A stretch of 64,000 bases of DNA from an uncultured Cyclobacteriaceae bacterium. Its GTDB lineage: Bacteria; Bacteroidota; Bacteroidia; Cytophagales; Cyclobacteriaceae. The notes below the pieces were generated by a model. It was given only the letters and a program-made list of their open reading frames with translations, was not told the DNA's origin and ran no database searches. Both the position numbers and the translations under genes were made by a program. Shown here piece after piece: positions 1 to 64,000 of the stretch. The stretch covers positions 1 through 64,000 of the forward strand of contig CANLOE010000009.1 in NCBI GenBank assembly GCA_947492745.1, read 5' to 3'. The first letter of the stretch is position 1, and every line of letters starts with the position of its first letter.

Positions 1-72
1 TGCGGTTATCGCCTTGATTGAAACCAAAATGACCTGCGGAATCTTGTACGACATTTAAAACCCAAATTTGTA
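1..72 (-). mobile_element. R1 element, cut by the window edge
   Basis: This is the last 72 bases of an R1 hairpin element in reverse orientation. It matches the right part of the copy at 31444-31603 nearly base for base. It ends in AAACCCAAATTTGTA and is followed by TTA, the expected target triplet. Its left half lies outside the window. Confidence 0.8.
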
Positions 73-225
73 TTACAAGCTGCATTTCTTGCTGTTCACC
101 TTACCTCCTTGGAGCATAGTCTTTCGGTATCACGGCTTTTGGGTCCGTGGTCGGTAAAAAATGGAATACTGATTCAGCTCGGATTTAGCCCAAAAACCGT
201 GATAGAGCATCTATTGCGGCCATGA
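61..225 (+). pseudogene. Possible 3' fragment of a coding sequence
   Basis: An open frame runs from the end of the R1 element to a TGA at 223-225 and encodes about 50 residues of protein-like composition, ending FSPKTVIEHLLRP. There is no start codon: upstream, the frame continues into the R1 element and hits a stop at 19-21. It could be the tail of a gene cut by R1, or chance. I do not recognise the family. Confidence 0.2.
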
Positions 226-292
226 ATAGGAGACCATCAGTAGTACGGTGATGTGCCTACATGTAAGGGACTTCATAACGAGCGATAAGGAC

Positions 293-1177
293 TCATTGCT
301 CAAAAGGCTTGAAAAAACGCTTGTCAGCAGTGCCTATAGGGTCCGAGGAGGTAAGGTAATTGTTCCACTTTTCCTGAAATGCATTGGGCATCAACTTGTT
401 CAGTCCTCTTACAAAGATGCTCTGCTTCTTTTCAGTACTGGCGGCAGTATCTTTTTTCCAGCTGATGTGTTCGTAATCGCTCTGTTGTGGAGGTGTCGCA
501 AAGATAGGTTTCTCGCTCACTTTGCGCGCCATGATAAATAGGTAGGAAGGCTTGATATTGGCCAAAGTTACCCGCTGTTTGAGTTCTTTTGGGTCGATGA
601 GTTCAAAGTACTGACTATAGGTGTCGTCTTTGTGCTTTTTGTCGATATAGAACAGGGCAGTTACCATCTCAAAACCATTGTTTTCCGAGAAAATACGAAA
701 GTAGAGCTCAGGACTGAATTGATAAAAACCATGTCCCAGAAAATTGTTGGTCGGCGTGATGCCCAAGTAGTGTCCACTGACTTCCAATAGTTCCATACAG
801 TTCTTGATGGCTACCGGGAAATTAAAGATATGTTCCAAGGAGCCTCCATCGATAACGGTACTGTAGGAAGAGGTCAGTGCCTGGGGTATGGGTCGGTTCA
901 TATCGTGTACTTTCGATGCATTTTCATAATCGGAAGCGTCGAAAGAGTGGATTTCCTTGGCACCTAGGATTTCCAAAAAAGGTTCGGAGTAGCCCTTGCT
1001 TTTCGAAAGGATATCCTTGGCATCGATATGCCCATGGCCAAAATCTTTCAGGTTCTGCGCTAAAGGTTTTTCTCCCAAGTGCAGACCTTGTCGCCCTATC
1101 ATGGCTGTTTTCTGAAAATTTACACCAAGCTCTTTTGCTTTTAGCAAGAGCCTTGTTCCGTTCACGTCAAATCCCAT
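293..1177 (-). CDS. Methyltransferase-like protein of the polysaccharide locus
   Basis: A 294-residue protein without signal peptide or membrane segments. The central stretch IDGGSLEHIFNFP (about residues 109-121) followed by a predicted helix and LLEVSGHYLGITPTNN resembles the acidic loop and later strands of class I SAM-dependent methyltransferases found in LPS and capsule loci. The usual glycine-rich SAM loop near the N-terminus is not obvious, so binding of SAM is inferred. It lies on the minus strand beside a glycosyltransferase and opposite to the main locus. A role in modifying a sugar or lipid carrier fits the context but is not proven. Confidence 0.55.
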   Translation of the reverse strand: MGFDVNGTRLLLKAKELGVNFQKTAMIGRQGLHLGEKPLAQNLKDFGHGHIDAKDILSKSKGYSEPFLEILGAKEIHSFDASDYENASKVHDMNRPIPQALTSSYSTVIDGGSLEHIFNFPVAIKNCMELLEVSGHYLGITPTNNFLGHGFYQFSPELYFRIFSENNGFEMVTALFYIDKKHKDDTYSQYFELIDPKELKQRVTLANIKPSYLFIMARKVSEKPIFATPPQQSDYEHISWKKDTAASTEKKQSIFVRGLNKLMPNAFQEKWNNYLTSSDPIGTADKRFFKPFEQ

Positions 1178-1341
1178 AGGTATACTGATTTTGTGTTGAA
1201 GATAATCATTTTCTATAATACATCGATAAGACCTTTTGGCAAAAACGAAAAGTTATACCCAAATTAAATTGTTTTGGGACCTACTGAAACAATCAAGAAA
1301 ACACTGTTCTGCCTGGAACGGCCCAAATGACCGGTCAATAA

Positions 1342-1671
1342 ACCCAAAATGTCCATTAGAAAATCTATTCCGGACTTAACTGACTTCAAATCAGTAAATA
1401 AATACGTTTTTTGAATTCACCGTAGCGGTGCTACGCTGAATCCAAGAAAACGCACTGATTTATTGCCATTTAATACAAATTTGGGTTTTAAATGTCGTAT
1501 AAGATTGCGCGGGTCATTTTGGTTTCAATCAAGGCGATAACCGCAGGGGTAGCAGCGCTATCGCGAGGATTGTCAACGCAGAGTGAAGCAAAATGAACAG
1601 GAAGATAGGCGATATTTAAAAGCTAAGTTTGTATAAGTTCTCATGACGAAGTTCCAACGAACATTTTGGGA
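1342..1671 (+). mobile_element. R2 element nested in R5 and hosting R1
   Basis: It starts ACCCAAAATGTCC and ends CGAACATTTTGGGA, with TAA at 1339-1341 and TAA at 1672-1674. The undisturbed copy at 45461-45627 is 167 bp; this one is interrupted at its 3' part by R1. The centre carries the palindrome CGTAGCGGTGCTACG. Confidence 0.85.
1474..1633 (+). mobile_element. R1 element nested in R2
   Basis: A complete 160 bp copy. It begins TACAAATTTGGGTTTTAAA, ends AAAGCTAAGTTTGTA, and is flanked by TAA at 1471-1473 and 1634-1636. The sequence without it (GCCATT-TAA-GTTCTCATGACG) is almost the uninterrupted R2 sequence seen at 45587-45607, so this is an insertion with a 3-bp duplication. Near the centre is the palindromic core GTAGCAGCGCTATC. 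Confidence 0.92.
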
Positions 1672-1749
1672 TAAATGCAGGATTTGTCCAAGACTACGGA
1701 AATCAAATCTCCCATTTCATTTTTTGTTGAGTATAAATTAAGGAGAGTC

Positions 1750-2823
1750 CTATACAAAAAGCCCCCTGAAGTTTTTCCGGTTGGAAATCACGGAGTATTG
1801 CGCTATGATTTTCTTTCTTCCCGCCCTGCCCATGGCATCTCTTTTTTTCGGTGACAATATCAAGTCCCTTAGGTGCTCGAACCATTCCTCTTCGGTCTTG
1901 CAGATATAGCCGTTGTGACCGTGGTCTACGATATCCTTGTTGACTCCTATCGGTGACGCTACCGCAGGTATGCCCAGCGATAGATACTGTAGTGCCTTGA
2001 AGCCACACTTGCCTTGAGCCCATTGATCATCCGTAAGGGGCATGATGCCGATGTCCATCTGGTATAGGTCCGCTATCTCACTGTCCTTGCACCAAGGTTG
2101 GAAGCGGAGGGACCCGATGGCATTTAGCTTGGGGGCTTGATTGGAAATGACCAAAAACTCGTAACCTACTTCTTTCTCAAGTCTCTTGAGCACGGTATGG
2201 AGGCTTTCGAGGTAGGGCAGCGTAGAGTGGGTACCTGTCCAGCCTATGGTGACCTTATCCTTTTTTTCTTTATGGAAATGATGCGGGTTATGGAGGTGCT
2301 CGGTATCAACGGTGGTAGGGTTGATGATGACCTGGCCATTGTACTGCCGGGCATAGGCTGCCAAGTAAGCATTGCCACAACTGACCTTATGGCTCCACTT
2401 GCAGATGAGAGCTACTTTCCCATGGAACTTCAGTCGGGCCGAGAGCCGATTGGACGCAGAGGTATTGGGTAGCCATATGGCATCGTCAAAATCATAAATA
2501 ATCTTTTTCTTCAGTACCTTAGCAATGAACCACTCCACAAAAGGGGGCCCCAGAGGGCTGGCCTCGCGATGGATGAAAACATAATCATACTCCGAAACGG
2601 AAGGCAGTAACAGGAGGCGCTTGATAAAACCTGCCACGATACCAAAAAACTTTTGCCATAGATTCCCATGATGGTACAGTATGTCCCAGGTCTTTTCGGA
2701 GAGAAACGGCCGCACATGCTTGACTATACCTTCTCTATCCAGAATTTCAAAATACTGCTCGAACCGAAAACGTTGAGAGGGGGCCTTGCCTTCCGGATAG
2801 GGAGTTAAAAAAAGTATTTTCAT
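1750..2823 (-). CDS. Glycosyltransferase, GT4-like
   Basis: A 357-residue cytoplasmic glycosyltransferase with the GT-B two-domain layout. The N-terminus is a Rossmann strand (MKILFLTPYP). The C-terminal nucleotide-sugar domain includes GWTGTHSTLPYL (about residues 194-205) and the conserved block FKALQYLSLGIPAVASPIG near residue 275. It should add a hexose or similar sugar to a lipid-linked glycan; donor and acceptor cannot be read. It points away from the flippase and follows the methyltransferase-like gene in transcription order after a 0.57-kb gap filled by nested elements. The stop codon lies only 17 bases from the R5 end. Confidence 0.8.
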   Translation of the reverse strand: MKILFLTPYPEGKAPSQRFRFEQYFEILDREGIVKHVRPFLSEKTWDILYHHGNLWQKFFGIVAGFIKRLLLLPSVSEYDYVFIHREASPLGPPFVEWFIAKVLKKKIIYDFDDAIWLPNTSASNRLSARLKFHGKVALICKWSHKVSCGNAYLAAYARQYNGQVIINPTTVDTEHLHNPHHFHKEKKDKVTIGWTGTHSTLPYLESLHTVLKRLEKEVGYEFLVISNQAPKLNAIGSLRFQPWCKDSEIADLYQMDIGIMPLTDDQWAQGKCGFKALQYLSLGIPAVASPIGVNKDIVDHGHNGYICKTEEEWFEHLRDLILSPKKRDAMGRAGRKKIIAQYSVISNRKNFRGLFV

Positions 2824-3209
2824 ATATTTGGCTTTGGTACCGATGGACTGACGAGACCATTACTGAAATACTGAGTTGATTTTGCCCCACCGGACTTAAA
2901 GATAAGGACTATTTCAAAAATAGTAAGTAGAAACAAAGCAGGCAATGCGGAGATAGAGTCCGGTATCGCTACAGTGTCTGCACTGCTATCGGGAAGTTAG
3001 ATACTCCTTTAGGTCTGTTGGGATGAACAGGTGCATTGTTTTTTAGCAAGGAAAAAATGGAGGTAAAAAGGCCGGCTCAAGGCGAAAACGAATTGTGGGG
3101 CAATCAAAGAACATATGGGCCGCTTATCCGGACTATGAAATGCACAATACCCACTATAAGTTCAATAAGCGGGACATCTGTTGATCAACTATTAAAATCA
3201 ATGGCATAA

Positions 3210-3635
3210 GAGCATGTTTAAAAATGATGGGCATATATTTAATTCATTTCTCCATATATAATTTTGCGTTACTCTTAAAAACCGGATATCATCTACTTTA
3301 GGTTGGTTTGGTGGTCAGGCCAAGCCTATCAAGATAGGTCAGCTTCTTCATTTTTGGCCTGACCCAAAAACGAAGCAAAAAAGTCAGGACTGTGAACAAA
3401 TAGGCTAAAAATCAATCCATTCCGCTAAAATCCACCAAACTCCCTACGGTCAAACAGGGTGGATTTCTTTACGCTACATTTCTTGATTTTTTTAACGCCA
3501 TTTGTTCAAGGTCAAACATATTGATTATTAGTTAAATCTATTATTGTATTAAAGTAATTTATGTCCACATTATTAAGTATATATTATCTATTTATTTAGA
3601 TGATAATTATTGAAAATTTGTTTTTGAACAAGCTC
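3210..3635. mobile_element. R7 MITE-like element, 426 bp
   Basis: Imperfect terminal inverted repeats GAGCATGTTTAAAAA and TTTTTGAACAAGCTC (13 of 15 match) are flanked by TAA at 3207-3209 and 3636-3638. Inside is a strong stem, GGTCAGGCCAA at 3311 pairing with TTGGCCTGACC near 3364. There is no open reading frame. It occupies most of the gap before the flippase and could carry or disrupt its promoter. Confidence 0.65.
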
Positions 3636-3664
3636 TAAGTAAGTATGTAAGTCAGTTGTTTTTT

Positions 3665-4975
3665 ATGTCACTTAAAAAAAATATTTTTCTCACATTTTTG
3701 ACACAGGTTCCTACGCTGTTTTTTGGAATCATCGTGGGCATCTTTACGACAAGGGTACTGGGGCCGGAAGGGAAAGGGGCCTACGCTATTTTTCAGAGCG
3801 ACTTGGCCCTGTTCGTATTGTTTCTAGGCTTCAATATTAATTTTGGGATAGCTTATTTTGTATCGAACAAGAAGATGTCCTTATCGAAAATGATGGGATT
3901 AGCGATGTTGCTGGCCTTGTCGGGGCTGCTCCTATTGACCCTGTTCATAGTTGTCGATACTTGGGTCTGTAAGGAAGAAAGTCTGATTTTCCCTAAAGGT
4001 TATGGGACACTGTTTTATCATGTCTTTCTTTTGTTGGGCTTCGTACTGACACTGTGCAATACTGTTTTTTCGGCTGCCTTCAGAGCATTGAGGGACTTCA
4101 AGACCATTAACTTCATCGCTTTGCTCAATGCGGTATTCAATTTTACGGTGTTTCTTGGCCTCTTCATTTATGCCCGGTTCTATCCCGATAAAGTGGGCTT
4201 GCTCTGGGTCTTGTCCCTCAGCCTTGCTGTATTGTTGTTCAACACCCTGTTGTGGTTGTATCACTATATCCGGAAGGTAGGTGTTCTTCCCGTTTTTTCG
4301 CTTGGATTCAAAGAATTCAGACTTGTTTTCAACTTTATCGCGATAGCCTATTTGTCCCAGCTTATCAATCTGCTGAACTATAGGATGGATTTTTGGGTGT
4401 TGGAGTATTATCATGGTGCTGCGGCACTGGGCCTGTATGCACTTGCGGTCAATATCGCCCAAATGATGGGGATGGTGACTACTTCCATTACGCAAGTATT
4501 GCAGCCGACGCTGAACAGCCCTGATGAGCAGGACAAAGAAGCCAAGTTCATCCTATATTCCAGGCTGCATTTTACCACCTTGGTACTGGTTGCCCTGGCC
4601 ATTTACCTGCTATCACCCTGGGTGGTGCCATTGGTATACGGAGTTCGGTTTGCAGATTCTTCCCTATACTTGAGGATATTGGTTTTTGGAGTTCTGTTCT
4701 CTTCTACCTCACAGCTCATGGGGATTGCCCTGGTCAATGCCGGTAAAGTCAAATATAACCTGATAGCCACGGTTATCGGCTTTTCACTGACCTTGGTATT
4801 GGACTTCTGGCTGATACCCGTTTATGGTGCTACCGGCGCCGGCATTGCCTCAAGTATTGTCTATTTGGTTATTTTTATTGCGGTATTTTACTTTATTTTA
4901 TTTCGATTAAAGATGCCCAAAAGCAATTATTTCATTATAATGCCCCGCGATATCAGAAAATTGTTAAAATTTTAA
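3665..4975 (+). CDS. Polysaccharide flippase, Wzx/PST family
   Basis: A 436-residue integral membrane protein with about 12 to 14 hydrophobic segments. The N-terminus, with TRVLGPEGKGAYAIFQ (about residues 29-44), is the signature of the oligosaccharide flippase branch of the MVF/PST superfamily. It would move undecaprenyl-linked repeat units across the inner membrane for the surface glycan made by the neighbouring glycosyltransferases. ATG at 3665 is preferred to the in-frame TTG at 3656, because the protein then begins MSLKKN, directly before the first membrane segment. It is followed after 4 bases by a methyltransferase, so the two are likely co-transcribed. Confidence 0.88.
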   Translation: MSLKKNIFLTFLTQVPTLFFGIIVGIFTTRVLGPEGKGAYAIFQSDLALFVLFLGFNINFGIAYFVSNKKMSLSKMMGLAMLLALSGLLLLTLFIVVDTWVCKEESLIFPKGYGTLFYHVFLLLGFVLTLCNTVFSAAFRALRDFKTINFIALLNAVFNFTVFLGLFIYARFYPDKVGLLWVLSLSLAVLLFNTLLWLYHYIRKVGVLPVFSLGFKEFRLVFNFIAIAYLSQLINLLNYRMDFWVLEYYHGAAALGLYALAVNIAQMMGMVTTSITQVLQPTLNSPDEQDKEAKFILYSRLHFTTLVLVALAIYLLSPWVVPLVYGVRFADSSLYLRILVFGVLFSSTSQLMGIALVNAGKVKYNLIATVIGFSLTLVLDFWLIPVYGATGAGIASSIVYLVIFIAVFYFILFRLKMPKSNYFIIMPRDIRKLLKF

Positions 4976-4979
4976 AGCT

Positions 4980-5687
4980 ATGGATGCCGAGGAAGTAAAA
5001 AGCTATTATGATAAATATACCACTAGGCAGGTACATGTTGGCGTCAATGACAGGCACCGTTCTATTCTGGAAAAATCGGTATACAACGGAATGTTGGCCA
5101 CGGACCGGGTTCTGGAAATCGGCTGTGGAGTAGGTACCTATACCTCTCTACTGATGGAGTATGTTACCGAAGGGGAAGTGCTGGCCGTAGACCTGAGCCC
5201 GAAGAGCGTGGCCATAGCTCAGCAGAACTTGGGACAATACAAAAACCTGAGTATCAAAGCCTGTGATATCATCTCCGAGGAAATCAAGGGAAGCTTTGAT
5301 ACCATCGTACTTCCCGATGTGATAGAGCACATACCCCTAGAACTCCACCACTCACTTTTCGGAAAACTGAGCCAACTGCTGGAGGACCAAGGGAACCTGT
5401 TCGTGCATATCCCCGACCCTTACTACCTACAGTGGTGCCATGAGCACAAACCGGAGATACTACAGATCATCGACCAGCCGATATACACGGATGAACTGAT
5501 TGCCAATGCATACCCTCATAACCTATATCTCCATCGTTTGGAAACCTATGACATCTGGGTAGAGCAGGGGGAGTATCAATTTATCGTACTCAAGAAGAAC
5601 GTAAAGAAGGATTACAAAAAGATTGACAGGAAGGTCTCTTTTAACGACAAGGTAAAGTTCAAACTAAAAAAGATACTGGGACAATAG
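4980..5687 (+). CDS. Class I SAM-dependent methyltransferase
   Basis: A 235-residue soluble protein. Motif I is VLEIGCGVG at residues 44-52, the acidic residue after strand 2 is in AVDLSP (about 69-74), and the post-I motif includes VLPDVIEHIP (about 110-119). This is the common methyltransferase-11/23-like fold. It starts 4 bases after the flippase stop, which suggests translational coupling and a role in methylating or capping the same glycan. The substrate cannot be told from sequence. Downstream is a block of nested mobile elements, so the transcription unit probably ends here. Confidence 0.82.
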   Translation: MDAEEVKSYYDKYTTRQVHVGVNDRHRSILEKSVYNGMLATDRVLEIGCGVGTYTSLLMEYVTEGEVLAVDLSPKSVAIAQQNLGQYKNLSIKACDIISEEIKGSFDTIVLPDVIEHIPLELHHSLFGKLSQLLEDQGNLFVHIPDPYYLQWCHEHKPEILQIIDQPIYTDELIANAYPHNLYLHRLETYDIWVEQGEYQFIVLKKNVKKDYKKIDRKVSFNDKVKFKLKKILGQ

Positions 5688-5751
5688 CTGGTTGCGAAGG
5701 CAACAATAACCTTTCAGTAGGCGAAATAGCAGTACTTTGCAGCTCGGTCTA

Positions 5752-6084
5752 TACTCAAGAAAAAATGAAATGGGAAGCCTTATCGGAAATGGCCCAGGAG
5801 AAAATCCCGTATAATGTTGAACCCGGATCATGCACTGAAAAATCTACTGCGGATCTAAATAGCTGCAAACCGGTCGTTGCACTACGTTTATTGGATTCAC
5901 CATAGCGGTGCTATGCCAAATCCAATAAAAATCCCTGATTTATGGATATGTAAACCCTCGTTACGAAGTTCCCATGCATGATCCGGGTTGAACCGTCACC
6001 GGTAGACTTGTCATTAGGGTCAGTAGAAAATAGTGGCACTTAAGTCAATGAATCATCTTGTCCCAAACCGATTGCGTTCAGGTA
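5752..6084 (+). mobile_element. R5 element hosting an R3 element
   Basis: It runs from TACTCAAGAAAAAATG to TTGCGTTCAGGTA and is flanked by TA on both sides. It is the same composite as the inverted copy at 40223-40551, with R3 at the same internal position. The R5 part alone is about 162 bp. Confidence 0.82.
5821..5988 (+). mobile_element. R3 element, 168 bp, nested in R5
   Basis: The ends ACCCGGATCATGCA and ATGCATGATCCGGGT are an almost perfect inverted repeat, flanked by TGA at 5818-5820 and 5989-5991. The core is CACCATAGCGGTGCTATG. The length equals that of the copies at 27885 and 40319. Confidence 0.88.
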
Positions 6085-6186
6085 TAACTGGAAGTGGATG
6101 AAAATCCGCTACCCTTTATGAGGTTCTTTGGCACTGTTGAAGCGGAAGGTCTGACCATACCGGTTTTGCACGCCGATACAGAGCAA

Positions 6187-6337
6187 TACAAGTAGAGCTC
6201 TCAAGTTTCTCCTATAGTGTTGCTCATTTCGCACCATGCTGCGTCGGCAGATCTTATGATAGTGCTGCTATTAAGCGATTTGGAATAGAATAAAATGATC
6301 TACGAATCTTATACGGCATTCAAAATCTAAATTTGTA
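6187..6337 (-). mobile_element. Old, diverged R1 element
   Basis: Begins TACAAGTAGAGCTCTC and ends CTAAATTTGTA, with the arm sequence ATCTTATACGGCATTCAAAA that matches R1 (CTTATACGACATTTAAAA). The middle keeps TGATAGTGCTGCTATTA instead of the usual core. Many substitutions show that this copy is older than the near-identical ones. Confidence 0.6.
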
Positions 6338-6401
6338 CAAGAGCTACGGCTTTTTTAGGATGGACAAGCAATAGTGCAGTATTACTCTACATATTTTTAC
6401 C

Positions 6402-7622
6402 ATGAACAAAAAAACGCTGGTTTTGTGCACGAATGCCTTTCCTTATGGAAAGAAGAATGAGACTTATCTGGAGACCGAAATACATCACCTGTGTCGGGCT
6501 TTTGCCAAGGTGTACATTTTGCCTTCAAAAAAAATGAATACCCAACGAGTTCTTCCGGAAAATGCTCAGGTGGTGGATGGGCTGCCTCCAATAACTGTCC
6601 GGAACAAATGGCGGTCCTTGATGAGGTACAGTTTGCCCGTATTGTCTATTTATGGTTTCAGCCTGTTCCGGAAAGGGAACTTCTATACCTATTTGCGACA
6701 TAGTAAAATGTACGTGGACCTGACCCTTCAGGCCTTACAGCGTAGAGAATACCTCAAAAAGTGGATTGAGGAAGAAAATTTGTCCGATGCCCTGTTTTAC
6801 GACTATTGGTTTGAAAACGCTACTCTGGCACTGGCAATTTTGAAGAAACAAGGTCATCTCCAGACGGTGGTTTCCCGGGTACATAATTTTGATTTGTACG
6901 ATATCCGATGGGGTTCGGCCAAGGTCCCGTTCAGGGAGTACAAAGCAAAGTACCTGAAGAGGATATTTCCCATCAGCGAGCATGGACTGCAATATCTATT
7001 GGAGAAAATCCCCTTTGCCTCAGAAAAGGTCGAATTGAGCTATCTCGGAGTGAAAAAGGCTCCCGCCGACCTTGCCCAGAGGGTGGAAAAGCTGGAAGTG
7101 CCCCTGCTGGTATCCTGTTCCAGTATTATTGATATCAAGCGGGTAGAGAGGATACCGGAGGTACTGAAACACATTCCTTTTCCCTTGAAATGGGTGCATT
7201 TTGGGAGTGGTCCCATGGAAGCTGAGGTCAGGGAGGCTGTTAAAAAAATACCTTCGCACATCACCTATGAACTCAAGGGACAGGCGAGCAATGAGGAGGT
7301 GTTGGCTTATTATCGGACGTATCACGTGGACCTATTTGTATCATTGAGCACCCGGGAAGGACTGCCGGTGTCCATGATGGAGGCCATCAGTTATGGTATT
7401 CCCATACTGGCCTGTGGTGTCTACGGTATCCCCGAAATTGTGACCGAGACGACCGGTTCATTGGTCGGTACCGATGAACCTTCCGAAAAGATAGCCGAAA
7501 AAATCATACAATTGCTCAATAAGCCTCTGAACAGGTCGATCGTTCAGGATTTTTTTCATGCACGGTTTGAAGAGAACAGGAATTATAAAAAACTGATCGA
7601 TCAGTTAAAACCCTTATCGTGA
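6402..7622 (+). CDS. Glycosyltransferase, GT4 family
   Basis: A 406-residue GT-B glycosyltransferase. The C-terminal domain has VSCSSIIDIKRVERIPEVL (about residues 236-254), HFGSGPMEAEV, and the donor-binding block LSTREGLPVSMMEAISYGIP (about 312-331), with the E-x7-E spacing of GT4 enzymes. It transfers a nucleotide-activated sugar onto the growing glycan in the cytoplasm. ATG at 6402 is preceded by TATTTTTA, a possible -7 box very close to the start. This gene opens a run of same-strand genes up to 16844, so it may head the main biosynthetic operon. Confidence 0.85.
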   Translation: MNKKTLVLCTNAFPYGKKNETYLETEIHHLCRAFAKVYILPSKKMNTQRVLPENAQVVDGLPPITVRNKWRSLMRYSLPVLSIYGFSLFRKGNFYTYLRHSKMYVDLTLQALQRREYLKKWIEEENLSDALFYDYWFENATLALAILKKQGHLQTVVSRVHNFDLYDIRWGSAKVPFREYKAKYLKRIFPISEHGLQYLLEKIPFASEKVELSYLGVKKAPADLAQRVEKLEVPLLVSCSSIIDIKRVERIPEVLKHIPFPLKWVHFGSGPMEAEVREAVKKIPSHITYELKGQASNEEVLAYYRTYHVDLFVSLSTREGLPVSMMEAISYGIPILACGVYGIPEIVTETTGSLVGTDEPSEKIAEKIIQLLNKPLNRSIVQDFFHARFEENRNYKKLIDQLKPLS

Positions 7623-7672
7623 GTCACTACTTCCACTACTTACTTTTGATGGAGACCCAATCCTTATAGACC

Positions 7673-8584
7673 ATGAACATTGCCTACATTATTCTGGCCC
7701 ACAAGTATCCCCGACACCTAGGGCGGTTGGTCGAGAAACTGACCTACAAACAGAACCATTTTTTCATCCATATCGATGCCAGAGCGAAAATGGAGGACTA
7801 TACCGCTGTTCTACCATTTGACGAAAAAATCCATTATGTTCAGAAAAGGGAAAAAGCCGTGTGGGGAAGCTTCCGCCTCGTGCAGGCCACATTGAATGCC
7901 CTTGAGGAAGTGAACCGTCTCCCAGTGGACTTCGATTTTGTCTGCTTGTTGAGCGGACAGGACTACCCCGTGAAGAGCAACGCGTTCATAGAAGCGTTTT
8001 TCAGTGCCCGTGCAGGGGATAACTTCATGACTTACCGTACCCTGCCCAGTGAGGGCCTGAATTATGGTGGTATGCACCGTATTGAAAGCTATACTTTTAC
8101 ACTTCGGGGAAGGAGCGAAACCTACCTGCCCAGTAGCTATGCCCATAGCCTCAACCGAAAGGGAAAATCACTGAACTTTCTATTGGGCCTATATTGTGCC
8201 TTTAAGAAGAAAAGAGCTTTTCCGAAAGGTATGGTCCCTTATTATGGTTCCCAATGGTGGTGTTTGAATAAAGAGGCCGTAGATTATATATTGCTTTTTT
8301 TAGAGCAAAACAGAGACTATATTGCATACCATAGGCATACATTGATACCGGACGAGATTTTTTTCCAATCGATATTGATAAATGCAAAAGGTCCCATGGA
8401 AAAACTCCCTGTTAACGATAACCTGCGCTTTATGGTATGGGAGGAATCAGCAAACGGCCCCAACGTACTCCAAGGAAGCGACCTGAAGCCGATACTGAGG
8501 TCAGGAGCTCTTTTTGCAAGGAAATTTAACGAGCAGGAGAGTAGGGAGCTGCTGGAGGCACTGGACCGAGAAATTATGAAGTAA
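7673..8584 (+). CDS. Core-2/I-branching-like glycosyltransferase (GT14)
   Basis: A 303-residue protein with the hallmarks of bacterial GT14 enzymes: MNIAYIILAHKYPRHLGRLV at the start, FFIHIDARA (about 30-38), and CLLSGQDYPVKS (about 99-110). The family includes beta-1,6-N-acetylglucosaminyltransferases and xylosyltransferases that create branches. Here it probably adds a branching sugar to the surface glycan. It is 50 bases downstream of the GT4 gene and 34 bases before a methyltransferase, all on the same strand. Confidence 0.85.
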   Translation: MNIAYIILAHKYPRHLGRLVEKLTYKQNHFFIHIDARAKMEDYTAVLPFDEKIHYVQKREKAVWGSFRLVQATLNALEEVNRLPVDFDFVCLLSGQDYPVKSNAFIEAFFSARAGDNFMTYRTLPSEGLNYGGMHRIESYTFTLRGRSETYLPSSYAHSLNRKGKSLNFLLGLYCAFKKKRAFPKGMVPYYGSQWWCLNKEAVDYILLFLEQNRDYIAYHRHTLIPDEIFFQSILINAKGPMEKLPVNDNLRFMVWEESANGPNVLQGSDLKPILRSGALFARKFNEQESRELLEALDREIMK

Positions 8585-8618
8585 AGAAGCTTAGCTATAA
8601 GTCTATAATCCGTACCGA

Positions 8619-9389
8619 ATGATAGAGAAATACATACATGAAGAGGATGTACATAATTTAGAATCTCCTAGGGAAATCGTCCCCGTCATCATGAATTTGC
8701 TACGGCCCAAAAGCGTGGTGGACGTTGGTTGTGGTATAGGTACGTTCTTGCACTGCTTTAAACAACAAGGAGTAAAAGATGTGCTTGGCATCGATGGACC
8801 ATGGGTCAACAAAGAGATGTTGCACAAACACCTGTCCCCTGAAGAGTTTCAGGAAAGGGACCTGGAACAGAAAATCAATGTCGGGAAAAAATACGATCTG
8901 GTCATTAGCTTGGAAGTGGCAGAACATTTGTCCGAGAGGTCTGCCGATACCTTTGTCGATAACTTGGCCTCTTTGGGAGAAACCATCCTGTTCTCGGCAG
9001 CCATACCCGACCAAGGGGGACAAAATCACATCAATGAGCAATGGCTCTCCTACTGGGAGGAAAAGTTTGCCCGGCACCATTATATAGTGCACGATATCCT
9101 CAAGCCTCTTTTCTGGGACAACCCCAAGGTGTTCTGGTGGTACAAACAGAATATGGTACTACTGGCCCCAAAAGACAAGCCCCTTAGTACATCGATGGCA
9201 CCCAATCCACTGCGTAACCTGGTTCACTATGAATTGTTTGCCCGGAAAAACGATATGATCGAGTCGATCTACAACGGAGAGCTGGACAGTATGACCTATA
9301 TTAAGTGCCTGTTCAAATCCATTTTTGGGAACAGTACGGCACAAAAACTAAAAAGCCTATCGGGCAAGTCCGAGAAGGCAAGCGGTTAA
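8619..9389 (+). CDS. Class I SAM-dependent methyltransferase
   Basis: A 256-residue soluble protein with motif I VVDVGCGIG at residues 33-41, an acidic strand-2 end in LGIDGPWV, and ISLEVAEHL (about 98-106) as the post-motif region. It belongs to the methyltransferase domain 23/11 type common in polysaccharide loci. It is likely to methylate a sugar hydroxyl or a carrier intermediate. It differs clearly from the methyltransferase at 4980. Confidence 0.82.
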   Translation: MIEKYIHEEDVHNLESPREIVPVIMNLLRPKSVVDVGCGIGTFLHCFKQQGVKDVLGIDGPWVNKEMLHKHLSPEEFQERDLEQKINVGKKYDLVISLEVAEHLSERSADTFVDNLASLGETILFSAAIPDQGGQNHINEQWLSYWEEKFARHHYIVHDILKPLFWDNPKVFWWYKQNMVLLAPKDKPLSTSMAPNPLRNLVHYELFARKNDMIESIYNGELDSMTYIKCLFKSIFGNSTAQKLKSLSGKSEKASG

Positions 9390-9661
9390 TGTGGCTCGGC
9401 TCTCTTGTGTCTTTGATAGGAGCCATTGTACAATCAGAAGTGCGCTTTTCACCTTTGTCGAGCTTGAGTTCCGGAGACAGGAAAAAACTAAAAGGCGAAT
9501 AATTTTGGACCGATGAGTGAAAGCTGTTTTGTAGCGACCGTAGCAAGGCTATGCCGGATACGTTACCCTTCCAAAATCTACTGCCCTTTGAACTTGCCCT
9601 ACAAAGTGTGGGCCCATGACATGGATGGAACGGATCAATAACAAAATCAAATCCCTAAGTA

Positions 9662-10651
9662 TTGAAAGCATTAATTGCCATCACCACATGTAAGCGCTTG
9701 AGCAATATTAAGGCCCATGCCCTGAATTACATCGATTTTTGTAACCGAGACCCTGATTTTGATTTTGTTATCGCTTTGGACGGTAATGATGAGGACTACC
9801 TTGTTTTTTGCGAACAGTGGGACATCCCTTTACTGTATTCCGAAGACCGGGAAGGAGTGGGTATATCAAAGAACAGGGTCTATAGAGAGTTTGCCCACTA
9901 TGACTATTACTTTTTTCTGGAAGATGACGCAGAACTGTTGGACCCAGCGGTGTTCAGGGGACACATAGAGGTGTCCGAAAAATCGGGCATACCGCATTTT
10001 TCACTTTTTGAGCCTCACGGTTCCAGGGAAATCATCGAATACAGTCAAGTAGGAGAGTATCGACTGATCCATTCCAAATATGGAAGTGCGCAGTTCAACT
10101 TCTTCACTGGCAAGGGGCTGTCGGCTGTCGGCGGCTGGCATGATGCCTTTGCGAAACCAAAACGCTATGGCCACACGGAACACACCTACCGCTTTGTCCA
10201 TGCAGGCTTGTCCAAATACGCCTTTAATGTCATCGAAAACTTCAGCCTCCACTGCGATTATTTCATATGGCACGACCCGCCATCGGTATCGGCACACAAT
10301 AGTAACGAACTGGATGTGCATGGCATTGCCGCTGTGGAGAGGAAAGTCATGGACCTAGAGCTTGCACACTATGAGGTGATGACTCCTGGCCCTTACCGTT
10401 ACAATGGAAAAAAACGAGACAGGAACGAAAAAATAGCCCATTTTCTCCAAGAGAACAGAGAGAAGAAGTACCCTTGGTTGGAAGGAAAACAACGTAGGGA
10501 GCAGTATAGTAATTTTTGTTTTAATAAAATCAGACAGCCCATCTCCGGAGTAAAGAAACTGTACTATTTCGGACTGATGCTATGGTACAATTACAATAAT
10601 TTCAGGTTCAAGCATTTGGTGAAGCAAAAGCTGGGCTTGGTTAAATCTTAA
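9662..10651 (+). CDS. Glycosyltransferase with GT-A fold
   Basis: A 329-residue protein with a GT-A-like N-terminus (KALIAITTCKRLSNIKAHAL), a nucleotide-binding strand FVIALDGNDED (about 34-44) and the metal-binding acidic cluster FFLEDDAEL (about 85-93). The only reasonable start is TTG at 9662; in-frame codons just upstream meet a stop, and no ATG lies close downstream. A sugar-transfer role in the locus is inferred. The gap before it is 272 bases and holds no clear feature. Confidence 0.75.
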   Translation: MKALIAITTCKRLSNIKAHALNYIDFCNRDPDFDFVIALDGNDEDYLVFCEQWDIPLLYSEDREGVGISKNRVYREFAHYDYYFFLEDDAELLDPAVFRGHIEVSEKSGIPHFSLFEPHGSREIIEYSQVGEYRLIHSKYGSAQFNFFTGKGLSAVGGWHDAFAKPKRYGHTEHTYRFVHAGLSKYAFNVIENFSLHCDYFIWHDPPSVSAHNSNELDVHGIAAVERKVMDLELAHYEVMTPGPYRYNGKKRDRNEKIAHFLQENREKKYPWLEGKQRREQYSNFCFNKIRQPISGVKKLYYFGLMLWYNYNNFRFKHLVKQKLGLVKS

Positions 10652-10658
10652 CAGCGAA

Positions 10659-11705
10659 TTGAGCAATCCTCTGAATACCGAACCTTTGATATCTGTCATA
10701 CTGCCTTGCTATAACGCGGAAAAATACTTGGAGGAAGCCCTGGCCTCTCTGGTCGGACAGAGCTATGGTAGGATGGAAATCTTGGCGATTGACGATGGCT
10801 CTAGCGATACGACGGGGAGGATCATCCAAAAGTTTGCCATGGAGGATGAGCGTGTCATCGCACTGCACAATAAAAAGAACCTGGGCTTGATCAGGACACT
10901 GAACAGAGGTGTCGCTCTGGCCAAAGGAGAATATATCGCTCGTATGGATGCGGATGATATCGCCATGTTGCACCGATTTGAGAAGCAGATCGATGCTTTT
11001 CGGCAGTGGCCCGAACTGGAAGTGCTTTCTGTTGGAGCAGTGCTGATAGATGATAGTGGCCGGCCAATGGCCGGTCATAAGCCCAAGGCTTTAAGCCCTC
11101 AGGCCTGCTTCTTTGCCTCTTTCATCTGCACACCGCTGCTGCACCCTGGGTTCATGGCGAAAAGCAATGTGCTAAAACAGTACAGCTATTTCTATGATAG
11201 GCACACCCTGCATGTGGAGGACTATCACCTCTGGACTAGAATGCTCTCCGATGGAGTCTGTTGTGCGAACCTGAAGGAAAATCTAGTGCTAAAGCGGGCT
11301 TCGGACCAAAGTGTTTCCATCACTTTTGAAGCACTCCAGAATACTAATTTTGCGACCTGTTCCAGAAAGCATATCGAAGCTTACTTCCGTATGGAACTGG
11401 ACAGGGATATCCATCGAATACTGATCAATAGGTTTCCGGACGAAGTCAGCACAGCCATGGTCAGGGCAGCTTTTGAATTGCTCTACGTATTGAAGGAGCA
11501 GTTTGTGGCGAGGCAAGCGTCAATGACCGCAGAACAACTGGAAGAAATCGATAGAGTGGAACAGGAACAAAAAATAGATATCTTGATTCAGCTCTTCAAA
11601 AAAGGCGGGTCCGTGCTTAAGTTATGGGCTCTGGGCTATTTGATGGCTCACCCGCGATTGGCCTTGGCGAAGAATTCACGGATCTATATACAACAAAAAT
11701 TATAA
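10659..11705 (+). CDS. Family 2 glycosyltransferase
   Basis: A 348-residue GT2 enzyme. The N-terminal region has LISVILPCYNAEKYLEEAL, then MEILAIDDGSSDTTGRI (about 43-59) with the first aspartates, and IARMDADDIAM (about 91-101) as the DxD-type metal site. The start is a TTG at 10659, 7 bases after the previous stop, so translation is probably coupled. The C-terminal 100 residues are helical and contain no membrane segment. Confidence 0.85.
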   Translation: MSNPLNTEPLISVILPCYNAEKYLEEALASLVGQSYGRMEILAIDDGSSDTTGRIIQKFAMEDERVIALHNKKNLGLIRTLNRGVALAKGEYIARMDADDIAMLHRFEKQIDAFRQWPELEVLSVGAVLIDDSGRPMAGHKPKALSPQACFFASFICTPLLHPGFMAKSNVLKQYSYFYDRHTLHVEDYHLWTRMLSDGVCCANLKENLVLKRASDQSVSITFEALQNTNFATCSRKHIEAYFRMELDRDIHRILINRFPDEVSTAMVRAAFELLYVLKEQFVARQASMTAEQLEEIDRVEQEQKIDILIQLFKKGGSVLKLWALGYLMAHPRLALAKNSRIYIQQKL

Positions 11706-11709
11706 GACT

Positions 11710-13572
11710 ATGTGTGGAATAGCTGGGGTTTTCTCCATGGATAGGGTGATAGATGAATCGGGCCTGGTCCGAATGGCACAGGCGCTCTCACATCGAGGAC
11801 CGGATTCCGAAGGACTGTATATCAACCCTTCGCGGACCGTTGGTCTGGCACACCGAAGGTTGAGCATCATCGATCTGAGCGATCGGGCCAACCAACCTTT
11901 TACCTCTCAGTGTGGTAGGTACGTTATGGTTTTCAATGGAGAAGTCTATAATTATAAGTCTATTGCCAAAACCTTGGACATCCCCTTATGCACCGACTCG
12001 GATACGGAAGTTGTCCTCGAAGCCTTTGTGCGTTGGGGGCCTGATTTCGTAGAGCACCTGAACGGGATGTTTGCCATAGCGATTTATGACACTCTGGCGG
12101 CCAAGATTTTTCTTTTTCGAGACCGCATGGGAATCAAGCCATTGTACTATAGCTATGACGGCCGGCAACTTGCCTTTGCTTCGGAGTCAAAGGCCATTTT
12201 GCCTTTGAGAGATACGGTAGCACTGAACCTGGAGGCGCTCAAGGACTACCTGTTTTTAGAGTACATCCCTGCCGGACAGTCGATATTCAAGCATATCCAT
12301 AAGTTGGAGAAAGGGACGGCCTTAACATTGGATGCGCAGGGCCTACGTTTTCACCGTTACTATGATCTTCTTCAGCGCTTCGACCCACAGTCCGGGCTTT
12401 CGGAAACGGCCTGTCTGGACCGCCTTCATGCTGACCTGGAAAACTCGCTAAGGCTTCGGCAGATCAGTGATGTCCCTATTGGGGCTTTTTTGAGTGGAGG
12501 TGTCGATTCTTCTTTGATATGTGGCATGTTTCAGAAAGTGAGCAAGGACCCGATTGCTACGTTCAACATAGGTTTTGAAAATGCGGCCTTTGATGAGTCC
12601 GGCTATGCCCATCAAGTGGCCGAAAAGCTAAAGACCGATCATCGTTCTGTGATTGCCGACGAGGATTATGCCCTTCAGTTTTACCAAAAAGTCAGTGCTG
12701 CCTATGACGAGCCTTTTGCAGCCCCCTCTACTTTCCCCACGCTCTTGGTCTGTCGCGAAGCGAAGAAAGAGGTTACCGTAGCCCTGAGTGGGGATGGCGG
12801 AGACGAACTGTTTATGGGATACGGTTATTACAACTGGATGGACCGGTTTACAAAAATGAGCCGCTATGGGGGAAATCATGGAAGGAGGCTTGCGGGCAAG
12901 TTACTCTCATTGATGGGAACAAAGCAAGCGCGCGCGGCACGCATCCTTGATCATGAAGGCGGATATCGGGCTTGGCTGCATATCTGGTCCCAGGAGCAAT
13001 ACATGTTCTCGGAAAGGGAGATTGCCGATCTGACAGGCCAGGACTATGTACATAAGTCCTTAGAAAAAGACTGGAAGGATATCCATGCGATGGACATCCA
13101 TCCTTATGAGAAAATTTCCCTTTTTGATATCAATCATTATCTTGCCGATAACCTTTTGTACAAGGTCGACATTGCTTCCATGCATTTCGGTCTGGAAGTA
13201 AGGGTGCCTTTTTTGGACCATCACTTTGTCGAGTCGGCCATCAATATGCCCTTGCATTATAAAGTAAATCAGGGAACGCAAAAATACATTCAGAAACGCC
13301 TATTGACCAGATTTCTTCCCGAAGAGCTCGTCTACCGGAAGAAGTGGGGCTTCCCGGCACCCATCGGAGATTGGCTGAACAATGGGCTACGGTTTCTGAT
13401 AGAAACCTATCTCAATGAAAAAACCGTTAGAAAGCAGGGTATTTTCAACCCTTATGTTATTCGTCGATTGCTCACAGAGTTTCGGCAAGGTAGGACTTTT
13501 CACTACAAGAGGGTCTGGGCTCTGGTATTTTTTCAGTTGTGGTACAAAAATTATGTGGATAAAAGTTTGTAA
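11710..13572 (+). CDS. asnB: Asparagine synthase (glutamine-hydrolysing)
   Basis: A 620-residue class II glutamine amidotransferase. The N-terminal nucleophile is Cys2 (MCGIAGVFS), the glutaminase domain has SHRGPDSEG (about 27-35), and the synthetase domain has the PP-loop LSGGVDSS near residues 261-268 and SGDGGDELFMGY near 362. In polysaccharide loci such AsnB paralogues often amidate a uronic acid or a related acid sugar rather than make free asparagine, so that is the likely job here. ATG at 11710 is fixed by the need for Cys2. The preceding stop is 4 bases away and the next gene starts 8 bases downstream. Confidence 0.9.
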   Translation: MCGIAGVFSMDRVIDESGLVRMAQALSHRGPDSEGLYINPSRTVGLAHRRLSIIDLSDRANQPFTSQCGRYVMVFNGEVYNYKSIAKTLDIPLCTDSDTEVVLEAFVRWGPDFVEHLNGMFAIAIYDTLAAKIFLFRDRMGIKPLYYSYDGRQLAFASESKAILPLRDTVALNLEALKDYLFLEYIPAGQSIFKHIHKLEKGTALTLDAQGLRFHRYYDLLQRFDPQSGLSETACLDRLHADLENSLRLRQISDVPIGAFLSGGVDSSLICGMFQKVSKDPIATFNIGFENAAFDESGYAHQVAEKLKTDHRSVIADEDYALQFYQKVSAAYDEPFAAPSTFPTLLVCREAKKEVTVALSGDGGDELFMGYGYYNWMDRFTKMSRYGGNHGRRLAGKLLSLMGTKQARAARILDHEGGYRAWLHIWSQEQYMFSEREIADLTGQDYVHKSLEKDWKDIHAMDIHPYEKISLFDINHYLADNLLYKVDIASMHFGLEVRVPFLDHHFVESAINMPLHYKVNQGTQKYIQKRLLTRFLPEELVYRKKWGFPAPIGDWLNNGLRFLIETYLNEKTVRKQGIFNPYVIRRLLTEFRQGRTFHYKRVWALVFFQLWYKNYVDKSL

Positions 13573-13580
13573 TTCGGAGT

Positions 13581-14507
13581 ATGGTAAAAGTCTTTTTGTT
13601 TCATCGTGTATCTCCTCAGGAAGATAAGTTATGGCCCCCTATCAGTCCGCGGAATTTTGAGCGCATCATCAGGTATATCCAAAGGGCATTTGTTCTTATC
13701 CCTTTGTCGGGTCTGAAGGATGCCCAAGCTCTTCGAAGCGCCAGGACACCTGCCGTCATCACTTTTGATGATGGCTATAAGGATTTTATCGAGTATGCAT
13801 TGCCCATTCTGAAGAAGTACCGGGTGCCTTCTTCTTGTTTTGTAATAACTGACTGCACAGAAAAAGGAGTACCCCCATGGACCTATGCGCTGGACTATAA
13901 GTTTCAGCACAGCGCAAAATCGGCCCTGTCCTTGAACGATGAGTTCCTACCGGAAGAGCTTAAACGTCCCCAGTGGAAAAACAACTTGGAGAAAATCCAC
14001 TATGCCCAAAAACTCAAACTGTTTTTGAAAGAGCAGAACAATAAGCATAGAATGGAACTTTGCCATCAATTCAATCTTGCTTTTGACGATATAGGTCTTC
14101 CACAAGACATGTTGATGACCTGGGACGAAATCCGACAGATAGCAAGTGATGGGGTAGCGATAGGCTCTCATACCCATACCCATCCGCTATTGGACAAAGT
14201 CGAATCGGCAGAGGAAATATATCGGGAGTTAGAGGTTTCCAAGAACATACTACAAAGGGAGGTCGGGCAGGACATCGATGTCGTTTCCTATCCTAATGGT
14301 AGCTATGATCATCGGGTCGTGGAAGTAGCGCAGCAGCTGGGGTACCAATTGGGGCTGGCTGTGGAAGAGCGGAGCTATCACCCTTCTGTAGTGACGCATT
14401 TTGACATACCACGGATATCTTTGTTTGATGAAAGTGTCCTTAAAACAAAGCTCAGGACCCATGAGGTAATCCAAAGAGTGAAAAAAATCAGAAATAAACT
14501 GAAATGA
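13581..14507 (+). CDS. Polysaccharide deacetylase, NodB domain
   Basis: A 308-residue protein with the CE4 motifs: VITFDDGYKDF (about residues 58-68) provides the catalytic base and metal aspartate, and GSHTHTHP (about 195-202) provides the metal histidines. DVVSYPNGSYDHRV near 233 is the later motif. There is no signal peptide, so it probably acts in the cytoplasm on a lipid-linked or nucleotide sugar, removing an N-acetyl group. A free amine made this way would be a substrate for the formyltransferase-fold protein next to it. Confidence 0.83.
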   Translation: MVKVFLFHRVSPQEDKLWPPISPRNFERIIRYIQRAFVLIPLSGLKDAQALRSARTPAVITFDDGYKDFIEYALPILKKYRVPSSCFVITDCTEKGVPPWTYALDYKFQHSAKSALSLNDEFLPEELKRPQWKNNLEKIHYAQKLKLFLKEQNNKHRMELCHQFNLAFDDIGLPQDMLMTWDEIRQIASDGVAIGSHTHTHPLLDKVESAEEIYRELEVSKNILQREVGQDIDVVSYPNGSYDHRVVEVAQQLGYQLGLAVEERSYHPSVVTHFDIPRISLFDESVLKTKLRTHEVIQRVKKIRNKLK

Positions 14508-14690
14508 GCATCGGTCTGGCCGGACAGTGCTGATCTGCCACAGAACGGTTCGGAGGGGACTACCTTTCTAAAGATAGCAGACGAGCGATACAGCGATGCT
14601 TCCGTAGCTCAGTCCATTGGGTGGAGCATGACCATATAAATTTAGTTTTTGAATGTCGTGTACAGCGCATTCCGGAGTGTAGAAGTAAAA

Positions 14691-15566
14691 ATGTTTATGA
14701 AGATAGTGATGTTAATCGGTAATGCGCCCAATCAGATAGCACTGGTGCAAAAGGTCGCAGAGCACTTTGATATAGTGGGCGTACTGGTAGAAACCAGACG
14801 GGTAAAACGGGGAAAAACGAGTCCGGGGAAAATCGTGGAGAAGCTGCTGGACAGGACACTGTTCATGGTGATCAGGTCATCATGGTTCTCCATGCTCAAT
14901 CATTACCGAGTGCATTATGGGACATTGCCAGAGGGCTTGCGAGTGGCACATACAGAGAATATCAATGACCCGGCCGCGGAGGGTTTTATCCGGGAGGCCC
15001 GGCCGGATTTGCTACTGGTCTCCGGAACCCGAATCCTGCGCTCCAATATTATCGATCTCCGTCCATCCTATGGAATCCTGAACCTGCACACAGGACTGTC
15101 GCCTTATGTGAAAGGTGGTCCGAACTGCACTAACTGGTGCATGGCCAAGCGCAACTACCACATGATAGGAAATACCATTATGTGGCTTGACGCAGGTATC
15201 GACTCCGGCAATATCATTAGTTCTGCTATAGTGGAGCTTGACGGTAGCGAGACGTTGAAGGAGATTCACCTGAAGGTCATGGAAGAGGCGCATAGGCTCT
15301 ATTTGAACTGTCTGGAGCTGCTGGTCCGTTTTCCTGAAAAGTGTCCTTCCGTACCTCAGGAGAGTATCGCCGAAGGGGAGCTGTTCTATTCCAAGCAATG
15401 GGGTATAAGGTGGAAACAGGCCCTTCTCTGGACTGTTTTTTCGAAAAACCTAAAGAAAGAAGTTGATTCCGGTGCTTATCGAGCTAAGGTAAATGGGATG
15501 ACGACCGTACCCTTGCCCGATACTGCCGTCGCTACCCGAAAGAAGGATGGCCAAAGGGGTAAATAG
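14691..15566 (+). CDS. Formyltransferase-fold protein
   Basis: A protein of about 291 residues with the formyl_trans_N catalytic pattern: LNLHTGLSPYVKGG carries the Asn and His, and LDAGIDSGNII carries the Asp and the DSG loop. These are the catalytic residues of methionyl-tRNA, GAR and sugar N-formyltransferases. In this locus an N-formyl amino sugar is the likely product. ATG at 14691 (or 14697) is preferred to the TTG at 14649, because the extra codons fall in sequence that looks like a worn R1 end (AAATTTAGTTTTTGAATGTCGTGTA). The deacetylase two genes' width upstream is consistent with deacetylation then formylation. Confidence 0.75.
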   Translation: MFMKIVMLIGNAPNQIALVQKVAEHFDIVGVLVETRRVKRGKTSPGKIVEKLLDRTLFMVIRSSWFSMLNHYRVHYGTLPEGLRVAHTENINDPAAEGFIREARPDLLLVSGTRILRSNIIDLRPSYGILNLHTGLSPYVKGGPNCTNWCMAKRNYHMIGNTIMWLDAGIDSGNIISSAIVELDGSETLKEIHLKVMEEAHRLYLNCLELLVRFPEKCPSVPQESIAEGELFYSKQWGIRWKQALLWTVFSKNLKKEVDSGAYRAKVNGMTTVPLPDTAVATRKKDGQRGK

Positions 15567-15584
15567 TAAAACACAATCAATGCT

Positions 15585-16844
15585 ATGAAAAACAATGTAC
15601 TCTACCTGTCCTATGACGGTATGACAGACCCGCTGGGACAATCACAGGTTATTCCTTATTTGATAGGTCTGAAAAGCTATGGGTTCCGGTTTTCCATTAT
15701 CAGTTTTGAAAAACCGGACCTCTACGAACAGCGAGGACAGATGATCAGGGATTTGCTGGAAAACTACGACATTCTTTGGTATCCGGAGATATACCACAAA
15801 TCACCCCCATTGTTGTCAACGTTGTACGACCTGATGAAGATGAGAAAGGTCGCTCATAGACTCCACACAAAGCATACCTTTCAGGTCATCCACTGCCGCA
15901 GCTATATCAGTGCATTTGTGGGAGTATGGATGAAGAAAAAATTCGGAACAGGATTTATTTTTGATATGCGGGGATTCTGGGCCGATGAGCGTGTCGAAGG
16001 AGGAATATGGAAACTGAAAAATCCCGTTTTTAAAGTAGTTTATAACTTCTTCAAAAAAAAAGAGAAGTATTTCTTACAGCAGGCAGATCATGTCATTACC
16101 CTGACACGGAAAGCGAAGGAAATCATACACAACTGGAATTGGGTCAGGGAAAGTGGAACTGCGGCCATTGCCATAAAGGTAATTCCTTGTTGTACGGATC
16201 TGGAGCTTTTCGACTATCGACAGCAAGAAGAGGCAAGTTTGGAGAGCATGAGGATGGACTTGGGTATCTCTAAAGGAGACTTTGTACTTTCCTATGTGGG
16301 TTCTTTTGGAAGCTGGTACATGCTGGACGAAATGCTCTGGTTTTTTCAGCGTCTGCAAAAAAACATCCCTCGGACGAAGTTCATGATGCTCTCCAAGGAC
16401 AACCCACAGCTAGTATATTCCAAACTTGGCACTTATGGTATAGACAGGAAGGATATCATCGTTCGTCAGTCGGAAAGAAAAAATATGCCAAAGTACCTGA
16501 TGTTGAGTAGTATGTCTATTTTTTTTATACTTCCGGTCTTTTCGAAAAAAGCTTCTTCCCCCACCAAGCAAGGGGAAATCATGGGGATGGGGATTCCCCT
16601 TATTGCCAATTCCGGTATAGGCGATTCCGATACCATTATAGCAGAGTCAGGTTGTGGTCATGTCATTCATGATTTTAACGAAGACGAGTTTGATGCCGCA
16701 GTGGCCCATATTCCGGTACTACTGCAACAATCCAGAGAGAGGATCCGTCAAGGTGCCATGGACCACTATGCACTGACGACGGGAGTCGAGAGATACCATG
16801 AGGTGTACTGTCAAGTGATGGAAAAAAAACAGCTGCGCTCTTAA
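15585..16844 (+). CDS. Glycosyltransferase, GT4-like
   Basis: A 419-residue GT-B enzyme. The N-terminus has VLYLSYDGMTDPLGQSQVIP, typical of GT4 proteins that hold an acceptor-binding glycine loop. FIFDMRGFWADERVEGGIW (about residues 125-143) and the C-terminal KQGEIMGMGIPLIANSGIGD (about 327-346) fit the donor-binding half. It is the last same-strand gene of the run that starts at 6402, and mobile-element debris begins 11 bases downstream. Confidence 0.83.
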   Translation: MKNNVLYLSYDGMTDPLGQSQVIPYLIGLKSYGFRFSIISFEKPDLYEQRGQMIRDLLENYDILWYPEIYHKSPPLLSTLYDLMKMRKVAHRLHTKHTFQVIHCRSYISAFVGVWMKKKFGTGFIFDMRGFWADERVEGGIWKLKNPVFKVVYNFFKKKEKYFLQQADHVITLTRKAKEIIHNWNWVRESGTAAIAIKVIPCCTDLELFDYRQQEEASLESMRMDLGISKGDFVLSYVGSFGSWYMLDEMLWFFQRLQKNIPRTKFMMLSKDNPQLVYSKLGTYGIDRKDIIVRQSERKNMPKYLMLSSMSIFFILPVFSKKASSPTKQGEIMGMGIPLIANSGIGDSDTIIAESGCGHVIHDFNEDEFDAAVAHIPVLLQQSRERIRQGAMDHYALTTGVERYHEVYCQVMEKKQLRS

Positions 16845-16855
16845 GGCCGGTTGTA

Positions 16856-16979
16856 TACCCAAGAGAAGATGAATAGGGAAAAGCTAGGGGGAGGGGCGGA
16901 TGTAATGAAGTATATCACATATTGATGCTCACGCGGCCGGCCGGTCCTTTCGCTGGCCGAATCCTCAGGATATTTTTGA
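16856..16979. mobile_element. R5 end fragment joined to R6 fragment
   Basis: TACCCAAGAGAAGATGAA at 16856 is the reverse complement of the right end of the R5 copy at 39723, including the GGGAAAAGCT stretch. From about 16930 the sequence switches to GGCCGGTCCTTTCGCTGGC, which matches R6 at 19755. Neither element is complete. Confidence 0.55.
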
Positions 16980-17305
16980 ACCCAAATTGATCAATAGGAT
17001 TTCGTGATGCAAAGTACACTAAAATCAGCGGTTTAGGAGAGGAGGCCCAATTGATGGTTAAGGTGTAATACAAATTTGGGTTTTAAATGTCGTATAAGAT
17101 TGCGTGGGTCATTTTTTTTCAATCAAGGCGATAACCGCAGGGATAGCAGCGCTATCCCGAGGATTGTCAACGCAGAGTGAAGCAAAATGAACAGGAAGAT
17201 AGGCGATATTTAGAAGCTAAGTTTGTATAAAACCTGCGCAGCGTAAAGCCGCTGATCTTGAAGCAGTTTATGCTCGTAATAGGAAGGCTATCGATCATTT
17301 TGGGC
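16980..17305 (+). mobile_element. R4 element split by R1
   Basis: The left part begins ACCCAAATTGATCAATAGG and the right part ends CTATCGATCATTTTGGGC. They are the two halves of the R4 element seen whole at 39474-39643 and 45066-45236. R1 interrupts it at the GGTGT-GAAACCTGCG junction. Confidence 0.85.
17069..17227 (+). mobile_element. R1 element nested in R4
   Basis: A complete 159 bp copy with TAA at 17066-17068 and 17228-17230. Removing it gives AAGGTG-TAA-AACCTGCG; the uninterrupted R4 at 39560 reads AAGGTG-TGA-AACCTGCG. The body is almost identical to the copies at 1474 and 55112. Confidence 0.92.
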
Positions 17306-17344
17306 TTAATCTACATGTCACCTTGGCGGCGCTGAAGGTGACGG

Positions 17345-17956
17345 TCATGTCCGGTCCGGCAGCTCCGAGGTCCGATTGATATGGGGAAATTTCTTGATGG
17401 ACGTTTCCTTCCCTAAGAAATCAGCTAGTTTTTGAAATCCATTTTCATCCTTGATGTCCAGCAAAAGAAATTTCTCAGGTGTGGCGGACTTAAAGTACTC
17501 CATGACAAAAGCATTGTGGTCTTGGTATTCTTTCCATACCTTCTCAATATCGACATGTTCACCGAATACCTTGTACCGCCAATCGGTATAGGACTTCTTC
17601 CAAGCGGCTTCTTCCCTGGTCAGATAGACGAATTTACTGTTCGGGAATACACGGTCCAAAAGCGGTATCATGTCTTTTTGCAGCCAGGGTAGGTCGTCCA
17701 GAGAATCGAACTTTGCCGTATACCGTAGCACGGGAACGATTTTATCTTTTAGGTAGTACTGTCTCCATACTTTACGGTTAAAGGTACTGTTCCTATATCC
17801 GAGCATTTCGAATGCTTTGCCCAGCGAAGTGGTTCCCGTTTTGTTGAAACCGATGCAAAACACTTTACTGTCGTATTTTTCTACCCGGAAGATTAGGCCG
17901 ATTTCTTTGTAGTACTTGACCAAAAGGTAAAATAGGGGTCTTAAGAGTTTTTTCAT
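17345..17956 (-). CDS. Sulfotransferase family protein
   Basis: A 203-residue protein with the 5'-phosphosulfate-binding loop GFNKTGTTSL at residues 36-45 and a later FVYLTREE segment (about 110-117), which places a conserved Arg near the 3'-phosphate site. The family transfers sulfate from PAPS to sugars or lipids. Its strand is opposite to the biosynthetic run, so it is its own transcription unit. Sulfation of the locus glycan is the natural inference, but a different acceptor cannot be excluded. Confidence 0.75.
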   Translation of the reverse strand: MKKLLRPLFYLLVKYYKEIGLIFRVEKYDSKVFCIGFNKTGTTSLGKAFEMLGYRNSTFNRKVWRQYYLKDKIVPVLRYTAKFDSLDDLPWLQKDMIPLLDRVFPNSKFVYLTREEAAWKKSYTDWRYKVFGEHVDIEKVWKEYQDHNAFVMEYFKSATPEKFLLLDIKDENGFQKLADFLGKETSIKKFPHINRTSELPDRT

Positions 17957-18382
17957 AAAGAGTACTCGGTTTGGTTGCCTGATGGCACTGTACTAAATAA
18001 ACATATACTAGTAAGGCCTTCGGTTAGGGCTTACATTATTTTTGAGTAACTGAAGGCATTATATAGTAGTGGTAAAAATTGTTGTTGGCGGCCATAGTAA
18101 GCCACGAGTAATCTATTCTGCTCTTCTTGGGGTATCCGAACGGCGTAGTGAGATGTAGATCGTTGATTTTGAACAAAATGTTTCGATCTTTCTCCGGTAT
18201 CGACCATACCCAATAAAAGCAAAACTGTTAAAAAACATAAAAAAATCTGACTTTTAACCTATAAAACTTACATTGGTCCTTAATCATATTGAATACAAAT
18301 CATCAAATTAAACCAATTATACTAAAATACATTTACAATTATAATTAATTTCGCGCAGAATAAAATTTCGTATATTGAACTC
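17957..18382. other. Intergenic gap between divergent genes
   Basis: No gene or complete element is visible. The last 150 bases are very AT-rich and must hold the promoter of the Lrp-type regulator; TAATTTCG at about 18344 is a near match to the -7 box TAnnTTTG. Confidence 0.4.
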
Positions 18383-18856
18383 ATGGCACTGATAAAATTA
18401 GATAAAACAGATAGAAAGATTTTAGAAATACTTCAATCCAATGCTAAGATAACCAACGCACAACTCTCTATAGAGATTGGGCTTTCTCCGGCACCTACTT
18501 TGGAACGGGTCAAAAAACTGGAAAATTCCGGGGTTATAAAGAGCTATCATGCCAAACTGGATACCGATAAGGTAGGTTTGGGCGTCAGTACTTTTGTAAT
18601 GGTATCCTTAAAAGGGCATAACAAACAGAATATAGATCAGTTCGTAAAGAATATCAACAAAATCGACGAGATCATCGAATGCCATCATATAACAGGCTCC
18701 GGCGATTTTATTTTGAAGATCATCGCTGAAGATATTAAGTCCTATCAAGAGCTTATGTTGGAAAAAGTGACTAATATTGAAGTCGTTGACAGTATGCAGT
18801 CAATGATCGTACTTTCCACCTTTAAGGACAGTAAGCTAATACCGATACCCGAATAA
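18383..18856 (+). CDS. Lrp/AsnC family transcriptional regulator
   Basis: A 157-residue protein. The N-terminal winged helix-turn-helix starts LDKTDRKILEILQSNAKITN and continues LSIEIGLSPAPTLERVKKLE (about residues 28-47). The C-terminal RAM domain has the ligand-binding pattern HHITGSGDFILKI (about 101-113). Such regulators form octamers and respond to amino acids. It is 6 bases upstream of the phosphoribosyltransferase gene and probably co-transcribed. Its targets cannot be read. Confidence 0.92.
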   Translation: MALIKLDKTDRKILEILQSNAKITNAQLSIEIGLSPAPTLERVKKLENSGVIKSYHAKLDTDKVGLGVSTFVMVSLKGHNKQNIDQFVKNINKIDEIIECHHITGSGDFILKIIAEDIKSYQELMLEKVTNIEVVDSMQSMIVLSTFKDSKLIPIPE

Positions 18857-18862
18857 GATACT

Positions 18863-19363
18863 ATGTTGAATGCCAAGACATTGATACTTGATGCGGAGCA
18901 AATCAAGCAGAAAATAAAAAGGCTTGCCTACGAAGTCTATGAGAACAACTTTCAGGAAGAAAGTGTCGTCATTGCTGGTATTTATGACAAAGGCTATGAA
19001 CTGGCAGGAATGCTTTCCAAGGAACTTTTGTCCATCGCTCCACTGAAAGTGACTTTGGTCAAGGTCGAACTGGATAAACTGGCACCCCTGCAAAGCGAAA
19101 TCGCGATGGACCCCGTCGTACAACTGGAAAACCGTACCGTGATACTGGTGGACGATGTACTGAACACGGGAAGGACCTTGGCCTATAGCCTAAAACCATT
19201 TCTCAATGTCCGTGTCAAGAAAATAGAGATTGCCGTATTGGTCAACCGTAGCCATACCCAATTTCCCGTATCCTGTAACTATACAGGATACGAGTTGGCG
19301 ACCACTATCAATGAGCATGTGGAAGTGCTACTGGAAGGGCCGCAGATGGGGGTGTACCTTTAG
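18863..19363 (+). CDS. Phosphoribosyltransferase, PyrR-like
   Basis: A 166-residue type I phosphoribosyltransferase. The PRPP-binding motif is TVILVDDVLNTGRTLAYSL (about residues 91-109), and the length and N-terminal helix fit the PyrR family of bifunctional uracil phosphoribosyltransferases and pyrimidine attenuators. No attenuator-like structure is obvious nearby, so an enzymatic or salvage role is as likely as a regulatory one. Other small phosphoribosyltransferases are possible. Confidence 0.75.
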   Translation: MLNAKTLILDAEQIKQKIKRLAYEVYENNFQEESVVIAGIYDKGYELAGMLSKELLSIAPLKVTLVKVELDKLAPLQSEIAMDPVVQLENRTVILVDDVLNTGRTLAYSLKPFLNVRVKKIEIAVLVNRSHTQFPVSCNYTGYELATTINEHVEVLLEGPQMGVYL

Positions 19364-19639
19364 TAGTATTGGTTCTCTGTATTGCGATGGATGGCACTTT
19401 CTCGGTAAGGGAAGTGTGTACTCAGGGGCCGTCCATTACCGTAGAGGATCGACAGTTGTCGAATTAGAACGGTCACGGGAGCAGTATTTTACGGATCCGA
19501 CTTTCTGTAAGAAAAATCAATGGATTGATTTAATCCAGAGGATGCATTGGCACTGCTGCGGTTAATCCAAAAAATAGGTTTATTTTGCTGATTTGAAGAA
19601 GTCTAATTTCATATTATAGAAGAATTGATGAGTAATCCG

Positions 19640-19857
19640 AGTTTAGGTGCAGGAACTGTTTTAACAGGTATCTTTTATTTTCAGATATAGTTATGGATTC
19701 GAATGAAATATAGTTATCTCAAACTTTTCTTTCTCTACCATGCTCATACGATAGGCCGGTCCCTTCGCTGGCTAAATCCTTTAGGGCATTTTCTTAACGC
19801 TACTCAAAATAAACGACAACAAATTTTTAATTACAATTTCAAAACAGTCTCTAAATA
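19640..19857. mobile_element. R6 element copy
   Basis: The right end CAAAACAGTCTCTAAA matches the R6 ends at 45870, 50390, 55780 and 62080. The inner part GGCCGGTCCCTTCGCTGGC and CAAAATAAACGACAACAA recurs in the other copies. The left end AACTGTTTTAACAG is an imperfect inverted match. The rest of the gap from 19364 shows nothing I can name. Confidence 0.5.
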
Positions 19858-19973
19858 AAACATCGGTAAAATAGTTGGGCAGACAAATAGGCAATGCCTC
19901 TATACTGATTCCGGGTACTGCCAAAAAAGGTATTGACCCGAGAAGTAATATCACTATCAATAAACCACAAACC

Positions 19974-20792
19974 ATGTCTACACATCGTCCTGAAATAAAA
20001 AAAATAACCACGCATCAGTTGCAGGAAATGAAAAACCGTCATGAAAAGATTTCTATGTTGACGGCCTACGATTACTCCATGGCCAAAATATTGGACGCAG
20101 CGGGCATAGATGTATTATTGGTCGGTGACTCTGCCTCCAATGTTATGGCGGGCAATGAGACAACACTTCCTATCACCTTGGACCAGATGATCTATCATGC
20201 TACTTCTGTGGTGAAGGCTACGGAGAGGGCCTTCGTGATTGTGGATATCCCTTTTGGTTCCTATCAGGGCAATTCTTCAGAGGCTTTGCGCTCTGCCGTA
20301 CGTATTATGAAAGAATCGGGGGCCCATGCCGTCAAAATGGAGGGCGGGGCCGAAATCAAAGAGTCGGTAGTCCGTATTCTGAGTGCAGGGGTTCCCGTCA
20401 TGGGGCACTTGGGACTGACACCGCAGTCTATTTTCAAATTTGGAACCTATACGGTCAGGGCCAAAGAAGAGGAAGAGGCACAAAAGCTGCTCGAAGATGC
20501 CAAGTTACTGGAAGAGTGCGGATGTTTTGGTATCGTACTGGAGAAAATACCCGCTAAACTGGCCAAGAAAGTTGCTGAAGAAGTCAATATTCCCATCATC
20601 GGTATCGGTGCGGGAAATGAGGTTGACGGTCAAGTGCTGGTCATGCAGGATATGCTCGGCATTACCAAGGAATTCAAGCCTCGTTTTCTACGGCAATATG
20701 TGGATTTGGATAAGGTAATCACCGATGCAGTGAATAACTACATAGATGACGTGAAATCAGGAGACTTCCCGAATGAAAAAGAGCAGTATTGA
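19974..20792 (+). CDS. panB: 3-methyl-2-oxobutanoate hydroxymethyltransferase
   Basis: A 272-residue enzyme of pantothenate synthesis that adds a hydroxymethyl group from methylene-tetrahydrofolate to 3-methyl-2-oxobutanoate. Recognisable blocks are [38 protein letters not shown] with the metal-binding Asp, [15 protein letters not shown] and [17 protein letters not shown] at 19974 gives the family length; the longer open frame to 19875 would add 33 unrelated residues and start in the end of an R6 element. The gene stands alone. Confidence 0.96.
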
Positions 20793-20892
20793 AACGTCGG
20801 GCAGGTAACTTGAAGACCACTGGCGATTGAAATCACACAAATTTAGATGCCATACCCAAGTGAAATAGCATGGAGAGATCAAGAAAGGTTCT

Positions 20893-21240
20893 GACATGTA
20901 TCTTTTTATCTTCTTGGTAAAGGTCTTTATCTCTTTGTATCTTACCTTCTGGAATGAGGGTTTTCATGTGTATTCATCGATTTGCGGTGTGGACAGGGAA
21001 GTAGCAAGAGAGCGATATCTATCTCAAGTTTTTACTTCCCCTTCATGCTTCATTGCTGTAAGTAATCTTTTGGTGCATCCTCCCACTAAAAACCCCCTTG
21101 GCCGGTGCAGCTATCAGTAATGGTGCTGGGCTGGCCTTTTCGTGGGCGACTACCTTTTCTCCACGTTCGGCCCTAGCTTATGCTGCACTCAAAATAGGCA
21201 AACACAAATTTTTGAAATGATCTTAAAAATGTTTCTGGTA
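20893..21240. mobile_element. Diverged R6 element copy
   Basis: Segments TGTATCTTTTTATCTTC, CTTCATGCTTCATTGCTGTA, GGCTGGCCTTTTCGTGGGC and CACTCAAAATAGGCAAACACAAATTT follow the order seen in the R6 copies at 50078 and 55478. Ends are worn and cannot be fixed to the base. Confidence 0.4.
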
Positions 21241-21257
21241 TTCCTTGGGTTATAGCA

Positions 21258-21860
21258 TTACCGACAGTTCGTCAGTAGTTCGGTATCTTGCTGTTCCCCG
21301 AACCACACTATGCCATACTCACCGTAAAAACCAATGCCCATAGCCTGCCATTCTATTTTTTCCCAAATACCACTATTGATGATCAAAGGGTTGTGCCCGG
21401 GACTTTTTTTCCAGCCTTCCAGTCCTTCTTCGGCCGAAGCTCCTTTCGAGCTGTAATAGGCGATTTCATATCCATAACCTTCGTACTCTGCGATTTCTTT
21501 CGGCTTTTCCCACATACATTCAGCTTTCGCATGATCGTTGGTATAACAGCACGATGTCCAATCCCCATTTTTCGACCAGCTATGGGGATTGCATTTCTTG
21601 ACATTTTTCAGATTGAAATTTTCTTGAAGGTCGATAGCATGGAGCTTGGCCACCTTTGTCAGCTTGGGCGATAGGGGGATTTTCCCCAGTCCTTTTGTAG
21701 CGCGATAGCGCATCATCATATCATACAGTTTTTTTTCTTCTTTGCTCAAGCATACTTCGATACTTTCTGTAGTGGGATCATGCTTATCGACATCCATCGC
21801 CTGTGTGTTGGAAGGCAATGGAAAAATGGATAGAAGTAAAAAAAGAAGAATCATGCGCAC
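21258..21860 (-). CDS. Secreted CAP (SCP-like) domain protein
   Basis: A 200-residue protein with an N-terminal signal peptide (MRMILLFLLLSIFPLPSNTQA). The mature part has the CAP pattern: LYDMMMRYRATKGLGKIPLS as first helix, LHAIDLQENF, PHSWSKNG with a conserved His, EIAYYSSKGASAEEGLEGWKKSPGHN, and a closing IEWQAMGIGFYGEYGIVWFGE strand region. Three or four cysteines may form disulfides. Bacterial CAP proteins are secreted and their roles vary (protease-like, ligand binding). Position gives no partner gene. Confidence 0.82.
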   Translation of the reverse strand: MRMILLFLLLSIFPLPSNTQAMDVDKHDPTTESIEVCLSKEEKKLYDMMMRYRATKGLGKIPLSPKLTKVAKLHAIDLQENFNLKNVKKCNPHSWSKNGDWTSCCYTNDHAKAECMWEKPKEIAEYEGYGYEIAYYSSKGASAEEGLEGWKKSPGHNPLIINSGIWEKIEWQAMGIGFYGEYGIVWFGEQQDTELLTNCR

Positions 21861-22129
21861 TGGATATTAGAATGTTTTCAATGGTATTATAGAACGAACA
21901 ACCCGTTCTGATACGTAACCAAAGTAGGTATATTGCCATCAGTAGTCAAGACTATAAAGACACAATTCATGCCAAATTCTCTTTCCATTGAGAGGTCCAT
22001 CCCCACTGTAGGGCTTCGGCCAGGACGTATACCCAATGTCGACGTGTCGGATCAGCCAGATTTTACTCCGCCATTTAATAGAGAATAAAAAGCAAAGCCA
22101 GTAGGTTCGGTATCAAAATAGTATATTCA
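21861..22129. other. Gap without recognisable feature
   Basis: About 270 bases upstream of the CAP gene, AT/GC-mixed and without open frames. It presumably holds the CAP promoter on the minus strand. Confidence 0.3.
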
Positions 22130-22291
22130 ACCCACATTGATTGAAATCGTGATGAGCGTATACATAGCAAAATACCGGCCATTTGTATTCGTTCGGCATA
22201 GCACCGCTATGGTGAATGAAGACCGGTGGGCAAAGCTTCCGGTATGAAGCTATTTATGCGCGGAATAGGTTCTCTATTGATCATTTTGGGT
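22130..22291 (+). mobile_element. R4 element, variant with GCATAGCACCGC core
   Basis: The ends are ACCCACATTGATTG and TTGATCATTTTGGGT; the core is GCATAGCACCGCTATGG. It is almost identical to 52563-52728 apart from small changes at the left end. Flanks are TCA on the left and TGA on the right. Confidence 0.8.
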
Positions 22292-22294
22292 TGA

Positions 22295-22545
22295 ATCCAA
22301 ATTGATCAATAACCTTACTACTAATTGACTCATTACATCCATTGATTTCCAACGGTATTCGTCGAATCTTCGATTTAGTTTACTGTTGTGTTTGTCTTTT
22401 TGATGGTATTCATGAACCTTCGGTTTATTTCACTGTGGTGTTTGTTTTCCATTGGAGTTCATGAATCTTCGATGTAAGCCTCCTCTCCTGAACCGCTGAT
22501 TTTATTGTAATTATGACCTCATCGCGAAATCCTATTGATTTGGGG
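22295..22545 (-). mobile_element. Second R4 element with foreign middle
   Basis: TCCAAATTGATCAATAACC on the left and AATCCTATTGATTTGGGGT on the right are the two R4 ends in reverse orientation, and GCCTCCTCTCCTGAACCGC is R4 body sequence. It directly abuts the previous copy. The middle is occupied by short repeats (see 22335-22480). Confidence 0.6.
22335..22480. repeat. Degenerate short repeats, about 50-base spacing
   Basis: Three units share a GGTATTCRTCGAAYCTTCG-like sequence: at about 22353 (GTATTCGTCGAATCTTCGAT), 22404 (GTATTCATGAACCTTCGGTT) and 22458 (AGTTCATGAATCTTCGATGT), with GTTTACTGTTGTGTTTGTC-like sequence between them. Related single units lie at 44995-45050, 45290 and 40175. 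Confidence 0.55.
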
Positions 22546-22733
22546 TAAAAAAGACAAAATGAGGGTGATAAATATGAAATTTGCAGGTAAAAGAAGAAGT
22601 CCAAATCACTTCATTACTAAAATTTGATAGGATAAGTCCTATAATGCAGAGAGTATTTCTTATCCTAGTCGAATTTTTTTAACTTCGCAGCGCCCTACAA
22701 GCATAATCATTGAAAACAGTAATATAAATAACT

Positions 22734-23960
22734 ATGAGTGAACAAAAGATCACAATAGAGAACGGTGTTTTGAACGTTCCCGATAACCCTACTATCCCAT
22801 TCATCGAAGGAGACGGTACTGGAGTGGATATTTGGCCTGCTGCTAAGAAAGTATTGGATGCAGCCGTAGAGAAAGCATATAATGGGAGCAAAAAGATAGC
22901 TTGGAAAGAGGTGTATGCTGGCGAGAAAGCTTTCAATACGAAAGGAGAATGGCTTCCCGAAGCAACTTTGGAGGCTTTTAGGAGCTATCTGGTAGGTATA
23001 AAAGGACCATTGACCACGCCTGTGGGTGGAGGGATGCGTTCGTTGAATGTGGCACTTCGTCAAAAACTGGATTTATATGCTTGCGTTAGGCCCGTCAGGT
23101 GGTTTGATGGTGTACCTTCGCCCGTAAAGGAACCTGAAAAGACCGATATGGTCATTTTTAGGGAAAATACGGAAGATATCTATGCTGGTATTGAGTTTCA
23201 AGAGGGTACTGAAGATGCGAAGACATTCGCGGCATTCCTGAGCGAGAAATTTTCGGATAGGTATAGCAAAGTACGTTTCCCTGAAACGGCCGGTTATGGT
23301 ATCAAACCCGTCTCCGAAGAAGGTACCCATCGTCTGGTCAAAGCGGCTATCGATTATGCCTTTGCACAAAAAAGACCTTCGGTCACTTTGGTGCATAAAG
23401 GTAATATTATGAAGTTTACTGAAGGAGCTTTCAGAGACTGGGGCTATGCCTTAGCAAAGGATGCCTACGGCGCTAAAGACTATGAAGGCGGACCTTGGCA
23501 GGTGATAGAGAAAGACGGACATCAAGTTATCATCAAAGATGTGATTGCCGACGCTTTTCTACAACAGATTCTGCTGAGACCTGCCGAGTACGATGTCATC
23601 GCTACATTGAACCTGAACGGCGACTACGTATCAGATGCTCTTGCTGCTATCGTGGGTGGTATCGGTATCGCTCCGGGAGCGAATATCAACTACACTACGG
23701 GCAATGCCATATTCGAAGCAACGCACGGAACAGCTCCCAAATATGCCGGACAGGATAAAGTAAACCCTGGTTCTGTCATCCTTTCAGGATGCATGATGTT
23801 GGAACATTTAGGATGGAACGAAGCTTCTGAACTGATTTATAAAGGTCTTTCTTCTGCTATTGCGAATAAGAAGGTGACTTACGATTTCGAACGATTGATG
23901 GAGGGTGCTACTTTGTTGAAATGCTCTGAGTTCGGTGACGAAATCATCAAGAGTATGTAA
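22734..23960 (+). CDS. icd: Isocitrate dehydrogenase, NADP-dependent
   Basis: A 408-residue enzyme of the TCA cycle, aligned throughout with the E. coli-type enzyme of about 416 residues. Visible blocks are [21 protein letters not shown] near the N-terminus, the active-site serine loop [14 protein letters not shown] (about residues 97-110), the substrate arginines in [23 protein letters not shown] and the NADP site [20 protein letters not shown] (about 325-344). It is monocistronic: mobile elements lie upstream and a strong hairpin terminator lies downstream. Confidence 0.96.
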
Positions 23961-24035
23961 TCCAACTCCGATGCTATATTGGTCACAAGAAGAGTCCGTC
24001 CTTGGGCATTATGTCATTCTTTGTGACCTCATAAC

Positions 24036-24075
24036 AGAACAGGCTATTCTATCTTAAGATAGAATAGCCTGTTCT
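24036..24075. terminator. Bidirectional terminator between icd and astacin gene
   Basis: A perfect 20-bp inverted repeat, AGAACAGGCTATTCTATCTT meeting its reverse complement without a loop spacer, followed by TTTG. It sits between two convergent genes and can serve both. Confidence 0.85.
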
Positions 24076-24102
24076 TTTGCTATGCTTGATAAACTTAATT
24101 AC

Positions 24103-25092
24103 TTAAACGTAAAACCACTCCCCATTTCTGTTGACTACTTCTCTCCATTCATTGTCACTGGTGTAGTGGAACCACTTGTCGTTAAAACGATAGACTCTTA
24201 GGCCATCGATGGTATAGTACTGACCATTATTATAAACAGGGTTACCTCCACCGCCACCGTTGGCGGGGTACATCAGTGCGATTCCCTTAAGGTCCTCAGA
24301 AGATAGGCCATTTCTCTGGGCAGTATAAGTAGAACCGTCCTTTTTCACGATTGTAGGTTTGCCGTTTTTGGAAAAGGCAAACGAACCGTACATCATAATT
24401 GACTCAAAATCGAGGGTTGAAGTATATTCAGTGGCCCCACGGGTTGCCTTGGAGAAATTATTCTTTCTATTGGCTTGGATGTTCTGGAAGTTGATAGTGA
24501 CGAAGTTATCTCTATCGCTTCTGGCCTGTTCGTGAAAGATACCTACGGCATGACCGATTTCATGGATGTTGTTACCTGTAGAACATGCGTCGGCCAAATT
24601 GATGACCTGACGTCCTCCTATTCTACCTATTGAAGAGGAACAACCTGAACCGGGCTGAAAGAGGATATAATCTCCACTTCCCTTGCTGTTGACAAATTTC
24701 AGGCTCGTTTTGGACTCCCAGTGGGCGATGGCATCGGTTACCCTTGCTTTATCGGGCAAGTCGCTGGCTACTTGGTAATAAACGGTGTTTTTGGGCCACC
24801 TTCCGCTCGTGCGGCCGACAATTTCGGTGTCGATACGCTCAGGAGGAGCTACAAAAGACAACTGATTTTCAGGAACAACAATGTCGCCCTCATAGATATA
24901 GGAACCGTTGACCAAGGTCAAGTCTACCAAGTCTCCTTTGTAATAGGCACTTACTTTTTTTCCGTCAGATAAGTTTTCAGAAAATACTTCTGTTAATTGT
25001 TCGCTTTTGGAAACAGGGGTACTTTCCTCAATACTGTCATTACAGGACACCAGTATACCGGGAACTGCAAACATTAAAAAATACTTCTTCAT
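24103..25092 (-). CDS. Astacin family (M12A) metallopeptidase lipoprotein
   Basis: A 329-residue secreted lipoprotein. The lipobox LVSC puts the lipid-modified Cys at 17. A propeptide-like region is followed by the zinc site HEIGHAVGIFHE (His177, His181, His187; Glu178 as catalytic base) and the Met-turn SIMMYGS (about residues 230-236), the marks of astacins. The tail after a GGGG linker (about residues 280-329) has YYTIDGLRVYRFNDKWFHY and may bind the surface or a substrate. It resembles flavastacin-type enzymes of Bacteroidota. It probably digests external proteins. Confidence 0.92.
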   Translation of the reverse strand: MKKYFLMFAVPGILVSCNDSIEESTPVSKSEQLTEVFSENLSDGKKVSAYYKGDLVDLTLVNGSYIYEGDIVVPENQLSFVAPPERIDTEIVGRTSGRWPKNTVYYQVASDLPDKARVTDAIAHWESKTSLKFVNSKGSGDYILFQPGSGCSSSIGRIGGRQVINLADACSTGNNIHEIGHAVGIFHEQARSDRDNFVTINFQNIQANRKNNFSKATRGATEYTSTLDFESIMMYGSFAFSKNGKPTIVKKDGSTYTAQRNGLSSEDLKGIALMYPANGGGGGNPVYNNGQYYTIDGLRVYRFNDKWFHYTSDNEWREVVNRNGEWFYV

Positions 25093-25450
25093 GATAATTA
25101 TTTGGTTTGATTAAGGTGTTGAAAAATTAAAGCTAATCAATATGGTCAATATGTTAAAAAAAATATCGTTAAGTTAAGGTTTGTCTGTTTAATGTGTTGA
25201 ATTCTTCTTTGAATGGTGAGACAATAACTGAACCTCTTTTTATAGAGGATAGATAGGTGTTTACAGGTTGGTGAAGTTGGTAGAAAACAGGGTTGGCAAA
25301 ACTGTGTTTTTAAATTGTTAATTTTGAGCGTCATACCTCTTATGATAGTTCTTAGCTACCCTTTTTTTGTTCAATTACGTTTTTTTTCTTGGCATAGATT
25401 TCCCGTTAGGCAGATGTCATGCCAAGGGAATCAAAATAAAACGTTGTGTT

Positions 25451-25484
25451 TTTGGGAATCTGAATAACTAAATATATATTTTTG
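25451..25484 (+). promoter_or_regulatory. Bacteroidota-type promoter for the aminotransferase
   Basis: TTTG at 25451 and the exact -7 box TATTTTTG at 25477-25484, separated by 22 bases, stand 44 bases before the start codon. The spacing and motif fit the TTTG / TAnnTTTG consensus of Bacteroidota primary sigma factors. Confidence 0.5.
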
Positions 25485-25528
25485 CGCTGTTTTCAAAAAA
25501 ATCAAGAAGCACATAACTTTCACAACAC

Positions 25529-26728
25529 ATGGGAACTCTTTCCGATAGGATCAACAATATGGAGGAATCTGCCACTTTGGCCATGGCGGCCAAAGCTAGG
25601 GAATTCAAGGCCAAAGGTATTGACGTCATTAGCCTGAGCTTGGGAGAGCCTGATTTCAAGACGCCCGTACACATCCAAGAAGGCGCCAAAAAGGCCATCG
25701 ATGAGGGCAAGTATTTTTCCTATCCGCCCGTTCCGGGCTACTTGGACCTGAGAGAGGCCATTGTTGATAAGTTCAAAAGAGAAAACGATATTGTCTATAA
25801 ACCAGAGAATATTGTTGTTTCCAACGGGGCGAAACAGTCCATCGCCAATGTGATGTTCACACTGTTGAATCCTGAGGATGAGGTCATCGTCTTCTCGCCC
25901 TATTGGGTAAGCTATAGTGCCTTGATTTCTTTGGCCGAGGGAAAACCGGTCTTTATAGAAGGTAGTATCGAAAACGATTTCAAGGCTTCTGCGGAGCAGT
26001 TGGAAGCGGCAATTACACCCAGGACCAAGGCCATCATCTATTCCTCACCTTGTAACCCCTCCGGTTCCGTATTTTCCAAAAAGGAGTTAGAGGCTATCGC
26101 AGAGGTGGTCAAGCGGCATGAGGACATAATGATCATTGCGGATGAAATTTACGAACATATCAACTATACCGATACACATGTCAGTATGGCTTCCCTACCG
26201 GGTATGTTGGAGAGGACGATTACGGTCAATGGCTTTGCCAAAGGTTTTGCCATGACAGGATGGAGGGTAGGATACATAGGAGCGCCCACTTGGGTAGCCA
26301 AAGGCTGCACGAAAATGCAGGGCCAAGTGACTTCGGCCAACTGCTCTATAGCCCAGCGTGCCGCTTTGACGGCCTTGGAAAGCGACCTTGGACCTACTAA
26401 AGAGATGGCAAAAGCCTATGCTCAGCGTAGGGACATGGTCTATGATATGCTGACAGGTCTACAAGGATTCAAGGCCAACATGCCTCAAGGAGCTTTCTAT
26501 TTCTTTCCCGACATCAGTTACTACTTTGGTAAATCCAATGGTGATATCACCATCGAAAATGCAACGGATTTCTGTATGTACTTATTGGAAGAAGCGCATG
26601 TTTCTTTAGTGACGGGGGCAGCTTTTGGAGCCCCGAACTGTATCCGGCTATCCTATGCCGCTTCTGAGGAAAACCTGAAAGAAGCCATAAAAAGAATTGC
26701 AGCAGCGCTAAGTAAGCTGGACCAATAA
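25529..26728 (+). CDS. Pyridoxal-phosphate aspartate/aromatic aminotransferase
   Basis: A 399-residue class I/II aminotransferase of the AspC subgroup Ib. SLSLGEPDFKTP starts the substrate region, GAKQSIANVMFTLL and FSPYWVSY frame the cofactor pocket, SSPCNPSGSVFSKKEL has the conserved Asn, and GFAKGFAMTGWRVGY carries the Schiff-base lysine (Lys238) and the phosphate-binding Arg. It would convert aspartate and 2-oxoglutarate, though the true substrate range is unknown. A kinase gene starts 25 bases downstream on the same strand. Confidence 0.92.
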   Translation: MGTLSDRINNMEESATLAMAAKAREFKAKGIDVISLSLGEPDFKTPVHIQEGAKKAIDEGKYFSYPPVPGYLDLREAIVDKFKRENDIVYKPENIVVSNGAKQSIANVMFTLLNPEDEVIVFSPYWVSYSALISLAEGKPVFIEGSIENDFKASAEQLEAAITPRTKAIIYSSPCNPSGSVFSKKELEAIAEVVKRHEDIMIIADEIYEHINYTDTHVSMASLPGMLERTITVNGFAKGFAMTGWRVGYIGAPTWVAKGCTKMQGQVTSANCSIAQRAALTALESDLGPTKEMAKAYAQRRDMVYDMLTGLQGFKANMPQGAFYFFPDISYYFGKSNGDITIENATDFCMYLLEEAHVSLVTGAAFGAPNCIRLSYAASEENLKEAIKRIAAALSKLDQ

Positions 26729-26753
26729 GTTTTCGCTACAAACTATTTTACGC

Positions 26754-27749
26754 ATGCAGCAGTACCGCTCTATAAAAGAGATATTCGATGCCTTTCAACA
26801 ATTGAACATATTGGTCATCGGAGATGTAATGGTCGATGCTTATATCTGGGGTACGGTGGACCGGATTTCTCCCGAAGCCCCCGTGCCCATAATCAAGAGC
26901 AAAGACAGTGATTTCAGGCTTGGTGGCGCCGCTAATGTGGCGCTGAACCTACATGCCCTAGGGGCCAACGCCATCGTATGTGCTCTCGTAGGACAGGGCA
27001 CGGAAGGCCGTAAGTTGTTCCAAAGGTTGGAGGAAAAGGGGCTGGACACCTCTGGTATCGTTATCAGCAAAGAACGACCTACCACCGTCAAAACCAGGGT
27101 CATTGCGGGCAATCATCATATGATAAGGATAGATGAAGAAGAGGATGGTCCCGCTAGTGATTCGGAATCTCAAGCTTTATTAGAGAAAATCAAAACATTA
27201 TTGCCCACCTGTCAAGCCGTTATTTTTGAGGACTATGATAAAGGTTGTATCACCCCTGCTCTTATCCAAGAAACGATAAGTTTGGCCAAAAGCTTGGACA
27301 TACCCACTGTTGTAGACCCCAAGAAGAGAAATTTTCAGGAATATGTAGGGGTCACGCTCTTCAAGCCCAATCTCAAAGAACTTAGAGAGGGGCTCAAGAT
27401 AGACTTCGACGCCAAAGATATCGAGCAGGTTGCCATAGCAGTAGAACAGCTCAAAGAGGTACTGCACAGCGATGGTGTCTTAGTGACATTGTCGGAACTG
27501 GGCGTATACATCGATTATCAACAAGAACAGCATCGAATACCCGCGCACTTAAGGGAAATTGCCGACGTATCGGGTGCCGGAGATACCGTCATCAGCATAG
27601 CGGGACTTTGCATAGCCCTGGGATTGTCGCCCAAATTTATCGCTCAGCTGTCCAATCTGGGGGGAGGGCTGGTCTGTGAACATGTAGGAGTAGTGCCCAT
27701 AAACAAAGAAGGCCTGGAAAAAGAAGCTATGGACAAAGTGCTGTTATAG
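26754..27749 (+). CDS. PfkB-type kinase, heptose-7-phosphate kinase-like
   Basis: A 331-residue carbohydrate kinase. VIGDVMVDAYIWGTVDRISP and RLGGAANVALNLHALGA at the N-terminus, VDPKKRNFQEY in the middle and the catalytic DVSGAGDTVISI (about residues 271-282) match the N-terminal domain of HldE/RfaE1, which phosphorylates D-glycero-manno-heptose 7-phosphate for LPS. The cytidylyltransferase half of HldE is absent, so this is the single-domain type. Start is ATG 26754, 25 bases after the aminotransferase stop. Confidence 0.85.
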   Translation: MQQYRSIKEIFDAFQQLNILVIGDVMVDAYIWGTVDRISPEAPVPIIKSKDSDFRLGGAANVALNLHALGANAIVCALVGQGTEGRKLFQRLEEKGLDTSGIVISKERPTTVKTRVIAGNHHMIRIDEEEDGPASDSESQALLEKIKTLLPTCQAVIFEDYDKGCITPALIQETISLAKSLDIPTVVDPKKRNFQEYVGVTLFKPNLKELREGLKIDFDAKDIEQVAIAVEQLKEVLHSDGVLVTLSELGVYIDYQQEQHRIPAHLREIADVSGAGDTVISIAGLCIALGLSPKFIAQLSNLGGGLVCEHVGVVPINKEGLEKEAMDKVLL

Positions 27750-27869
27750 TTCAGGGATACCGCCCATTTATATTCGGAGAAGCAGGATTGGAAAAACTGG
27801 GTGGAGGAGCTTTGAACCCGAATGATACCATGCATTAGCCCTTCTATTATAGCTGCACATGGTCGAACT

Positions 27870-28196
27870 GTATGCGTTTCTTTAACCCGAATCATGTGTT
27901 GGAACTTCGTAACGAGGGTTTACATAGCAATACATCAGGGAGTTTTATTGGATTTGGCAGGGCACCGCTATGGTGACTTCAAAAAACGTAGTGCAACGAC
28001 CGGTCTGCAGCTATTTAGATCCGCAGTAGATTTTCCAATGCATGACCTGGATTTAACTATCGACTATCTTCCTGTTCATTATGCTTCACTCTGCGTTGAC
28101 CATCCTCGGGATAGCGCTGCTATCCCTGCGGTGCTCGCCTTGATTGAAAAAAATGACCTGCGGAATCTTATACGACAGTTGAAACACAAATTAGTA
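27870..28196 (-). mobile_element. R1 element split by an R3 element
   Basis: From 28056 on, TATCGACTATCTTCCTGTTC to CAAATTAGTA is the body of an R1 element in reverse orientation. The short left end lies before 27882 (GTATGCGTTTCT) and is worn. R3 lies between the two parts. Confidence 0.7.
27885..28052 (-). mobile_element. R3 element nested in R1
   Basis: 168 bp with ends ACCCGAATCATG and CATGACCTGGAT, and TTA at 27882-27884 and 28053-28055. Joining the flanks gives TTTCT-TTA-ACTATCG, which is R1 arm sequence (compare TAGCTTTTAACTATCG at 31454). Confidence 0.85.
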
Positions 28197-28410
28197 TTAG
28201 GTATACGAATCAGTTATTGATAAATTAGATGCAGAGAGGGTTTCGGCTAAAGTGGCTCAGTTTGTATCAATGATAATTGATGATTTCCTCACCCTCCAAA
28301 GTAATTTCTGCATGGACGTACGGGTATTAAGCTATATTGACCCTGTTCTGCTCCTGTGACTCGAAGGGAAGAGGGTTCTTTATAACGAATACTGGCCTTA
28401 TAAAAGTATT

Positions 28411-28563
28411 TACGTTCAAGCGCAATTAGTTTGGGGCAGGATGTTTTTTGTATGGAACTATATCTTTAGGAACATTCCCGGTCACCAAAGTACAATGAGC
28501 GATATGCTTCCTTACATTTGACCGTTCCTTCGAGCTATTTCCCTGTTCAGTTGATTTTGGGTA
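28411..28563 (+). mobile_element. R5 element, undisturbed copy
   Basis: TACGTTCAAGCGCAATTAG on the left and GATTTTGGGTA on the right; the whole stretch follows the copy at 39723-39884 with many substitutions. The left end is mutated from TACTCAAG. Confidence 0.65.
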
Positions 28564-28632
28564 TAAAAAGGTGAATTTGTATAATGGCCTCATTGAAGAT
28601 GCCTTATGCGGCCTGTGTCGCCCTGCCTCAAC

Positions 28633-29673
28633 TCATGAAGCATGGGAAGGTTGACCATATTCTTTTACCGTTTCAATAAAACACCTGACCTTGTCCGGCT
28701 GTATGTCGGGGTATACGCCATGACCAAGATTGACAATATGCCTTCCCGGTCCAAATCGGTCCAGCATGGTTTCGGTCGCTTTTTTGATTTCACTGAAACT
28801 ACCGTACAGTACTGCTGGGTCGAGATTGCCCTGCAATGTTTTGTCCTTACCGATTATGGCACGGGATTCGGCGATGTCCATGTTCCAGTCCAGTCCTATG
28901 ACCTCACAATCAAGCGCTGCCAACGCGGCTCTTGAGAAGTAAGCGCCTTTGGCAAACACGGTCAGGGGCGTAGCTTTGATGGCCTCGCATATTTGTCTAA
29001 TATAGGGTAGGGCAAAGGCTTCATAATGCTCTTTGGGCAGGATACCGGCCCAAGAATCAAAGACCTGAACTAAATCGGCACCTGCTTTGATCTGAGCTTT
29101 GAGATAATGTATGGTACTTTCCGTAATCAACTGGAGTAGGCTGTGTGCCATATCGGGTTCGGTATACAGCATGGCACGTGCCTTTGAGAACGTCTTACTG
29201 CCACTCCCCTCTACCATATAGGAAAATATCGTCCACGGGGCACCCGCAAAACCAATTAATGGCACCCGCCCATTAAGTGCGGTTTTGGTCAGCCGAATCG
29301 CTTCGAGCACATAAGCAAGGTCATCGGGTTCGGCTTGTTTTAGGCGCAGTATATCGTCTGCAGACTGTATTGTTTTTGGAAAAAAGGGACCTTTCTTTTC
29401 TATCATTTCATAAGGTAGGCCCATAGCTTCGGGGATCACCAAAATATCCGAAAAGATGATAGCCGCATCCACCCCTAAAATATCCACAGGTTGTAAGGTT
29501 ACTTCCGCTGCCAGTTCCGGGGTCTTTACCAATTCTATGAAACCGGACAAACGTTCTCTCACAGCACGGTATTCGGGAAGAATTCTACCGGCCTGACGCA
29601 TGAGCCAGACAGGTTTGCGCTCGGTCATTTGACCCTTGGCGGCCCTGATCAATAAATCGTTTTTCAAATGCAT
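28633..29673 (-). CDS. hemE: Uroporphyrinogen decarboxylase
   Basis: A 346-residue enzyme that removes four carboxyl groups from uroporphyrinogen III in heme synthesis. Both family signatures are present: [16 protein letters not shown] (about residues 20-35) with the substrate-binding Arg, and [16 protein letters not shown] (about 138-153). [14 protein letters not shown] contains the catalytic Asp. ATG at 29673 is chosen over the TTG two codons upstream. No other heme gene is adjacent. Confidence 0.95.
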
Positions 29674-29676
29674 TCT

Positions 29677-29684
29677 CAAATATA
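29677..29684 (-). promoter_or_regulatory. Possible -7 box of hemE
   Basis: On the minus strand the exact consensus TATATTTG stands 3 bases before the hemE ATG. No good -33 box is seen. If real, hemE mRNA is leaderless or starts at a later codon; the next candidate start is far inside the conserved domain. Confidence 0.3.
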
Positions 29685-29689
29685 GAGGC

Positions 29690-30395
29690 TAATCACTATA
29701 ATATGACATACTTACTTGCATTAGTATGGTTATAGGGCGGCATATTTAGTATGCCCTTGAGTTCAAAACCCAATTATTGTTTCTGCACAGCCGTGCAGCA
29801 TTAATATACAGCGCTTAGTGAAAAGGGATATTGCACGATTATGGGCATAAATAAGGGCAATGGCAAGTAATTGATCTTGAAGTAATTCTCTCTTAACTAA
29901 GATCAGGTGAAAGGCCATGATGTATAGAATCAAAGTCGAGATGGACCCCAAAATACTATCGGTCTTCTCTCTTTCGGAACAGGTAAAAGGAGTAAGCTTG
30001 CATGCACCGGGAGACCACCGCATTGTCAGTACGATAGGGTAACGACTACTTTCTTGATTTTGAGGAAGTCGGAAGCAATGGTTTTTACGGGAATATTTGT
30101 TTAAACACACATGCTATAATGCTGTAATTCAATGTCTTTTATACGACAAATACTTGCTTTATTAGCTTATATTTAGCGGCATAGAATGATTCTGTTTTTC
30201 GTATTGAAAGATTTTCTTTTCTTTACTGATATGATGGGCTTTCAAAACTATACTTCTATGTTTTTTCGGCCCATTACATTTACTCTAACGTTGGCACTTT
30301 AGAACTCTGTTTCAGAAGAAACCACTGAAGCAAGATAGTACCCAATACCCCTTGATTAACCTTTATTTTTAACCAAAACCTAACCTTACATTGTT
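29690..30395. other. Gap of 0.7 kb without recognisable gene
   Basis: None of the R1-R7 families is recognisable here. A minus-strand frame of 115 codons (29763-30110) has poor protein character. A 41-codon plus-strand frame starting at 29919 (MMYRIKVEMDPKI) is weakly protein-like. The final 250 bases are AT-rich and should hold the promoter of the ricin-fold gene. Confidence 0.35.
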
Positions 30396-31265
30396 ATGAA
30401 AATGACACCCATCTTACAGAAAATGAAATGCCATCGGCACTTATCGCTATTGTCGGTGATCAAGTGGAGTTTTTGCTTATTCCTGCTGAGCTTTACGGCT
30501 AGGGCAGAAACTCGACCTCTTTCATTCAGTCCGGGCGATAATTTCTTGATTGTCAATAATACCTCTAATAAGACACTCACTTTAGAATATGCCACAAAGA
30601 TATTCTTCTCGAGCTATAAGTTTGTTGCTGATGAGAAGGATGGCGCGTCCTATATTGCAGAGGGCGAAATCGGAGGTCGTATCGAGGATTTTCAAAAATG
30701 GAAGTTCGTTGACTTGTGCAACAATACCGTCCAGATTATCAATGTCAAAACGGGTAAGGCTATTGATGTCGTTGGAGGAGAGCCTATACAGCGTGAGGCG
30801 AATAGTCACCATATAGGCCAGCACTGGAAAGTTGTTCATGTCAGTGATGAGAAGAAGCAATTTATAAGCCTGAAAACAGGAGAGGCGCTGTCTCTATGTC
30901 AGGGAGAAGTCATGCTGAGCAGTAGCAGGAATAATATCGGTGGACAGTATTGGAAGGTGAGACTGTTCACTCCTCGCCCTAATTTTTACCCCATTACGGT
31001 AGAGTCGGACGATAATTCAAGAAAAACGACCGTTACATTGACCACTCCAAGCATATTCAGACCGGTAAAAGGTGCCGTGGTAGTCAAGCGCTACACTACA
31101 GGAAGTAAGGGAGTTGAGGAACTGAGAATGAACAATGTCTTTGTACCTTCCGGTACCAGCAAGCAGATTTCATTGGACATCAGTAATCTCAAGAGAGACG
31201 ATTACATTCTGTATCTACATGATACCAATTCGGGGACATTTCAGACACGTCTGTTCTTGAAGTAG
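30396..31265 (+). CDS. Secreted protein with ricin-type beta-trefoil
   Basis: A 289-residue protein with a signal peptide (LSLLSVIKWSFCLFLLSFTARA, about residues 16-37). Residues 60-190 contain three Q-x-W motifs (QKWKF, QHWKV, QYWKV) spaced about 40 residues apart, the fingerprint of a ricin-B-like beta-trefoil that binds sugars. The last 90 residues form a beta-rich domain ending GTFQTRLFLK, which resembles the type IX secretion C-terminal signal; that is an inference. It may bind glycans outside the cell. It is a single-gene unit. Confidence 0.65.
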   Translation: MKMTPILQKMKCHRHLSLLSVIKWSFCLFLLSFTARAETRPLSFSPGDNFLIVNNTSNKTLTLEYATKIFFSSYKFVADEKDGASYIAEGEIGGRIEDFQKWKFVDLCNNTVQIINVKTGKAIDVVGGEPIQREANSHHIGQHWKVVHVSDEKKQFISLKTGEALSLCQGEVMLSSSRNNIGGQYWKVRLFTPRPNFYPITVESDDNSRKTTVTLTTPSIFRPVKGAVVVKRYTTGSKGVEELRMNNVFVPSGTSKQISLDISNLKRDDYILYLHDTNSGTFQTRLFLK

Positions 31266-31405
31266 TCTTTGAAAGTGACACATCCCTATAAGTCCAAAAT
31301 CCTCGTTTAGACTTTCATCATGTAACCTCTTTTGTGACATCAGATACGTAAGGCTATTATAGCTTTGAAAGCTTCAAGTCAGTGAAATACATGGATTGGT
31401 TTTTA

Positions 31406-31735
31406 ACCCAAAATGTCCATTAGAAAATCTATTCCGGACTTAATACAAACTTAGCTTTTAACTATCGCCTATCTTCCTGTTCATTTTGCTTCACTCTGCG
31501 TTGACAATCCTCGCGATAGCGCTGCTATCCCTGCGGTTATCGCCTTGATTGAAACCAAAATGACCCGCGGAATCTTATACGACATTTAAAACCCAAATTT
31601 GTATAACCGGCTTCAAATCAGTAAATGAATGCGTTTTTTGAATTAACCGTAGCGGTGCTACGTTGAATCCAAGAAAACGCCCTGATGTATTGCCATTTAA
31701 GTCCTCATGACGAAGTTCCAACGAACATTCTGGGT
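31406..31735 (+). mobile_element. R2 element hosting R1
   Basis: Starts ACCCAAAATGTCC at 31406 after TTA and ends CGAACATTCTGGGT near 31735 before TTAA. Its two halves are continuous with the undisturbed copy at 45461-45627. R1 is inserted after CCGGACTTA, closer to the 5' end than in the copy at 1342. Confidence 0.87.
31444..31603 (-). mobile_element. R1 element nested in R2
   Basis: A complete 160 bp reverse-oriented copy with TAA at 31441-31443 and 31604-31606. The empty site reads CCGGACT-TAA-CCGGCTTC; uninterrupted R2 at 1372 reads CCGGACT-TAA-CTGACTTC. Confidence 0.92.
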
Positions 31736-31739
31736 TAAA

Positions 31740-31835
31740 TTAACAGTAGCAGTGCTATGCTGAAATCAAGAAAACCTAAGATTTATTTCATTTTGAACCT
31801 TCATGGCGAAGTTACCCTGCATGATTGAGATTTAG
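31740..31835. mobile_element. R2/R3 half-element remnant
   Basis: AACAGTAGCAGTGCTATGCTG is the worn central palindrome, followed by AATCAAGAAAACC and ending GCATGATTGAGATT. It is the right half of an R2/R3-type element. The left half is missing. From here to 32151 nothing else is recognisable. Confidence 0.5.
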
Positions 31836-32151
31836 CCTTTCGAGGCAAAATACTATCGATAATTTTAATAAAGGTCTAAGCCAAAGTTACGGTAAATGAT
31901 CTTTTATCGAAGTAATGCATGTTTGGAATAAAGCACATGATGAGGATTTTGGATTGACATTAACTAAAGAATTGGAGTTTTACCTACTTTGGAAGAAAAT
32001 CAACTTTTCTTGGTATAGAGTGTCACTGCTATGTACAATAGGGTAGTTCTGACCGTTCATTACTTTCCTATATACAACTATATGCAGTAGTATGAGCTAT
32101 TTTTGATTACGATTATTGGTAGATGGGGCCATCTGTCGTAGGTTTGAAGCT

Positions 32152-32973
32152 ATGCTCGATCAGTTGTTACTTTTTTTTGCAGGACTTATAGGCGGTTTTA
32201 TATCCGGTCTTGCAGGTATAGGTACGGGAATACTGCTTATATTGATAATCCCGATAGCGCTAGGGCACATGGGCATGACCGGAGACACCCTGGTAAAATT
32301 TACGCTGGCCAACACCGTGTTCGGTACGCTCTGTTCTTCCTTTATGAACAATATCACTTCGATAAAACAAGGACGCTTTTACCCAAAAGAGATTTTCTGG
32401 ACAGCAAGTATAGCAGTACTGTGTGCTGGAATCCTGCTTGAATTTTTCGTAAAGCGCATTACCTATTTCCCCCTTTTATACAATACTCTGATTACATTAT
32501 TTTTATTATATATTCTCTATCGCGGACTGAACCGATTGCATACCGACAAAAACCACGAAGAAAAAACCTCCAAAGTTAAGTTGGGACTGACAGGTCTCTC
32601 TGGCGGTTTTGTAGCGGCGCTGACAGGTTTAGGTGGTGCCAGTATCGCCATCCCCATGCTCAATGTATGGCTGAACATCGATATCAAAAAATCTAAAGCC
32701 ATAGCCTATGGTATGGTATTCAGTATAGCAGTATTGCTGACACTACTGAACTTAAAGGCCGAACATGGCTTTGCTATAAGCGCTTTGCACCAGGGCTATA
32801 TTATTTTCCCTATAGCCTTGCCATTGTCACTGGGAGTTGTTCTGGGGGCACCCATAGGGGTTTTCTATGGCGAGAGGTTGACTTCCAGAACTATCTCTTA
32901 TATATTTTTGTCTTTTATAGGAGTAGCCATAATCAAAAAACTATACGGTGTTTGTCAGGCGCTTTTCTTCTGA
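32152..32973 (+). CDS. TauE/SafE family sulfite exporter-like permease
   Basis: A 273-residue membrane protein with eight or so hydrophobic segments in two repeated halves, each beginning with a glycine-rich loop: GGFISGLAGIGTGILLI (about residues 13-29) and GGFVAALTGLGGASIAIP (about 154-171). The family moves sulfite, sulfonates or other small anions. ATG at 32152 starts just before the first segment; the TTG at 32116 would add twelve charged residues. Substrate unknown. Confidence 0.85.
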   Translation: MLDQLLLFFAGLIGGFISGLAGIGTGILLILIIPIALGHMGMTGDTLVKFTLANTVFGTLCSSFMNNITSIKQGRFYPKEIFWTASIAVLCAGILLEFFVKRITYFPLLYNTLITLFLLYILYRGLNRLHTDKNHEEKTSKVKLGLTGLSGGFVAALTGLGGASIAIPMLNVWLNIDIKKSKAIAYGMVFSIAVLLTLLNLKAEHGFAISALHQGYIIFPIALPLSLGVVLGAPIGVFYGERLTSRTISYIFLSFIGVAIIKKLYGVCQALFF

Positions 32974-33204
32974 CGGGCTTCCTCTTCATGGATTCCGGAA
33001 AAGAAAAAGGCCTTATAGTATTAGATACAGTGGCCTTTGATCGCAATAGCTTAGTATTGTCGAAGACAGGACCTTATCAAAGTGGGATTGAAAAGTAATC
33101 ACTAGTCGATCGAAGAAACCAAGTATATGGTCTCTGTAAGAAGCTGACACAGTGGTTCATCTTTTATCAATAGATACATCCGATAGGATGTAGAACGGTA
33201 GTTA

Positions 33205-33355
33205 TACAAATTTAGGTTGTAAGTTTTGTGTAAGATTCGTGAATCATTTTGTTCTCATCCAAATCTTATGATAGCACTGCTATCATAAGATTTGCGAATG
33301 CAGAGTGGGCCGAAATGAACAATACTATAGGCGAAATTTGAGCGCTATTTTTATA
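33205..33355 (+). mobile_element. Diverged R1 element
   Basis: TTA at 33202-33204 precedes TACAAATTTAGGTTGTAAG. The centre is an extended palindrome, CTTATGATAGCACTGCTATCATAAG. The right arm AATGAACAATACTATAGGCGAAATTTGAGC follows R1, but the right end is worn. It lies just upstream of the serine dehydratase gene. Confidence 0.65.
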
Positions 33356-33399
33356 TCATAAGTAAAATTAAGTTTCACAGATTAACTCCTTACTCTATA

Positions 33400-34296
33400 A
33401 TGGTATTTTCTTTTGAAAGTTTTCGTGGCTGGGCCGATTACTGTAAATCAGAGTGCAAAGCGCTATATATACCTGTTTTGGCTTATGAGCAGCATCAGAA
33501 AGGACGTGTGGAATCAGAAATATGGGAAGGTATAGCCGCGGCCTATACTGTAATGAAAGAAGCTGTCAGGGCTGGTTTAGAGGAGGATATGACCTCGCGG
33601 TCGGGCATGATCGATAATGGTGCGAAGAAAGTCTACCGTTCTGAGAAAACGGTATTATCAAAGGAGTTTCAGTTTTTGGTAGCAAGAGCATTGGCCGCCA
33701 AAGAAGTCAATTCTTGCATGGGTAGAATTGTGGCCGCTCCTACAGCGGGCGCTTCGGGTATACTACCGGGGACCTTGTACACGCTACAGCAAATACATGG
33801 TCTTCCTGATAAAAAGATATATGAAGGGCTTCTAGTGGCAGCTGGGATAGGCCTTATTATTGAGCAGAAAGCGTCTCTTGCCGGGGCGGTAGGCGGCTGT
33901 CAGGCAGAGACAGGTAGTGCTGCCGCGATGGCCTCAGGAGCTATGGTGTACTGCTTGGAAGGTAGTATCGATCAGGCTCTCAATGCTGTCGGTATTACGA
34001 TTCAATGTATGCTGGGACTGGTATGCGACCCTGTCGCGGGACTCGTTGAAGTACCCTGTGTAGTGCGCAACGCCAGTGCTGCGGCCATTGCCAACGCTTC
34101 GGCCCAAATAGCGCTGGCAGATGTCAGTGGTGTTATACCTGTGGACGAATGTGTCGAAGCTATGGGCGAAATCGGACAAAGTATGGAAAGTCGCTATAAA
34201 GAAACGGCAGAGGGAGGTCTGGCCGCCACCAAGACAGGTAGAGAAATATCGAAAAGGGTCCTCCTTCGCGATATCGATATCCTAGAGGAGGACTAA
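33400..34296 (+). CDS. sdaAA: L-serine ammonia-lyase, iron-sulfur type, alpha chain
   Basis: A 298-residue protein equal in length to the alpha subunit of the two-subunit iron-sulfur serine dehydratase, which turns serine into pyruvate and ammonia. The cluster cysteines Cys106 (NSCMGRIVAAP), Cys209 (VCDPVAGLVEV) and Cys220 (VPCVVRN) are present, as is PTAGASGILPG. The beta subunit is not next to it, and the N-terminal half of single-chain SdaA is absent. Either beta is encoded elsewhere or this chain acts in another way. Genes on both sides are unrelated. Confidence 0.85.
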   Translation: MVFSFESFRGWADYCKSECKALYIPVLAYEQHQKGRVESEIWEGIAAAYTVMKEAVRAGLEEDMTSRSGMIDNGAKKVYRSEKTVLSKEFQFLVARALAAKEVNSCMGRIVAAPTAGASGILPGTLYTLQQIHGLPDKKIYEGLLVAAGIGLIIEQKASLAGAVGGCQAETGSAAAMASGAMVYCLEGSIDQALNAVGITIQCMLGLVCDPVAGLVEVPCVVRNASAAAIANASAQIALADVSGVIPVDECVEAMGEIGQSMESRYKETAEGGLAATKTGREISKRVLLRDIDILEED

Positions 34297-34745
34297 GGGC
34301 GTTGAGTCGGAATCAAACCTTCCGGTAATAACCGACCTAGGAAATAAATGGCCGAGACAAAGATAATCGACCAGAATACTGCGCTCACAGCCATGTAGAA
34401 TATGATTTTATCTTTTGGGGCTTTCAATCCGACCAAAATAACGGTACCTCCGATAGGAGTGAAGATTATTGGAGAGAGTGCGGCCACGCCGATAAGCCCG
34501 TATTTTCTTCTCAAGACAGCGACCCGTCGGTTCTTTTTGGTAAAGGTCTTTGCCTCTGGAAAATACCTTTTAATGACCCGTTCCCGGATAACCCCTCCAA
34601 AATAAGTGAACAAAAGTACGCTTGACATCATTCCGAGGATAGTGACCAGCACACTTTTCCACCAGGGAAAACCAGCGGCATAACCTAGTGTAGGGCCAGC
34701 AATAAACTTGATCATCGTCATCAAGTAAATTGATAAAAATTCCAT
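34293..34745 (-). CDS. Small conserved membrane protein
   Basis: A 150-residue protein with about four hydrophobic segments: an N-terminal pair (YLMTMIKFIAGPTLGYAAGF and VLVTILGMMSSVLLFTYFGG), a basic loop (residues about 57-85), and a second pair with LSPIIFTPIGGTVILVG and FWSIIFVSAIYFLGRLL. The GGTV and P-rich loops recall DedA/small multidrug export-like proteins, but I cannot assign it. ATG at 34745 is preferred to TTG at 34796, because a promoter box overlaps the latter. Its stop overlaps the end of the serine dehydratase gene by 4 bases in convergent orientation. Confidence 0.65.
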   Translation of the reverse strand: MEFLSIYLMTMIKFIAGPTLGYAAGFPWWKSVLVTILGMMSSVLLFTYFGGVIRERVIKRYFPEAKTFTKKNRRVAVLRRKYGLIGVAALSPIIFTPIGGTVILVGLKAPKDKIIFYMAVSAVFWSIIFVSAIYFLGRLLPEGLIPTQRP

Positions 34746-34793
34746 AATAAAATTTATAGATAAAGAAGTAAGCCAAACCTTTTTTCTCGGCTG

Positions 34794-34823
34794 CAAATTT
34801 AGATTTTTTCATCCTAATTCAAG
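34794..34823 (-). promoter_or_regulatory. Promoter of the small membrane protein gene
   Basis: On the minus strand CTTG, 18 bases and the exact -7 box TAAATTTG (34794-34801) precede ATG 34745 by about 50 bases. Confidence 0.5.
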
Positions 34824-35002
34824 CTTTTTATCATGACTTAGCACTAGCTATGCTATCCAAAAAAGGCTTCAACAGAGTGCAAAATCTTTGATTTTCGCTT
34901 CAACTCAAAAAGTTCGCATCACTTCATGGTGAAATAGTAGCCACTAATATCGGACATGAATACTTTAAAACTATCCATAAGTGGAGCAACCTTGCTTTTT
35001 TA

Positions 35003-35160
35003 ACCCAGATCATGCATTGAAAAATCTACTCTTCCTGTTCATTATGCTTCACTCAGCGTTGACAATCCTCGAGATAGCGCTGCTATCCCTACGGTTATCG
35101 CCTTGATTGGAAAAAAATGACCCGCGCAATCTTATACGACAGTTGAAACCTAAATTTGTA
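35003..35160 (-). mobile_element. R3-R1 fusion element
   Basis: 28 bases of R3 left end (ACCCAGATCATGCATTG to ATCTACT) are joined directly to the R1 body at CTTCCTGTTCATTATGC. The right end CCTAAATTTGTA with TAA after it is a normal R1 end. The join removed the R1 left end and most of R3. The rest of the gap (34824-35002 and 35164-35395) shows only a worn palindrome near 34850. Confidence 0.7.
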
Positions 35161-35395
35161 TAATTTATAGCATTAATATTTTTTTTTCTACATACTTTCC
35201 GAAGCTTTGGAGGTGCCAACCCGAACAATCGATAAAATCTGATACAGTATCAATATCTCTTTTGGGGAAAGCAGGGCCTTATATTTATTGTTATGAGTAC
35301 TGGTCCCGTCGCTCTATCATCAGAAAGAGACCGTGATAGTGCAGGGGATAAGATACGGGCTCTGTTTATTCACTTTGATAGATGATACTGAACGG

Positions 35396-36007
35396 TTATG
35401 GCTTATCTTGGGCAGTCCTTCCCAAAATACTTCTTCCCAGCGTAATCTCATCGGCATATTCCAACTCTCCACCGATAGGTATTCCCCTAGCGATGGTCGT
35501 TATCTTCAGGTGCGCGCGAGTTAGTTTTTTGGTAAGGTAAAAAGAAGTAGTATCGCCCTCCATGGTAGGGCTGAGTGCAAGTATGACCTCTTTTATGTCT
35601 TCTCCCTCTGTAACCCTGGTCAGCAGGGAAGCTACTTTCAGGTCTTCGGGGCCTACGCCCTCCATAGGGGAGATGACCCCTCCAAGAACGTGGTATAGAC
35701 CATTGTACTGGGCGGTATTCTCTATGGCCATTACATCTCTGGTGTCTTCGACCACGCAGAGCAGGCTCCTGTCCCTTCGTTGACTATTGCAAATGGAGCA
35801 AAGGGTACTATCGGCTATGTTATGGCATTGCTGGCAATATTTGATATCGGTACGAAGTCGAGTAAGTGCTTCTGTCAGTGCATGGGTATGGGTCTCCTCT
35901 ACTTTCAGTAAATGCAGGGCAAGCCGTAATGCCGTCTTCTTGCCTATACCTGGAAGCTTGGCGATTTCGTTGACAGCTTCTTCTATCAGCTTGGAGGAAA
36001 ATTCCAT
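35396..36007 (-). CDS. recR: Recombination mediator protein RecR
   Basis: A 203-residue RecR: helix-hairpin-helix at IAKLPGIGKKTALRLALHLL (about residues 15-34), a four-cysteine zinc finger CQQCHNIADSTLCSIC (about 58-73), and the Toprim domain with VVEDTRDVMAIE (about 84-95). With RecO and RecF it loads RecA on SSB-coated gaps. Length and all motifs are normal. It follows clpS on the same strand with 122 bases between. Confidence 0.96.
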   Translation of the reverse strand: MEFSSKLIEEAVNEIAKLPGIGKKTALRLALHLLKVEETHTHALTEALTRLRTDIKYCQQCHNIADSTLCSICNSQRRDRSLLCVVEDTRDVMAIENTAQYNGLYHVLGGVISPMEGVGPEDLKVASLLTRVTEGEDIKEVILALSPTMEGDTTSFYLTKKLTRAHLKITTIARGIPIGGELEYADEITLGRSILGRTAQDKP

Positions 36008-36129
36008 AATATGTCCTAATGATTACTCTGACCCACAAAAGAGAGGAAGTTGAAATGGAGCAAAGCCATATTCAAAAGCCATTTTAAATGTATAATAAGG
36101 GGGAATCAATGCGCTAAGACTGCGATAAG

Positions 36130-36411
36130 TTATAAAAGCCTGGCATCTATGCCTGCTTCGCAGATAGCTTCCTGCATAGGCTTGAGTTCATCAAAATGCC
36201 CTTCTTTGACGGAACACTTACCATTATAATGAATAATGAAGGCACATTGTTCGGCCTGTTCCGCCGAATGTTTGCATACCTTCATTAGAGTAGTGATCAC
36301 ATGGTCGAATGTATTGAAGTCATCGTTGAACACTATTAAATTTTTTACGTCGGTCAGTGCTACGTCATTGAGCGCATTGACCAATATTTCCTGTTGAAGG
36401 TCGTAGTCCAT
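36130..36411 (-). CDS. clpS: ClpS-type adaptor of the Clp protease
   Basis: A 93-residue protein, KNLIVFNDDFNTFDHVITTL (about residues 23-42) being the ClpS signature with the N-degron pocket region and the later CAFIIHYNGKCSVKEGHF. It delivers N-end-rule substrates to ClpAP-like unfoldases. ATG at 36411 gives the family length; the longer frame to 36507 would add residues encoded by the promoter region of the divergent symporter. Confidence 0.9.
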   Translation of the reverse strand: MDYDLQQEILVNALNDVALTDVKNLIVFNDDFNTFDHVITTLMKVCKHSAEQAEQCAFIIHYNGKCSVKEGHFDELKPMQEAICEAGIDARLL

Positions 36412-36434
36412 ATAGTTTTCGCTTAACTTTATCA

Positions 36435-36442
36435 AAAATACA
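36435..36442 (-). promoter_or_regulatory. -7 box of clpS
   Basis: The minus strand reads TATTTTTG, an exact TAnnTTTG box, 23 bases before the clpS start. The intergenic space between clpS and the divergent symporter is only 67 bases, so both promoters overlap. Confidence 0.45.
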
Positions 36443-36478
36443 AAAAAAAACGCAATTTTGCGATTGATATATATAATT

Positions 36479-37945
36479 ATGAGTCCAAAATTGATGCTGT
36501 CGGTCATCTCGGCCTATTTTATTGTCTTGATGGCTATCGCCATGTTGACTTCGGGGAATGCCGACAACAAAACTTTCTTTACAGCCAACAAACAATCTCC
36601 TTGGTATGTTGTGGCCTTCGGTATGATTGGAGCCTCACTGTCCGGTGTGACGTTCATCTCTGTTCCGGGATGGGTAGCCTCTACACAGTTTTCCTACATG
36701 CAGATGGTACTGGGTTACCTCGTAGGATATTTTGTAATCGGGACAGTACTCCTGCCGCTGTATTACCGCCTCCAACTGGTATCCATTTACTCCTACTTAG
36801 AAGGACGTTTCGGTTTTTGGTCCTATAAAACCGGAGCAGCATTTTTCCTTATCTCTCGGGTCGCAGGAGCCTCGTTTCGACTCTATTTGGTAGCCATCAC
36901 GCTACAGAATGTCATCTTTGAAGCTTGGCAAGTCCCGTTTTGGCAAACTGTGGTGATTACCATTGTACTGATATGGCTTTATACTTTCAGGGGAGGGATA
37001 AAGACCATCGTATGGACGGATACATTACAGACACTGTTCATGCTTTTGGCTGTAGGGTTCAGTATCTATCTGATAAAGGATGAACTGGATATGAGTTGGG
37101 CTTCTTTGGTAGATTTAGCTGACCGTCATGGATATGTACAGATTTTTTTCTGGGATTTGAATATACCCCATAATTTCTTCAAACAATTTGTGTCCGGTGC
37201 CTTTATTGCTATTGTGATGACGGGGCTGGACCAGGACATGATGCAGAAGAACCTTACCTGTAAGAACCTGAAAGAGGCCCAAAAGAATATGTTATGGTTC
37301 AGTATTGTACTGGTTTTCGTTAATTTGCTGTTCTTGTCCTTGGGTGCACTACTATACCTTTATGCCAGCGAAAGGGGCGTTGCTATCCCCGAAAAGGCAG
37401 ACTATCTTTTTTCTGAACTGGCGACGAAACACTTCAGTCCCATTGCTGGGATAACTTTTATTCTCGGCCTGACCGCCGCCGCTTACTCCAGTGCCGATTC
37501 GGCACTGACATCACTGACCACCTCCTTCTGTGTGGATTTTCTGGGGCAGGGCCGGTCGGGCAGAGAGGAAAATGATAAGAAAAACCGTTCGGTGAGGCTA
37601 TGGGTACATCTTGGTTTCTCCCTGCTTCTATTCGGTGTCATCCTGTGCTTCAAAATGATCAATAACGATAGTGTCGTCAGTGCCGTGTTTACTGCCGCAG
37701 GCTTTACTTATGGGCCTTTATTGGGCCTTTATGGTTTTGCACTGATGACCTCCCGCAGTCCCTTGGATAAGTACGTGCCCTGGGTCTGTATTTTTGCCGT
37801 TCAACTTTCGGGAATACTATTCGTTAATTCGAAGAGTTGGTTTAACGGTTTTGATTTTGGATTCTTTATTCTTATTGTTAACGGAGCGTTGACTTTTTTA
37901 GGATTATTTGCAGTTTCAAAAAAGAATTCGATTCCGGAATTGTAG
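36479..37945 (+). CDS. Sodium/solute symporter, SSS family
   Basis: A 488-residue membrane protein with about 13 hydrophobic segments. FGMIGASLSGVTFISVPGWV (about residues 47-66) and FRGGIKTIVWTDTLQTLFML (about 169-188) are the conserved SSS blocks; AAYSSADSALTSLTTSF (about 336-352) is the sodium-site region. It imports a solute with Na+, but the substrate (sugar, proline, pantothenate or other) is not readable. ATG at 36479 is preferred to the TTG at 36458. Confidence 0.88.
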   Translation: MSPKLMLSVISAYFIVLMAIAMLTSGNADNKTFFTANKQSPWYVVAFGMIGASLSGVTFISVPGWVASTQFSYMQMVLGYLVGYFVIGTVLLPLYYRLQLVSIYSYLEGRFGFWSYKTGAAFFLISRVAGASFRLYLVAITLQNVIFEAWQVPFWQTVVITIVLIWLYTFRGGIKTIVWTDTLQTLFMLLAVGFSIYLIKDELDMSWASLVDLADRHGYVQIFFWDLNIPHNFFKQFVSGAFIAIVMTGLDQDMMQKNLTCKNLKEAQKNMLWFSIVLVFVNLLFLSLGALLYLYASERGVAIPEKADYLFSELATKHFSPIAGITFILGLTAAAYSSADSALTSLTTSFCVDFLGQGRSGREENDKKNRSVRLWVHLGFSLLLFGVILCFKMINNDSVVSAVFTAAGFTYGPLLGLYGFALMTSRSPLDKYVPWVCIFAVQLSGILFVNSKSWFNGFDFGFFILIVNGALTFLGLFAVSKKNSIPEL

Positions 37946-38281
37946 CCGAGTGCAGAATATTGTTTTGAACTAGCCTGTAGGGGCAAATTTTCATGACGAA
38001 AAGCGTGCCGGTGAGGAATTATATGGAAATAACCGCCTTGATAGCATTCTACAAAAATTAAATAAATATTAATAAATATTCAATTATATTGCACTTGAAT
38101 GAACTTAATATGAATTAAAGTGATTAGGTATAAGAAGATACCTGATTTTTAAGGATAATGTATTGAATCGTGGTTTCCGGCGTTAACATCAAATAGAAAA
38201 ACCAACAAATGTTAGAGATTCGGTAATACTGATCAAGATATCGAAGGTACTTTGAATCCTTCTGAATGTTTATAATTAACT
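37946..38281. other. Leader region of the primary sigma factor gene
   Basis: 336 bases, AT-rich from 38050 with repeated AATATTAATAAATATT. No element or gene. It must contain the sigma factor promoter; TATATTGC at 38091 is a possible weak -7 box. Confidence 0.35.
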
Positions 38282-39148
38282 ATGCGACAACTTAAAATAA
38301 CACAATCAATTACCAACAGGGAGAGTCAATCTCTTGAAAGGTATTTTAACGAGATAAGTAAGGTTGACCTACTTACTCCAGAGGAAGAGGTGGATCTCGC
38401 AAGGAGGATCCGCAATAATGACCATAAGGCTTTAGAAAAATTGACAAAAGCCAATCTGCGATTTGTCGTCTCTGTTGCCAAACAGTACCAAAACAGAAAT
38501 CTTTCCTTGAACGATCTGATCAATGAAGGAAACCTAGGTTTGGTGAAAGCAGCCCAGAAATTCGATGAAACCAGAGGTTTTAAGTTTATATCTTACGCTG
38601 TATGGTGGATACGACAGTCCATTATGCAGGCTATTGCCGATCAATCCAGAACGGTTAGATTACCCTTGAACAAAATCGGTACATTGAACAAGATAAAGCA
38701 GGCCATGGCCAATCTTGAACAACAGTATGAGCGAGAACCGACAGCAGAGGAGTTATCGGAAATCTTGGAATTGGACGAGTTCGAAATTACCAATACATTG
38801 AACAATGGTGCAAGGCAGTTATCTATGGATGCACCTTTTGAGGATGGAGAGTCCAACTCACTGCTCGATGTCATGGTAGACTCAGACTCGGATACGACAA
38901 GCAAAAATATTGTTTATCATGATTCCCTCACGATAGAAACAGAACGAGCCTTGAGTTCACTCACGGAGAAAGAGCGTAACGTGGTCAAACTGTTTTTCGG
39001 TATCGGTGTCCCCAATTCCATGTCCCTAGAACAAATTGGCGAAGAAATAGGAATCACAAGAGAGCGCGTTCGGCAAATCAAGGAAAAGGCCATCAACAAG
39101 TTAAGGTCAAATTCAAGAAGCAAGCTTCTGGCCGAATACTTAGGATAG
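38282..39148 (+). CDS. rpoD: Primary sigma factor, RpoD/SigA type
   Basis: A 288-residue sigma-70 factor lacking region 1.1, the compact form usual in Bacteroidota. Region 1.2 is [20 protein letters not shown], region 2 includes [15 protein letters not shown] and [15 protein letters not shown] (melting and -7 recognition, about residues 60-120), region 3 follows [10 protein letters not shown], and region 4.2 is [20 protein letters not shown] (about 249-268). It directs RNA polymerase to the TAnnTTTG promoters seen in this window. It ends in a clear terminator. Confidence 0.96.
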
Positions 39149-39180
39149 TTCAAGAGAAGACGATATTATATAAAAGTCAA

Positions 39181-39213
39181 GAGGCTGTATCAAAAGTGGT
39201 ACAGCCTTTTTTA
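39181..39213 (+). terminator. Terminator of the sigma factor gene
   Basis: AGGCTGTA (39182-39189) pairs with TACAGCCT (39200-39207), followed by six T. It lies 33 bases after the stop codon. Confidence 0.85.
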
Positions 39214-39337
39214 CGCCAAATTTTATATGGACTACCTTGATTCCAAGACGGATTTAGGACAATATCCATCAGTTTTGTTCTGTTTTCAGTCTTTGAACCG
39301 CTAAAATAAATCTATAGCAAAACTATATTTGGAGCCA

Positions 39338-39373
39338 AAAAGAAGAGGCTGCCTTTTGATACAGCTTCTTTTG
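39338..39373 (+). terminator. Second hairpin after the sigma factor gene
   Basis: AAAGAAGAGGCTG pairs with CAGCTTCTTT around a short loop and continues in TTTG. Its arms share GGCTG and ACAGC with the first terminator, so it may be a backup or a duplicate. Confidence 0.5.
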
Positions 39374-39473
39374 TTGTTGAACGTCTTGATGTGCAATGTA
39401 TTTATGCTACATTGGTAAATCCAGCAGTACTCATTTCGTTGAATTGTTCTTTGTGACAATCGGTATCCGATAA

Positions 39474-39643
39474 ACCCAAATTGATCAATAGGTTTTCGTC
39501 ATGAGGGTATAAAGCGCAATAAAATCAGTGGTTTAGGTGAGTAGGCTTAATGCATCATTAAGGTGTGAAACCTGCGTAGCGTAAAACTGCTGATATTGAG
39601 GTAATTTATGTGCGGAATAGGAAGGCTATTGATTATTTTGGGA
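39474..39643 (+). mobile_element. R4 element, undisturbed
   Basis: 170 bp from ACCCAAATTGATCAATAGG to TTGATTATTTTGGGA, with TAA at 39471-39473 and 39644-39646. It shows the empty site for the R1 insertion at 17069. Confidence 0.87.
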
Positions 39644-39722
39644 TAAAAATTCACTGGTCTTCCAAGACTCTGTCAGTACGGCACTATCACCTTGTTCTAC
39701 GTTACTATTAAATCACTTTCTA

Positions 39723-39884
39723 TACTCAAGCGCAATTGTGATTTGGGACAGGATGTTTTTTGATGGAACTGTGTTTCTTTATGAAACGTTCCCAGCGACC
39801 CGTTCACCAATGTGCAATGGACCATAGGCTTCATTACATTTGACCGTTTCGTTGAGCTTTTCCCTATTTATTTTCTCTTGGGTA
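39723..39884 (+). mobile_element. R5 element, undisturbed
   Basis: 162 bp from TACTCAAGCGCAATTG to TTCTCTTGGGTA, with TA on both sides. R1 follows immediately, sharing the flank TAA. Confidence 0.8.
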
Positions 39885-39887
39885 TAA

Positions 39888-40044
39888 TACAAACTTAGCT
39901 TTTAAAACCGCCTATCTTCCTGTTCATTATGCTTCACTCTGTGTTGACCATCCTCGGGATAGCAGCGCTATCCCTGTGGTTCTCGCCTTGATTGAAAAAA
40001 ATGACCCGCGGAGTCTTATACGACATCTGAAACCTAAATTTGTA
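39888..40044 (-). mobile_element. R1 element next to R5
   Basis: 157 bp in reverse orientation from TACAAACTTAGCTTTTAAAA to CCTAAATTTGTA, with TAA at 39885-39887 and 40045-40047. The core is GGGATAGCAGCGCTATCCC, a perfect palindrome. Confidence 0.92.
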
Positions 40045-40222
40045 TAATTCGCGTTGAACCCAAGCCATGCCTTTTTTTACTATGCTATTTATCTCCATAG
40101 ATGTTCACGGGACTATTTTCGATGACTCTTTCAAAGGACAAACAAAGCGTCATCAAATGTAAATTCAGTGATTCCAAAGGTATTCATCGAACCTTCGGTT
40201 CGTCTCTGCACAATTCACATTA

Positions 40223-40551
40223 TACCCAAACGCAATTGATTTGGGAGAAGATGATTCGTTGACTTAAGTGCCACTATTTTCTAAAGCCCCTAATCATAAG
40301 TCTACCGGTAACGGTTCAGCCCGGATCATGCGCTGGAACTTCGTGACGAGGGTTTAAATAGTAATAAATCAGGAGGTTTTATTGGATTTAGCATAGCACC
40401 GCTATGGTGACTTCAAAAAACGTAGTGCAACGACCGGTTTGCAGCTATTTAGATCCGCAGTAGATTTTTCAATGCATGATCTGGGTTGAACACCATACGG
40501 ATTTTTCTCTTTGGCCATTGTAGGGCTTTCCATTTTATTTTTTCTTGAGTA
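40223..40551 (-). mobile_element. R5 element hosting R3, inverted second copy
   Basis: TACCCAAACGCAATTG to TTTTTTCTTGAGTA with TA flanks. It is the reverse complement of the composite at 5752-6084, with R3 at the same internal position. The prfC stop lies 63 bases further right. Confidence 0.83.
40319..40486 (-). mobile_element. R3 element nested in R5
   Basis: 168 bp with ends GCCCGGATCATGCG and GCATGATCTGGGT. Flanks are TCA at 40316-40318 and TGA at 40487-40489, one base away from a direct repeat. The core is CACCGCTATGG. Confidence 0.85.
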
Positions 40552-40613
40552 TAGATTACTTTATGTCCTTCGGGAAGCTGCTCCACTAAAGGCGGGTACT
40601 TCCGGTTTTCAGA

Positions 40614-42194
40614 TTAAAACTCGGAAGTAAAGTGAAACTGTATACTCGGAAAGTTATCCTGGACCATTTGTAACCAAGCCTTGGATTCTGCCATAAAGAC
40701 CAGTTTCCCATCCTTGTCCTTCGCGATATGCCGGTATTTCGAATCAACAAAGGCTTTGAGTTCCTTGCTGTCATCGCTACTGATCCAACAGGCCTTGTGC
40801 AGGTTCATCGGTGCAAAGCGGCATGTCGCTCCATATTCGTTCTTAAGGCGATGCTGTATCACTTCAAACTGTAGTGCACCTACGGTGCCCACCACTTTTC
40901 TGGAGCCCATCTCATAAGTGAACAGCTGAGCGACCCCCTCTTCCATAAGCTGTTTCAGGCCTTTGTCCAATTGTTTTGACTTCATGGCATCCTGATTGAT
41001 GACTTCTTTGAAAATCTCGGGAGAAAAGCTGGGGATACCTTTGTAAACTCCTTTCTCACCTTCGGAGAGTGTATCCCCGATTTTGAGATTGCCCGTATCA
41101 TAGAGTCCTACAATATCTCCGGGCCAAGCTTCATCGATGGTTTCTTTATCCTGCGCCATAAAGGCGGTAGCATTGGAAAAACGAAGTCCTTTGTCCATTC
41201 TGACATGATGGTAGTTGCGACCACGTTCAAATTTACCCGCACACACACGGAGGAAAGCAATACGGTTACGATGCTTAGGGTCCATGTTGGCATGAATCTT
41301 AAATATGAAACCCGAAAACTTATCTTCATCGGGGATAATTGTTCTGAGTTCCGTATCTCTGGGACGTGGTGGTGGCGCTATCTGAATGAAACAGTCCAAC
41401 AGCTCCCTGACTCCGAAGTTGTTGACAGCACTGCCAAAGAATACAGGGGCAACATCACCCGCTAGATAATCTTCAACGGAAAATTCCGGATATACTCCCT
41501 CGATGAGTTCTACATCTTCTCTTAGCTGAGCTGCGTCATTCTCACCGACCATTTGGTCGAGTATAGGGTCATTGATATCGTCTATCTTCAGGCCCTCTCC
41601 TTCGACCTGCCGTTTACTGGCTTCAAACAGATGCAAGCTTTTATTGAACAGGCTATACACACCTTTGAAGGACTTTCCCATACTGATGGGCCAGCTTAGT
41701 GGCCGTACTTTTATGTCCAGCTTCTCTTCGACTTCATCCAAAAGATCGTAAGGATCTCTTCCTTCACGATCTAGCTTATTGATAAAACAGATGACGGGGG
41801 TTTTACGCATACGGCAGACCTGCATCAGTTTTTCTGTCTGTATTTCCACCCCCTTTACACAGTCCAGTACCATGACGACACTGTCTACCGCTGTAAGAGT
41901 ACGGTAAGTGTCTTCTGCAAAGTCTTGGTGACCAGGTGTATCCAGAAGGTTGATTTTCATGTCCTTGTAGTTGAACCCCATCACCGATGTCGCCACGGAG
42001 ATTCCTCTTTGCTTCTCTATTTCCATAAAATCAGACTTAGCATGGTCTGAGATTTTATTGGACTTGACGGCTCCTGCTTTTTTGATGGCACCACCAAAAA
42101 GCAGCAGTTTTTCTGTCAAAGTGGTTTTACCCGCATCGGGGTGACTGATGATACCGAATGTTCGGCGTTTTGCAATTTCCTGTTCTATGGCCAT
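40614..42194 (-). CDS. prfC: Peptide chain release factor 3
   Basis: A 526-residue translational GTPase that recycles RF1 and RF2. G1 is [14 protein letters not shown] (about residues 18-31), G3 is [14 protein letters not shown] (about 87-100) and G4 is [13 protein letters not shown]. The insertion and C-terminal domains match E. coli RF3 in length. ATG at 42194 ([13 protein letters not shown]) is preferred to a longer frame starting at 42257. It is transcribed alone, toward the composite mobile element at 40223. Confidence 0.95.
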
Positions 42195-42254
42195 AGGGCA
42201 AATTGATAGTATCCTTTGGTGATAAGAGTAACTTATACTCCGATTTCGAATGTG

Positions 42255-42262
42255 CAAAATTA
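42255..42262 (-). promoter_or_regulatory. -7 box of prfC
   Basis: The minus strand carries TAATTTTG, an exact TAnnTTTG box, 60 bases before the start codon at 42194. The -33 box is unclear. Confidence 0.4.
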
Positions 42263-42828
42263 TACAATTAATGGGCCAAATCCATAGGGGACTTCGGGTA
42301 AGGATATTATCGCTTGGAAAATACAGCTCTGAATTTGCGGCATCTCATAGCTTTATAGCAGTACGGAACAAATCAAAAGCGGCTATATCCCATTCTGTAG
42401 GTGGTTTATTTCAGGGTTGGAGGGCTTCGGGATTTTGCTCATCCAGCGGCCCTTTTACCAAAGATTCCATAAGTACCTTCGAAGCCGGAGGATAGAGCGA
42501 GCCGAATCAAAGAGGTGTGTAATTCTACCGAAGTGTCATCGGTCCGGAACAGTAAGGAGCCTTTTTTGAACTGCTTGTTTTTCCGAAGGGTCCACTTCGC
42601 AGATTTCGCATTTTATTTTCCTTGAGTATGTATTCCCGACATAGCTTCTGTGACAAAATAGACCTTAGATTCTTTTGGTATTTGAGCTATCAATCAGGTT
42701 CATTACCTACTTATGGGTTTGGTAAACACCCTGAAACTGCCAATGTGTCATATGCTCAGGCTTGGCACAAGCATTGATAGCTTAGAAGTGTAAAATGAAT
42801 TTTTGAGACAAATAACTATATAAGTATT
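42263..42828. other. Gap between prfC and dnaK
   Basis: Divergent promoter region of 566 bases. CATTTTATTTTCCTTGAGTA at 42611-42630 is a worn R5 right end; its partner end is not visible. No inverted repeat of the CIRCE type and no clear heat-shock promoter is seen before dnaK. Confidence 0.4.
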
Positions 42829-44760
42829 ATGGGTAAAATTATTGGAATCGATTTAGGTACCACTAATTCCTGTGTAGCTGTAATGGAGGGAAATGAGCCT
42901 GTGGTCATCCCTAACAGTGAAGGTCGGAGGACGACGCCTTCTATCGTTGCTTTTTTGGACGATGGAAAAGGAGAAAGGAAAGTGGGAGACCCGGCCAAAC
43001 GACAGGCCATTACCAATCCGCAGAATACCGTTATGTCGGTCAAGCGATTTATGGGTAAGCGTTACTCAGAAGTGGGTGAAGAGCTGAAAACGGTTTCTTA
43101 TCAATTAGAAAAAGGTAACAATGACACCGTTCGTGTAAAGATTGGTGATAGACTATATACCGCTCAGGAAATTTCTGCAATGATTTTGCAGAAAATGAAA
43201 TCCACAGCGGAAGATTACTTAGGTACAGAGGTGACAGAGGCGGTCGTTACCGTTCCTGCTTATTTCAACGATGCCGAGCGTCAGGCCACCAAGGAAGCAG
43301 GTCAAATTGCTGGTCTGGATGTGAAAAGGATTATCAACGAACCGACGGCCGCAGCACTGGCTTATGGTCTTGATAAAAAGAATCAGGATATGAAAATCGC
43401 TGTCTACGATTTGGGTGGTGGTACTTTCGATATCTCCGTTCTTGAGTTGGGTGACGGTGTGTTTGAAGTGCTTTCCACTAATGGTGATGTCCACTTGGGT
43501 GGTGATGACTTCGATCAAGTAATCATCAATTGGCTGGCAGAGGAGTTTTTGAGCGATGAGAACATCGATTTGAGAAAGGATCCTATGGCACTGCAGCGAT
43601 TGAAAGAAGCAGCAGAGAAAGCGAAAATAGAACTCTCCAGCTCGACGGAAACAGAAATCAACCTTCCCTATATCATGCCCGTAGATGGTGTGCCGAAGCA
43701 CTTGGTGAGGAAGCTGAGCCGCTCGAAATTCGAGCAATTGGCTGACAATCTTATCAAAAGGTCTATGGACCCCGTAAGAGCGGCGATGAAAGATGCCAGT
43801 TTGGATACTTCGGATATCGATGAAATCATATTGGTAGGTGGTTCGACAAGGATACCTAAAATTCAAGAAGAAGTAGAGAAGTTTTTCGGCAAGAAACCTT
43901 CGAAGGGAGTTAACCCCGATGAAGTAGTGGCTGTAGGGGCATCTATCCAAGGAGGCGTACTGACAGGTGAGGTAAAGGATGTATTGTTACTGGACGTAAC
44001 CCCACTTTCACTCGGTATAGAGACCATGGGTGGTGTGATGACCAAATTGATAGAGTCCAATACCACTATCCCTACGAAAAAATCGGAGACCTTTTCTACG
44101 GCTGCGGACAATCAGCCTTCTGTGGAGATACACGTACTTCAGGGAGAGCGCCCTATGGCCAAAGATAACAGGACCATTGGTAAGTTTCACTTGGATGGGA
44201 TACCACCGGCTCCAAGAGGCGTGCCTCAGGTAGAAGTGACTTTCGATATCGATGCAAACGGTATCATCCATGTATCGGCGAAGGACAAGGGTACCAATAA
44301 AGAGCAGAAAATCAGGATTGAGGCTTCTTCGGGTCTGACCGAAGATGAAATCCAAAAGATGAAGCAGGAAGCGGAAGCAAATGCGGATGCTGACAAGATG
44401 GTCAAGGAAACCGCAGAAAAGATCAACGGAGCCGACTCTTTGATTTTCCAAACGGAGAAGCAATTGAAAGAATTCGGTGAGAAAATCTCCGAAGGTAATA
44501 AAACGGCAATCAATGGTGCTTTGGAAGAACTGAGAAAAGCCCATCAATCTAAGGATATTGCCGCTATCGATACTGCTATGGAGGCCTTGAACAAAGCATG
44601 GGAAGGCGCTTCACAAGAGATGTATGCTGCGACCAACGAGACGCAAGCAGGTAATCCCGAAGCTGCCGCTAACCCTGGACAAGAGGGTAGTGCCAGTGCT
44701 GAGGACGGAGACGATGTCTCGGATGTAGAGTACGAAGAAGTGGACGACTCCAAAAAGTAG
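42829..44760 (+). CDS. dnaK: Chaperone protein DnaK (Hsp70)
   Basis: A 643-residue Hsp70. The ATPase domain starts [20 protein letters not shown], with phosphate-loop blocks [16 protein letters not shown] (about residues 168-183), [19 protein letters not shown] and [11 protein letters not shown]. The substrate domain begins near residue 390 ([17 protein letters not shown]) and the protein ends in an acidic tail [12 protein letters not shown]. GrpE and DnaJ genes are not adjacent. It is a single-gene unit with its own terminator. Confidence 0.98.
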
Positions 44761-44822
44761 TACCACTCGTATCGATATGCAGGTATAGTTAAATATATCC
44801 AGCAAATTAATGATAATTATAA

Positions 44823-44852
44823 CAAAGGCTCCGAGCATGTTCGGGGCCTTTG
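44823..44852 (+). terminator. Terminator of dnaK
   Basis: CAAAGGCTCCGA and TCGGGGCCTTTG form a 12-bp stem with one G-U-type mismatch, followed by TCATTTTG. It is 63 bases after the stop. Confidence 0.65.
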
Positions 44853-45065
44853 TCATTTTGACTCACAATTATTCAAAGCATCAGCAAACGTTAGTTCGCT
44901 GATGCCAAAAGAACAAAATATAATAAATTGACAATCTTTGGTTTGACTCATTGCATCGATTGATTTAGTTCGCTCATTGTATTGATTTTTAATGGTGCTC
45001 ATGAACCTGCGGTGTCAACGGTATTTGTCGAATCTGCGGTTTGACCCATACATCGATTAGGTTAA

Positions 45066-45236
45066 AACCCAAATTGATCAATAGGATTTCGTGATGAGGA
45101 CATAAAGTGCAATAAAATCAGGGGTTTAGGTGAGGAGGCCTAGCGTAGTGTTAGGGTGATGAACCTGCGCAGCGTAAAATCGCTGATTTTGAAGCAATTT
45201 ATGCTCGTAATAGGAAGGCTATTGATCATTTTGGGT
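45066..45236 (+). mobile_element. R4 element, undisturbed
   Basis: 171 bp from AACCCAAATTGATCAATAGG to TTGATCATTTTGGGT, with TAA on both sides. From 44940 to 45062 there are short degenerate repeats with GGTATTTGTCGAATCTGCGG, related to those at 22335. Confidence 0.87.
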
Positions 45237-45460
45237 TAAAGGCATCTGTAGAACCTGTGGTTTTTTCGTATGAAGTCCGTTTTTCCAATGGAACTCATGA
45301 ATTTTCGATTTGGACATTGCGACGAGTGCTTAATATAGCAATAAATCTTGGGCCTTCTTGAGTTCAGCGTAGCATTACTTCTACAGTTCGTTTAGAAAAA
45401 CATGTTCAATTTGCAGATATTTAGCCCGAAATAAATTTTTGAGTGCTTGATTTGAATTTA

Positions 45461-45627
45461 ACCCAAAATGTCCATTAGAAAATCTATTCCGGACTTGACT
45501 GGCTTCAAATCAGTAAATGAATGCGTTTTTTGAATTCAGCGTAGCACCGCTACGGTGAATCCAAGAAAACGCCCTGATTTATTGCCATTTAAGTCCTCAT
45601 GACGAAGTTCCAACGAACATTCTGGGT
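45461..45627 (+). mobile_element. R2 element, undisturbed reference copy
   Basis: 167 bp from ACCCAAAATGTCC to CGAACATTCTGGGT with TTA at 45458-45460 and 45628-45630. The core is CGTAGCACCGCTACG. It gives the empty site for two R1 insertions. A worn element of the same type lies just left (about 45316-45448). Confidence 0.9.
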
Positions 45628-45659
45628 TTAAAACTGGTCATATACAATTCAACACTTGA

Positions 45660-45875
45660 AGTCCAAAGGCGCTATTTTATGGACAGTTTTACCCTCGCCG
45701 GGCCAGCCTTTCTTTTATTCATCGCTGTTTTTTCTGTTTCCATTCCGCTCACTGTCGTATGTGTTTTTTTGATGCAGGGTTGTACCGGGATTTCGGCAGA
45801 TAGGGCTGCTATTTTTGCCGATGGTCTATACATCCAAAATAAGCGATAACAAGTTTTAGAACAGTCTCCAAGCCT
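45660..45875. mobile_element. R6 element copy
   Basis: CATTCCGCTCACTGTCGTATG, TTTCGGCAGATAGGGCTGCT and CAAAATAAGCGATAACAAG follow the R6 order, ending AGAACAGTCTCCAAG. The left end is unclear. Confidence 0.45.
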
Positions 45876-46071
45876 ATCATTTTATTCCGATTAAGGCTAA
45901 GGTGAATAGCCATACTATCGAGGGGAGTTGCAAAAGAAAGCAAAACAAACGACACGATGTGTGGCATTTGAAATGTAAGTTTGTGTAAGGCTTACGTTAG
46001 GATAGAGGGCAGTTTATGGGTTGTGATAATGTTGCCAAAAGCTTACTTCACAAGCTTGTATAGTTAGCGTT

Positions 46072-47277
46072 TTAGTCCTCTGATTCGGAACCACTGACCG
46101 TATGTGGTGTATGAATGAACTTTTTATGGGCTCCTTTGATTTTTGTCAATGCTACTATCATGAAAAAGAAAGACTTGGGTATGCTCAATGCCGCATTGAG
46201 CATTTTTTTATTGTAAAACTTCTTGGGAAGCCCCATTAACAACGCTAGACAGGTACATAGCAAGAGTCCCGCCCATAGGGCATCCGGTATATAGTTGGGA
46301 ATGAACAATAACAAAGCGATGACCAGTGTCAAAACGCCCAATAATAGGATACGGGGCATGACTATAGCCTGAATGGCTTTGTTGAAATAGTCAAAGTTAC
46401 CTTTTAGCATTTCAGAGATACCCTTGAAAAAGTATTGCCTTACATAATGTATCTGGGTCGCAATCCAGCGTTTTCTCTGATTGGCAAAAACTTCTGCATG
46501 TTGCACTTTTTCATCCAGTACATAAGCTGAATCCAAATAGATAATCTTTATCTTCTCTTTCAGTAGTCTGACTTCCAGTTCTTTATCTTCTCCGGCAACA
46601 TCGCCGATCGTCCTCATCATTCTTTTGAACATGCTGTAGTCGAAAGCCATGGCCGAACCTATCAGCGCGGAGGATAGACCTGCTGCCCAGTGACCTTTTC
46701 TAAAGATGTGATTGTTTATTTCCTCATTGGCCGCATCCAATAGGGCGAAGGTCGTATTTTTGTTCTTGGCAGCTCGATGCCCTTGTATGGCCCTATAGCC
46801 ATTTGTATAAGCTTGATCTACTTTTTTCAGAAAATTGGACTTCATGATATTATCTGAATCGAGTACCACGACAATATCATAATAGTGTTCCGGTAATTTT
46901 GCCAGTGTGGTATTGATGGATTTTGCTTTGGTGCTTGTTTCGAAACTTACCTCCATTAACTTTATAGGCAGTTTTGCCAGCTTTTTCAATGTTTTCGGCT
47001 GAAAGCTGTCTGCTATAACGATAACATCGAACCTATTGGTAGGATAGTTCTGCCGAAGGGCATCCTTAGCTACCTCGATGATGACGCTGTCCTCTTTGTA
47101 TCCAGGTATGAGTACGGCAATTTTATTGCCAGCGCCCGGTCGGCTCATCTTTTTCTCTCTGTAGAATAATCCAATAAAGGCAAATACGAATATATATAGT
47201 GCGCTGAAGCCTAAGAATACAAAAAAAACAAGTTCCAACCCGAAAAGTAATTGGCCGACTGCTTGACTCAAATTCAT
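46072..47277 (-). CDS. Membrane-bound family 2 glycosyltransferase
   Basis: A protein of about 401 residues. An N-terminal membrane segment (FGLELVFFVFLGFSALYIFV) is followed by a GT2 domain with IAVLIPGYKED, VVVLDSDNIM as DxD site, EDKELEVRLL as base region and QRKRW as the QxxRW motif; two or three membrane segments close the protein. This is the layout of cellulose- and hyaluronan-synthase-like processive enzymes. It could make a simple exopolysaccharide. Start is uncertain: ATG 47277 or GTG 47316. Confidence 0.8.
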   Translation of the reverse strand: MNLSQAVGQLLFGLELVFFVFLGFSALYIFVFAFIGLFYREKKMSRPGAGNKIAVLIPGYKEDSVIIEVAKDALRQNYPTNRFDVIVIADSFQPKTLKKLAKLPIKLMEVSFETSTKAKSINTTLAKLPEHYYDIVVVLDSDNIMKSNFLKKVDQAYTNGYRAIQGHRAAKNKNTTFALLDAANEEINNHIFRKGHWAAGLSSALIGSAMAFDYSMFKRMMRTIGDVAGEDKELEVRLLKEKIKIIYLDSAYVLDEKVQHAEVFANQRKRWIATQIHYVRQYFFKGISEMLKGNFDYFNKAIQAIVMPRILLLGVLTLVIALLLFIPNYIPDALWAGLLLCTCLALLMGLPKKFYNKKMLNAALSIPKSFFFMIVALTKIKGAHKKFIHTPHTVSGSESED

Positions 47278-47534
47278 AATTTGATGATTGATATTGTTGA
47301 GCGAAACCGATGTCACTTAATCTGTTTCGACAAAAAAAACTGTTAACTCAAATTTTTATACGTATTATATGATTCTGGTAACCCTTTAAGATAATATTTT
47401 ATATTCAAACTGTCTAAAATTTCGCACTAAGAAATTTTCAAAATCGTTCTTATATTTTGCGGTAAAAATATTCATTAGATCAATGAAAAGCAAATTTTAT
47501 TGCTTACTGAGCACTCTTGCCTATGAATCGTTAG

Positions 47535-47621
47535 TATATTTGTAACGTTTTGTACTTATAATTTAATTGTTAAGAACGAAGAAAACCACTGTGCACTGCT
47601 ATAAAGGGTGGTTTTTCTTCG
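47535..47621 (+). ncRNA. Candidate small RNA with own promoter and terminator
   Basis: The exact -7 box TATATTTG (47535-47542) is followed about 35 bases later by a hairpin, GAAGAAAA-CCAC (47578-47589) with GTGG-TTTTTCTTC (47608-47620). A transcript of roughly 75 nt would end in a hairpin with a T-rich 3' side. There is no open frame and no repeat match. The -33 box is weak (TTG 15 bases upstream). Confidence 0.3.
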
Positions 47622-47900
47622 CCCGAGTCCAAGAAAGATATTTTTGGTAATTTAAAAATGCAAAGGTCTACAAAATCAGAGAGTTCAGTCGAAATCCCTG
47701 TGAGCCCGTCTTACCATCAAGTATGAAAAAGGCTGTAAGACTCCTTAGGAGACCAAAAGGGTATATACCTTTACACCATTTGTTTAAGGTCACAGGAAAC
47801 AATTATTTACCTCTGATAAGCAAATTCCGATCATAAGGTAGTTAACGCTAATCAAGCGGCATTAAACCTTCACTGCATAATTTTAATACATAATGCGTAT

Positions 47901-49430
47901 TTAATTCTGTACTGCCTTCAGGGCGTCCACATTTCCCCATCCGAAACTCCTGTTCTTGTTGGGATACAGGTCCGAGGCTTTCTTAAGTTTCTCAAGTACC
48001 TGATTTTTATTCATGGAAGGGTCCAGAGACCATACCATGGCCGCGACTCCTGCCATAGTAGCGGTGGCTATGCTGGAACCGCCTACGACAGAAGGCACAT
48101 TTCCTTCATCTGCCAATGTGAGCGCAACACGACCTGCCTTTCTTGCCCGTTGCATTATCACGGTAAAGTCGACCTCTCTTCCTGAATGACAATTGTTACA
48201 ACGGCGATAACGAGAAGCGGTAGTAACTCCAGTGACAGCAATGGTTTCGTTCATGTTTGCTGGAAATATAACACCGACCCAGTTGGTAAATGCCGTGGAG
48301 GTCCCTGCCGCAGCAAAGATCAGTTTTCCTTTGCCATCGGCATATCGAATAGCATCCGCAATTTTGGAATTATAGAAAACATCTCCTATGGACATACTGA
48401 TAATATCGACCTGAGGATTATCGGCTGCCAGCTTAATAGCATTGGCGACACCTGTTTTTTCCCTTGAGGTACTGATAACTACGTCCGAAGTACCTCTGAT
48501 ACCTATTATGTTAGCATTGTAGGCTACTCCTACAGCAGACCCATCACTACTCAAAGGTGCACCCACTGTGCCGATCATGGCTGTTCCATGACCGCAACGA
48601 CCGCTCGGTCCGTCCGTGCTAGACCCAGAAGGATAAGTGCTGAACTTAAATATGGACCTGCCATCAGAAGGTATGGTTGCAAATTGAGAACCCAGTTTGG
48701 GCTGATTCGGAGATACTCCCGTATCGATAACAGCGACGGTCGTATTACGGCCTGTGCTGTACTGCCAGGCTTGTGGAATATTCATCAGGTCATAGGTCCA
48801 AGAGACTTTTGCCCCTGGAGTGATAGTCCTGAAATCGTCCTCAGGTATATCCTTGTTCGGCCGATTATCACAGCCAAAGATGCTATCTTCTATTTTAGCC
48901 CCTGTCCTAACCGCTTCTTCTTCGATACTATAACCGGAAGGTTCGATATAGCGCGTATTGGGATGGCTGCGCAATTTTTCAACCGTAACCAGCTCTCTGA
49001 TCTGAACATCGAAGTAGGGCAGCGAGGAATTCTCTATAATGGCTGTTTTTCGCTTCGCTCCATTGATGTTACCTGCACTTTCTGTCAAAAAAATCATTTT
49101 TTCCAACGATTTGCAGGCTTCTTTCCACTCATCGGTATGAATGTTCAAACTATGTATTCTACCGGCAACATTTTGAATGGATTCGGGCCGATAGCCTACC
49201 GTGAGCATACCGTCTGATTGTCGTAATGCGCTCCATAATACATGATCGTTGACCATGCTCCATTGAAAGCTTCCATTTTCTTTCAATAAGCTGATTATAA
49301 TATCATTTATAGCACTTCGAGACAAAGGTTCTTCTGCAAGTATTGCTTGTTCTTGTAGACTGATGTTTTCTTCTTGGCAGCTGTATAGGCTTATTGCCAA
49401 TACGGCTAGGATAAGGACAGTTTTCTTCAT
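47901..49430 (-). CDS. Subtilisin-like serine peptidase (S8) lipoprotein
   Basis: A 509-residue secreted protease. The lipobox LYSC puts the lipidated Cys at 18. A propeptide of about 200 residues leads to the catalytic domain: Asp in VAVIDTGVSPNQP (about residue 234), His in CGHGTAMIGTV (about 280) and Ser in GGSSIATATMAG (about 451), all in the standard order. The His motif reads GHGT-A rather than GTHVAG, a mild departure. It probably acts at the cell surface. It is a single-gene unit. Confidence 0.9.
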   Translation of the reverse strand: MKKTVLILAVLAISLYSCQEENISLQEQAILAEEPLSRSAINDIIISLLKENGSFQWSMVNDHVLWSALRQSDGMLTVGYRPESIQNVAGRIHSLNIHTDEWKEACKSLEKMIFLTESAGNINGAKRKTAIIENSSLPYFDVQIRELVTVEKLRSHPNTRYIEPSGYSIEEEAVRTGAKIEDSIFGCDNRPNKDIPEDDFRTITPGAKVSWTYDLMNIPQAWQYSTGRNTTVAVIDTGVSPNQPKLGSQFATIPSDGRSIFKFSTYPSGSSTDGPSGRCGHGTAMIGTVGAPLSSDGSAVGVAYNANIIGIRGTSDVVISTSREKTGVANAIKLAADNPQVDIISMSIGDVFYNSKIADAIRYADGKGKLIFAAAGTSTAFTNWVGVIFPANMNETIAVTGVTTASRYRRCNNCHSGREVDFTVIMQRARKAGRVALTLADEGNVPSVVGGSSIATATMAGVAAMVWSLDPSMNKNQVLEKLKKASDLYPNKNRSFGWGNVDALKAVQN

Positions 49431-49764
49431 GGTTTTTTATTTAAGGTGAGCGAATATTTTTTTTATTTAAAAAAAAAGAGCTTAAAAATACGTTTATTGT
49501 AAATAAACAAGTTAAATTGACTATTGTTTTGTGAATATTGTAATAGGGCTTTCGTTGAACCAATATTGAAAACTGGAGTGAGTATAGCTGAAATGTGCCT
49601 TTTATTTTAATGAAGTGGTTTAGGCTTTTTCTTTTACCTGCGAATTTCACATTTAGTACCTTGCTTTTGTCTTTTTTAAGTTCCGTAGCTTCGGCCATGC
49701 AATAGAAAAAAGCCTTCTTTAGTGTACAAAAGCCAAAATTATCGGCGCCAAATAAAAGGTCTAA

Positions 49765-49923
49765 TACAAATTTGGGTTTTAAATGTCGTATAGGATTGCG
49801 CGGGTCATTTTTTTTCAATCAAGGCGAACACCGCAGGGATAGCAGCGCTATCCCGAGGATGGTCAACGCAGAGTGAAACAAAATGAACAGGAAGATATGC
49901 GATAGTTGAAACCCAAATTTGAA
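49765..49923 (+). mobile_element. R1 element in a non-element site
   Basis: TAA at 49762-49764 precedes TACAAATTTGGG. The right end reads CCCAAATTTGAA, so the last bases are mutated from TTTGTA. Unlike other copies both ends carry the CCCAAATTT form. The neighbouring 49431-49761 shows no gene that I trust. Confidence 0.85.
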
Positions 49924-50077
49924 TTACTTTTACTAATGGATTTCAATAGTATGCATCTTTAGTTCATTGAGGTCTTACACTCTTAAAGATGCTTATGAAA
50001 AATGTTTTCAATCGAAAAAAAGAAACAGGACGAAACCTACGCTTTCTTAAACTGCTAATTTGAATAAGTAAACTCAT

Positions 50078-50396
50078 AGGGCCGTTTTGAGGCGTATCTA
50101 TTATTCTTATGTTTGTTTATTGATTTTCAACGTCTGTATGGAATTCTTGGGAACAATATTCAACTCGGGCTTTTGCTTTCTCCATTATGCTCATTGCTGT
50201 AGATAATCTTTTGGTACGTAATTTGGCTGAAATTTCCGCAGATAGCGCTGCTGCCTTTGTCAATGACGCTCAAGTGACAGGCTGGCCTCCTTCGCTGGCT
50301 AAATTCTCGGGACATTTTCAGAATGCCCGGCCCTGTTGAAAATAAACAATAACAAATTCTTGGGATAATTTCAAAACAGTTTCTAAATCGGTAGTA
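50078..50396. mobile_element. R6 element, long copy
   Basis: Contains CATTATGCTCATTGCTGTAG, CGCAGATAGCGCTGCTGCC as core, GGCTGGCCTCCTTCGCTGGC and ends ATTTCAAAACAGTTTCTAAA. The left border is set by comparison with the copy at 55478. The following 440 bases up to 50837 show nothing I recognise. Confidence 0.55.
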
Positions 50397-50837
50397 GTAA
50401 TTGCCTTTACGTTCCGGTAAAAGGACATAAAATCAGCGGTTTGACAAAATCTATTATCAATGGCATAATGCCACTTTTATCCTGCAATAGAAAGTCCAAT
50501 GATAATTTTGGGTTTATTGGGAATGCCTAAGGGTAAGTGTTCTTTTCCCAAAGGAGGGTACCATCAATTATAGATTTTGATAACGTTTGTAGTTCTCTTT
50601 AAAAGAGGTGTCAGTAAAACAATAATGCACGTCCGATGTGCTTCATAAAGAGTTACGTATGGTCTATGAACAGGGGGAAATGAGTGCGGCAAATTTAATG
50701 TGGTGTTATTTCCAGAAATAAAAGCAGTACGTTGACCCTTTTTTAAATGGTATCCATTTCCTATTGCTCATAGGATGAAAATTACATTCAGGAAATACAG
50801 TAAGGCTTAAAGAGGCCCAAGAAAATCGGTATTAACA

Positions 50838-51299
50838 CTACAGCTGTGCTTTCATGACAGGATTACTTTTTTGCTGGCCAACCTTGCCTACCGAGCCTTT
50901 CCCGAACTCTTTTTGGGCGATTTCTATTTTCTTATTGGTGACTCCCATATTACACTTTCCTTTAAACACAGCGCCCGACTCAACGATGAGCTTATTTGCA
51001 GTGATATCACCTTTTATATTACAGGTCGGTTTAAGGATGAGAACATCGGTTACCTCCACGGAACCGTGTACTTCCCCTTCGATTTCTGCAATCTGAGCCA
51101 ATATATTGCCCTCTATTACAGAGGATTGGCCTATGGCTACCTTCGATTTGGATTTGATATTGCCAATGATCTTACCTTCGACCCTTAAATTACCAAAAGT
51201 CTGAACACTACCTTCAAAAATTGTTCCTTTGCCTATGATGTTGCTGGAGTTACTAAGCTCAGCGGCCGAGTTTTTCTCTTCTTGTTTGTTTTTGAACAT
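50838..51299 (-). CDS. Bactofilin family protein
   Basis: A 153-residue protein. The central beta-helix is visible as short repeated strands such as NIIGKGTIFEGSVQTFGNL, RVEGKIIGNIKSKSKVAIG and VTDVLILKPTCNIKGDI (residues about 20-115). Termini are disordered and charged. Bactofilins polymerise without nucleotide and help to shape cells or place cell-wall enzymes. No peptidase gene is adjacent. Confidence 0.9.
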   Translation of the reverse strand: MFKNKQEEKNSAAELSNSSNIIGKGTIFEGSVQTFGNLRVEGKIIGNIKSKSKVAIGQSSVIEGNILAQIAEIEGEVHGSVEVTDVLILKPTCNIKGDITANKLIVESGAVFKGKCNMGVTNKKIEIAQKEFGKGSVGKVGQQKSNPVMKAQL

Positions 51300-51525
51300 A
51301 TTGTCCTATTTTAGTCTTGAAATACCTAATATAATATTCGAGAGAGATGCATTCGTATATTAAAGCTACAGGAAAAATGGCTATTTTTTAGTCAAAATTC
51401 AATGTTTTCTTGTGTAGATGATAGTAAGATTTATAAATTATTGATAATCAATAATTTATTTTTTTGTTAATTTAACAATGTTTTTTCGAAACCCTATTTT
51501 TGAAGTTTAGGTTATTATGTGCTGC

Positions 51526-51555
51526 ATTGTATAGTTTCAAATTTGCTATTTTTGA
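51526..51555 (+). promoter_or_regulatory. Promoter next to the ATL gene
   Basis: ATTG at 51526 and the exact -7 box TATTTTTG at 51548-51555 are 18 bases apart. The start codon follows after only 3 bases, so the mRNA would have almost no leader. Confidence 0.4.
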
Positions 51556-51558
51556 CGT

Positions 51559-51897
51559 ATGACGTTGAATAAGAATCGCTTTTTCGAAGATGTTTATGAA
51601 GTAGTAAAGCTCATTCCGAAAGGGAGAGTGACCAGTTATGGGGCCATAGCCCACTATCTGGGTACCAAAGGAAGTGCGCGTATGGTGGGCTGGGCCATGA
51701 ACAAAGCCCACGGACAACCTGATGTGCCGGCGCACAGGGTCGTCAATCGCCAGGGCTTATTGACGGGGAAGCATCATTTCGAAGGTCCCAATGCTATGCA
51801 GGAGTTGCTCGAAGAAGAGGGCATTCGCGTAAAGGAGGATAAGATAATGGAGTTTGAAAAATTTTTCTGGGATCCTAAAGACGGCTTAAACCTTTGA
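51559..51897 (+). CDS. Alkyltransferase-like protein (ATL)
   Basis: A 112-residue protein with the DNA-binding domain of O6-methylguanine-DNA methyltransferase. The helix-turn-helix is VTSYGAIAHYLGTKGSARMV (about residues 25-44) and the active-site loop reads PAHRVVNRQG (about 56-65). In true repair enzymes this is PCHRV; here the acceptor Cys is Ala. Known ATL proteins of this type bind alkylated bases and hand them to nucleotide excision repair. Length is right for an ATL. It has no partner gene nearby. Confidence 0.9.
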   Translation: MTLNKNRFFEDVYEVVKLIPKGRVTSYGAIAHYLGTKGSARMVGWAMNKAHGQPDVPAHRVVNRQGLLTGKHHFEGPNAMQELLEEEGIRVKEDKIMEFEKFFWDPKDGLNL

Positions 51898-52079
51898 CCC
51901 AGGATCTATCGAGTTTCTTTTAACACTTATCCTTATCGGTCCCATGTGAAAGTAATAGGCTAAAACTCTTTCAAGAATTATCAGTGAAGTTTCCTGTCGA
52001 TGATTGATTTCAGCGGGGTTTATCTAATCTTCGATTTGTTTGAGAGGCTTTTTAATTTGTATCTTTTCTTTCGAAAATG

Positions 52080-52425
52080 GTCTTCTCTTTATGGCCGAAA
52101 GGAACTTTCAAACTCTTTCTTATGCTTTTTGATGGCATGGTTCCATTAGGGTTTCATGCGTATGGTATTGACCCTAAAGGGTACATGTAATTTGCATGAA
52201 CGACATTCATCCCGAACTTTTGCTTTCCTGGCCATGTCCATTTCTAATGTGTTCCTTTTGGGACATAATTTCGTGGGAACTCTCGCAGATAGTGCTGCTG
52301 TCTTTTCCCACGTGACTGGCAGAAGCTTTTTCATTGGAACTGTCCTCTGGACATTTTCTTAATGCTCGACCTTACTTCGTTCCGCACCTAAAAAGCGATA
52401 ACAAATTCTAAAACCTAAATTTCTG
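52080..52425. mobile_element. Diverged R6 element
   Basis: CGCAGATAGTGCTGCTGTC (core), TTCCCACGTGACTGGCAG and AAAGCGATAACAAATTCTAAAA follow the copies at 50078 and 55478. The right end then runs into CCTAAATTTCTG, which looks like a worn R1 end. Borders are approximate. Confidence 0.45.
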
Positions 52426-52562
52426 TTATGGATATTCTCGCCTTTATGATGAGGTTAGGACAAACATATTGCTATGAAAAAATCAGCCTTTATCAACACA
52501 TAACATTGAGCCTTGTCCTTTTTGTTCGAAAATAGTACTGAACTGTTTGAATAGTAGATTCA

Positions 52563-52728
52563 ACCCAAATTGATCGATAGAAATCGTGATGAGCGTATAA
52601 ACAGCAAAATATCAGTCATTTGTATTCGTTCGGCATAGCACCGCTATGGTGAATGAAGACCGGTGGGCAAAGCTTCCGGTATGAAGCTATTTATGCGCGG
52701 AATAGGTTCTCTATTGATCATTTTGGGT
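52563..52728 (+). mobile_element. R4 element, variant with GCATAGCACCGC core
   Basis: 166 bp from ACCCAAATTGATCG to TTGATCATTTTGGGT. The target-like triplet TTA at 52729-52731 is, on the other strand, the TAA stop of the response regulator gene. The body is nearly identical to 22130-22291. Confidence 0.87.
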
Positions 52729-53136
52729 TTAAGATGCCTTAGAATGATATCCCAGGAGCGTATAGATTTCTCTTACTTTCACTTCATTTAGGGGTTTTTC
52801 CAGATATTTTTCAACTCCCAGAGAACATGCCTTCTGTCTATCCTTCTGTGAAAAAGACGATGTCAGTATTATTACAGGTATAGTGCTGATAGAAGCATGC
52901 CTTAATCTATTTTCCAGAAATTCTATCCCACTCATAACGGGCATGTTCAGATCCAGAACGATAATATCAGGTACTGTATTGCCTTCTTGCAATAAGTAAT
53001 CAAGAGCTTCTTTACCATTGCGACAGTGGGTGATTTTCCGGTGAACCCCACCTTCTCCCTTTTTGATGACCTTACTGGAGATAAAAGCATCGACATCGTC
53101 ATCCTCTACAAGTAAAATATATTTGAAATGATTCAT
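52729..53136 (-). CDS. Single-domain response regulator
   Basis: A 135-residue receiver domain without output domain. The acidic pocket is VEDDDVDAF (about residues 9-17), the phosphorylated Asp is in IIVLDLNMPVMSG, Thr is in VIILTSS and Lys is in YLEKPLNE. It resembles the Rcp1-type receivers (insert HRKITHCRNGKEAL) that pair with hybrid or phytochrome-like kinases. ATG at 53136 is preferred to 53160. The cognate kinase is not adjacent; the region upstream looks eroded. Confidence 0.88.
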   Translation of the reverse strand: MNHFKYILLVEDDDVDAFISSKVIKKGEGGVHRKITHCRNGKEALDYLLQEGNTVPDIIVLDLNMPVMSGIEFLENRLRHASISTIPVIILTSSFSQKDRQKACSLGVEKYLEKPLNEVKVREIYTLLGYHSKAS

Positions 53137-54130
53137 TATAATAGAATAAAATAGTGTCAAGCGTCATCGCTTATAATATAGATGACTAAAATTACAATTT
53201 CAGGACTATTTTTAGAGCTTATTTAGATGAATCCAGTCGATGGGGCGATGATTGAACAATCTTGTTGGTCTGATGAAAAAGATAAATTATTCCTGAAATT
53301 ATCGTAATACTGCTATGGCAAGCCTAAGATTGCCGAGAACAAATCACTGGATGATTGTCATCTCAATAGCCTTGAATCAAACCTTTTCAAGATTATTATT
53401 TTACTGGAGTTCCGGCCCACAATGCCTTTTTCAAGTGAAGGAGCTTTTCTTTCTTATAAGAAGGTAGCGTTATTGGTTATTTCTGAGTAAGTAAAATAAC
53501 TAACGTCAATCAGTGGAAGATGCTAAAATAGCCTTTCTAATTATTTTATGAATAACAAAAACCATTGCGAAAGGTTTTGGGTACTTTTGGTGTTGATACT
53601 CTTGGTCAACGTCTTGGCTAAATCATTTCATAGGCAAAAGCTTCATTTTTTTCATACTTGAGGGTAAACTTGGACTCTGTGAGTATAAAAATGCATAGTT
53701 ATCCTCAAACACTTGTTTTGGGACATGGTATTTTGATAGAACGATGTCCTTATGAAGTATCGTCAATAGTTGATTTACCAATGACCAACGGGAGATCTGC
53801 TTCATTATGGGTGGCTGCTCACCTGAGCTGTCTCCCTATTCACTTGCATGATGGGGTTTACGGAAAAGGTTGTCCTCTGAGCATCACAAGAAGGATAGCA
53901 TGATTTCTGCTCTTTGGAAGAAATGGGGTATAATAAAATTTCTTGAAGAGGATTGTAATCAGTTATAAGAAGTGCTCCTATTTCCACAAAATATAAGCTC
54001 GACCTACTGCTCCAGAATACACTCATTCAACTTGCCCCCTTTAGTATCGCATTAGGTATTAGTCAGCTATAAAAATAAAAATGGGCTGAAAATAAGTGCT
54101 TGCTGGATTAAATCTTATGACGAAAAATAC
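53137..54130. other. Eroded 1-kb interval
   Basis: No intact gene and no R1-R7 element. Several short frames look protein-like on both strands (for example 53623-53805 and 53805-54026 on the minus strand, in different frames), as expected of a decayed gene. The interval lies where a kinase of the YfiR/response regulator pathway could once have been. Confidence 0.35.
53548..53661 (+). CDS. Possible 37-codon membrane peptide or gene remnant
   Basis: ATG 53548 to TGA 53661 encodes a positively charged start and one hydrophobic segment (FWVLLVLILLVNVLA) followed by a basic end. It may be a small membrane peptide, the signal-anchor of a lost gene, or chance. No ribosome binding site stands out. 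Confidence 0.2.
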   Translation: MNNKNHCERFWVLLVLILLVNVLAKSFHRQKLHFFHT

Positions 54131-54637
54131 TCATGTAGGGTTTATGTCGATTATTGTTAAATTACAGAATTCCGATTTCTTGATGTGGTCACTGATATTC
54201 CAGTTCTTGTCTATGATAGATTTCTGGTTCAGAGAAAATTTCAGGGTTTCTCTTTCTATGTAAAAGCTGATATCGGCACCTTCGTTTAGGTATTTGGTAT
54301 CAGCAGTAATCATCAGTGCATCACTGTCCGCTAGCTGATACGCTTCTCGAAATGAAGTGTCGTTACGTTCTTCATAAAAAACAATGTCTTTTTGAGCAAA
54401 ATCGGTCGGAATGTCCAACTTATCAAGCTGAACGCGTTTTTTTCTAAAAATTGGTATTCCATGTAAGGCCGAATATACTTCGGGTTGGCCATATATGCCT
54501 ATTCGTAGATTGTGTTCATGCCTCTTTTGAGACTCTATATGTTCTACGAATTTTGCTATAAACAAAGCCATATATCTGGCCTTGCGTACATTTATACCTC
54601 CATAAGAGGAGGCGTTCAGTGTCAAGACGGGTATCAT
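54131..54637 (-). CDS. YfiR-like (DUF4154) protein, possibly N-terminally damaged
   Basis: 168 residues with the DUF4154 pattern: KARYMALFIAKFVEHIES near residue 19, LRIGIYGQPEVY, a strand LADSDALMIT and a closing ISFYIERETLKFSLNQKS. It is a divergent relative of the protein at 56024. YfiR proteins are periplasmic and hold down a diguanylate cyclase, but this one lacks a proper signal peptide: the N-terminus is only MIPVLTLNASSYGG. A different-frame ATG just upstream (MYKFFIP, near 54672) suggests a frameshift in the signal region. Confidence 0.6.
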   Translation of the reverse strand: MIPVLTLNASSYGGINVRKARYMALFIAKFVEHIESQKRHEHNLRIGIYGQPEVYSALHGIPIFRKKRVQLDKLDIPTDFAQKDIVFYEERNDTSFREAYQLADSDALMITADTKYLNEGADISFYIERETLKFSLNQKSIIDKNWNISDHIKKSEFCNLTIIDINPT

Positions 54638-54941
54638 GGGATAAAGAATTTATACATCAAGCAATAGAAAATAATTAAAATTCTTTGATTTTATTGTACA
54701 AAGTAAGTGCATCGCTGTATGTTTTTCTTGCGTTTTCGATAAATCAGCCTTGAATAAAGTTCAACAGCCATGTTTTAAGGGTAAAGTAGATTTTGAAGGC
54801 CCGTTTAGGCTAACCGGGTCTATAACCATGATATCACTGGGAAACGATACGATAGAGAGAATTCTAAATCTCAGTAAAGGGTTTTTTTGTTCTGGTAAAA
54901 GCAAACTTTGGCAAAGAGATGGGGCGTGCAATATACTATTA

Positions 54942-55108
54942 ATCCGGATCATGCATTGAAAAATCTACTGCGGATCTAAATAGCTGCAAATCAGTCGTTG
55001 CACTACGTTTCTTGGATTAACCGTAGCGGTGCTACGTTGAATCCAAGAAAACGCCCTGATTTATTGCCATTTAAGTCCTCATGACGAAGTTCCAACGAAC
55101 ATTCTGGG
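54942..55108 (+). mobile_element. R3-R2 chimera element, 167 bp
   Basis: The left half (ATCCGGATCATGCATTG to GTCGTTGCACTACG) is R3 and the right half (GGATTAACCGTAGCGG to ATTCTGGG) is R2. TTA flanks both sides (54939-54941, 55109-55111). It is full length, so a recombination or template switch joined the two families at the centre. Confidence 0.8.
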
Positions 55109-55111
55109 TTA

Positions 55112-55270
55112 TACAAATTTAGGTTTTAAATGTCGTATAAGATTCCGCGGGTCATTTTGTTTCAATCAAGGCGAGAACCGCAGGGATAGCAGCGCTATCC
55201 CGAGGATTGTCAACGCAGAGTGAAGCAAAATGAACAGGAAGATAGGCGATATTTGAAAGCTAAGTTTGTA
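55112..55270 (+). mobile_element. R1 element abutting the chimera
   Basis: 159 bp from TACAAATTTAGGTTTTAAA to AGCTAAGTTTGTA with TTA at 55109-55111 and 55271-55273. It used the flanking TTA of the chimera as its target. Confidence 0.92.
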
Positions 55271-55477
55271 TTAAACCCATATTGGACAGGCATGTACGGC
55301 AAAGTATGAAATCCCAAGAATACTTGGTATATCTAATGGTTAAGACTGCCAATAATAATCAACAGCAGTAGCATGAAATTCGATGATACAGGAGAATTCA
55401 TTGTATGATCTATAAAGGGAGCTGCGCTAAAAAGAGCGTACTATCAAACTAGCGAACCTGTTGATAGAATTATTGAC

Positions 55478-55784
55478 TTAGAGACTGTGTTGAACGGTAT
55501 CTTTTATTTTCATTTGGTCGATATTGATTTTTAATCGTCGCATGGAATTCTCAGGAACAGCATTCATCTCAAAATTCACTTTTCCATCATGCTCATTGCT
55601 GTATGTGCTTCTTTTGGTGTAGAATTTCTTTGAAAATTCGCAGATAGCGCTGCTATTCTTTTTCCACGTGGCAGGTTGGTCCTTTTGCCGGCTACTATTT
55701 TCTTTACGTTCAGTCCTGCCTTATTCTACCTCCAAAATAAGCGATAACAAATTCTAAAATAATAGCTTCCAAAACAGTCTCTTG
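55478..55784. mobile_element. R6 element, best-preserved ends
   Basis: 307 bp. The left end TTAGAGACTGTGTTGAA and the right end TTCCAAAACAGTCTCTT are inverted repeats. The core is GCAGATAGCGCTGCTATTC. From 55785 to 56023 nothing is recognisable except a worn short repeat near 55900. Confidence 0.65.
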
Positions 55785-56023
55785 CATTTTCTTCAACTTG
55801 AATTTGAACGGGGTGGTTATCGTGTGAAACTTGGGTCCGCGCGAGCGGCTTTGAGTCGAAACCGTATTCTGCGTTTAGTTCACTGTTGTATTATTTTTTA
55901 TGGAATCAGCGAATCATGATTTATCGATACCTTGATGGATTTTATAGGAATCAATACAAATCATTTTATGAATACCATTAGAATATCACCGAACAGAGAA
56001 AGTGACTAAATGTACAGTATCGG

Positions 56024-56560
56024 TTAAACCAGAATGGCCAGATTGGTCAGCTGTTGAGGCACCTTCAGGCCTGCTTTTTTCATATTTCCCAGATTCATCT
56101 CGAATTTCAGCTTTCCGTTCATGATTCTAAAGTTGATACAGCTTCCTTTTTTTGCCAGCCCATCACTTTCGGTAACGATCAGTACAGGGCTATTTCCATA
56201 TTTGGCGAGGATTGCTTTTAACATATTACTGTTTTTCTTGGGAACGAACAGGATATGACAATTTTCCATAGCTGCCACGCTGGAGTAGTTCTGCACTTCG
56301 ATGGAGCTACCACTGACTGACTTTTTGACCGCCATTTTTTTGAAAGAAGCGATAATATCTTTATTCCCATCGAGAATTCCGATAACGGTACGGTCACTCT
56401 GCTTTGGCCATTGGATATATTTGGAGAACTGATAGACAAATAGTGTTTTGAATGTATAGTTCTCTGCTTCCTCAGCTGATATCCTATTAGCACTGGTCAG
56501 TGATACTGTCAGGAGTAAAGAAAGAAAGTATAGATAGGGGCTTTTGTATTTTACTTTCAT
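56024..56560 (-). CDS. YfiR family (DUF4154) periplasmic protein
   Basis: A 178-residue protein with a signal peptide (YLYFLSLLLTVSLTSANRISA, about residues 10-30). The DUF4154 domain has TFKTLFVYQFSKYIQWPKQ (about 37-55), VIGILDGNKDI, CHILFVPKK, VLIVTESDG and INFRIMNGKLKFEMN. YfiR and HmsC-like proteins act in the periplasm and control c-di-GMP or histidine kinase partners. No inner-membrane partner is adjacent. Confidence 0.88.
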   Translation of the reverse strand: MKVKYKSPYLYFLSLLLTVSLTSANRISAEEAENYTFKTLFVYQFSKYIQWPKQSDRTVIGILDGNKDIIASFKKMAVKKSVSGSSIEVQNYSSVAAMENCHILFVPKKNSNMLKAILAKYGNSPVLIVTESDGLAKKGSCINFRIMNGKLKFEMNLGNMKKAGLKVPQQLTNLAILV

Positions 56561-56753
56561 TGAGCGATTGTCTATTTTAAAAAAATCATAAATAATATAT
56601 CAACTTTAGTACCAAAAAACAATTGTCAGTAGAAGCATGAGCGTGATCGATCAGATGGCCCCTCATAGGATAGCGGTCAATGAGTGAAGATAACAATCAT
56701 TATAAAGCAATAGGTAATTTTAAGGATAGTCTTTTTTTGCATACTTTTACCCT

Positions 56754-57482
56754 ATGGACAGAGGAGCTGTGAATGTGATCTATGAAGACAATCATTTGTT
56801 GATTGTCAACAAGCCAGCGGGTACCTTGGTACAAGGTGACCGTACGGGTGATACCCCACTACTAGAGCTATGTAGGTATTACATAAAGGTAAAGTATCAC
56901 AAACCGGGAGATGTGTTCCTGGGACTGGTACATCGCTTGGACAGGCCGGTAAGTGGTGCAGTCATCTTTGCTAAAACCTCCAAGGCATTGGAGCGAATGA
57001 ATAGACTGTTCCAGAACAGGGCTATTCGAAAGACCTACTGGGCCGTAGTCAAAAGAAAACCCCGCGAGGAGGAAGGGAAGTTGGTACATTGGCTCATTAA
57101 AGATAGCCAAAAGAACATGACCAAAGCGTATGGAAAGCAGATTGACGGTGGACAAAAGGCTGAACTTCATTATAAAGTGCTGGGTATGCTCAATGAACAT
57201 TACCTTATCGAAGTAAACCCTATCACTGGTCGCCCCCATCAGATAAGGGTGCAGTTGGCTACTATGGGCTGCCCGATAAAAGGTGACCTGAAGTATGGTT
57301 TCCCTAAACCGAATAGAGATGGTAATATTAACCTTCATGCGAAAAACATTTCTTTTCTACATCCGGTTAAAAAAGAATACCTGTCGGTAAGGGCAGGGCT
57401 GCCCGAAAACGATTTCTGGGAGCAGTTTCTCACTCTTGAAGAGATAAAAGTAAAACCAAAAGACATCAACAAACTTCATTAA
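56754..57482 (+). CDS. RluA family pseudouridine synthase
   Basis: A 242-residue enzyme that isomerises uridine in rRNA or tRNA. The catalytic Asp lies in LVHRLDRPVSGAVIFAKTSK (about residues 60-79). VIYEDNHLLIVNKPAG at the N-terminus and TGRPHQIRVQLATMGCPIKGD near 160 are the other signatures. An N-terminal S4 domain is absent, as in RluA and TruC types. The target base is unknown. A small membrane protein gene starts 2 bases after its stop. Confidence 0.92.
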   Translation: MDRGAVNVIYEDNHLLIVNKPAGTLVQGDRTGDTPLLELCRYYIKVKYHKPGDVFLGLVHRLDRPVSGAVIFAKTSKALERMNRLFQNRAIRKTYWAVVKRKPREEEGKLVHWLIKDSQKNMTKAYGKQIDGGQKAELHYKVLGMLNEHYLIEVNPITGRPHQIRVQLATMGCPIKGDLKYGFPKPNRDGNINLHAKNISFLHPVKKEYLSVRAGLPENDFWEQFLTLEEIKVKPKDINKLH

Positions 57483-57483
57483 A

Positions 57484-57804
57484 GTGAAGCAGGATAGCTG
57501 GAAAGACAAACTACGCAAGCGATGGGGACTCAAGAACACGATGGAAGTGTTTGTCATCCTACTGGTCTTTGCCTGCACAGGAATCACCGTGATGCTACTG
57601 AAGAAACCGTTACTGGCTTACTGGTCCCTAGATGCTAGGGAAGATAAAGTTTTCAGTGTTATTTATTACATTCTTATTTTTCCTGTTTACAATATAATAT
57701 TGCTTTTCTACGGCTCCTTATTTGGGAAATTTTCCTTTTTCTGGGACTTCGAAAAGAAGACTTTCCGACGGATAAGTCGATTGTTCAATAAATCGAAACA
57801 CTAA
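57484..57804 (+). CDS. Small conserved membrane protein
   Basis: 106 residues with a basic, amphipathic N-terminus (KDKLRKRWGLKN), two hydrophobic segments (about 21-41 and 59-81) and a basic C-terminus with FGKFSFFWDFEKKTFRR. This pattern recurs in Bacteroidota proteins found after RluA-type genes, but function is unknown. The start is GTG at 57484, 1 base after the synthase stop, which suggests translational coupling. Confidence 0.75.
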   Translation: MKQDSWKDKLRKRWGLKNTMEVFVILLVFACTGITVMLLKKPLLAYWSLDAREDKVFSVIYYILIFPVYNIILLFYGSLFGKFSFFWDFEKKTFRRISRLFNKSKH

Positions 57805-57822
57805 ACATAAATTTTTGATAAC

Positions 57823-58428
57823 ATGCTAAAACTTAACTTCAATTTATCTTCAATCTATCTCTTTTCGGTTGTCGCCCTGCTTTGTTCCTGCTCAAGCGGC
57901 CAAAAATACAGTTATAATTTCAGCCGGTACGATTATCAACAGAAGGCCGGGATAGCACATGAAGAGGTAGAGAACTCTATTGTAGAGAGTACTCCCGTTC
58001 TATCTGCAAGTACGGCACAGACTGGCCTCGATAATATGGATACGGAAGTATTGAAGCCTGTGCTTGAGACTCCCAAAGTCAGTCCTGTTGCTTCAGCTCA
58101 GCAAAGGGACAAAACAAAAACCAAAGCTTTGCCCAATGGGATTCCTCTAAAAAAGACGAAAGCGTATACGAAATTGGAAAAGAAAGCCATCCGTAAGGAT
58201 TTCAGGTCAGAGAAGAAAGTATATAAAAAAGCCAAGAAGGCCGGTGATACCGCTATGATGGCGGAGTCGGCGGAAAGACTGACAGGTTATACCCGTTCAG
58301 GTGTCATTATTGGAGCCGCTGGCCTGATACTCATCATTATTGGCTCTGTAAGTATAGGTGTGTTGGTGGCCATTGGTGCCATTGCATTGGTGACTGGTCT
58401 TGTCCTGATTGTTATTGATAATGCCTAA
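57823..58428 (+). CDS. Lipoprotein with C-terminal membrane segment
   Basis: 201 residues. Signal with lipobox LLCSC (lipidated Cys about 22), a variable middle, a strongly basic stretch (GIPLKKTKAYTKLEKKAIRK) and a glycine-rich hydrophobic C-terminus (GVIIGAAGLILIIIGSVSIG onward) with one or two membrane passes. I do not recognise the family. It is probably the last gene of a unit with the synthase. Confidence 0.7.
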   Translation: MLKLNFNLSSIYLFSVVALLCSCSSGQKYSYNFSRYDYQQKAGIAHEEVENSIVESTPVLSASTAQTGLDNMDTEVLKPVLETPKVSPVASAQQRDKTKTKALPNGIPLKKTKAYTKLEKKAIRKDFRSEKKVYKKAKKAGDTAMMAESAERLTGYTRSGVIIGAAGLILIIIGSVSIGVLVAIGAIALVTGLVLIVIDNA

Positions 58429-58434
58429 GAGCAA

Positions 58435-58467
58435 GGGGGCTTTAAGCCCTCATTTACGAGGCCCCCA
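58435..58467 (+). terminator. Weak hairpin after the lipoprotein gene
   Basis: GGGGGC and GCCCCC close a loop of about 20 bases 7 bases after the stop. There is no T run, so it may act as an RNA-end stabiliser. Confidence 0.35.
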
Positions 58468-58536
58468 TACAGCGTATACGCAAAACCATTAAACCCTCAT
58501 AACTAAACTCTAATACGAATTTGGGTTCAGGAGAGC

Positions 58537-58580
58537 ATTAAAAAAACCTATTTGGGATAAGCCAAATAGGTTTTTTTAAT
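58537..58580. terminator. Bidirectional terminator before atpC
   Basis: A perfect 19-bp stem, ATTAAAAAAACCTATTTGG against its complement, with a 6-base loop and runs of seven A and seven T. It separates the convergent lipoprotein gene and atpC. A worn R1 left end (TAATACGAATTTGGGTT) lies just upstream at 58511. Confidence 0.9.
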
Positions 58581-58600
58581 GAGTAATGTCGGTAGCTGTA

Positions 58601-58852
58601 TCAGCTAGCTTCCGCTAGGCCTTCGGCCAATACGATGATTCTGTTGTTCAGGACTTCGACGATGCCCCCTTTGATTCCAATCGCTTGCTCACCGGCGTTG
58701 CTTTTATATACTATATTTCCCGATTGCAATGCACTAATGAGAGGTGCATGATCATTCAATATCTGAAAGGAGCCATCGCTGCCGGGAAATGTAGCGACGT
58801 TGACTTCTCCTTCGAATACTTTCTTTTCTGGGGTAACGATTTCTAAAAACAT
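58601..58852 (-). CDS. atpC: ATP synthase epsilon subunit
   Basis: An 83-residue epsilon chain with the beta-sandwich domain only (LEIVTPEKKVFEGEV, FPGSDGSFQILNDHAPLIS, IGIKGGIVEVLNNRIIVL). The C-terminal helical hairpin that inhibits ATP hydrolysis in E. coli is missing, as is usual in Bacteroidota. It follows atpD after 56 bases and is co-transcribed. Confidence 0.95.
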   Translation of the reverse strand: MFLEIVTPEKKVFEGEVNVATFPGSDGSFQILNDHAPLISALQSGNIVYKSNAGEQAIGIKGGIVEVLNNRIIVLAEGLAEAS

Positions 58853-58908
58853 CCTAGTATAAGTATGTAAAGCATCACCTGAACAGGCAATGCTTTTGAT
58901 TAGCTAAA

Positions 58909-60420
<1,512 letters not shown>

Positions 60421-60653
60421 TTATAATTTTAAGAAATGTAGTATTCATTCATGCTCCATAAGCACTCAGCTTCCTTTCCGAAAGTACAACCGAACACTTC
60501 ATTGGTACATCACGCATCGTTGAAAACATCGATAAACGTGAAAATTTAGAGTGCAAAACTAACCTTATTATTCAATAAAGCCAAGTCGATGAATATTTTT
60601 TACCCTCTGTAATACGTATTTGAAAAGCCTTTTCTCTTGCTATAGATAGCCCA

Positions 60654-61865
60654 TTAGCGGCGCAGGATAATTCGGAAGGTCGTGCCTTGTTTTTCTTCTG
60701 AGGACTTCACGAAAATCTTGCCTCGATGATACGTATCGATGATACGTTGGGCAAGGGTAAGCCCCAGCCCCCAGCCTCGTTTTTTAGTGGTAAACCCAGG
60801 GTTGAAAACCTGCTTGACCTTATTCTTGGCGATTCCTTTTCCTGTATCGGAAACATCCACGAAAACATGCTGGTCTGAGGCGCGGAGAATCTTCAGTCTT
60901 AGGGCACCGACCCCGCTCATGGCATCTACCGCGTTTTTACAGAGATTCTCTATGACCCATTCGAACAGTGGAGCGTTGACCTTGGCAACGATGCAGTCTT
61001 CTGTTGTCTCTACCGTTATGCTCACTTTCTGAGATATCCTCGGTCTAAGATAGGCCACGGTATTGTTGATGAGGCTGACCATGTTCTCTTCTTTCAGTAC
61101 AGGGGCCGACCCTATATTCGAAAAGCGCTCGGTAATCATCTGTAACTTAGCGATGTCCTTGTCCAGCTCCTCTACAACTCCCTTTTCCTTCAGTTCTTCG
61201 ATACTCTTGAGGTACTCTACCCAGGCCATCAGAGAGGAGATGGGGGTGCCCAGTTGATGGGCCGTCTCTTTTGCCAGTCCTACCCATACGCGGTTTTGCT
61301 CTACTTTACGGGTGTAATTGAAAACGATATAGGCAATTACGGCAAAGATAGATATGACCGATAGTTGTATATAGGGATAGTAGGTCAACCGGTTCAGTGT
61401 ATCGGAGTTGCGGTAGTATACGTATTGTCGGTCCTGTCCTCCGTCCATAGTGGTAAAGGCTATCTGAATCGGGGCATAGCCTTCTTTCATATCTTTCAAG
61501 GCTCGGTAGGTGATCTCTTCTTTTTTTTCCGGGGCTATGCTATCATTGGCAATGATATTTTTTGAATCCAAGATATGACCTTCCGAGTTGACCAGAATCA
61601 CTGGGATATCATTATTGGGTACGATGATTTCGTGAGTGATGAAAAACACATCATTGGTCATGGAGCTGTTTTTGGAGGTGTATTCCAGTGTTTTTGCGAA
61701 TAATTCCACTAGCCACTTTTCCCTTGCTTTCAGTTCTTGTACCAGATAATTGGTATATAAAATCGATCCCAGACCTATCAATGCCGAAAACAACAGTACC
61801 AGCCATTTGATCTTGCTTCTGTTACGGTAAATACCCGAGGTACTGTTATTGGCTTTTTTCTTCAT
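60654..61865 (-). CDS. Membrane sensor histidine kinase
   Basis: A 403-residue kinase. Two membrane segments (about residues 19-40 and 170-188) bracket a periplasmic sensor region of about 130 residues. The H-box is KETAHQLGTPISSLMAWVEY (phosphorylated His about 207), followed by NLCKNAVDAM (N-box), DTGKGIAKNK (G1) and KRGWGLGLTLAQRIID (G2). HQLGTP replaces the common HELRTP. It has no adjacent response regulator, so it is an orphan. Confidence 0.92.
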   Translation of the reverse strand: MKKKANNSTSGIYRNRSKIKWLVLLFSALIGLGSILYTNYLVQELKAREKWLVELFAKTLEYTSKNSSMTNDVFFITHEIIVPNNDIPVILVNSEGHILDSKNIIANDSIAPEKKEEITYRALKDMKEGYAPIQIAFTTMDGGQDRQYVYYRNSDTLNRLTYYPYIQLSVISIFAVIAYIVFNYTRKVEQNRVWVGLAKETAHQLGTPISSLMAWVEYLKSIEELKEKGVVEELDKDIAKLQMITERFSNIGSAPVLKEENMVSLINNTVAYLRPRISQKVSITVETTEDCIVAKVNAPLFEWVIENLCKNAVDAMSGVGALRLKILRASDQHVFVDVSDTGKGIAKNKVKQVFNPGFTTKKRGWGLGLTLAQRIIDTYHRGKIFVKSSEEKQGTTFRIILRR

Positions 61866-62222
61866 GTCTTTATCCTCGTTAATGGCGGCATATGGTATAG
61901 TTGTATGCGTTGTATTTATATGTCCTTCGATTTAGCTCATTACTTGGTAAGGCCTATATCGTTTTTTGCCAGTCTACAAAACTACGAACAAACATTGATA
62001 CAAAGCACAGGTTTACTTTACCGATTTGAAGCTTCAACACATGAGTTTGAGTTTAGATACAATTCCAAAACAGTCTCTAATCGTCCTGCGTATTTTTACA
62101 GGGGTCCTACAAGAGGGCTATGACCAACGAAATGTTTGCCACCTATTCTCGATACAAGGAGGTAGTGAACCTTCATGGTGCAACCCTAAACCTTGATTAT
62201 AGCATTAGGTCTCAAAAGAAAG
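61866..62222. other. Gap with R6 end fragment
   Basis: TTCCAAAACAGTCTCTAA at 62067-62085 is a right end of R6; its left part is not clear. No gene is supported here. Confidence 0.4.
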
Positions 62223-62252
62223 AACCCCGCATGGATAATACCATCCGGGGTT
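62223..62252 (-). terminator. Terminator of the ABC exporter genes
   Basis: On the minus strand AACCCCGGATGG and CCATGCGGGGTT pair with one mismatch around a 6-base loop, then CTTTCTTTT. It lies 25 bases after the permease stop. Confidence 0.75.
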
Positions 62253-62277
62253 GCCATCGGTATGGGTTTAGGAGTAA

Positions 62278-63606
62278 TCAGTTTCTCATCATGAACCACT
62301 TGGCAAGTACTTTATAGTTGACCTTACTGCCGTGCATGAGTATGCCCACGCGGTATATCCTGCCCGCTACCCATATCGTAAAAGTAAATCCGAGTACCAA
62401 GAGTGCCATGGATAGTGCCAGTTCCCATAGGGGTACTCCGAAACCTATTCTGCCCATCATGGCTATAGGGGAAGTAAAAGGGATAACAGAGAGCCAAAAA
62501 CTGAAATTACTCTCTGGATTATCGAGCACAAAATTGAGGCTGATAATAGAGGCAATCAAAGGTATAGTGATGGGAAACATGAATTGCTGAGCTTCCTGAG
62601 AAGAGTCTACCGCAGAACCTACCGCAGCAAAGAGCGCCCCATACATTAGATAACCGCCCACAAAATAGAATATAAAGCTGACGATAAGATAAAGGTAGGG
62701 GATATCAGCAGCTATTTTCATTCCTTGCATAAGCTTGGGGTTGTTGGCCAAGGGATTATTGGCTGTCATCGCCTGACTTCCCTCACTGATGAGTTCGATA
62801 TCCTCGGGCGAGGGCATGCTGATGTTGAAAAAGGCCAATATGCCCAAAGAGAGTACAGCTATAAGCGCAATCCAGATCAGTATCTGTGTCAGGCCCACGG
62901 AAGCGATACCCACTACCTTTCCTACCATTAGCTGCATGGGACGTAGCGTGGAGACGATAACCTCTACGATTTTGCTTGACTTTTCTTCGATTACTCCTTG
63001 CATGACCTGAGCGCCATAAATGAAGATAAACATATAGATGAGAAAGCCGGCAGCATAACCGATGCCAAAGGCCGCTACAGCACTGCTTTCCTTTTCTTCA
63101 CCGCTTTCCCCTATATTGACCGAACGCAGGCTTATCTGTGTGTTCAGGCTGTCCAAGGTACTCTGGGCAATATCGAACCGTTTCAACTTCAGGTCTCTTA
63201 TTTTATGTTCAAACTGCCCTGTAAACCGCTGCAGTTCGGTGATACTGGGGTTTGTTTTGGAATACATCGTGAAACCTTCGGGGTTGTCCAGTTCAAATTC
63301 AGGGATATGGATGAGCGCGAAATCTTCCGTAGCATTAAAGGCCGTCTTGGCTGTCTCCAGGGATAGTGTTCTCGGTAGGTAGATATAGGTGTATTTTGTC
63401 GTATCGTTCAGTTCAAAATATCCACTTTCGTCCAGTACCTGAACGTTTTTTTTATCGGCACTTTTCATGTCTTCCATGTAGAAGTAGATCATACCTCCGA
63501 TAATCGCGGGAAATATAAGCGGGGTAAGTATGGTGGCAATCAGAAAGGAGCGTTTTTTTACTCGGCTCAGAAACTCTCTTTTGATGACAAGCATTATCTT
63601 ATTCAT
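62278..63606 (-). CDS. ABC-2 type permease (NatB-like)
   Basis: A 442-residue membrane protein. One N-terminal segment (about residues 22-44) is followed by an extracytoplasmic domain of about 150 residues and then five or six segments. The region VMQGVIEEKSSKIVEVIVST (about residues 201-220), just after the second segment, is the conserved ABC-2/NatB motif. It forms an exporter with the ATPase encoded just upstream; the two frames overlap by 8 bases, so translation is coupled. Substrate (Na+, lipid, or drug) unknown. Confidence 0.9.
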   Translation of the reverse strand: MNKIMLVIKREFLSRVKKRSFLIATILTPLIFPAIIGGMIYFYMEDMKSADKKNVQVLDESGYFELNDTTKYTYIYLPRTLSLETAKTAFNATEDFALIHIPEFELDNPEGFTMYSKTNPSITELQRFTGQFEHKIRDLKLKRFDIAQSTLDSLNTQISLRSVNIGESGEEKESSAVAAFGIGYAAGFLIYMFIFIYGAQVMQGVIEEKSSKIVEVIVSTLRPMQLMVGKVVGIASVGLTQILIWIALIAVLSLGILAFFNISMPSPEDIELISEGSQAMTANNPLANNPKLMQGMKIAADIPYLYLIVSFIFYFVGGYLMYGALFAAVGSAVDSSQEAQQFMFPITIPLIASIISLNFVLDNPESNFSFWLSVIPFTSPIAMMGRIGFGVPLWELALSMALLVLGFTFTIWVAGRIYRVGILMHGSKVNYKVLAKWFMMRN

Positions 63607-64000
63607 GATTTCCTCCTTCTACTTTAGCGATGAAAATATCATTGATACTGGGTATTCTTTCCATAAACGATTGTAATTCCGTCTGCACGATGAGTTCTTT
63701 CAACAGGTTGTTCGGGCTTTCGCCATTGAGTGCCTGTATAGCTGTACGAAAGTGGCCTTCTCCTAGTATTTCCCTTTCCAGAACATGAAAGTTCTCGCTG
63801 AGCGGCCCTATTTCACCGAAATGTGTTAAGTCATAGGTATTGTTTCTATAGTCCTCTTTGATATCTTTTTTCGAACCGTCCAGTATCTTTTCGGACTTAT
63901 TGATCATAGCGATATGGTCGCACAATTGTTCTACGGATTCCATTCGATGGGTAGAGAAGATGACGGTACAGCCTTTATCTCGAAGTTCCAATATCTCATC
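63599..64000 (-). CDS. ABC transporter ATP-binding protein, 5' part outside window
   Basis: The last 133 codons of an ABC ATPase. The visible part has DEILELRDKGCTVIFSTHRM with the H-loop His, preceded by the frame open to the edge, and then the long C-terminal regulatory region typical of NatA-like ATPases. Walker A, the signature and Walker B lie beyond the window. It partners the permease. Confidence 0.9.
   Translation of the reverse strand, partial: DEILELRDKGCTVIFSTHRMESVEQLCDHIAMINKSEKILDGSKKDIKEDYRNNTYDLTHFGEIGPLSENFHVLEREILGEGHFRTAIQALNGESPNNLLKELIVQTELQSFMERIPSINDIFIAKVEGGNHE

Follow-up and report, generated by a model that had tools for sequence, protein, structure and literature searches.

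Three MITEs nested one inside another at an intergenic site in an uncultured Cyclobacteriaceae bacterium

Results

Three elements nested between two minus-strand frames

We analysed a stretch of 64,000 bp (the window), which forms positions 1–64,000 of contig C9 in a 7.1-Mb draft genome of 458 contigs. Positions below are those of the window unless another contig is named. Near the start of the window, between a 294-residue frame that has no Pfam match at E 0.001 and a glycosyltransferase gene, three mobile elements (R1, R2 and R5) lie one inside another (Table 1). All three are MITEs and geneless. Each is short and transposase-free, has terminal inverted repeats and a target duplication, and occurs in many copies, the TA duplication of R5 being weak evidence taken alone because R5 itself ends in TA. 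Contig C9 starts inside a further R1 (positions 1–71), and repeats may be what breaks the assembly.

Table 1. Coordinates of the nested elements, their target duplications and the neighbouring frames.
Feature	Position	Strand	Remarks
R5 (IS630-type MITE), interrupted	1256..1733	+	own parts 1256–1342 and 1676–1733; removed in peel round 3; 76.8 bits, model 1–165
R2 (IS1380-type MITE), interrupted	1343..1670	+	own parts 1343–1473 and 1637–1670; removed in peel round 2; 142.5 bits, model 1–166
R1 (IS4-type MITE), complete	1474..1633	+	175.7 bits
R5 target duplication TA	left 1254..1255; right 1734..1735		
R2 target duplication ATAAA (5 bp)	left 1338..1342; right 1671..1675		
R1 target duplication TAA	left 1471..1473; right 1634..1636		
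Neighbouring glycosyltransferase gene (PF00534)	1750..2823	-	uninterrupted; relatives match up to residues 1–357 of 357
Neighbouring frame, 294 aa	293..1177	-	nest lies upstream of this frame

A preliminary description of this DNA had proposed that R1 lies in R2 and R2 in R5. The nesting is real, as removal of the inner elements restores complete outer ones. When R1 and one TAA are taken out, the flanking parts join to a complete R2, which covers the full 166 positions of the model with a score of 142.5 bits. When R2 and one ATAAA are then taken out, a complete R5 results, scoring 76.8 bits over all 165 positions against 43.9 and 28.6 bits for its halves. Thus the halves of both outer elements join, where the preliminary description had named a failure to do so as the finding that would speak against nesting. 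The family matches (R1, 175.7 bits; restored R2, 142.5 bits; restored R5, 76.8 bits) exclude a chance origin of the three layers.

Sister copies elsewhere in the genome show what the undisturbed elements look like. Restored R5 is 95.9% identical to an uninterrupted copy at C4:12560–12719, which has its own TA on both sides; the alignment is gap-free at the junction, the 15 bp of the sister that this R5 lacks lying some 15 bp to one side of it. Restored R2 is 99.4% identical to a copy at C8:64242 that is without R1, again with no gap at the junction. The R1 of the nest is itself 99.4% identical to one at C2:147777. Outside the elements, the flanks of restored R5 and R2 differ from those of their aligned sisters. 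Each layer was also compared with the window and with the whole genome, the three genome searches each scoring 40 of their 780, 1,099 and 144 first-look candidates.

The same elements and duplications were returned by an automatic peel, in which complete elements with a perfect duplication are removed repeatedly; the locus was not specified, and the profiles had been seeded with copies from the window. It took out R1 (TAA), then R2 (ATAAA), then R5 (TA). The profiles place the boundaries of R1 and R5 exactly where they had first been drawn. R2 stands as an element, but the ends at first assigned to it, 1342 and 1671, each move one base inward. Likewise, the direct repeats TAA of R1 and TA of R5 hold, whereas the TAA first given for R2 is part of its 5-bp ATAAA. 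The reference copies to which the preliminary description had pointed were located at 39723–39884 (R5), 45462–45626 (R2) and 39888–40044 (R1).

Ends, duplications and copy numbers of the three families

A 1.26-Mb part of the genome (sample 1) served to build the family profiles; a second 1.2 Mb (sample 2) was kept out of this step. R1 is about 160 bp long, with ends TACAAAYTTRG and CTAAGTTTGTA, and duplicates a 3-bp TWA. The duplication is perfect in 97 of 109 end-complete copies (51 TAA, 45 TTA and 1 TTG). R2, about 166 bp, has ends CCCAAAATGT and ACATTYTGGG in the kind found at the nest, and its 5-bp duplication, TTNAA as read from the sequence logo, is perfect in 74 of 133 end-complete copies. 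The R2 profile spans several subfamilies, with a mean pairwise identity of 68.5% over 86 copies. R5, about 160 bp, has ends TACCCAAAC and TTGAGTA and is flanked by a TA duplication in 33 of 47 copies. Imperfect duplications thus make up 12/109 for R1, 59/133 for R2 and 14/47 for R5 in sample 1.

Hits covering at least 100 model positions number 126 and 110 for R1 in the two samples, 209 and 206 for R2, and 63 and 44 for R5. This amounts to 236 R1, 415 R2-type and 107 R5 hits in 2.46 Mb, or 35% of the genome. All hits of the three profiles together cover 5.4% of the bases in sample 1 and 5.1% in sample 2. Scaled to 7.1 Mb, these counts extrapolate to some 680 R1, 1,200 R2 and 310 R5, together about 2,200, a figure in which fragments of interrupted elements may count twice.

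Candidate source elements

A complete IS4-type element of 1,680 bp, flanked by TAA on both sides, lies at C90:22125–23804. The R1 consensus agrees with it in 84 of 90 bases on the left and in 70 of 78 on the right. Its transposase is an open 411-residue frame, listed mechanically with a GTG start. The frame matches NF033592, the IS4 family, with 160 bits against a cut-off of 115, as well as PF01609; the motif Y(2)R(3)E(6)K occurs at residue 280, and a search of the PDB gave no match at E 0.001. R1 is best read as an internal-deletion derivative of this IS4-family element, its middle being the deletion joint, because its ends match those of the C90 element around the open transposase frame. As expected for a MITE of such an element, R1 shares both its ends and its duplication with an element of its own genome that encodes a transposase.

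Other sources for R1 were looked for among 14 stretches matching PF01609, of which two IS4-type ones lie between R1 ends: the C90 element, the only complete copy of the R1-source transposase found in the genome, and a relic on C19. A third, on C14, is IS1380-type and interrupts an R1. For IS4 relatives of the element in other genomes, a simple scan found neither ends nor duplications. The R1 source departs from its family in its target. Whereas IS4 duplications span 7–13 bp in the 2008 survey of the family (PMC2266710), here the duplication is 3 bp: 175 of 177 R1 sites are TWA, and the one complete element has TAA on both sides. With the YREK motif present yet a duplication of 3 bp, we regard the R1 source as IS4-like in its transposase and aberrant in its target, and do not file it as a full IS4 member.

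Links for the two other families are weaker. IS630 elements make a TA duplication, those of the IS1380 family one of 4–5 bp. R2 may share ends and target with a relic of an IS1380-family element on C111, a candidate relation that draws on the left end of this one relic: 22–26 bp of it are shared with R2-type ends, at 92–100% identity with 11 places in sample 1, and it is preceded by TTTAA, a flank of the TTNAA type. The transposase of the relic is split over two frames (NF033539, 79 and 113 bits; cut-off 180), and its right end lies beyond the contig. No complete IS1380-family source for R2 was found in the genome, where PF13701 gives six broken or partial stretches on five contigs. The C14 relic was also considered as the R2 source, since R2-like end motifs lie nearby, and was rejected, as its own ends differ. 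It sits inside an R1, so some R1 insertions were themselves followed by transposition of the IS1380 type.

R5, in turn, resembles at its short ends an IS630-family element on C6, which is 1,103 bp long with an open 344-residue frame and TA on both sides. The left end shares its first 10 bp with R5 and, further in, GGGACAA; the right end agrees over about 25 bp with 3 mismatches. We regard the C6 element as an example of a candidate source for R5. This element sits inside an R2, so full elements, not MITEs alone, land in R2.

Nests recur across the sampled genome

In sample 1 the strict peel took out 220 elements (99 R1, 86 R2 and 35 R5) and returned a single three-layer nest, the locus described here. 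From sample 2 it removed 190 (79 R1, 87 R2 and 24 R5), again with one three-layer nest, an R1 in an R2 in an R2 on C20. A second nest of R1 in R2 in R5 lies at C4:24593–25073, with R1 and R2 at other positions in their hosts than here. Restored R2 scores 88.9 bits at this place. For R5 the score is 68.4 bits after restoration, its separate halves having 28.1 and 31.8. R1 is flanked by TTA on both sides, and the strict peel missed the nest because the duplication of R2 is imperfect. Hence the 2.46 Mb hold at least three three-layer nests, two found by the strict peel and one on C4, and nests with worn duplications escape the strict rule.

Among two-layer nests, R1 in R2 is common. R1 lies in R2 for 33 of 109 R1 copies in sample 1, and for 57 of 176 across both samples. 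The reverse, R2 in R1, accounts for 3 of 133 R2 copies, one with a perfect duplication, and R2 in R5 for 4 of 133, one of them with a perfect R2 duplication. R5 lies in R2 in 3 of 47 copies and in R1 in 1 of 47; sample 2 adds one R5 in R2. Members of the same family also nest, with 11 cases of R2 in R2, 2 of R5 in R5 and 1 of R1 in R1 in sample 1. At C2:125236–125549, an R1 lies inside another, more diverged R1.

The window itself holds another R1-in-R2 nest at 31407–31734, where R1 lies near R2 model position 37, the mirror of position 130. Three more R5s on C9 (5750–6084, 40224–40553 and C9:74411–74739) carry an R2 at approximately the same central site, while the R2-in-R5 cases on other contigs of sample 1 lie elsewhere within R5. 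Such nests arise from the great number of the elements, from their mostly intergenic placement and from the target sequences that they carry for one another.

Three serial insertions are the best explanation

The locus is best explained by three MITEs inserted serially into one intergenic spot, a reading to which we assign a probability of about 0.93; the transposase of a full element that shares its ends probably mobilised each of them in trans. The containment, the duplications, the closing junctions, the shared ends and the copy numbers in the samples are all observed directly, and together they suggest mobilisation by the transposases of such elements. The IS630-type R5 would have entered a TA first, moved by an IS630-family element such as the one on C6. 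The IS1380-type R2 would then have entered ATAAA in the middle of R5, through the transposase of an IS1380-family element that is known here from broken or partial copies alone. Finally, the IS4-type R1 would have entered TAA near the right end of R2, mobilised by the transposase of the C90 element.

This order, R5, R2, R1, had already been proposed in the preliminary description, and it is supported by the closing junctions, by duplications of the length typical of each family and by family divergence. Median nearest-neighbour identity is 85.9% for R5 (n=35), 95.1% for R2 (n=86) and 98.7% for R1 (n=99), so that the divergence estimated from these sequences agrees with the order of containment. 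As R2 in R5 and R5 in R2 are both seen, the active periods of the two families overlapped.

Judged by this locus alone, R1 could already have been inside R2 when R2 arrived in R5. The corresponding alternative is that R1 entered R2 elsewhere and the 328-bp composite then jumped into R5, making two arrivals instead of three. The composite is in principle mobilisable, as the R2 ends and the 5-bp duplication are intact, and a perfect outer duplication is kept in 12 of the 57 R1-in-R2 cases. Yet R1 occupies about this place and orientation (model 130–139) in 10 of the 57, this one included, and the other R2s are less than 90% like the R2 of the nest. Conversely, the three composites whose R2 is at least 90% alike carry R1 at positions 36–37 and in opposite orientation. 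Where two cases agree in the site and orientation of R1, the R1s of the 14 closest pairs are 89.8–98.1% alike, no closer than R1s are generally in the 35% of the genome sampled, and the sister R2 on C8 has no R1. Prior assembly of a composite is accordingly very unlikely in our view, and among the 57 R1-in-R2 cases (176 R1 tested) there is no sign of moving composites.

The R2s inside R5 point the same way. In four R5s on C9, an R2 sits near one common central position. The inner R2s at 5822 and 40320 are of one kind and 89.8% alike, but each has closer relatives elsewhere (93.4% and 94.4%), and the other pairs are 68–73% alike. Since the inner R2s differ or have closer relatives elsewhere, the central R5 site was probably hit repeatedly. 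Movement of R1 with R2, or of R2 with R5, as a unit was considered as the usual route and rejected, given same-site R1s without shared ancestry and central R2s that are mostly unlike.

Serial insertion also has to be set against a function for the nest as a whole. A selected structure such as a regulatory RNA or a terminator could be imagined from the near-palindromic R2, the similar middle of R1 and the position upstream of a minus-strand frame. We give this idea scarcely any weight: Rfam has no match in the window at the gathering threshold, copies of each layer occur at many other sites, and the middle of R1 is best accounted for as the deletion joint of an IS4 element. We give least credence of all to a chimeric join made within a repeat during assembly. 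The draft is fragmented and holds hundreds of closely similar R1 copies, and its contig C9 opens within one of them; but duplications match on both sides at every layer, both sides match the same sister elements, and R1 in R2 recurs across the sample. Moreover, a false join inside R1 would hardly unite halves of R2 and of R5 with matching duplications.

Target supply and the abundance of R1 in R2

Among 177 R1 sites, 58 (33%) lie inside R2 and 17 (10%) in the duplication at an R2 edge, 75 in all. Intergenic TWA sites are distributed differently, with 11.5% inside R2 and 3.3% at an R2 edge, about 15% together. The intergenic calls behind these percentages are rough, being based on open frames of at least 100 residues; 159 of the 177 R1 sites are intergenic by them. 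The 95 R1 sites outside R2 show a symmetric preference, W-N-TWA-N-W, and weighting by this motif raises the expectation to 24% inside R2 and 4% at the edge, 28% in total. Target supply therefore explains much, not all, of the excess of R1 in R2. A special mechanism directing R1 to R2 was rejected on this account, the 33% observed inside R2 being largely explained by the 24% expected.

Discussion

Nested mobile elements are already known in prokaryotes, and the process at work in the locus described here is an ordinary one, in a setting that is clear and rich in elements. For Haloquadratum walsbyi, 192 cases of an element within an element have been tabulated, MITEs included (PMC3119063). That genome resembles the present one in being prokaryotic with hundreds of transposase-free elements. 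It is, however, an archaeal genome; in the published tabulation SMR-A elements account for more than half of the cases and the targets are mostly PATEs or IS605-type elements (PMC3119063). Here, by contrast, the host is a bacterium, and each layer is a MITE (IS4-, IS1380- or IS630-type) flanked by a target duplication.

In being short, geneless and mostly intergenic, with inverted ends, the three families resemble the Correia and ERIC elements as these are described in a review of bacterial MITEs (PMC10969869), which quotes 711 ERIC copies for Photorhabdus luminescens. They differ in that three unrelated families are present, with an extrapolated 2,200 or so copies together. The word 'nested' is absent from the main text of the review (PMC10969869), and our literature searches found no nested bacterial MITEs of the IS4, IS1380 or IS630 types.

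The least ordinary feature is the 3-bp TWA duplication made by the IS4-type source of R1. In the 2008 survey, the IS4 subgroups of Table 1 duplicate 7–13 bp, ISPepr1 7–8 bp among them, and three emerging families 4–6 bp (PMC2266710). With the ISPepr1 subgroup as described there, the R1 source shares the transposase motif Y(2)R(3)E(6)K and AT-rich targets; compared by eye, the R1 ends, TACAAAYTT, agree with those of ISPepr1 at 6 of 8 specified bases (6 of the first 7), whereas the duplication of 3 bp (TWA) stands against 7–8 bp (PMC2266710). Set against the subgroups of that survey, it is an evenly balanced proposition that R1 and its source represent an undescribed IS4 subgroup (YREK, ends TACAAAYTTRG) that switched from a duplication of 7–13 bp to a 3-bp TWA within W-N-TWA-N-W, and that the abundance of this target in R2 made R2 a main landing ground for R1. 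A 3-bp duplication by an IS4-type element, if right, widens the known behaviour of the family, and it is directly testable.

On the reading of three serial insertions, the locus records three transposon waves within 478 bp, which the many two-layer cases of the genome, such as the 57 of 176 R1 copies in R2, can calibrate. More broadly, this is a bacterium in which three families of short geneless elements account for some 5% of the DNA sampled, and for the youngest of them a single complete source gene was found.

Beyond the host, we searched draws of 59, 291 and 390 genomes, and the genus of the host is absent among the genomes listed, which are all 59 of the first draw and part of the others. 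An empty site, lacking the insertions, came to light neither in these draws nor among the listed relatives of the flanking gene. R1 was found in 1 of 59 relatives (up to 14 candidates scored per genome) and, across the order, in 1 of 390 genomes (two candidates scored per genome), the one being the host each time. For R2, weak matches were seen in 4 of 58 other genomes, and relatives of the R1 transposase, at no more than 43% identity, occur in 9 of 290 other genomes. For the flanking glycosyltransferase, most of the 80 relatives listed belong to Hymenobacter and other Bacteroidota, which suggests that the host is placed in or close to the Cytophagales; the nearest in this listing, from which records very near the host may be missing, is 60% identical.
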